Origin: a virus
Length of the DNA: 20,627 bases
Strand: one strand, 5' to 3'
IMG/VR virus record: IMGVR_UViG_3300025645_000574
Coordinates: 1-20,627 of that record
The notes under the pieces were generated by a model that saw only the letters and a program-made list of their open reading frames with translations, searched no databases and was not told the DNA's origin. This document shows, in pieces, positions 1 through 20,627 of this stretch. Each line of letters opens with the position of its first letter. Within the stretch, counting starts at the first letter, position 1. The position numbers were made by a program, and so were the translations under genes.

Positions 1-2454
1 GTTTTGATCGCCAGTAGTAAGAGCATCTCCTGCTAGGCCACCGATAAGGGTGTTGCTAGTTCCCGTGGTGACTGACGTCCCTGCTTCGTAACCCATTGCC
101 ACATTGTAAACATCTGTAGCTGTAGTAAAGTTTTGATCCCCTAAAGCCTGAAAACCAACAGCTACCGACCTACTTCCTAGTGTGTCAGAACCTATTGCTC
201 CTCTACCCACTGCCACGTTTTTATCGGCATCAGTAAGAGAATCACCGGCAAGTCCTCCGATGAGAGTATTTTCAATTCCCGTGGTGATTGACTGACCAGC
301 AATAAAACCTACCGCTGTATTATAATTGTCCGTTGATGTGGTGAAGTTTTGAGTCTGTAAAGCGCCAACACCTACCGCTGTTGCTCTGTTCCCTAAAGTA
401 TCTGTTAACAAGGCATCCTTACCAAGGGCAACAATTCTATTGCCTGTAGTAATTGCCGCACCAGCAGACCTACCCACCGCTGTATTGAAACTTGCGGAAG
501 TATTAGCTGCTAAAGCATCACGCCCTACTGCGGTATTTTGACCGCCAGTATTAGCCGCAAGAGCGTTTGAGCCTATACCTGTATTGTGATTTCCTTCTGT
601 AGTAGCAGAACCTGCAAGATAACCGACAAAAGTGCTATCTGTCGCTGTAGTTATTGCATCACCAGCTAGGCCTCCGATAAGGGTGTTGAGGGTTCCCGTG
701 GTGACTGCCTTACCAGCTTGAAAGCCAACAGCCACGTTATAAGCATCAGCACCAGCGTTTTGTACTAACAAAGCCTGATGACCTATTGCTGTATTTCTAC
801 CGTGTCCGTCCTCTGCGCTAAGGGCTTCTGTACCCAAAGCCACGTTTGCAGAACCAGTAGTAAGCGCATCGCCAGCAAGACCGCCTATTACAACATTCTC
901 AACTCCCGTGGTGACGTTATTACCAGCAGCGTGTCCAACGGCTACATTATAAACGTTAGTAGCCGTGGTAAAGTTTTGAGTGCTTAATGCTGCATAACCA
1001 ATAGCAATACTTCTGCTACCTAAAGTATCAGCACCTAAAGCAAGAACACCAACAGCGACATTGTGATCTGCATCAGTTAAAGCGTCACCAGCTAACCCGC
1101 CGATAAGGGTGTTCTCAACTCCCGTGGTGACTGACACCCCTGCGTTATATCCAACAGCTACGTTAAGCGCATCGGTTGAAGTAGTAAAGTTTTGAGCAGA
1201 AAGCGCATCTACGCCAATAGCAACAGTCTTACTGCCTTTGGTGTCTGAACCTAATGTACCAAAGCCTAAAGTTACATTATAGTCTGCATCAGTTAAGTCA
1301 TCTCCAGAAAACGCGCCGATAATCGTGTTGCGTACACCTGTAGTGATGTCGGTTCCTGAGATATAGCCTAGCGCCGTGTTGTAAGCGTCTGCACCTGCGT
1401 TTAAGTCTTCAAGAGATTGGTAACCAACAGCAGTATTGCCTGAGTTAGCGTCTTCAGTTTTTAATGCTGCATATCCAACGGCTACGTTGTTATCACCCGT
1501 AGTCAAAGCCGTACCCGCTTCATCGCCCACGACCACGTTGTAGTTGCCGCCAGAGGCTATGCTGTTACCTGCGTTGACACCTGCGCGGAAGTTGGAGGTG
1601 CCAGCGGATGCAGTGATGATGTCTGCACCGTCAGCGAAGGTTACGTCTGCTGCGAAGTTTACTGCACCATCTACATCAACAGCATCTAAGTTAGTGGTGC
1701 CATCAACGTCTATGTCGCCTGAGATGTCTAGGCTGGCAAACACAGAAGTGCCTGTCGCGGTAACAGTGCCTGATACGTCGGCGTTACCGTTGATGTCTAT
1801 AAGCGTAGCAGTAAGATCAATCTCATCCGTCGCACCGAGCGCCAAGACCGTAGCAGACGAGCCTTGTATGAACTGGCTCGCGTCGTTGAACATGATCTTG
1901 TTCGTAGAGTTCAGCGTCAAGCCAGATCCGTCTGTGTGCGTAAGCGTCGTATCGCCATCTGCACCAAAGGTAATGACTGCGCTATCAGAGGTAAACGTCA
2001 GGTCATCGTCAATGAACAAGTCCGGGATCGACAGATCTTGGAAAGCATCAACCATCGCACCGCCAGAGCCAGCACCGTCGCTGTAAATTGCTTTGGTCTG
2101 ACCATTCGGGACTGTGATCGTCGCGCCACTGCCCTGCTTAATAATGATTGTCTGTGACCCGCTGGTTGCATTCTCTATGAGCCACAGCTTACTTACGGTA
2201 TTCGGGCCAATAGTTATTGTGCAAGCAGAATCGAGTGTGCCAGTGTACTTAAGGAAAATACTCCTACCGGGATCAGTAGAACCATCAGCGATAGTAGTAG
2301 TATGAGTATCAGCATTCGTCGTGATCGCTTCTGTGCCAAAGCTAAATGCCTCTGCGATTAATTCAAGGTTGGTATTTGTACTTGTTCCCCAAGTTCCGCT
2401 CTCATCGCCAGTGGCAATCTCTTTGAGCCGTAAGTCGTTTACATAAGTTGCCAT
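1..2454 (-). CDS. Tail fibre / adhesin with YadA-head-like repeats (partial, C-terminus outside window)
   Basis: This open frame starts at ATG 2454-2452 behind GGAG and runs for 818 codons to the left edge without a stop. The N-terminal 40 residues (MATYVNDLRLKEIATGDES...) have the look of the virion-attachment end of marine phage fibres. Residues about 60-290 are beta-rich (LDISGDIDVDGTTNLDAVDV). From about residue 300 the chain is made of nearly thirty short NVAVGxxAL / NTLIGGLAG motifs, like the left-handed beta-roll (Hep/Hag) repeats of YadA-type trimeric adhesin heads. These short motifs fall into a higher-order unit of about 72 residues. It is probably a homotrimeric receptor-binding fibre. 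A C-terminal trimerisation or chaperone domain would be expected past the left edge but cannot be seen. The fold call is from motif appearance; the fibre role is inferred from its position at the end of the tail genes. Confidence 0.85.
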   Translation of the reverse strand, partial: MATYVNDLRLKEIATGDESGTWGTSTNTNLELIAEAFSFGTEAITTNADTHTTTIADGSTDPGRSIFLKYTGTLDSACTITIGPNTVSKLWLIENATSGSQTIIIKQGSGATITVPNGQTKAIYSDGAGSGGAMVDAFQDLSIPDLFIDDDLTFTSDSAVITFGADGDTTLTHTDGSGLTLNSTNKIMFNDASQFIQGSSATVLALGATDEIDLTATLIDINGNADVSGTVTATGTSVFASLDISGDIDVDGTTNLDAVDVDGAVNFAADVTFADGADIITASAGTSNFRAGVNAGNSIASGGNYNVVVGDEAGTALTTGDNNVAVGYAALKTEDANSGNTAVGYQSLEDLNAGADAYNTALGYISGTDITTGVRNTIIGAFSGDDLTDADYNVTLGFGTLGSDTKGSKTVAIGVDALSAQNFTTSTDALNVAVGYNAGVSVTTGVENTLIGGLAGDALTDADHNVAVGVLALGADTLGSRSIAIGYAALSTQNFTTATNVYNVAVGHAAGNNVTTGVENVVIGGLAGDALTTGSANVALGTEALSAEDGHGRNTAIGHQALLVQNAGADAYNVAVGFQAGKAVTTGTLNTLIGGLAGDAITTATDSTFVGYLAGSATTEGNHNTGIGSNALAANTGGQNTAVGRDALAANTSASFNTAVGRSAGAAITTGNRIVALGKDALLTDTLGNRATAVGVGALQTQNFTTSTDNYNTAVGFIAGQSITTGIENTLIGGLAGDSLTDADKNVAVGRGAIGSDTLGSRSVAVGFQALGDQNFTTATDVYNVAMGYEAGTSVTTGTSNTLIGGLAGDALTTGDQN
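60..1350 (-). repeat. About 216-bp (72-residue) higher-order repeats in the tail fibre gene
   Basis: A conserved stretch reading TCCCGTGGTGA on the plus strand (encoding VTTG) recurs at about 60, 276, 693, 903, 1119 and, diverged, 1335. Spacings are 216, 417, 210, 216 and 216 bases, so most units are 72 codons; the 417-base gap is roughly a double unit. Each unit carries NTLIGGLAGDALTDAD, then NVAVG, SIAIG and QNFTT segments. The nucleotide similarity suggests duplication and ongoing exchange between units. Confidence 0.85.
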
Positions 2455-2586
2455 TTATTTTCTCCGGCTTTTGGGCTTCGGTTTCTTCATAGAAGCCACA
2501 TGTTTTTTCAAAGTCTCAGCCTGCTTCTTATGAGTCTTAGAGGCTTTTTCTAAACCTTTTATAACTTTTTTTACTTTACGAACCAC
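2455..2586 (-). CDS. Small Lys-rich protein (43 aa), GTG start
   Basis: The frame starts at GTG 2586-2584, which overlaps the last base of the TAG stop of the preceding gene, and ends at TAA 2457-2455 directly before the ATG of the tail fibre gene. AGAGG lies about 7 bases upstream of the GTG. The protein (MVRKVKKVIKGLEKASKTHK...) is strongly basic, with 17 Lys among 43 residues, and looks helical. It fills the gap between two structural genes exactly, as expected of a real gene in a tightly packed operon. I do not recognise a family. It may bind nucleic acid or be a minor virion component; this is inference only. Confidence 0.6.
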   Translation of the reverse strand: MVRKVKKVIKGLEKASKTHKKQAETLKKHVASMKKPKPKSRRK

Positions 2587-3248
2587 TATGCTACCTCTTC
2601 CCAATTTGGCGTTTGACTGTCATCAATAGTAGACCAGCTTGCGTCTTGGCCCGGAACAACTTTTCCCCAAACCAACGCGCCGCCACACAAACCATCAGCA
2701 GACACACCTGTAACAGCAACGTCAGCCGCTGCAGTCGCAGTGACAGTTCCAATCGCTGATGTAAGTTCAAACCCTGAAACACTGATCGTGTTGTTTGTAA
2801 CCAGCGAGATAGTACCAAGCGCAGACGTACCAGCGTTACCTGTAACGGATACATTTGCTGCGGCGTCTGTCGTAATCGATCCGACGGATGCCGTTCCAGA
2901 AACGCCTGTGACAACGGCTGTGCCTGCCGCATCGACGGTGATCGTACCGATTGCAGACGTTCCGACATTGCCTGTAACTGACGTGTTAGCGGCTGCTGTA
3001 ACTGTGACTGAACCGACTGCACTTGTGCCTGCAACGCCTGTGACGCTTGTGTTAGCCGCCGCTGCAACGGTGACAGATCCAACTGCGCTCGTTCCTGCAA
3101 CGCCTGTAACCGAAGTATTAGCTGCTGCCGCAACTGTAACTGTGCCAACGGCTGAAGTCCCTGCGACACCCGTGACAACAACTGGGATTGGTTCACCCCA
3201 TGTGCCTTGGCCCCAAGTGCCTCTACCCCAGCCAGTAACATTCGCCAC
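2586..3248 (-). CDS. Virion structural protein with 22-residue beta repeats
   Basis: The gene starts at GTG 3248-3246, with AGGA 8 bases upstream, and makes 220 residues. The N-terminus is MANVTGWGRGTWGQGTWGE. Residues 25-178 are seven tandem 22-residue units of the type VTGVAGTSAVGTVTV + AAAANTS. The tail, residues 179-220, is Trp-rich (LVWGKVVPGQDASW, then NWEEVA). Trp/Gly-rich ends around Val/Thr/Ala/Gly beta repeats suggest a fibrous virion protein such as a head or tail fibre or spike. This family accompanies tail fibre genes in marine phages. The exact place in the particle cannot be told from sequence. A second long frame in the same region on the same strand, shifted by one base, is a shadow produced by the repeats. 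Confidence 0.8.
   Translation of the reverse strand: MANVTGWGRGTWGQGTWGEPIPVVVTGVAGTSAVGTVTVAAAANTSVTGVAGTSAVGSVTVAAAANTSVTGVAGTSAVGSVTVTAAANTSVTGNVGTSAIGTITVDAAGTAVVTGVSGTASVGSITTDAAANVSVTGNAGTSALGTISLVTNNTISVSGFELTSAIGTVTATAAADVAVTGVSADGLCGGALVWGKVVPGQDASWSTIDDSQTPNWEEVA
2715..3176 (-). repeat. Seven tandem 66-bp units
   Basis: Seven in-frame 66-base units encode the 22-residue repeats of the surrounding gene. The first three units (N-terminal, about 2979-3176) are nearly identical in protein and DNA; the later ones are more diverged. This pattern points to recent duplication at the 5' end of the array. Confidence 0.85.
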
Positions 3249-3258
3249 ACGTTAAATC

Positions 3259-3348
3259 CTATTGGTTATGACTTTGATCTTGCTGCTGTTTGACCCATTC
3301 TAAATACTCTTCTTCGGTCATCCGCCTCTGTTGAGTTTGTTGGGCCAC
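3259..3348 (-). CDS. Very small Gln/Glu-rich ORF (29 aa)
   Basis: In the gap between two structural genes a frame runs from GTG 3348-3346 to TAG 3261-3259. An internal ATG at 3321-3319 gives the shorter MTEEEYLEWVKQQQDQ... version of 20 residues. AGAGG lies just before that ATG. The acidic-to-Gln-rich helix looks protein-like, and the frame fills the gap almost exactly. Ribosome signals are weak for either start and the length is minimal, so this is a tentative call with no known function. Confidence 0.4.
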   Translation of the reverse strand: MAQQTQQRRMTEEEYLEWVKQQQDQSHNQ

Positions 3349-3354
3349 AACATC

Positions 3355-3786
3355 TCAAGCGATTCTTATTATCGCGTTAGATGCATCAGCTGCAGGAAAC
3401 TGAATGGTGAAATCACCAGCAGTCGATGTTTTATCACCGCCAAAATCAAGCGCACACACTGCTGGATCGCCCGAAGCACTGTCATTGAATATCAGTGCGC
3501 CTCTCGCAGTCACTGTTGCATTTGAAAATGTCAGGTCTGCAAAGTCTGTGAGTGCTGTAGTTCCCGACGTACTAGGGTCAACCCGCGTCAGAGACGCACC
3601 TTTGGCAGTATAATTGGTGCCCGATACTTCGTTGGAAGTGGTATATGCAGTCGTACCAGCGCCCAAGCTAGCAGAGCTAGTGTATAGCGCAAGATTAAAG
3701 GTACTACCACCAGAGTTCTTGAAATTGTGGACGGCTTCCAGTATTTCTTGTTTGAAACTGGTGCATAGTGCTGTTGTGATAGCCAT
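3355..3786 (-). CDS. Virion structural protein (conserved in marine phages), unknown role
   Basis: The product has 143 residues, starting MAITTALCTSFKQEILEAV. An N-terminal helix of about 25 residues precedes a Ser/Thr/Gly/Ala-rich beta domain ending in FTIQFPAADASNAIIRIA. The ATG shares one base with the TAA stop of the gene before it (TAATG), with AGGAGA 5 bases upstream, so the two are translationally coupled. The composition and its place between the head-tail adaptors and fibre genes suggest a virion or tail protein. I recognise the sequence type as one seen with adaptor genes in marine phages, but know no assigned function. Confidence 0.75.
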   Translation of the reverse strand: MAITTALCTSFKQEILEAVHNFKNSGGSTFNLALYTSSASLGAGTTAYTTSNEVSGTNYTAKGASLTRVDPSTSGTTALTDFADLTFSNATVTARGALIFNDSASGDPAVCALDFGGDKTSTAGDFTIQFPAADASNAIIRIA

Positions 3787-4076
3787 TATAGTCTCCTGAT
3801 TATGTTAGCCATTTCACTCTGGCCTTGTTTTTCCAACTCACCTATAAGTGTGGTTCGGTCGCTTTTTATCGCTTCCTTAATATAATACAAAGCCGTGACT
3901 TTGACCGCTTCTTTAAACGCCTCTGCTTGCTCTGCAATAACCGGGTGACAATTACCACCAACGCTCACAACCCTGTCCGATATGGCTTGGGCCCAAAACT
4001 CCGGGTCGTGGCCTTTGTTTGTTGTTGTTGCAACAGAAACTTGACCTAACCCTGATTCAGAAACAGCAGCAAACAT
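3786..4076 (-). CDS. Conserved small alpha-helical phage protein, unknown function
   Basis: The product has 96 residues. The central part (TNKGHDPEFWAQAISDRVVSVGG) is followed by helices rich in Ala, Glu and Lys, ending EKQGQSEMANIIRRL. This pattern, with the invariant-looking KGHxPEFWA and the C-terminal MANIIRRL, recurs in cyanophage and pelagiphage genomes beside tail-adaptor genes, from memory of the family type. There is no signal peptide or membrane segment. It lies 2 bases after the adaptor gene upstream and is coupled by TAATG to the gene downstream. A tail-assembly or virion role is inferred from the neighbours. Confidence 0.75.
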   Translation of the reverse strand: MFAAVSESGLGQVSVATTTNKGHDPEFWAQAISDRVVSVGGNCHPVIAEQAEAFKEAVKVTALYYIKEAIKSDRTTLIGELEKQGQSEMANIIRRL

Positions 4077-4078
4077 GT

Positions 4079-4717
4079 CTATCTACCTTTTGAAATGTCG
4101 TAACGATACTCGTCTCGGGCACCATAATCTTCGCCCAAAGCCTTCAAAGCCGCTACTGCTTGCGCGAAACGCTGATCGTATCCCGCTGCTTCCTCGGGGA
4201 TCTTGAGGAAAGTAGCCGCCTCAACCAAAGAGCCGTACAACATTGCGTCAGGCGCGTTGGTTGAAAGCCAAGTCGTCCCGCTATCCGCACCCGCTGTTAA
4301 AGAATCGGGCCGATACTTGTAATGCAGTTCGAAAGTGAAGGTCGTGTTCGGTGTTGGCGCTAGAATAAACGTCGTATCGTCAAACAAAGCGTAATACTTG
4401 GGGGTGCCCGTGGTTGCCGGATTCGGTGTATACGACCGTATAAAAGAAACCTGCTTGAACAACAAGTACTCGTAGTCACTACTAGATATCAAAGCCAAAC
4501 TGTAGGGGCTTAGAAAGTCAGTGGGCGTCGACAAATAAGTATTGCCCGACGCAGCAGTACCCGTCACATTCTTACGAAAGAAAGGCAACTCAATGTTTTT
4601 GAGTATGCGCTCTTCTGCTTCTTTGATGAAAACCGGCAAGTTGTTTACAAACGTAGTCTCTGCCGTTTCGCAATAGTCCTGCACAGCAGTTTTTAAGGTG
4701 GCAAGAGTAAAACTCAT
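4079..4717 (-). CDS. Head-tail adaptor / connector protein
   Basis: The product has 212 residues. The N-terminal helical part (residues 1-45, LKTAVQDYCETAETTFVNN then FIKEAEERILKNI) is followed by a beta section with a characteristic KYYALFDDTTFILAPTPN core, a YKYRPDSL turn, and a C-terminal helical part beginning NAPDAMLYGSLVEAATFLK. This arrangement is typical of small phage adaptor proteins that stack beneath the portal or join the tail. The ATG overlaps the stop of the gene upstream by 4 bases (ATGA). The family call rests on the YYA-FDD-LAP-P core and the LLYGxLVEA-like helix. The exact ring position is unknown. Confidence 0.75.
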   Translation of the reverse strand: MSFTLATLKTAVQDYCETAETTFVNNLPVFIKEAEERILKNIELPFFRKNVTGTAASGNTYLSTPTDFLSPYSLALISSSDYEYLLFKQVSFIRSYTPNPATTGTPKYYALFDDTTFILAPTPNTTFTFELHYKYRPDSLTAGADSGTTWLSTNAPDAMLYGSLVEAATFLKIPEEAAGYDQRFAQAVAALKALGEDYGARDEYRYDISKGR

Positions 4718-5019
4718 GGCGTAGATACCTCGACGTTGCCGACTTGGCCTGTAGCTTTGACAGGAATAAATCGTTTTTCAGTCAATAAAGGCACACCTAC
4801 CGTAATAACCAAAGGTTCTACCCGGTCTGGACGAGCATTCCTAATCGCCTGCGGGTCGCTGACATTCGGTGGTGGAAACAACTGCGGTTGTTTGGCTTCG
4901 TATTCGTCCGGTCCTACTAGAGAGCCGTTCCACTCTTTTTTCATACGATGCAGTTTGTATCGAAAGCCAGAGCGATCGGAGATACCGTATGCGTTTTTGC
5001 CGTTAGCGAAACCAGACAT
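4714..5019 (-). CDS. Conserved structural protein between the two adaptor genes
   Basis: The product has 101 residues. The N-terminal half is highly characteristic (NAYGISDRSGFRYKLHRMKK followed by EWNGSLVGPDEYE), then a Pro-rich stretch (QPQLFPPPNVSDPQAIRNARPDR) and a beta-rich end. I recognise the sequence type from marine phage adaptor regions but no function has been assigned to my knowledge. It sits between the gp4-like gene and the adaptor gene, with a 2-base gap upstream and a 4-base overlap downstream, so a role in the neck or tail is likely. Confidence 0.75.
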   Translation of the reverse strand: MSGFANGKNAYGISDRSGFRYKLHRMKKEWNGSLVGPDEYEAKQPQLFPPPNVSDPQAIRNARPDRVEPLVITVGVPLLTEKRFIPVKATGQVGNVEVSTP

Positions 5020-5021
5020 CT

Positions 5022-5906
5022 TTAGGTCCTGTAGTAATCGTACGACGGGCTAATTCGTAACGAAGCACGATCACGATCTTCGTCCATCGCGCGTTGCATT
5101 TCTTCTTCATACACCTGCTTCAACACACCCATCATTTGAGGATTACGCTTCATCGCTAGGTAATACGCTAAACCAGCGGTCAAACAAGGGTAGAAACGGA
5201 AGGGGACGTCAACAGTGTTGGTGTTGGTATCTGCATCGTCAATACGAGTCAATCGATTGAACTTGACGACATCCGTGTTATTTTCGGGCGCAGGCCAAAC
5301 TTTGAGTATCGGCGTGATCTGTCTGTCTAAGAAAAACTCGTTCACCCTACCGGTTTGAGCTTTGTTTGGTATGTTGAGGTAGCTAGACCGACTCACACGT
5401 TCTATTTGGAAATCGGTGCTGTCTCTTGTAACAACCGCCGATAATATGTCGATGGTGCTTCGCACGTCACCGAAATCGACCGCCGCACTAACCGTCGTCG
5501 TAGCCGCACTGGTGCCACCCGTGATGGTTTCAGAAGCCGAAAAAGTGCCGCTTGGTATTGTAATCGCTAGAGTAGTAGAACTAGGTTTGCTAGTAATCGA
5601 CGCCGTGGCGCCGCTAGTGCCACCCGTAATCGTTTCTGCTACGGAGAAAGAACCCGAATCTCCAACAGTCATTGTCAAAGTGCCGCCGGGGTACTCTGTG
5701 ATACCTGTTGCTAGGGTTATCGTTGTTTGTTCGATCGTCCATTGATTGAGCCCACGGTTTGCCCAATCTGCAAACAACAAATTCAACGACCTGCGGGCGG
5801 TTTTCAAATCGTAGCCCGTACGGACCTCTAGCCCACAGCGTTCAAATGCCTCTTCGACATATTCGGCAACGTCTAATTCAAAGTTTTTGCTGCTGCTAGT
5901 TGTCAT
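5022..5906 (-). CDS. P22 gp4-like tail accessory (head completion) protein with inserted repeat domain
   Basis: From ATG 5906-5904 the product has 294 residues; an upstream in-frame TTG at 5921 is possible but has no ribosome site. The N-terminus (residues 6-57, FELDVAEYVEEAFERCG, then LKTARRSLNLLFADWANRG, then WTIEQ) and C-terminus (VPFRFYPCLTAGLAYYLAMK, then EEEMQRAMDEDRDR) fit the P22 gp4-like family, which seals the portal after packaging. Residues about 74-146 look like an insertion: two copies of a G-S/T-F-S-x-x-ETITGGTS-x-AT beta unit (85-104 and 120-139). They interrupt the usual run from the TEY strand to the DILSAVV strand. The ATG overlaps the stop of the gene upstream by 11 bases. 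Confidence 0.7.
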   Translation of the reverse strand: MTTSSSKNFELDVAEYVEEAFERCGLEVRTGYDLKTARRSLNLLFADWANRGLNQWTIEQTTITLATGITEYPGGTLTMTVGDSGSFSVAETITGGTSGATASITSKPSSTTLAITIPSGTFSASETITGGTSAATTTVSAAVDFGDVRSTIDILSAVVTRDSTDFQIERVSRSSYLNIPNKAQTGRVNEFFLDRQITPILKVWPAPENNTDVVKFNRLTRIDDADTNTNTVDVPFRFYPCLTAGLAYYLAMKRNPQMMGVLKQVYEEEMQRAMDEDRDRASLRISPSYDYYRT

Positions 5907-6570
5907 TATATAAGTTGTCAAAAATTTGGTTTACATCAAGCGTGTAATCTAAATCGGATTTTGAGTAATGTATATGCGCAGATGGCTTAAAGTCTGGTCC
6001 ACCCTCTCCTGTTTCAAACCATGCCGGATGCGTAACACGCACTCTGTTATTAGGCAGAGCCACTATATTACCGGTCCAACTTCCTGCGTCGAGCAACTGC
6101 AAAACATGACTTTGCTTGTGCTGGGCAGGATCATCCGCAATCTCGCTCTCTGTGTAATCCACCGTAAACAAATACTTTGCCGGGTACATTTCACCGTCAA
6201 TCTTGGCTAACCAAGGACAAGGCGTAGCTCGATCCAAAACGTAGACCGCGTGGTGGTGTGAGCTACAATCCCAAGGTTGCGCAGCCCACACCGGCATAGC
6301 TTCCGGCCACTCTTCTAATGGAATATCGCCTACTAAAGCGGTAATCGGCATGCGAGCCCACATTGCACCACCATGCACCGTGTCCTCTTCTTCGCCTTCC
6401 GCTTCTATGCCGGTAAAAATGACTTGAAAACTCAAGCACCTACACGGCATCGTAGTGACACCAATCACCATTGCATGAAGAAATTCCCCGTGATATTTCT
6501 CATGGTTGTGCGTGTATTCACGCCGCACCCAGCACTTAAAGTGCGGGATGTTAGATTGTAAATAGGCCAT
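5896..6570 (-). CDS. Conserved phage protein of unknown function, virion-region
   Basis: The product has 224 residues, starting MAYLQSNIPHFKCWVRREYTHN. It is rich in His, Trp and Cys, with HHHAVYVLDRATPCPW in the middle (about 124-139) and a C-terminal HIHYSKSDLDYTLDVNQIFD. No membrane segment or signal peptide is apparent. I recognise the start and the AMWARMPITALVGD segment (about 69-82) as a recurring type in marine phage structural regions, but no biochemical function is known to me. It lies 2 bases after the Lys/Gly-rich gene and overlaps the gp4-like gene, so it is co-translated with neck proteins. The His/Cys content would allow metal binding, which is only a guess. Confidence 0.75.
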   Translation of the reverse strand: MAYLQSNIPHFKCWVRREYTHNHEKYHGEFLHAMVIGVTTMPCRCLSFQVIFTGIEAEGEEEDTVHGGAMWARMPITALVGDIPLEEWPEAMPVWAAQPWDCSSHHHAVYVLDRATPCPWLAKIDGEMYPAKYLFTVDYTESEIADDPAQHKQSHVLQLLDAGSWTGNIVALPNNRVRVTHPAWFETGEGGPDFKPSAHIHYSKSDLDYTLDVNQIFDNLYNDN

Positions 6571-6572
6571 TC

Positions 6573-6845
6573 TTAGATTTTGCCGCCTACCTTGTCACCT
6601 TTTTTCTTGACCTTGCCGCCCATTCGATAGCCTTTAGTAGCCATCTTGCCGCCATTCTTCATGCCTTTTGGCTTAACGCCGCCACCATTTTTCATGCCGC
6701 CGGGCATCATTTCTTTTTTACCGCCCATAGCGCCGCCTTTCGACTTCATTTTGACGCCTTGTGCGCTACCCTTGCTTTTCATGTTTTTCTTTTTAGGCGA
6801 TGCTTTTTTCTTAAATCCGCCCATTCCAAGATTTACTCTAGACAT
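6573..6845 (-). CDS. Lys/Gly/Met-rich low-complexity basic protein
   Basis: The product has 90 residues and is almost entirely Lys, Gly and Met. Irregular repeats of the type MKNGG / MKSKGG / KGYRMGGKV occur throughout. There is no predicted globular fold. GAGG lies 6 bases before the ATG. Such KGGxMKKKG proteins recur in marine phage structural modules. The extreme basic charge suggests binding to packaged DNA, RNA or an acidic virion surface, but no function is established. It is the first of five small genes here (6573-7985), four of them strongly basic. Confidence 0.7.
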   Translation of the reverse strand: MSRVNLGMGGFKKKASPKKKNMKSKGSAQGVKMKSKGGAMGGKKEMMPGGMKNGGGVKPKGMKNGGKMATKGYRMGGKVKKKGDKVGGKI

Positions 6846-6852
6846 ATCAACC

Positions 6853-7176
6853 TCACAGATATTTCGTTTTTTTCCTGCGATCGCTCATAATAGCGCCGCA
6901 ACCTCTGGCGATCTGTTGACGAACCTCGCCCCCATTCCGCATCTTTACAGTGGCTTTCTTCGTGTTTGCCACTACTGTTTTGCCCTTTTTGCCTTCTTTC
7001 TTCTTTTTGCGCGCGGTTGCTGCACGCTCCTCTTTCGTCAGACTTCTTGCTTTCGACTCGGGTAAACAACGATCAGGGTTTCGCTTGTCAGGAGATGTGC
7101 CACATTTGCCGACAATATCGCCTTCGGCGTTGATACGAACCCAATTTTGATCGCGCCATTTCTTTAACTCGCCCAT
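6853..7176 (-). CDS. Small basic phage protein with Cys pair
   Basis: The product has 107 residues. Residues 1-40 form an ordered part (KKWRDQNWVRINAEGDIVGK then CGTSPDKRNPDRCLPESKA) followed by a Lys/Arg-rich linker (residues about 46-70, ERAATARKKKKEGKKGK) and a mixed C-terminus ending RGCGAIMSDRRKKTKYL. The WVRI...CG...R.P.CLP.SKAR.LT layout resembles a small domain I associate with other phage basic proteins (W-V-D ... CG ... YPKCVP-type). I cannot assign a function. GGAG lies 7 bases before the ATG, inside the last codons of the gene upstream. Confidence 0.7.
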   Translation of the reverse strand: MGELKKWRDQNWVRINAEGDIVGKCGTSPDKRNPDRCLPESKARSLTKEERAATARKKKKEGKKGKTVVANTKKATVKMRNGGEVRQQIARGCGAIMSDRRKKTKYL

Positions 7177-7180
7177 CTAT

Positions 7181-7492
7181 CTAGCTCCACGCCTCAAGAC
7201 CCATGCTTTTGTTGATGATGGTGTTACCACCTGCAGCGACATACCCGCCTGCTAAAGACTCGCAAAGCCCCTTGTCTGTTGCCTCGTATGAAATAGTTTT
7301 GGACAACTCGTCAAAGGTGTTTTGCCAGTTCGCTATCGTTTGATCAATTACACTGTCGGTAAGAGTGCTATCTTCCTCTAAGTCGGCTCTAACTTGGGTC
7401 AAAAACCAAGATTTAAGTTCAGCAAGATTGTCGTCATCGTTTGCAAACAACGTCCCGTATTTAGTCCCTGTCTGCACACGATAGATGTCCAT
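7181..7492 (-). CDS. Hypothetical acidic phage protein
   Basis: The product has 103 residues and is acidic, unlike the basic proteins around it. It starts MDIYRVQTGTKYGTLFAND, has a helical middle (LAELKSWFLTQVRADLEED then VIDQTIANWQNTFDELSKTI) and a Gly/Ala-rich stretch (ESLAGGYVAAGGN) near the end. No known motif is visible. The ATG shares a base with the TAA stop of the gene upstream (TAATG), so it is coupled to the small basic protein gene there. Function unknown; a partner of the basic proteins is possible from opposite charge, but that is speculation. Confidence 0.7.
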   Translation of the reverse strand: MDIYRVQTGTKYGTLFANDDDNLAELKSWFLTQVRADLEEDSTLTDSVIDQTIANWQNTFDELSKTISYEATDKGLCESLAGGYVAAGGNTIINKSMGLEAWS

Positions 7493-7707
7493 TACTTTTT
7501 CTTTTTGCTGCCTTTGGCGTAATTGGGGTCTTTACAGTATTTCGATGCCGCCATGTTTGCGTAAGCTGACGGATACGTGTCAAAAGTGCGTTTTGCCCAA
7601 GCTTTGCCCGCAGGACATATTTTGCTGCCTTTACTTTTTTTTGAGGCGCCGCCGCCCTTCGCGTAATAGGTCAAACCTCTGGGCATGTCTCCGCGTGTCA
7701 TTACCAT
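7492..7707 (-). CDS. Small basic protein with CPAGKAW...YPSAYAN...YCKDP motif
   Basis: The product has 71 residues. A flexible Gly/Lys-rich N-terminus (residues 1-30) leads to a compact motif with two Cys (CPAGKAWAKRTFDTYPSAYAN followed by MAASKYCKDPNYAK) and ends in a Lys tail. I recognise this motif as one shared by many small phage proteins, without a known function. ATG 7707 overlaps the stop of the gene upstream and has GGAG 9 bases before it; a second ATG at 7701 would give a protein two residues shorter. The paired Cys and Lys tail suggest a nucleic-acid-binding or virion role. Confidence 0.7.
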   Translation of the reverse strand: MVMTRGDMPRGLTYYAKGGGASKKSKGSKICPAGKAWAKRTFDTYPSAYANMAASKYCKDPNYAKGSKKKK

Positions 7708-7985
7708 GCGTCACAACTCCAATACCTAGCGGTAAATTTATCTTTCGCAGTGTCACAATTATGGCGGGCTCTAAAGTTCTTACGACGACCCGGTTGGCTT
7801 TTTTTAATAGTCATGTCTGGATCTCCAAACCGTACTATCTTTACCTCGGTGCCTTTTTTTGCAAGAACTGCGGACTTTTTGTTTTTGCCCGGTGTTCTTT
7901 TTGGCTGGTTGTACCCAGAAAAAGTTTCACCTCGGTACTGTAAGCGGCCCGAGGGTGTTCTTTTAACGTCTTTGGTTGTCGCCAT
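7701..7985 (-). CDS. Small phage protein with FGDPxM...RARHNC...YWSC motif
   Basis: The product has 94 residues. A basic N-terminus is followed by the run KIVRFGDPDMTIKK, then GRRKNFRARHNCDTAKDK and ARYWSCDAW at the C-terminus. This FGDP...RK.FRARHNC...K..ARYWSC layout is a recurring phage domain that I recognise but for which I know no firmly assigned function. Two Cys and one His in the last 25 residues could bind a metal. It starts 3 bases after the stop of the gene upstream with a poor ribosome site, so it may be translated by coupling. Its last bases overlap the next ATG. Confidence 0.75.
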   Translation of the reverse strand: MATTKDVKRTPSGRLQYRGETFSGYNQPKRTPGKNKKSAVLAKKGTEVKIVRFGDPDMTIKKSQPGRRKNFRARHNCDTAKDKFTARYWSCDAW

Positions 7986-7987
7986 CG

Positions 7988-8602
7988 TTATGCATGAAAA
8001 GTAGTTAGAGTCAAAAACGTGCTTACCGTATATTGCACAAAAATACCGGCAGTGAACAAAACACCTTCTTCTGGCACGATCACGTCTCTTGTAGCAGTAG
8101 CAGACCCCACGGAGCTTATCTTCATCAAGCTAGTGCCCGAAGGACTAGTGGTCAAAAAATCCACGTTGCCCGCGTTTGCCGTGCTGGTCAAAAAGGCGCC
8201 TTTTAATCGAGCCCTACCTGCAAAAATAACGTCGGAAGCGTCGGCGCTGATGCCTGCTTTCACGTTGCCCGCTGGATCGCCTACTGCCGTGATACTCGCT
8301 ATCGTCAAAAAGAAGTTACTACTAGTCGCAACACCTGCGTTCGCACCAGTGACCGTTTCAGTTTGAGAATCGCCGTTTACGTCTGTACCGACTACGGTAA
8401 AAGATATTTCGTCGTCATCGCCCGCTGAAGTGATAGTCACCTTTCTGGCATGACTAAGTGTCACAGATCCACCGGAGGCTAATGCGCCACCTATCGTCAA
8501 GGCGGCGTTGTTGCCTACTGCCGCATTTGCGGATATTCCATCATCATCCGCTGCAACAGTGTCAGCCGTAATAGTAACTGAAATTACATCTGAGCCTGAC
8601 AT
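7988..8602 (-). CDS. Beta-rich virion structural protein
   Basis: The product has 204 residues, with almost no Trp or Cys and abundant Ala, Gly, Thr, Val and Ser. Strand-like runs (VTLSHARKVTITSAGDDDE, ISFTVVGTDVNGDSQTETVTG, VIVPEEGVLFTAGIFVQYTV) suggest an Ig-like or jelly-roll surface protein. The NGDxQTETVTGANAG run is a type I have seen in marine phage virion proteins. AGGAGA lies 6 bases before the ATG. Its position after the capsid terminator and beside another beta-rich gene suggests a decoration or tail-associated protein. The exact function is unknown. Confidence 0.75.
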   Translation of the reverse strand: MSGSDVISVTITADTVAADDDGISANAAVGNNAALTIGGALASGGSVTLSHARKVTITSAGDDDEISFTVVGTDVNGDSQTETVTGANAGVATSSNFFLTIASITAVGDPAGNVKAGISADASDVIFAGRARLKGAFLTSTANAGNVDFLTTSPSGTSLMKISSVGSATATRDVIVPEEGVLFTAGIFVQYTVSTFLTLTTFHA

Positions 8603-8614
8603 AGACTTCTCCTA

Positions 8615-9163
8615 TTAAGCGATCTGCACATACTCAATGATGAAAGTAAAAGATCCTGCAGTAGTCGCATCAACGGTATTAGTGATGTTGCAGAAAATCG
8701 TTCTTGCAGCAGAAGTGTACTGAACAGAAGCAGGGGCCGTAGTGCCGCTTTGCGTCTGGGCCACAAGCGTTGTTGTGGTTACGTTGTGCTCAACAACAGT
8801 CGTACCGCCGTCCAAAATCTCATCAGTCACTGCCGCAACAATCTGTGCGCCAGAAGACGAAGTACCAACCTCATAACCAATGTCACCCGTACCAATAACT
8901 GGTGAGGTGTCACAGAAGATCTTGATGTCAGTGATGATTGTGTTGGCAGGCTGCGTGAACTCGCCAATAGAAGGACTATCGCCAGCAGTGGTGTTAACCG
9001 TTACCCCTGTGGCAAAACCTACGTGCTTGACGTACTTGTTCGTAACAATGCCCGTAGAGGCAATGTTTGCAACATCGGTAAAAGCGCCAGTAGTGGCATT
9101 TTTTGAAACTACAGTAAAACCGTTCTCTGAACGGACGGGACCGTTGAAAGTAGTATTAGCCAT
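8615..9163 (-). CDS. Virion structural protein, probably beta-rich decoration or tail protein
   Basis: The product has 182 residues. The start MANTTFNGPVRSENGFTVVS is typical of a group of marine phage virion proteins. The rest is Thr/Ala/Val/Ile-rich with several likely strands and ends SFTFIIEYVQIA. GGAGA lies 7 bases upstream of the ATG. It is the first gene after the terminator that follows the major capsid gene, so it either depends on read-through or has its own promoter, which I could not identify. Function is inferred only from composition and place. Confidence 0.75.
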   Translation of the reverse strand: MANTTFNGPVRSENGFTVVSKNATTGAFTDVANIASTGIVTNKYVKHVGFATGVTVNTTAGDSPSIGEFTQPANTIITDIKIFCDTSPVIGTGDIGYEVGTSSSGAQIVAAVTDEILDGGTTVVEHNVTTTTLVAQTQSGTTAPASVQYTSAARTIFCNITNTVDATTAGSFTFIIEYVQIA

Positions 9164-9240
9164 GATTTTCTCCTGTCTTGGCCGGTGTCAGCCACGGAAT
9201 GCGGCTGTCAGGATCAGTCAACAATAACTAAACAACAGGC

Positions 9241-9270
9241 AAAAAGAAAGGGCGACATAGTCGCCCTTCC
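9241..9270 (-). terminator. Rho-independent terminator after the major capsid gene
   Basis: Reading on the minus strand, a perfect 9-bp stem (AAGGGCGAC / GTCGCCCTT, 9248-9268) with a 3-base loop is followed by TCTTTTT. It lies 20 bases downstream of the capsid stop codon at 9290. It would set capsid mRNA level apart from the genes beyond. Confidence 0.85.
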
Positions 9271-9289
9271 AAAGCAGCAAAAGCTTGCT

Positions 9290-10195
9290 TTACGCGCCCG
9301 GAGTACCAAACACGGCACGCCAATCGCTGACGCCGAAAGAGTATCTTTCGCGAGCTTTGAAGCGCATGTTGCCGGTGTCAAAGTCCCCTTCCATCGCTGT
9401 TTTGATGGGGGTTCTGTTGAACAGTTTGAAGCCGTTAGGAGCGTCTGTCTTGATGAAGAAAGCGTCACTGTCCGTAAGGAAGTGGTTCACTACTGCACCG
9501 TCAGGAAGCATACCCATTGACTTGTTGGCGTTAATATCATTATCCGCCGTTCCGGAACGCAGGTTTGAGTTCAGCACTCGTTCTGCGATGAATTGCAGTT
9601 CTTTTGGAATGATCAACTTCATTCCACGAACGGCAATCTTCAGACCTCTTTCGTCGGTCAAACCAGCAATTTCAATCAGCATTTGCTCAAGCGACGTCTC
9701 ATTGAGGTCGGCAGCAGTTGCCAAAAGGTTTGTTTGGTTACCAGAGATAGAGGGGTGAGCCGCTGAACAAAGAGCCGCACCATCACCAATCGGTGATCCA
9801 GTGCTGAATGCATTGTTCAGAACGGTAGCTGCACGGATTTGCTTGGTTTGAGACATCGAACGAGCTAGTGCGCGTGTATAACGTGCTGCCAGACGGTCGT
9901 ACAAATTGTCTTCTATGGCTTCCTCGGTGATCGAAAAAGCCAACGCTATTGTTTCCATCGTATATCGTGCAGTGTAAGTCTCCTGCGCGTCATCAAATGA
10001 AATTGCGGTGCCTTCTGATTTCACAGGGGCAGTACCAAACCCTGAAAGCATGACTTCTTCTTCGAACGCTCGGTCAGAAGTTTCTTCGTCAAAAATTTCA
10101 GCGTGCTCTTGATCGTAACGATCATACTCCAAGCCGAACAAAGCATTTAGGCCGGGTTCAAGCTCTTTCGCTAATTGTGCGCGAGTAATAGGCAT
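9290..10195 (-). CDS. Major capsid protein (HK97-fold type)
   Basis: The product has 301 residues. Residues 45-100 (LSGFGTAPVKSEGTAISFDD to AFSITEEAIEDNLYDRLAAR) fit the E-loop and following spine-helix region of HK97-fold capsid proteins. The GAALCSAAHPSISG segment (139-152) and the C-terminal NRTPIKTAMEGDFDTGN then MRFKARERYSFGVSDWRAVF (260-296) match a group of major capsid proteins common in phages of this layout. There is no cleaved N-terminal scaffold extension and the gene begins directly with an ordered helix. AGGAG lies 6 bases upstream. It follows the scaffold candidate and a decoration candidate and is followed by a strong terminator, consistent with a highly expressed late gene. 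Confidence 0.9.
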   Translation of the reverse strand: MPITRAQLAKELEPGLNALFGLEYDRYDQEHAEIFDEETSDRAFEEEVMLSGFGTAPVKSEGTAISFDDAQETYTARYTMETIALAFSITEEAIEDNLYDRLAARYTRALARSMSQTKQIRAATVLNNAFSTGSPIGDGAALCSAAHPSISGNQTNLLATAADLNETSLEQMLIEIAGLTDERGLKIAVRGMKLIIPKELQFIAERVLNSNLRSGTADNDINANKSMGMLPDGAVVNHFLTDSDAFFIKTDAPNGFKLFNRTPIKTAMEGDFDTGNMRFKARERYSFGVSDWRAVFGTPGA

Positions 10196-10210
10196 TGAAT
10201 TTCTCCTACC

Positions 10211-10861
10211 TTAGATGCCAGTTGTGGTGGCAGTGGTTTGTGAATCGAATCGAGCATTCGGTGAGTTGTAGTGCGCATTAATGCGAACGATCAGCGGTAT
10301 ACCGGCTGCAGCAAAATCACTGTTAGCGTCGTCATCGACGATGCCCATGATTTTCAGCGGCAATGTAGCTGTAGTTGCAATAGTTGACACACCCAACGCC
10401 GAAGTAGATCGACCGGTGTCTGTAGAACCCGAACGAGCAGAAGTTCCAAGGCTTGCGTTTGCGAAAACACCAGCCAAAGCAGTTGCGCGATTAGTTAAAG
10501 TCGCGTCACTTGCTACTTGGAAAGTTTGCATCGGATTGTCAGCAACGAGGGCTTTGACAGGGAAGTTCGTGTCAACGCTTACGCTGTTGGCTCCGGGCCA
10601 ATAGTTTAAGAACGTGGTCTTTTTAGTTGTGCTATCGACGTACTCAATACCTACTAAAACCCCAAGGGCTTGTGTAGTACCGCCATCAGTAGCGCCAGCT
10701 TGGTCAATCACGCCTGCGGCGAGAGGGACAACAATGCTGTACTGGAAGATAGCGTTTGTATTGTCAGATGCGATCTCATACTTAGTCACACCTGTGGAGT
10801 TCGTCGCACTACCTACCAACCCGATTGGGCGTAGACCGTACGCGGTTTCCTGATTTGCCAT
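10211..10861 (-). CDS. Head structural / decoration protein candidate
   Basis: The product has 216 residues, starting MANQETAYGLRPIGLVGS. The AYGLRPI start is one I recognise from marine phage proteins next to major capsid genes. The rest is Ala/Thr/Val-rich with strand patterns and ends in a low-complexity Thr tail. AGGAGA lies 7 bases before the ATG. It is placed directly upstream of the capsid gene with a 15-base gap, which favours a capsid decoration or stabilising role, although this is inference from context rather than from a recognised domain. Confidence 0.75.
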   Translation of the reverse strand: MANQETAYGLRPIGLVGSATNSTGVTKYEIASDNTNAIFQYSIVVPLAAGVIDQAGATDGGTTQALGVLVGIEYVDSTTKKTTFLNYWPGANSVSVDTNFPVKALVADNPMQTFQVASDATLTNRATALAGVFANASLGTSARSGSTDTGRSTSALGVSTIATTATLPLKIMGIVDDDANSDFAAAGIPLIVRINAHYNSPNARFDSQTTATTTGI

Positions 10862-10877
10862 AAAAGTCTCCTAATAC

Positions 10878-11366
10878 CTAATTATTACGAGGACCACCAA
10901 AAGTAACACGAGATTGGCGTTCAGGTTTGCCAATCCGCATCGTTGAGTGTGCATTCTCGCGTAGGACATCAGTTTCAACAGCTTCAACTTGATCCGCATG
11001 CTTTTGTGTAAAGTAAGCGTTTCGTTCTGCTACTGTTTCCAGTGGAATCCTAGCCAGAAGCAATCCGCCAACTCCAAATACTCCTTCATATCTACCCGAA
11101 TCTATCGTAGGGGCCTCAAAATCTGGATATTCGTCCCGTCGAACAAGTTCATAACCCTCGCGTAGCCGAGCACTAATATTGCTAGTGTCGTCATACCCAC
11201 GGGTTTCTGCTCTAATCCAACGATGCTTATATCCATCCGGCGCGGGTGGAGCATCTAAATTTGACTTGGGGGACCACGGCGTGCGTTTAGCAGTCGCAGC
11301 CCTCGATGATTTTGCGCGAGAAGTCTTCTTGATAGCCTCAATCTCTCTGTCTGTTGAATCTGTCAT
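10878..11366 (-). CDS. Conserved protein between scaffold and capsid genes, unknown function
   Basis: The product has 162 residues. A basic, disordered N-terminus (residues 1-35) leads to a conserved core (YKHRWIRAETRGYDDTSN, ARLREGYELVRRDEYPDFEAP, VGGLLLARIPLETVAERNAY) and a C-terminus ending QSRVTFGGPRNN. I recognise the core from marine phages, in the same place between scaffold and capsid genes, but no function is assigned to my knowledge. AAGGAG lies 5 bases upstream, inside the last codons of the scaffold gene. A role in head assembly is likely from position. Confidence 0.8.
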   Translation of the reverse strand: MTDSTDREIEAIKKTSRAKSSRAATAKRTPWSPKSNLDAPPAPDGYKHRWIRAETRGYDDTSNISARLREGYELVRRDEYPDFEAPTIDSGRYEGVFGVGGLLLARIPLETVAERNAYFTQKHADQVEAVETDVLRENAHSTMRIGKPERQSRVTFGGPRNN

Positions 11367-11368
11367 GT

Positions 11369-12277
11369 CTACTCCTTCACGTACTTCGCGTATTCTTCAA
11401 GCGGCACTCCCAATCGTTTGGCAATAGTTACTTGGCTAGGGGAGAGTCTAACCTTTTTGCCGCGCCCGCCTTTCGACGGACGAGATACCCCGGCTACAGT
11501 TTGTGTAGTCCGGCGTGTATTCGTAGTCTCTTCTTCATCTGCAAACTTATGAGGAAAAGACTCTCTAATTCTTGAATCCAAAGCACTATAGTATTCGTCA
11601 CTAGTGCCGTCCATACCTTTTTCTTGGATCAATTCTTTGTGAATCCCAAAGGCCGCAAAGGTCATAGCGGAGTCTTCACCAAACCAAGGGTTTGATTCAG
11701 CCCAATCTTCAGCGCGTGGATCTGGTTTTTGTGTTGCCGGAGCAGGCTGATAAACAGGCTGTTCAATCTCGGCTTGAACTTGAGCAGATTGCGCTTCTCT
11801 TTGTGCTCGGGCCTGTGCGTGACGATCTGCTGCTACGGCTAATTGCTGCATCTTCTCTTGAGCAGCTAACTGGCGATCTGTATCGCCTGTCTCAATCGCC
11901 GTTTTATATTCGTCTTTGGCTCGCTGCTGTTCAGAAGAAACGCGGTTGCCATACTCGTCGATGTAACTCTTATCTAAGTTATGAAGACGTTGTTTGACAC
12001 TGCTGTTTTCTTGTTGAACGGCTTGAGCAAATTTAACGGCTTCTTCGCGCTCTCGTTCGGCTTCGCGCGCCCGTTTTGTAAGCTGATTAATACGCTTTTG
12101 AACAGACTTGCCGTATTGTTCGTGCTCGTCTTCTGTGCCGTCTTCGCTTACAGCGGTTTCAACGGTGCTTTCTGCTGCCGTTTCCGGCTCATCTAAAATA
12201 ATTTCTTGCGCATCTTCTGTGAATTCTAGGTCGATCTGACCATCATCCGCTTCATGGGCGGGTCTTGACTCTGCCAT
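11369..12277 (-). CDS. Scaffolding protein candidate
   Basis: The product has 302 residues. Residues 1-55 are strongly acidic (DDGQIDLEFTEDAQEIILDE). Residues 56-175 form a long charged, Gln-rich coiled-coil. A conserved-looking patch follows (RAEDWAESNPWFGEDSAMTF, YYSALDSRIRESF), and the C-terminus is a basic segment then a helix-turn-helix-like end (GKKVRLSPSQVTIAKRLGVP, LEEYAKYVKE). An acidic, coiled-coil protein with a basic coat-binding tail just before the capsid gene is the usual form of a phage scaffold. No protease active site is visible. AGGGG lies about 8 bases before the ATG. Confidence 0.8.
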   Translation of the reverse strand: MAESRPAHEADDGQIDLEFTEDAQEIILDEPETAAESTVETAVSEDGTEDEHEQYGKSVQKRINQLTKRAREAEREREEAVKFAQAVQQENSSVKQRLHNLDKSYIDEYGNRVSSEQQRAKDEYKTAIETGDTDRQLAAQEKMQQLAVAADRHAQARAQREAQSAQVQAEIEQPVYQPAPATQKPDPRAEDWAESNPWFGEDSAMTFAAFGIHKELIQEKGMDGTSDEYYSALDSRIRESFPHKFADEEETTNTRRTTQTVAGVSRPSKGGRGKKVRLSPSQVTIAKRLGVPLEEYAKYVKE

Positions 12278-12287
12278 GTGTTATCCC

Positions 12288-12734
12288 CTAACCGTGATAA
12301 ATATCTTTCGGATCTAGAATTGTTCCCAATATTTCGTCGTCATTGAGCATGCGAACTTCGCTACCAAAGGCAGCTTTTTTGTCGCCGTTCAAACGGAAAC
12401 GAGAACCAGCGTATCGAGCAAAGATCACCCAATCGCCTTCTTTGCACCACTCGCCTGTCGGATAGCGTTCTTTATCCTTGTAAGCAAGCGGCCCAGCTTT
12501 GAGCACGTAACCGACCTGAGTCTGTATTACGTCCTCTTCTAGAGTTTTAGGAGCAAGTAAAATACCGCCGTCGCTTTTTTCAGGTGGGCGGAAAGGCATA
12601 ATCAAAATGCGCCAGCCGGTTGGCTGTGGCAAGCGTTCGATAAGCTCTTTGTCTACTAAGGACGGGTCTAAGACCCGGTTTTCATCTGCGACGTAGCAAC
12701 CGGACACATCCAGTGCTTCATTCGTATCAGGCAT
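12288..12734 (-). CDS. GroES-like co-chaperonin
   Basis: From ATG 12734-12732, with AGGA 8 bases upstream, the product has 148 residues; a longer in-frame start at 12803 lies inside the gene upstream and is rejected. Residues about 38-148 follow the GroES plan: a RILIMPFRPPEKSDGGILLAP section (42-62) corresponding to the N-terminal strand and mobile loop with GG-I-L, then VGYVLKAGP (74-82), GDWVIFARYAGSRF (100-113), and a final DDEILGTILD strand (132-141). Residues 1-36 are an extra N-terminal extension. Co-chaperonins cap GroEL; T4 gp31 is the classic phage case and is needed for capsid folding. Its place just before scaffold and capsid genes suggests the same job. The ATG overlaps the stop of the gene upstream by 8 bases. 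Confidence 0.85.
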   Translation of the reverse strand: MPDTNEALDVSGCYVADENRVLDPSLVDKELIERLPQPTGWRILIMPFRPPEKSDGGILLAPKTLEEDVIQTQVGYVLKAGPLAYKDKERYPTGEWCKEGDWVIFARYAGSRFRLNGDKKAAFGSEVRMLNDDEILGTILDPKDIYHG

Positions 12735-12924
12735 CTCTTTGTTCCTGTTTTTCAAGCATTTCAGAGAGCTCAACCAAAACGTAATCGCACGCTCTGATTT
12801 CACCCATGCATTCTCTGTAATGTTCCATATCTTTGATCCCGCCTTCAGACATGAGTTCCTGAATTTGGGCTTTGCGACCTTTTAATGTTTTTTGTACAAA
12901 CTGTACGACATCTAGATCGTTCAA
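12727..12924 (-). CDS. Small helical phage protein (65 aa), TTG start
   Basis: The product starts at TTG 12924-12922, supported by GAGGA 7 bases upstream, and has 65 residues (MNDLDVVQFVQKTLKGRKAQ, then a helical part EHYRECMGEIRACDYVLVEL ending EKQEQRDA). It looks like a short coiled-coil. I recognise this sequence type from marine phages between portal and scaffold genes, but know no function. The last 8 bases overlap the start of the GroES-like gene, so the two are coupled; a head-assembly or connector role is plausible. Confidence 0.75.
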   Translation of the reverse strand: MNDLDVVQFVQKTLKGRKAQIQELMSEGGIKDMEHYRECMGEIRACDYVLVELSEMLEKQEQRDA

Positions 12925-12973
12925 TGAGTTTCCTCGTCGTTTATTATCCGAGCAACTCCGATACTATCGCGTT

Positions 12974-13177
12974 TTATGCGATTGTAAAGTCCCCGCCACG
13001 CAAAGCAGCACCCATTCCACGCTTTTTACCGCGTGTAATTTTTGCTGTCATTGTGTTTGGCGTAGCTTCTTCCTTCGCAACTGCGTACGGAATACTGCCT
13101 TGGTTCTGTATCTCCGCTTTCGCAACGGGCGTAGGCGGTTCTTTTGGCGTTACGCCATTTACTTTGACTGTTCTCAT
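12974..13177 (-). CDS. Small basic protein overlapping the portal stop
   Basis: The product has 67 residues, with a Pro/Lys-rich N-terminus (MRTVKVNGVTPKEPPTPVAK) and a basic end TRGKKRGMGAALRGGDFTIA. The RGMGAALRGGDF ending is a type I have seen beside portal genes in marine phages. Its ATG overlaps the portal stop codon by 4 bases (ATGA), so its translation is coupled to that of the portal. No function is known; a peptide-like minor head component is possible. Confidence 0.75.
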   Translation of the reverse strand: MRTVKVNGVTPKEPPTPVAKAEIQNQGSIPYAVAKEEATPNTMTAKITRGKKRGMGAALRGGDFTIA

Positions 13178-15612
13178 GCGTCACCTCTTTGTTTCAAAAG
13201 CTCCCGCTCAATGCCCGCTTGAATGCGTGCTTGAGTCTGAGATTCTTGACTTGCCAGCCTCTGCTGGAAGTTTGCTTCACGTTGAGCAAGTTTTTCACGC
13301 TCCAACTGCAGTTTGGCCTGCTCCTCTGCCACGTCGTTTTGCTCTTGCTGCGCCTTGAGTTGCAGTTCTTGCTCTTTCAACGCAATCAACGGATCGGGTC
13401 CTTGCTGCTCTTGTGGCTGACCTGCCTGCTGAATCTGCTGACCCAGTGCGACAACTTGTTGCATTCCTTGTGCTACAAACTGCGCCACCATCGCTTGGAA
13501 CGGTGCATTGTTCGTAGGATCTGCAATGGCCACATTCGGGTTCTGTTGAGCAAAAGCAGCCTCTGCCTGCTCTTCTGCCATCAACTGAATATGGTTCAAG
13601 ATGTGCTTCTGTATCGTAAGCACCACCTGTGGCAACGTAGCGGCCACACCGCCGGTTACGAACAACAGGTGGGACTGTATGTGCGCCATGTGATCTTGAC
13701 CCTTAAAAGCCTCTAAAGGCACGTTCTCAAGGGCGTCCATGTTTTCCTGCGCAGGATCTTTCGGGCGCACTTCGTCGGGCACTTCAGCGTTCAAGATCTG
13801 ATCTACATTTCTGACACCCATAGCGTCGTAAACTCGACGATATACCTGCGGCATGTTGTGTATCTGCGGCGCCTGCATAGCAAGTTGTAGTTCAGTCTGA
13901 GCCAAAGCGATCCTCTGGCTTTGCGAGAAGATATTTGGGTCAGAAACCGGTAATACGTCTACACGTTCATCAAAATCCTTGGATTTCACCGCCTGATCGG
14001 CCCCCGCAACGGCGTACGGGTACACATCTGGCAGGCTTTCGTTCATCACACGCGCCAAAATCCGAAATTCTACTTTCATGGCGTAATGTAGGCGCTTATG
14101 TATGGCGCTCATAACACGACCGCCTTGCTCAATCATAGCAATCGTCGTGCCAACCGCCGCCGATTGATTGCCATCACCTACCTTCATATCGGTAATAGTT
14201 GCAAATCTTTGAGCCGCGCTGACTACAAAGCCTAAAAGCTGAAATAACGTGCCATCCGGCCCTTTGAAGGGCAAAGGCATCAAACTATCGCGTATCACGC
14301 CGCCCGGAGCGTCTACATCTCTGAATTCACCGGGTTGTAGAGGGTCATCGTCGTCTCTGATCCTCAAACCACGTGCTTTGAAGCCTGCAGGCAGGTTAGA
14401 AAGCGTGCCTGCGTCGATTAATTGACGTAAAGCAGCGGTTGCAGTCCTAGAAAGACCGCCAATCGTGTGAATCAAGCCCATTCCATAGAAACCGAAGCCC
14501 GGTAGGAACTTGTAATGAACAAAATACTGGATTTTGGCCGTCAAAGGGTCGTCTTCACGGTAATTTCTGCGCACTGACAACACTTTGCCGTTGTCTTCAC
14601 TGATCGTAACGATGTAAGGCACTTTGATGCCCGTCATTTCACCGTCTTCGTCCGTGTCTTCGTACCCTTCAAGGTCCAAATCGACATGGCACTCCAACAA
14701 AGTGCAGTCATAATCGACACTAGAAGCCCTCGTTCCGTCAATGTAGTCAATTTCGTCGCTGACACTGGTCGAATCAGGCTGCGAAGGCAGTACTTTGATG
14801 TCCCGGTAGAAGCCGCTGACCTGTTGTTTGCGCAAATCGTTCAATGACATACGCACGATGTGCGTTATGTTCGGACAAGTCTCCAGATCGTTGCTCTCAT
14901 ACGGCACAACAAGATGCTCTGCCGGTATAAATTTACAAACAGGCCGACCTAAAGCGTCGTCGAAGTAAACTTTTTTGAATGTTGACCCTGCCAAGGGCAA
15001 ATAAAACAGCATCTGGTCAAACTCAGGCGTGTATTCCTCCATCACATTAGTGATGTAGTAATTCATAAAGTCTTGAACACGCTTGGCTTGGTCCATCTTG
15101 TCCGTGCTCTGTGAGCCAAGGACCGTGGTTCGTACTGGGCCGCTCGCTGGCAATAGCTCGTTAAACGCCTGCGCTTGGAACTGAACCGCTGCTTCTGCCA
15201 AAAGTGGGTGTGTTACGCCAGTAGCGCCCCGAAAGGGCTCTGTACGCTCTTCGTAGTTGAAGCCCAAAAGCTCAAGGCCCTTGGAGTACGCGTCTTCCCA
15301 ATCCTGTCGAGATGCACGGTTGGCGCTGTATTGATCCATGAGCTCGTTCGAAACTTGGGAAAGCACCGAATCAGGTAGAAACTCTGCAAGGTTGTCGTAA
15401 AAGTCGTCTTCTCGATCTCGATTACGAAACGGGTCAAAGTCTAAAGTAGCGCCGCCATCGTCCTCTTCAACGATCTCAACGCCTTCTATCTCTACACGTG
15501 TCGATATGTCGCCGGGCAAAGCCTCGACTTCCACCGCCTGCACGTCGTCTAAGTCAAGGTCCATACCTTGACGATCCATTAAAGAAACAGGAGGTGTGTC
15601 ACCATTTGCCAT
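13174..15612 (-). CDS. Portal protein (P22-like)
   Basis: The product has 812 residues, the size of large P22-type portals. The N-terminal 60 residues are acidic. The body carries the usual portal sections: a helical start SNELMDQYSANRASRQDWED, a PFRGATGVTHPLLAEAAVQF section, a KVYFDDALGRPVCKFIPAEH section, and a long helical channel region around TATAALRQLIDAGTLSNLPA. The C-terminus (about 730-812) is a Gln/Glu-rich coiled-coil (LKEQELQLKAQQEQNDVAEE), like the barrel extension of P22. It forms the dodecameric ring through which DNA is packaged and partners large terminase and the gp4-like adaptor. The upstream gene ends 3 bases before the ATG with GGAG inside it. Confidence 0.92.
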   Translation of the reverse strand: MANGDTPPVSLMDRQGMDLDLDDVQAVEVEALPGDISTRVEIEGVEIVEEDDGGATLDFDPFRNRDREDDFYDNLAEFLPDSVLSQVSNELMDQYSANRASRQDWEDAYSKGLELLGFNYEERTEPFRGATGVTHPLLAEAAVQFQAQAFNELLPASGPVRTTVLGSQSTDKMDQAKRVQDFMNYYITNVMEEYTPEFDQMLFYLPLAGSTFKKVYFDDALGRPVCKFIPAEHLVVPYESNDLETCPNITHIVRMSLNDLRKQQVSGFYRDIKVLPSQPDSTSVSDEIDYIDGTRASSVDYDCTLLECHVDLDLEGYEDTDEDGEMTGIKVPYIVTISEDNGKVLSVRRNYREDDPLTAKIQYFVHYKFLPGFGFYGMGLIHTIGGLSRTATAALRQLIDAGTLSNLPAGFKARGLRIRDDDDPLQPGEFRDVDAPGGVIRDSLMPLPFKGPDGTLFQLLGFVVSAAQRFATITDMKVGDGNQSAAVGTTIAMIEQGGRVMSAIHKRLHYAMKVEFRILARVMNESLPDVYPYAVAGADQAVKSKDFDERVDVLPVSDPNIFSQSQRIALAQTELQLAMQAPQIHNMPQVYRRVYDAMGVRNVDQILNAEVPDEVRPKDPAQENMDALENVPLEAFKGQDHMAHIQSHLLFVTGGVAATLPQVVLTIQKHILNHIQLMAEEQAEAAFAQQNPNVAIADPTNNAPFQAMVAQFVAQGMQQVVALGQQIQQAGQPQEQQGPDPLIALKEQELQLKAQQEQNDVAEEQAKLQLEREKLAQREANFQQRLASQESQTQARIQAGIERELLKQRGDA

Positions 15613-15614
15613 AT

Positions 15615-17672
15615 CTAAGCTCCAAAGCTACCGATGCCTCGATTCAAGCCTACATCACCCCCGTAGCGCATACCACCCGGATTCGCTATGTCAACAATTT
15701 CGGGATCTTTACGAGCCGGTTTTCCCGGACCCCCGCCACCTTGTCGTACACAAACGGGTTTGCCATTTACAAAGTTCAGGATGTAACCGTTACCACATCG
15801 ATACATTTGCGTAGGTTCTAGTCCAAACGTGCCGGGGGCCGTGCTTTGGGTGCCCGTATTAATAATGCCGGAGTTTTCCCCCGGTGCTGCTGACCCTGCG
15901 GTAAACGCGTCGGGATCAATGTCAGTAAAATCAGTCGTGTCAAACAACGACGGTACCGCTTGTTGAGCTACGGGTTTGTACACAGGCATCGTGTAGCCTG
16001 TTGCACGCTCTTCTTCTGTACCCTCAAACGGCATGTACGTGCGCTGAATGTCCATGCCTTGGGTTGTCGGGAATCCGGTGGTGTATGGCGATATCGTGTC
16101 CGCCACATCGAGATCCACCCGATTGAGTAACGATTGAATACCGGTAAGACCCAGACCGGTCGGTCGACCATACGCTCCCCGATCGATTGCCGTGTCTGTT
16201 TCTGTCGGTGTAGTAAATAACGGCGCTTCGGCTGCTTGTGCGGTTTCTGCGGCCTGCAAAAGCTCACCTTGTGTAGGTGCCTCGTAAATAGGATCGGGAT
16301 CAGGCGTGGCAGCTATCTGTGCTTCCATTGCAACACGATCCGCTGCTTGCTGGGCAGCCAACTGCTCCGCTGCTTGAAGCTGGGCGGCGGCTTCTTGATC
16401 TGCGACTAACTGTGCAGCTTGTTGTGCTGCAAGCTGCTCTGCCGCTAGTTGTTCCGCAGCCAACTGTTCTGCTATCAGGGCCTTTTCTGCTTCTTGGGCA
16501 GCAAGCAATTCAGACGCAAGCCTTTGAGCTTCTTCGGCGGCGGCTTGTTCTTGAGCTATGCGAGCCGCTTCTTGCTGCGCTAATAGATCCGCTGCCGCTT
16601 GCTCGTTTGCAATACGAATGGCTTCTTGTTCTGCCGCCACGCGTACAGCCTCTTCTTCTGCGATTCGGATTTGTTCGGCCTCTTGTGCTGCAAGTACGTC
16701 TGCTGCAGCTTGTTCAGCGGCTAATATTTCTGCTGCGGATGGCCCAGCAACCACAGGGGCTACCTCTGCAGGGGGCAAATAAACAGGGTCGGCAGGAACC
16801 GTTGCAACCGGAGCGGCTACAGGGGCTTCGGCTACCGCCGCCGGAGTGGTTTCGACAGGCGCTGCCGCAACGGGCGTCGTTGCTACAGGAGTGGTAGCTA
16901 CAGGAGTGGTAGCTACCGGCGTAGTAGCCACGGGATCGGCTGCTACTTCTACAGTCTCAACAGGTGTTGTGGCTACCGGCGTTGTGTCGACAGGTCGTGT
17001 ACCGCCGCGATTTTGATAGTTTTCTATGGTCGGGGATTGAAGGACGTCCGTGCCTTCGTATAACAACATGCCCGGTTCAAACGGGGTTTGGTTCGGTGCT
17101 GTGCCATAAATAGTCTGTTCTGGCATGCCTTCGGGGTTTTGGAAAGCCGCCGCCTGTTCAAGAGCCCTTTGTTGCGCTATCAAATCTTGTGTCGTAGGCA
17201 TCGCTGGCGCGGCTGCCGGAGTTGTTTGTGTCGCCTGCTGTGCCGCAAGAGCCTCTGCGGCTTGTGCAGGAACTGCGTAAGCGGGTAATGCAGATGGATC
17301 GATCTGCACATTTGAAAAATCTAGTTCGGGTACAAAACGACCCATGCCTCCACCACGGAACATGCCAACAGGTTCTTGTGTTTCACGTGAAACACGTGCA
17401 AGGGGTCCCTGTGTGTAACCACGCAATAGGCCCGAGAGCCCCGGTCCGATTACACGACCACCTTCTGAAAACCCTTCGGGTGGAAACTGGTCTGGCGGTG
17501 TTTGTTCTTTGATCTGCCGTCGAAGGTCGTTTATTTCGTCCATCGTCTTACGTTGCTTTGCTTCCAGACGTTTGCGAGTCACCGCAGTCATGGACTCTTC
17601 AGCCAACTCCCGCCCTTGTTTCATAGCTCGGCTTTTTGCGGCACCTAACATTCTCAAAAGCATTGGTAGCAT
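15615..17672 (-). CDS. Large Ala/Gln-rich coiled-coil protein of unknown role, contains an embedded parS
   Basis: The product has 685 residues. The N-terminus is helical and basic (MLPMLLRMLGAAKSRAMKQG, RKRLEAKQRKTMDEINDLRR), then Gly-rich segments (GFSEGGRVIGPGLSGLLRGY). Residues about 229-270 are (TTPVA)n repeats; residues 313-450 are an almost continuous Ala/Gln/Glu coiled-coil (AEQLAAEQLAAEQLAAQQAA). The C-terminus has a small ordered part (YRCGNGYILNFVNGKPVCV, 624-642) with two Cys, then a Gly-rich end. GAGGG lies 6 bases before the ATG. Between terminase and portal one would expect a packaging or virion protein, and the shape suggests a fibrous or internal protein. I do not recognise a family. 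The bases for VSRET (94-98) form a perfect parS palindrome. Confidence 0.75.
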   Translation of the reverse strand: MLPMLLRMLGAAKSRAMKQGRELAEESMTAVTRKRLEAKQRKTMDEINDLRRQIKEQTPPDQFPPEGFSEGGRVIGPGLSGLLRGYTQGPLARVSRETQEPVGMFRGGGMGRFVPELDFSNVQIDPSALPAYAVPAQAAEALAAQQATQTTPAAAPAMPTTQDLIAQQRALEQAAAFQNPEGMPEQTIYGTAPNQTPFEPGMLLYEGTDVLQSPTIENYQNRGGTRPVDTTPVATTPVETVEVAADPVATTPVATTPVATTPVATTPVAAAPVETTPAAVAEAPVAAPVATVPADPVYLPPAEVAPVVAGPSAAEILAAEQAAADVLAAQEAEQIRIAEEEAVRVAAEQEAIRIANEQAAADLLAQQEAARIAQEQAAAEEAQRLASELLAAQEAEKALIAEQLAAEQLAAEQLAAQQAAQLVADQEAAAQLQAAEQLAAQQAADRVAMEAQIAATPDPDPIYEAPTQGELLQAAETAQAAEAPLFTTPTETDTAIDRGAYGRPTGLGLTGIQSLLNRVDLDVADTISPYTTGFPTTQGMDIQRTYMPFEGTEEERATGYTMPVYKPVAQQAVPSLFDTTDFTDIDPDAFTAGSAAPGENSGIINTGTQSTAPGTFGLEPTQMYRCGNGYILNFVNGKPVCVRQGGGGPGKPARKDPEIVDIANPGGMRYGGDVGLNRGIGSFGA
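16863..16934 (-). repeat. 15-bp tandem repeats encoding TTPVA
   Basis: About four 15-base units (GTAGCTACAGGAGTG type on the plus strand) encode TTPVATTPVA and so on, residues 247-270 of the surrounding gene. Two further copies lie just upstream at residues 229-239. Short exact units like these often vary in number between related phages. Confidence 0.85.
17379..17394. promoter_or_regulatory. Perfect parS (ParB-binding) palindrome inside a coding sequence
   Basis: TGTTTCACGTGAAACA is a perfect 16-base palindrome that equals the widely conserved bacterial chromosomal parS consensus (TGTTNCACGTGAAACA). A fixed 16-base word is expected about 5 times per million windows of this size. It encodes T-VSRET in the Ala/Gln-rich gene. 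A second CACGTG core lies 9 bases away (17393-17398 region). No ParA or ParB is encoded in the window. Binding in the cell is inferred, not shown. Confidence 0.75.
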
Positions 17673-17696
17673 GACGTGCCCTCAAAAAAATAAAAT

Positions 17697-19172
17697 TTAT
17701 CCATAATAATTAGCCGCCGAAACTAATTGACTCGACGCATAGCCTTCTTCCCAATCGTCACTGGGCAGGCTCACAAAGTTCCCTTGGCGATATCGCATCA
17801 ACGCCTGCGTCGTGCTGTCCACCAAGTCATCGTGGGTCCCGTTCGGGAATGCAGCACACTCTTCAATTACTTCGTGCGCCCAACTCTCATCCGGAGCCCA
17901 GATCATCCCCGCTTCAAACAGCGGAGAGATAGAATGTACTCTTGATAACTTATCATTACCACGACTAGGCGTGAAATTTACAACCGGTATGCCGACCTGC
18001 CGCAGTTCGTGGGTCAGAGGGGTCCCTGTGGCTTTTGCCTCGATAATTACCGTTTCTGGCTCCCAATATTTGTATTGCTCCAACGCAATGTCTTTCAACT
18101 CAGGAAAATCCCATCGCCCCTTCTTCGCATCCAGCAAGATAAGGTTCGCGGGGCCCCCAGCTTCTTCCGGGTAAAACACACCCCACGTAGTAATCGCACT
18201 GTAGTCCGCTGTCTCGCGTTTCGAAAACGCCGTGTCGTAGCTTTGGATTACATACTGCAGGTCCGGGATCGACGCACCTTCCCAAAAACGCCACCACTCT
18301 CGCTTCAATATAGCCAACGTCTCGGACGTCGGCGCCTGTTGATACTGCGCGTTCCACTGGTACGGCGGTATCGACGCCTTGACCGACTCCAACTCCTCTT
18401 TCTTCCAGAACTCAGGCCAAGTGGGCTCGCCAGATGGCAAAATTGCAGGTAATTCAACGACTTCCCACTGATCTGCATTGGGGTCTTTAGTCATTTGACG
18501 GATCAAATTGCCCGTCATGTCCTTCTCAGACCACCGCGTCTGTACCAGAACGATCGCCCCACCCGGCTGTAAACGCTGCCGGGGACCCGCCGTGTACCAC
18601 TCCCACGCATTCTCAAACCCGCTCGCCGACATCGCCGTCTGCTCCGAGTGCGGATCGTCAATAATGATCAAATCACCACCACGGCCCGCCAAGTTCGAAC
18701 CGACACCCACCGCGTAATACATACCACCGGATTTCGTGTCCCAGCGCCCTGACGCCTTACTGTCCACCGACAAGACCGTATTATCGAATATCTCCTGATA
18801 ATCGTCCTGCTCCAGAAGATTCTTGACCTTCCTACCGAAGTTCACCGCAAGTTCGGTCGTATGCGTCGCCTGTATGATCTTCATCGCCGGATTACGACCA
18901 ATCATCCACGCCGGAAACAAAAAAGACGCAAACTCACTCTTCGTATGACGCGGGGGCATGTTGATTATCAACCGCTTCAACGTCCCATTCGCGATCTCTT
19001 CCAACTTCTCAGCAATCAAATAGTGATGCCGACCCGCAATAAACTGCGGCCACATAGAATTTACAAATGGTAAAAAATTATTTTGGCAGGATTCCACACG
19101 CTCAAGTTGCTTCAGACGCAACTCCAAACGTAATTTCTGAACATCCGTGGTCGAATCCAAAGAGAGACTCAT
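17697..19172 (-). CDS. terL: Terminase large subunit
   Basis: The product has 491 residues, a normal length. The ATPase domain has a Walker A variant MPPRHTKSE (72-80) and Walker B DLIIIDDP (167-174), with a coupling motif region QTRWSEKD (211-218). The C-terminal nuclease has the expected acidic residues: SYDTAFS (D313), VIIEAKATG (E378) and GTHDDLVDS (D448/D449), an RNase H-like metal site. It packages DNA through the portal and makes the cuts. The ATG overlaps the TGA of the nuclease gene upstream (ATGA). The AAG-free PPRHTKSE form of the P-loop is usual for this terminase group. Confidence 0.96.
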   Translation of the reverse strand: MSLSLDSTTDVQKLRLELRLKQLERVESCQNNFLPFVNSMWPQFIAGRHHYLIAEKLEEIANGTLKRLIINMPPRHTKSEFASFLFPAWMIGRNPAMKIIQATHTTELAVNFGRKVKNLLEQDDYQEIFDNTVLSVDSKASGRWDTKSGGMYYAVGVGSNLAGRGGDLIIIDDPHSEQTAMSASGFENAWEWYTAGPRQRLQPGGAIVLVQTRWSEKDMTGNLIRQMTKDPNADQWEVVELPAILPSGEPTWPEFWKKEELESVKASIPPYQWNAQYQQAPTSETLAILKREWWRFWEGASIPDLQYVIQSYDTAFSKRETADYSAITTWGVFYPEEAGGPANLILLDAKKGRWDFPELKDIALEQYKYWEPETVIIEAKATGTPLTHELRQVGIPVVNFTPSRGNDKLSRVHSISPLFEAGMIWAPDESWAHEVIEECAAFPNGTHDDLVDSTTQALMRYRQGNFVSLPSDDWEEGYASSQLVSAANYYG

Positions 19173-19588
19173 AGGGGTCCCTGACTCAAATACTCAACAA
19201 GCGGCTCATAGCCCGCCGAGCACGGAAACGTCAAACTCGGCGGCGATGCGTGCATGCCCTTCACCGATACATCCATCACTTGATCTGCTGAATACAATAA
19301 ACACTCCGCTTGTGTGTCCGAGGGCCGCCAACGCTGGACCAATACCCAGCAATTACTGCCCTGATGCCGAACCGCAAAACTGACCTGAAACGGCGACAAC
19401 TTGATCTGATTGCCCTTCGCAACCTTCAACTCGATCATATGCAGCCGCTTGTTACGGTCCATCAACAATAAATCCGGTATACCCGGCGTCTGACTGTTCT
19501 CAATGCGAGTCAGCACCACGTCCGAGTCCAGCTTCTCAATGTTGGACTTTAACGTCTTCCAGAAGTTCGACTCCGTCCGCTTCGACAT
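19169..19588 (-). CDS. PD-(D/E)XK / VRR-NUC-like nuclease in the terminase operon
   Basis: The product has 139 residues. GIPDLLLM (D39), MIELKVAKG (E53-x-K55) and LSPFQVSF (Q68) form the classic PD...ExK...Q layout of the PD-(D/E)XK superfamily, in the small VRR-NUC-like form. The N-terminal SNFWKTLKSNIEKL helix also fits that group. Members are structure-specific or nicking endonucleases; a role in resolving branched DNA before packaging, or in cos/pac cutting, is inferred from its place between terS and terL. Its ATG lies 53 bases inside the end of terS, a longer overlap than elsewhere in the window, and no later start preserves the helix. It overlaps terL by 4 bases. Confidence 0.75.
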   Translation of the reverse strand: MSKRTESNFWKTLKSNIEKLDSDVVLTRIENSQTPGIPDLLLMDRNKRLHMIELKVAKGNQIKLSPFQVSFAVRHQGSNCWVLVQRWRPSDTQAECLLYSADQVMDVSVKGMHASPPSLTFPCSAGYEPLVEYLSQGPL

Positions 19589-20081
19589 TGATTACCTTTT
19601 CACCCAACTGGGCCTTCAACTCGTTCAACGCCTTCACAACCTCTTCTTTCGACATCTGGTCAATCGACCCGTGACGAACTTCACTCTTGTTGACGTAGAT
19701 GTCACCTTGGGCCAAGCCCCGTGCTTTCTCAGCCTGCACCGCAGCACTGTACGCCCCGGCTTCCAGAGCCTCGTCACGTATTCGTTGCAGATCTCTTATG
19801 TGTCGCGAGTAGTTAACCTCGTACTTCTCCGCTAACTCACGTCGCCGCTCACGCAGCGCCTTCGCAATATGCGGTGATTTGTTCGGATTTAACATCTCAT
19901 ACGCACGGGTGTGCGCACCTTTGACACTGAATCCCGCCTCTGCGGCCAGATTACGGAGCGTATCCTGACCCTCTCGCGTCGCAACCAACTCGACAAACTT
20001 CACTTGCTTTCCGGTTAGCCGACTATTTTCCGTTACGCGCGGGCGGCCACGCGTTTCAACTTTTCCTGCCTCTTTAGCCAT
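19536..20081 (-). CDS. terS: Terminase small subunit
   Basis: The product has 181 residues. A basic start (RGRPR) is followed by an N-terminal helix-turn-helix section LTGKQVKFVELVATREGQDT ... AAEAGFSVKGAHTRAYEMLN, the DNA-recognition domain of small terminases, then a central oligomerising coiled region (RHIRDLQRIRDEALEAGAYS) and an acidic C-terminal tail (VEADGVELLEDVKVQH) that would contact the large subunit. It selects the packaging start site and hands DNA to TerL. The ribosome site is weak (GGGA 10 bases upstream). It is the first gene after the GC-rich non-coding region, where a pac or cos site might lie. Confidence 0.85.
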   Translation of the reverse strand: MAKEAGKVETRGRPRVTENSRLTGKQVKFVELVATREGQDTLRNLAAEAGFSVKGAHTRAYEMLNPNKSPHIAKALRERRRELAEKYEVNYSRHIRDLQRIRDEALEAGAYSAAVQAEKARGLAQGDIYVNKSEVRHGSIDQMSKEEVVKALNELKAQLGEKVINVEADGVELLEDVKVQH

Positions 20082-20346
20082 GCATCAAATCCCATATCAG
20101 AGTGGACTTGGGACGCAAATATAGCACTTTTTTATCACAGTTAAAGGCCCTTGGTACTTCGTTGGTTTTTATTGTGAATTGTTTGCGTGAAACCTGCACC
20201 TTTACACGCTTTGTTTTTTTTACCCAACGGCCGCGTTGGAATCGCCGGGGCGTCGATCCCTGTGCATTGTTGTTAGCCTCTATTGTCCGGGGGACCCGAG
20301 CCGGGGACCCGGGCCCGGGGGCCATGCTGCGCGGACCGGGGGCCAA
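20074..20346 (-). CDS. Doubtful ORF upstream of terS (90 aa)
   Basis: This open frame begins within the GC-rich boxes (MAPGPRSMAPGPGSPARVPR) and ends 8 bases inside terS (ATGGCTAA). The last 45 residues (VSRKQFTIKTNEVPRAFNCD ... RPKSTLIWDLMHG) have a more protein-like composition. There is no ribosome site at the first ATG, the start is simply translated repeat, and a candidate promoter lies inside. It is probably non-coding, but the neat overlap with terS keeps the possibility open. Confidence 0.2.
   Translation of the reverse strand: MAPGPRSMAPGPGSPARVPRTIEANNNAQGSTPRRFQRGRWVKKTKRVKVQVSRKQFTIKTNEVPRAFNCDKKVLYLRPKSTLIWDLMHG
20118..20145 (-). promoter_or_regulatory. Weak candidate promoter for the packaging operon
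   Basis: On the minus strand TTTAAC (20145-20140), a 16-base spacer and TATATT (20123-20118) lie about 37 bases before the terS ATG, in an AT-rich stretch. The -10 matches 5 of 6 sigma70 bases; the -35 only 3 of 6. Phage late genes often use other polymerases, so this is tentative. Confidence 0.3.
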
Positions 20347-20540
20347 TATTCGCGGACCTTGGAAGTTAAAAAACGGCCCAAAATGACTTCCACGTTTTTA
20401 AAAACACAAACGTCCACGGGGCGCGGGCCTTGGATCACGGCCGGCGAATCGCGGACCGGGGGCCATGCGCCGGGGCCAATGGATCACGCACCACGGGGCG
20501 CGGTACGAATCAGGCCGCCCGGGGGAGGCGGGCCGGGGCC
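20245..20540. repeat. Cluster of eight CCGGGG boxes
   Basis: Eight copies fall within 296 bases. Spacings are 42, 14, 14, 21, 120, 14 and 63; all but one are multiples of 7. Several copies share the extension GGCCA(A/T). Only scattered single copies were seen in the rest of the window. Confidence 0.7.
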
Positions 20541-20564
20541 TGTTTAACCGGTAAAACGGCAGGC

Positions 20565-20591
20565 AAAAAAAAGGCCCGCACATGGCGGGCC
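20565..20591 (-). terminator. Rho-independent terminator of the upstream gene
   Basis: On the minus strand a perfect 7-bp GC stem (GGCCCGC / GCGGGCC, 20573-20591) with a 5-base loop is followed by eight T. It lies 20 bases after the stop codon at 20611-20613 and separates the upstream gene from the packaging operon. Confidence 0.85.
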
Positions 20592-20610
20592 AAATCGATC
20601 GACCGATCGG

Positions 20611-20627
20611 TTAGAAGTCAAAGCCGA
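20611..20627 (-). CDS. C-terminal end of an upstream gene (partial)
   Basis: Only the last codons are in the window, reading Gly-Phe-Asp-Phe then TAA (20613-20611). The terminator just downstream supports a real gene end. An acidic-aromatic tail such as this occurs on single-stranded-DNA-binding proteins among others, but four residues cannot identify a family. Confidence 0.45.

Follow-up and report, generated by a model that had tools for sequence, protein, structure and literature searches.

The Tlr6F/DUF5754 family (PF19058), which occurs in PLVs, virophages, nucleocytoviruses and some phages, is described as ubiquitous and uncharacterized, with conservation in bacteriophages as well as in PLVs and NCLDVs (PMC12220804 and PMC4642659, in the portions available); its presence in 'some poorly characterized phages' had been noted by Yutin 2015 (PMC4642659, likewise in part). 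The accessible portions of this literature state no virion role for the family. For DUF5872 (PF19197), a single two-part profile, the listed source is an algal giant virus. The cyanomyophage gp114-like proteins (T4-GC_119), grouped here with DUF6321 (PF19846), adjoin gp15/gp16 in P-SSM2, S-BM3 and Syn30, and no literature on DUF6321 was found among open-licence papers. Two further comparisons come from viral DNA packing. Ascovirus P64, a virion protein with two-cysteine motifs and a basic repeat region, condenses DNA in vitro (PMC6163548, in the part available), and PBCV-1 has basic proteins associated with its packaged viral DNA (PMC3281028, in extract).

The window analysed here is the whole 20 627-nucleotide stretch of viral DNA (IMG/VR record IMGVR_UViG_3300025645_000574). 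As originally predicted, it carries five small genes, four strongly basic and one acidic; all lie on the minus strand. Gene A (7701..7985; pI 10.5, charge +15.6 at pH 7) encodes a 94-residue protein with beta-hairpins and two helices that ends in RRKNFRARHNC...YWSC. Gene B (7492..7707; 71 residues, pI 10.1, charge +13.5) has the motif C..GKAWAKR..YPSAYANM..C and is followed by the acidic gene (7181..7492; 103 residues, pI 4.1, charge −10.5), which lies between B and C. The core motif of C (6853..7176; 107 residues, pI 10.5, charge +18.5), W..NWVRI..G..CGTS....RCLP, precedes a Lys-rich part and then the tail NGGEV..ARGCGAIMSDRRKKTKYL. Gene E (6573..6845; 90 residues, pI 11.0, charge +24.5) encodes a low-complexity Lys/Gly/Met protein with KNGG/KGG units. 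Also as claimed, the sequences contain paired cysteines and RARHNC/YWSC. Overlapping starts, in contrast, are present at only two of the four joints, namely A/B (7 bases, 7701–7707) and B/acidic gene (one base, 7492), the acidic gene/C and C/E joints being gaps of 4 and 7 bases.

On the upstream side lie the gene for the major capsid protein (9290..10195, minus strand; phrog_371 major head protein, E 1e-19; Phage_capsid_4, 2.5e-15) and, directly before A, a gene assigned to the capsid module by synteny (7988..8602, minus strand), whose product gave no family match in the PHROG profile search and which some of the loci in the synteny maps show between the capsid protein gene and A. Downstream is an SU10-adaptor-like head–tail connector (5022..5921, minus strand; SU10_adaptor E 2.7e-7, above the cut-off). 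Among the 24 window genes tested, only the four basic cassette genes have a pI above 10, and 739 of 100000 shuffles placed at least four such genes among five adjacent ones; the count covers 24 of 27 ORFs, those at 2586–3248, 20074–20346 and 20398–20583 having been dropped as doubtful, the last two being contig-end ORFs with pI values of 11.8 and 11.5.

Comparison with five relatives (L010, L013, L014, L016 and L017) gave dN/dS values of 0 to 0.072 for the five genes where computable against the last four, L010 being nearly identical to the window and uninformative; synonymous saturation blocked three comparisons (C and B with L016, A with L017), and the acidic gene had no match in L016. These values rule out spurious ORFs: the five genes are real and under purifying selection. 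Net positive charge is retained in 264 of 265 A, 71 of 71 B and 128 of 128 C unique module sequences, and the module medians of +10.9 to +15.8 are high for the size. The conserved charge of A, B and C fits nucleic-acid binding; RNA binding, which the original prediction had offered as one possibility, receives no specific support.

The statement that these genes have no known function still holds, but families exist. Profile searches gave significant matches of A to phrog_7595 (E 3.8e-20), B to phrog_27331 (E 1e-25) and C to phrog_23735 (E 6.8e-21), and relatives lead to DUF5754/Tlr6F and DUF5872. Window A itself matches neither DUF5754 at E ≤ 1 nor DUF6321 in Pfam. DUF5754 is matched by 13 of 25 A-family members at E ≤ 1 (best 4.8e-4), the bit scores given for A relatives (12.4 and 15.4) lying below the cut-off of 27.4, and these matches weakly suggest that A is a distant relative of DUF5754/Tlr6F. 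It differs from that family in its conserved Cys pair and in heading a cassette that contains both DUF5872 halves. The AF2 model of A (pLDDT 87, pTM 0.76) produced weak Foldseek matches (E 0.047 and 0.051; TMq 0.54 and 0.53) to two nucleocytovirus proteins, one from an iridovirus and one from a marseillevirus, which are only candidate DUF5754 members. A PDB sequence search gave no match to A, and Foldseek against the PDB gave none at E ≤ 0.001; the one VIA-align row against PDB structures (Z 2.3) says nothing on fold novelty. Homology of A with D, the DUF6321 module, was considered given a shared RRK-S/N-F/Y-x-AR motif and was rejected (hhalign probability 2%). Nor does Pfam support the HVA1 label that the homologue in CRP-901 bears, L008:3992-4249 matching no family at E ≤ 1.

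DUF5872 is matched by six of 17 B/F members (best 7.1e-12) and six of 20 C members (best 7.9e-15), window B and window C themselves giving no match to it in Pfam. CRP-2 gp70, an F-type relative, covers profile positions 1–51 above the cut-off, and HTVC027P gp50, a C relative, covers positions 53–109 at 5e-4, below the cut-off. At the family level B thus corresponds to the N-terminal half of DUF5872 and C to its C-terminal half; where Pfam has one profile the window has separate genes, parted by the optional acidic gene. The AF2 model of C has a mean pLDDT of 64.7 and a low-confidence tail. The acidic gene, found in seven of the 80 nearest loci (L010–L014, L017 and L018), is an optional insertion outside the cassette core, and its product has no convincing family (best E 0.052 in the PHROG profile search). 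E has no PHROG or Pfam family match. Of the 64 window-lineage loci in which both C and the adaptor were found, 50 nevertheless have an E-type ORF (more than 38% K+G+M, pI above 9.5) between the two, and some E relatives have KKMRGGGM-type repeats.

The gene order A–B/F–C occurs in at least 69 of the 80 nearest IMG/VR loci (the window lineage) and in at least 36 of 80 loci of a second lineage. Each IMG/VR set consists of the best 80 loci per query among the matches listed, is not a random sample and includes near-duplicates; loci cut at contig ends were kept in the denominators, so the cassette counts are lower bounds. The synteny runs capsid protein–A–B–C–adaptor, with E between C and the adaptor, which supports the predicted placement of the cassette within the structural module. 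Among the best 80 loci of further relatives, A is present in 20 and D in 51, and the two are found together in none. Of the A loci, 14 continue with C and then the adaptor, as do 42 of the D loci; in a further six loci with A and three with D, C comes first. In these relatives D takes over the A slot, a slot exchange, homology between the two not being demonstrable. Among cultured relatives, HTVC027P carries B, C, D and an E-like gene, and HTVC106P and CRP-2 carry A. The cassette is thus conserved, exchangeable and present in other phage lineages. Its genes are easy to miss in annotation: the records of C75C1 and CRP-2 place an annotated ORF of a different frame over one of the cassette members, and that of 023Pt_psg01 leaves B without annotation. 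The analysis also picked up a shared C-terminal tail.

Cyanomyophages carry the same modules (C, B/F, G and D, but not A) joined in single proteins, whereas in the window they are separate genes. Among the proteins listed for CsCl-purified S-CREM2 virions (Table 3 of PMC10665884, a source available in part) are gp137, with four unique peptides and a coverage of just 4.1%, and gp160, with seven. The former contains a D module (E 4.5e-18), and the latter C (1.6e-5), G (7.1e-10) and B/F (0.006) modules. As far as that source extends, homologous D, C, G and B/F modules have been detected in purified virions; mass spectrometry of this kind does not separate head from tail, and contamination is possible. 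The gp160 B/F module is identical to that of L168 at 35 of 45 positions and is matched by an HMM built from window-lineage B proteins alone (1.8e-4); compared directly by BLASTP, window B and the PSAY module of the cyanophage type match weakly (E 0.003). The corresponding HMM from window-lineage C proteins alone did not find gp160, so the link from C runs through intermediates (window C to L221, 2e-10; L221 to gp160, 6e-8). The module HMMs matched none of 41921 shuffled ORFs. In S-SCSM1, gp029 bears a virion-protein label and has C, G and D modules as well as a PSAYASG stretch. The module scan covered 104900–140100 of 174876 in S-CREM2, a stretch with 18 of the 52 MS-listed proteins, and 1000–139000 of 228827 in S-SCSM1; the A module was not found in these stretches, and a virion location of A would follow from its slot exchange with D and from its fusions. 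A point against the reading favoured below is that the cyanophage homologues are close to neck, terminase and tail genes. A cyanophage module protein compared with the PDB gave just weak ribosomal eS10 matches (E ≥ 0.3).

Searches of the open-licence literature found no virion proteomics of the window phage or its near relatives (the HTVC027P papers in their available portions) or of vB_FspM_immuto, a phage that carries A, and nothing relevant on cyanophage gp114; the accessible part of the S-CREM1 report states 14 virion proteins. Capsid-gene synteny, fusions of A to proteases (see below) and the B/F, C, G and D homologues in the cyanophage virion proteome all favour the original prediction of structural proteins in the particle. 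A virion location of the cassette proteins is thus supported by homology; the window proteins are predicted to be in their own virion, and probably inside the head rather than elsewhere in the particle.

The interpretation that we favour, with slightly better than even confidence, is a cassette of the head module whose small, basic products are virion components, are disulfide-stapled and bind phage DNA. A would fill slot 1, which in relatives can be taken by a DUF6321 protein; B or another PSAY module would fill slot 2, C slot 3, and E, with its Lys/Gly/Met repeats, slot 4. The encoded mini-domains would enter the procapsid or head and remain part of the virion. Each of A, B and C would have a small folded core stapled by one conserved Cys pair, the cysteines presumably forming disulfides, and positively charged surfaces or tails would bind phage DNA non-specifically, with E as a protamine-like unstructured partner; judged from sequence, the proteins would bind or condense DNA. 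The cassette may work like Ascovirus P64, an analogy of function and not of demonstrated sequence kinship; the Pfam 2-cysteine adaptor gave no hit among the module proteins scanned. The likeness to the PBCV-1 proteins is by description; that virus infects eukaryotes, and its packing problem differs.

The mini-domains could instead be docking tags that load cargo (a protease, a cytidylyltransferase or other internal proteins) into the prohead, their charge docking acidic scaffold or capsid rather than DNA. Fusions place A, N- or C-terminally, on Peptidase_S78_2 (an XkdF-type capsid protease) in CRP-6, IBT_VpB-34 and ICP1 gp125, and C-terminally on a cytidylyltransferase-like protein (Melnitz gp18); proteins of the latter kind are reported, in the source portions available, from virions of S-SM1, S-SCSM1 and S-CREM2. 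Both kinds of fusion also speak for the favoured reading. The modules also occur on diverse long proteins, including 36 stop-to-stop A ORFs over 150 residues and a pterin dehydratase with G and C modules (L319). However, the window-lineage modules are free-standing and have no cargo, E is a bare low-complexity basic protein and the module charges are large for the size, so that assembly adaptors appear a rather unlikely explanation. Still less probable are nucleic-acid binders that are ejected with the genome, or made ahead of it, and act in the infected cell in takeover or protection of incoming DNA, being passengers in the particle. Such proteins could be small, basic and conserved as these are, the virion presence of relatives is also compatible with ejection, and homologues occur outside the head module in HTVC106P (near a peptidase M15A gene) and CRP-2 (upstream of the terminase genes); against this, in the window lineage the genes keep one place, between those for capsid and adaptor, and the sequences indicate no cellular target.

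Cysteines in the modules occur almost only as pairs. In B/F the pair is swapped for aromatic residues in some members, a single change on a weak tree from which ten of 138 PSAY segments were dropped for few Lys/Arg. A second pair is present in 66 of 263 unique A sequences and a single extra Cys in two, and two protease-fused A domains are without both Cys and His. These observations represent few independent events. Zinc-binding mini-domains, with Cys/His ligands and a fold held by metal, would accord with the second Cys pair of A and with the His that stands two positions ahead of the first core Cys of A (invariant across a 25-member alignment), but they are very improbable given the spacings of 13, 14, 18 and 27 columns (profile match columns only) with no CxxC pattern, the gain or loss of cysteines in pairs, including replacement by aromatics, the protease-fused domains that lack the ligands, and the presence of only two Cys in B and most C (the window C tail adds one).

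The disulfide-stapled, DNA-binding cassette suggests a broader and distinctly more tentative possibility, that marine tailed phages have a dedicated, horizontally mobile, chromatin-like cassette in which two-cysteine mini-domains and a protamine-like repeat protein would coat the genome in the head and condense it, a function in virion DNA organization shared with DUF5872 and Tlr6F/DUF5754 of algal giant and polinton-like viruses. The cassette would be built from domains that those viruses also have, the DUF5872 halves and Tlr6F/DUF5754, and orphan families of two unrelated realms would then share one function. Binding of packaged DNA by the cassette would be contrary to the view, expressed in the available part of PMC3281028, that evidence is lacking for any large share of basic proteins in neutralizing phage DNA. 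The comparison brings DUF5754/Tlr6F, DUF5872, DUF6321 and unnamed PHROGs together in one testable system, for which the predicted place is the virion.

The 20627-base window, from a virus record, carries on its minus strand a head module that runs from terminase, a repetitive protein, portal (phrog_1216), a small gene, a GroES-like gene and a gene in the scaffold position through two more genes, the capsid protein, two capsid-module genes and five small genes to a phrog_3704 gene and an SU10-adaptor-like connector. In the terminase large subunit the window shares 57-67% identity with phage 023Pt_psg01, with the pelagiphages HTVC027P and HTVC023P, and with phage DSL-LC04. The five small genes of the original prediction were confirmed inside this module at 7701-7985 (A, phrog_7595), 7492-7707 (B, phrog_27331), 7181-7492 (the acidic gene), 6853-7176 (C, phrog_23735) and 6573-6845 (E, the fourth named cassette protein), all three PHROG families being of unknown function. 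The predicted division into four basic proteins and one acidic protein was also borne out (pI 10.1-11.0 and 4.1, respectively). A pI above 10 occurs in 4/24 tested window genes, all four belonging to the cassette, and at least four such genes fell within five adjacent ones in 739 of 100000 shuffles, in a test made without three doubtful ORFs, two of which are basic and lie at the contig end. Where computable against the relative loci L013, L014, L016 and L017, dN/dS of the five genes is 0 to 0.072.

Several neighbouring features were also recorded. A 685-residue acidic protein between terminase and portal (15615-17672) has TTPVA and Ala/Gln/Glu-rich repeats and a MRYGGDVGLNRG tail, and a search of PHROG profiles gave no match to it. 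The ORF at 2586-3248 contains repeated VTGVAGTSAVGSVTV units and presumably encodes a repetitive protein of the tail or fibre type. The phrog_3704 gene directly following the cassette (5896-6570; E 2.7e-29) is labelled ferredoxin and is present in only some relatives' loci. Contig-end ORFs at 20074-20583 are basic, proline/arginine-rich and have MAPGPR segments in common, which could reflect a repeat or an artefact of assembly.

Modules were detected in IMG/VR loci with six HMMs built in this analysis, none of which matched shuffled copies of 41921 ORFs. Among the best 80 loci nearest to the window A, 69 have the order A-B/F-C (B and F being two types of PSAY module), ten have A only and one has A-B; the acidic gene was detected in seven. 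The best 80 nearest to the A of HTVC106P comprise 36 with A-B/F-C, 39 with A only and five with other sets or orders, and the best 80 nearest to that of HTVC008M include 54 with A only, 24 with a further module, G, adjoining A and two in which A has as its neighbour a protein that fuses C and B/F. In the window lineage the position is constant (capsid protein, A, B, C, adaptor), with one or two small capsid-module genes between capsid protein and A in many loci. Of the 64 loci in which both C and the adaptor were found, 50 have between them an ORF with Lys+Gly+Met above 38% and a pI above 9.5; this ORF, in several examples a KKMRGGGM-type repeat, is taken as the fourth slot of the cassette. 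In the window (6853-6950) and many relatives (47 rows) C closes with the tail NGG.V..ARGCGA[IV][ML]S.RRKKTK, which in 023Pt_psg01 sits on B instead (L003:27153-27347), and a variant, KRGMGAALRGG, closes a different 68-residue ORF; the tail may serve as a common docking peptide. The public records of C75C1 (L005:7960-8148) and CRP-2 (L004:2363-2548) have an annotated ORF in another frame that overlies B or C, and in that of 023Pt_psg01 (L003:27156-27350) B is unannotated.

The best 80 further loci, obtained with a divergent C protein as query, contain A in 20, the DUF6321-type protein D in 51 and neither in nine, with A and D together in none of the 80. C and then the adaptor follow A in 14 loci and D in 42 (ten and 38 with the capsid-side flank also seen), C precedes A in six and D in three, and a PSAY module is present in 71/80, including 20/20 A loci and 44/51 D loci. 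Roseobacter phage CRP-2 has an A with 80.9% identity to that of the window, followed in order by F, C and a KGM-rich ORF, yet no significant similarity was found between the two terminases (best E 8.0). We conclude that the cassette transfers from one phage lineage to another. The place of the modules in 023Pt_psg01, flanked by the head-tail connector gene and GroES, is other than that in the window.

Cassette modules are also joined within single proteins, 13 multi-module ORFs having been found in total. In cyanomyophages S-BM3 GC119 reads C-F-G-D, and P-SSM2 gp114, Syn30 and RN05-S hold C, G, D and a PSAY stretch; a single 398-residue ORF of a MAG contig (L302) holds C-A-F. The phrog_727 and phrog_3477 profiles contain C-like, D-like and weak F-like (E 0.01 and 0.03) stretches. 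A is fused to an XkdF-type Peptidase_S78_2 in Roseobacter phage CRP-6 (E 7.2e-18), Vibrio phage IBT_VpB-34 (2.4e-12) and ICP1 gp125, an annotated capsid protease, and in Methylophilales phage Melnitz gp18 it follows a cytidylyltransferase-like domain and G. One ORF (L319:1227-1988) joins a pterin-4a-carbinolamine dehydratase domain to G and C, and the uncharacterized family DUF5824 shares proteins with A (L257:2333-4285 and L278:4974-6164).

CsCl-purified S-CREM2 virions yielded 52 proteins (Table 3 of PMC10665884), and the scanned genome stretch encodes 18 of these, two with cassette modules. gp137 (four unique peptides, 4.1% coverage) carries D (E 4.5e-18), and gp160 (seven unique peptides, 13.1% coverage) carries C (1.6e-5), G (7.1e-10) and B/F (0.006). 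The last assignment, weak by HMM, becomes firm when gp160 is compared with locus L168, whose B/F module is 35/45 identical (E 1e-22) and is matched only weakly by the window B (E 0.003); an HMM built solely on B sequences of the window lineage detects gp160 at 1.8e-4. The corresponding C-only HMM did not find gp160 and detects S-BM3 (1.2e-4) and S-SCSM1 gp029 (0.0044); window C is linked to gp160 through the intermediate L221 (2e-10, then 6e-8). The S-SCSM1 paper reports MS detection of 45 virion proteins. gp029 of this phage, which has a PSAYASG stretch besides C, G and D, is labelled a virion protein in its record, a label that we infer to reflect MS detection. Proteins of the cytidylyltransferase-like kind to which A is joined in Melnitz are reported from virions of S-SM1, S-SCSM1 and S-CREM2 (PMC10665884 for S-CREM2). 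A was not detected among the MS-listed proteins in the scanned parts of S-CREM2 and S-SCSM1.

When family members were scanned singly against Pfam, DUF5754 was matched by 13/25 A members (best 4.8e-4) and DUF5872 by 6/20 C members (best 7.9e-15) and 6/17 B/F members (best 7.1e-12); neither family was matched by A, B or C of the window itself. F aligns with DUF5872 positions 1-51 at a score above the cut-off; the C-type matches span positions 53-109 and 50-105 and fall short of it. By these match positions, the separate window genes B and C correspond to the N- and C-terminal halves of a single giant-virus family. DUF5754, or Tlr6F, is described in PMC12220804 and PMC4642659 as an uncharacterized family conserved in PLVs, NCLDVs and bacteriophages alike, and the Chrysochromulina parva virus genome is listed with both families.

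Net charge is positive in 264/265 A, 71/71 B, 128/128 C and 9/9 D unique module sequences. The core cysteine pair of A is present in 261/263 unique sequences, the two without it being protease fusions; a second pair occurs in 66, two further cysteines elsewhere in one and a single one in two. Cysteines flank the PSAY motif on both sides in 113 of 128 unique B/F segments and are missing in 15, which have aromatic residues at those positions; none of the 128 has only one, and loss or gain amounts to one change on a weak tree. C has its core pair in 93/93, with a third cysteine outside the profile in the window tail. The pattern and spacing favour predicted disulfides over zinc ligands. An AF2 model of A (pLDDT 87) has two beta-hairpins and two helices; at E<=1e-3 Foldseek matched it to 21 viral models, among them ICP1 ORF125 and a protein labelled XkdF, and at about E 0.05 to an iridovirus and a marseillevirus protein.

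The component families had already been described, each as an orphan; no mention of the cassette, its slot logic, the virion-proteome link or the link to both halves of DUF5872 was found in the open-licence papers searched on DUF6321, DUF5872, DUF5754 and Tlr6F. The main rival reading, in which the modules would serve as docking tags on the prohead, appears rather unlikely. Residence of the cassette proteins in the virion is the best-supported step and likely; location in the head interior comes second and is somewhat more likely than not; and whether they would also bind or condense DNA is evenly balanced. Ascovirus P64 (PMC6163548), to which no relationship of the cassette was seen, shows that a DNA-condensing virion protein can be built from two-cysteine motifs joined to basic repeats.

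Follow-up and report, generated by a model that had tools for sequence, protein, structure and literature searches.

We find that the boundary ahead of the terminase operon in this phage genome is laid out, in order, as a terminator, a conserved motif (core0), a heptad-phased array, a conserved anchor (core1), a spacer of fixed length, a second anchor (core2), a late promoter and the terminase operon. We propose, with a probability of roughly 0.4, that this boundary acts as a combined early/late control and packaging-start (pac-like) element, with the array as a live 7-bp minisatellite. Across a large group of marine bacterial viruses, fast-changing DNA with a 7-base rhythm and two conserved sites about 98 bases apart probably mark both the start of packaging and the late-gene switch. 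HTVC023P-type relatives reportedly rank with the most abundant of all ocean pelagiphages (PMC9599517), yet the openly licensed literature yielded no account of their packaging or late-control sites.

The window, i.e., the whole stretch of DNA that was analyzed, is a 20.6-kb IMG/VR contig (20,627 nucleotides) with its genes on the minus strand, where they follow in the order upstream gene end, terminator, the region described here, terS, a nuclease-like gene, terL, a gene for a 685-aa protein, portal and, later, a capsid protein. The 3′ end of the upstream gene (20611–20627, minus strand; ...GFDF stop), as read from the sequence, belongs to a gene that runs off the window, and its transcription unit is closed by a Rho-independent terminator with a 7-bp GC stem, GGCCCGC/GCGGGCC, and a T run (20565–20591, minus strand). 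Most relatives have a stem and T run in the corresponding position, about 54 bp ahead of core0. Core0 (TTCGTACCGC, 20500–20509, minus strand; family form WWCGTACNG) forms the distal end of the array and was located in 44 modules, 51–56 bp from the terminator. The hypervariable array (20297–20499), with the degenerate unit CC[CG][CT]GNN on the minus strand, contains most of the CCGGGG boxes and an AT-rich inverted repeat, TGGAAGT...ACTTCCA, read from the sequence (20360–20392). It is followed by core1 (GGTCCCCCGGACAATAGAGG, 20277–20296, minus strand), the spacer (20208–20272), which contains the CCGGGG at 20245, and core2 (GTGTAAAGGTGCAGGTTTCACGCAAACAAT, 20178–20207, minus strand); both anchors are conserved in relatives. 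A sigma70-like late-operon promoter is predicted at 20118–20145 on the minus strand (TTTAAC – 16 bp – TATATT) and is conserved in the alignment; a promoter scan did not report these hexamers, which are too far from consensus. In the window clade, the first gene of the operon is terS (19536–20081, minus strand; PHROG 51, E 5.7e-6), followed by the small nuclease-like gene (19169–19588, minus strand; 139 aa; weak VRR_NUC, PHROG 2165) and terL (17697–19172, minus strand; Terminase_6C, E 1.6e-12; PHROG 38, E 4.6e-111). The closest named phages by TerL are 023Pt_psg01, HTVC027P, DSL-LC04 and HTVC023P, with genomes of 57–62 kb. In HTVC027P, a reading frame that by eye resembles the nuclease-like gene adjoins terS.

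CCGGGG occurs 16 times in the window when both strands are counted (shuffles: mean 6.1, maximum 13), and nine plus-strand copies fall within 294 bp (20245–20538), starting at 20245, 20287, 20301, 20315, 20336, 20456, 20470, 20519 and 20533. The preliminary description had recognized this cluster, and the cluster is real, but the count of eight boxes overlooked the one at 20519. Its observation that nearly all spacings are multiples of 7 holds for seven of the eight (42, 14, 14, 21, 120, 14, 49, 14), with the listed spacing of 63 being in reality 49 + 14, and the two 15-base copies reported 120 bases apart are present as GCGGACCGGGGGCCA at 20331 and 20451. The 120-bp separation is not a multiple of 7, and the phase slips at the central AT-rich inverted repeat; the second copy of another direct repeat, CCACGGGGCGCGG, lies 77 bp (11 × 7) away. 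Over about 320 bp, the self-match fractions at lags of 7, 14, 21 and 28 are 0.39, 0.40, 0.38 and 0.37, corresponding to z values of 4.8, 4.5, 4.2 and 3.6 against dinucleotide shuffles. The period-7 signal extends beyond the CCGGGG boxes, and the array is its clear maximum within the window, with no comparable place. The array is GC-rich, noncoding DNA in 7-bp phase: the Pro/Arg frames across it, which had been dismissed as proteins at the outset, are indeed not genes, as judged by length differences of 7 bp between near-identical relatives that would shift any frame.

Of 371 relatives returned by a terS search, 80 were taken for comparison, and 44 distinct arrays were extracted. Mean match fractions, calculated only from distinct arrays longer than 140 bp, are 0.395, 0.375, 0.359, 0.337 and 0.343 at lags of 7, 14, 21, 28 and 35, with other lags at about 0.25–0.29. 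The gap in close relatives can be written in sevens as a row of heptamers (e.g., CCGCGAT, CCCCGGT, CCGTGGT), and the array locus has the strongest period-7 signal in nearly every clade member that holds the whole gap; in a 50.9-kb contig it is likewise the clear maximum. What is shared is the degenerate heptamer CC[CG][CT]GNN (43/44 arrays) and, in 30 of the 44, an AT-rich inverted repeat of the form GGAAGT-N-ACTTCC. CCGGGG itself varies widely in copy number, with three or more copies on the terS-sense strand in only 16 of 44 relatives, and we therefore set it aside both as a conserved box and as the protein-bound unit that had been proposed. Heptamer repeats forming a G-quadruplex were rejected as well, the pattern of four G-runs with short loops being found in only 13 of 44 arrays.

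The length of the array ranges from 107 to 477 bp in the 44 distinct relatives. The cleanest near-identical pairs differ by 7 bp (L057/L060 and L061/L062), 14 bp (L029/L056) and 35 bp (L008/L026), from which it follows that array length changes partly by whole heptads, the kind of whole-unit copy-number change seen in bacterial 7-bp tandem repeats. Differences of 62 and 115 bp, which are not whole heptads, also occur between relatives; the L017 and L019 arrays are identical except for a 115-bp block. In the mechanism that we propose, the array would be a 7-bp minisatellite that slippage lengthens and shortens and that is retained as flexible periodic DNA beside the cores, not as boxes read for their sequence. 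It is also quite conceivable, at somewhat less than even odds, that the array has no sequence function at all and is a neutral 7-bp minisatellite produced by polymerase slippage in untranscribed DNA, with only core1, core2 and the promoter being of consequence. The wide length range, the freely changing unit sequence and the several length steps of 7 all fit such neutrality, as does the over-representation of heptamers among bacterial repeats, for which slippage linked to the footprint of the polymerase has been put forward (PMC4692102), and the occurrence of CAAGCNN heptads in unrelated bacterial chromosomes and marine phages. However, the array is never shorter than 107 bp where both bounding anchors were found, the AT-rich inverted repeat recurs, and distant relatives have period-7 arrays built from other units near terS or terL. 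Neutrality of the array can coexist with either a packaging-start or a promoter-control role of the anchors.

The anchors and the spacer form a rigid module. Core1, GGGTCCCCC..NCAATNRAGGYTA, was found in the form GGGTCCCCC-NNN-CAATNRAGGYTA in 59 contigs, and the distance from its start to that of core2, GCAGGTTTNACGCAAACA, is 96–99 bp in 40 of 40 distinct sequences. A scan of IMG/VR for core1 and core2 separated by any gap of 66–96 (31 spacings) gave 58 contigs with one copy each, which are related and so do not represent 58 independent events; the matches are 115–118 bases long, i.e., only four consecutive spacings out of the 31 allowed. The spacer is 65–67 bp long in the family, but its sequences sort into at least 10 classes, some of which resemble each other no better than shuffles do; since one class recurs in distant subclades, it has been exchanged. 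The distance from core2 to the −10 hexamer varies (60, 61, 73 or 75), which indicates that core1 and core2 are a unit independent of the promoter. A structured RNA element was considered and rejected: predicted folds of 11 sequences, both strands, are no better than shuffles (z −0.4 to +1.9), no covariation was seen between the spacer classes (term −0.1), and Rfam has no match in the array and module region. The lack of a fold and of covariation points to DNA geometry rather than RNA. The conserved anchors, the rigid spacing, the single copy per contig and the fixed place bear out the earlier suggestion of a cis-acting noncoding element. One protein complex may hold both core1 and core2 on DNA that is bent or wrapped, with distance rather than sequence setting the place of a cut or loop. 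Since it occurs once per contig and its spacing is rigid, the module supplies precise positions for primer extension, for end-mapping and for tests of TerS/TerL binding, and the many spacer swaps at unchanged length amount to a natural experiment that bears on whether it is sequence or shape that terminase reads.

What the module marks is the beginning of the late operon that contains terL, whichever gene comes first. In 55 distinct modules the gene directly downstream is terS (50) or terL (5), at a distance of 80, 86 or 98–99 bp. In a second phage type, terS lies 4–5 kb away from terL, and it is directly before terL that array, core1, spacer, core2 and promoter are found; the constant is therefore the start of the terL operon, not terS. 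In the TerS tree, phages with and without an array upstream of terS interleave because it is terS that moves, not the module. In the TerL tree, where the second type is represented by only two phages, the phages with terS-proximal placement do not form one clade. The preliminary description had named as a refutation of its reading any relatives that lack the boxes but keep the sequence upstream of terS. This applies only in part. The array is in fact absent before some TerS genes whose products are about 80% identical to those with an adjoining module, but the whole module is then found before terL, as expected of an element that belongs to the operon. Given this similarity, TerS does not obviously read the module. 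Co-evolution of TerS with the site was rejected, since only residues 4 and 100 track site type perfectly and the apparent swap reflects terS relocation. A tie between the array and the GP88 and DUF932 genes was also discarded as shared neighborhood only, since GP88, and in part DUF932, remain upstream of the module in both phage types. The displaced terS has conserved upstream dyads of its own, TGCCGGTAC...GTACCGGCA and GGTGGGAC...GTCCCAC (L032–L038, L040, L045, L046, L073, L077), which constitute a second candidate regulatory or packaging site.

This placement brings in the main rival to our proposal, late-promoter control alone, which explains most of the same facts: core1 and core2 would be sites for a phage activator or repressor acting on a conserved promoter, and the array an enhancer-like or insulating stretch upstream, following the early terminator. 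The module always adjoins the leading gene of the operon with terL, be it terS or terL itself, and a conserved promoter and terminator stand at the two ends of the region. On the other hand, the distance between core2 and the promoter shifts by as much as 15 bp and that between core1 and core2 does not, which is unusual for an activator at one promoter, and in one 36.7-kb relative, Pfam identified none of the 23 ORFs that lie upstream of the module as an RHH or HTH regulator. We regard promoter control alone as rather unlikely, though deserving of serious attention.

The packaging reading that we favor draws on the pac sites of SPP1 and SF6 (pacL–pacC–pacR). SPP1 pac has direct repeats and spans promoters and the start of terS, and for SPP1 TerS it has been suggested that about 100 bp of DNA wrap around the protein, with hardly any preference for sequence (PMC4737164); TerS holds the flanking sites, and TerL cuts between them (PMC4737164, PMC6316719). 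The region described here has direct repeats and overlaps a promoter as well, and it adjoins terS in 50 of 55 modules but terL in the other five; where SPP1/SF6 cleavage falls between two flanking sites, here two anchors at a set distance are seen in the sequence. It differs in that SPP1 pac reaches into terS, whereas our module ends before the first gene and can precede terL; the heptad phase, hypervariable length and exchangeable spacer of fixed length are likewise features not mentioned for SPP1 in the passages cited. Based on the SPP1-like place, the promoter overlap, the two fixed anchors and the sequence-free middle, we favor a packaging-start site joined to the late promoter, where packaging would begin at a pac-like site as in SPP1. 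Counting against it, TerS does not obviously read the module, the TerL tree does not unite the phages with terS-proximal placement, late-promoter control fits the position equally well, and the array could be neutral. Headful packaging would be compatible with the terminal-overlap circularization reported for HTVC023P-type relatives (PMC9599517). The same circularization argues against a cos site cut at one exact position within core1 or the spacer, an explanation that we consider improbable: the region adjoins the terminase operon and contig ends look over-represented in it, but in the few contigs concerned the ends are spread over the stretch between the array interior and core2, on both sides, and most contigs run through. 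For the same reason, we abandoned reading an exact genome end from these few contig ends, which are scattered over array, cores and spacer.

P1 pac consists of clustered hexamer boxes of fixed sequence around an IHF site, inside the terS gene. The present region resembles it in that short boxes cluster to either side of a bend-like, AT-rich segment, but its units drift and the site is intergenic. The parS of pSM19035 is an array of 7-bp heptads bound by omega (PMC9499535) and shares contiguous 7-bp units with our array; its conserved heptad and dedicated partition genes were not found here. That an omega/ParB-type ribbon-helix-helix protein coats the array by reading its heptads thus has this precedent, but omega's heptad, WATCACW, differs from CC[CG][CT]GNN, the units are too variable, and no ribbon-helix-helix or delta/omega gene was present among the upstream ORFs scanned in one relative, so that we consider such a coat very improbable. 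A replication origin, also raised in the preliminary description, would have the heptads as iterons and the AT-rich stretch after core2 as an unwinding element. Repeat-rich DNA does adjoin AT-rich DNA there, with early replication genes upstream, but iterons are expected to keep their sequence and these units are degenerate and differ between relatives. In three complete relatives outside the window clade, cumulative GC skew simply tracks the direction of the genes and does not switch at the array, and the suggestion of an origin is accordingly hard to sustain. The early region of the 36.7-kb relative (L438) encodes an archaeo-eukaryotic (TOTE-type) primase, a UvrD-like helicase and a family A polymerase.

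Heptad arrays also occur beyond this clade. In bacteria, heptanucleotide repeats (GGGGATT/GGGAATC in Nostoc and Xanthomonas, and those of Calothrix) are likewise intergenic 7-bp tandem units of variable copy number (PMC4692102), but they are dispersed at many loci, in contrast to one fixed locus per phage with degenerate units and conserved bounding anchors. Heptameric arrays or terminase-site repeats of the kind described here were not found in the openly licensed literature. CAAGCNN heptads form at least 120 stretches in IMG/VR contigs; among 80 of these loci that were read, a GP88 gene lies beside or between the arrays in 55, and also in HTVC027P. In DSL-LC04, CCGTGNN heptads lie upstream of terL. 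The spread of CAAGCNN and CCGTGNN, together with the known excess of heptamers (PMC4692102), supports the view that the 7-bp rhythm arose by mutation and that selection keeps the locus in place. A more far-reaching version of our proposal, which we put forward as speculation with little weight, is a packaging start based on geometry, in which anchors about 98 bp apart would position terminase on a sequence-free spacer, the array would be kept for its periodicity, and distant aquatic phages would have the same design, built from different heptamers (CCGYGNN, CAAGCNN), close to their terminase genes.

The CAAGCNN arrays beside or flanking the GP88-family gene of marine phages (L119:5051–6283, HTVC027P gp33, and 55 contigs among L125–L204) typically lie 45–80 bp before the gene and often about 115 bp after it. 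CAAGCNN is also found in intergenic DNA of many Pseudomonas and Halomonas chromosomes, and of Alcanivorax (L253–L309), where the heptads often make up both arms of an inverted repeat close to the ends of genes. Finally, a Mu-gpT-DE RNA motif (RF03012, 65.6 bits) is present in the window at 9161–9213 on the minus strand, shortly past the point where the coding sequence of the Mu gpT-like capsid gene (9290–10195) ends.
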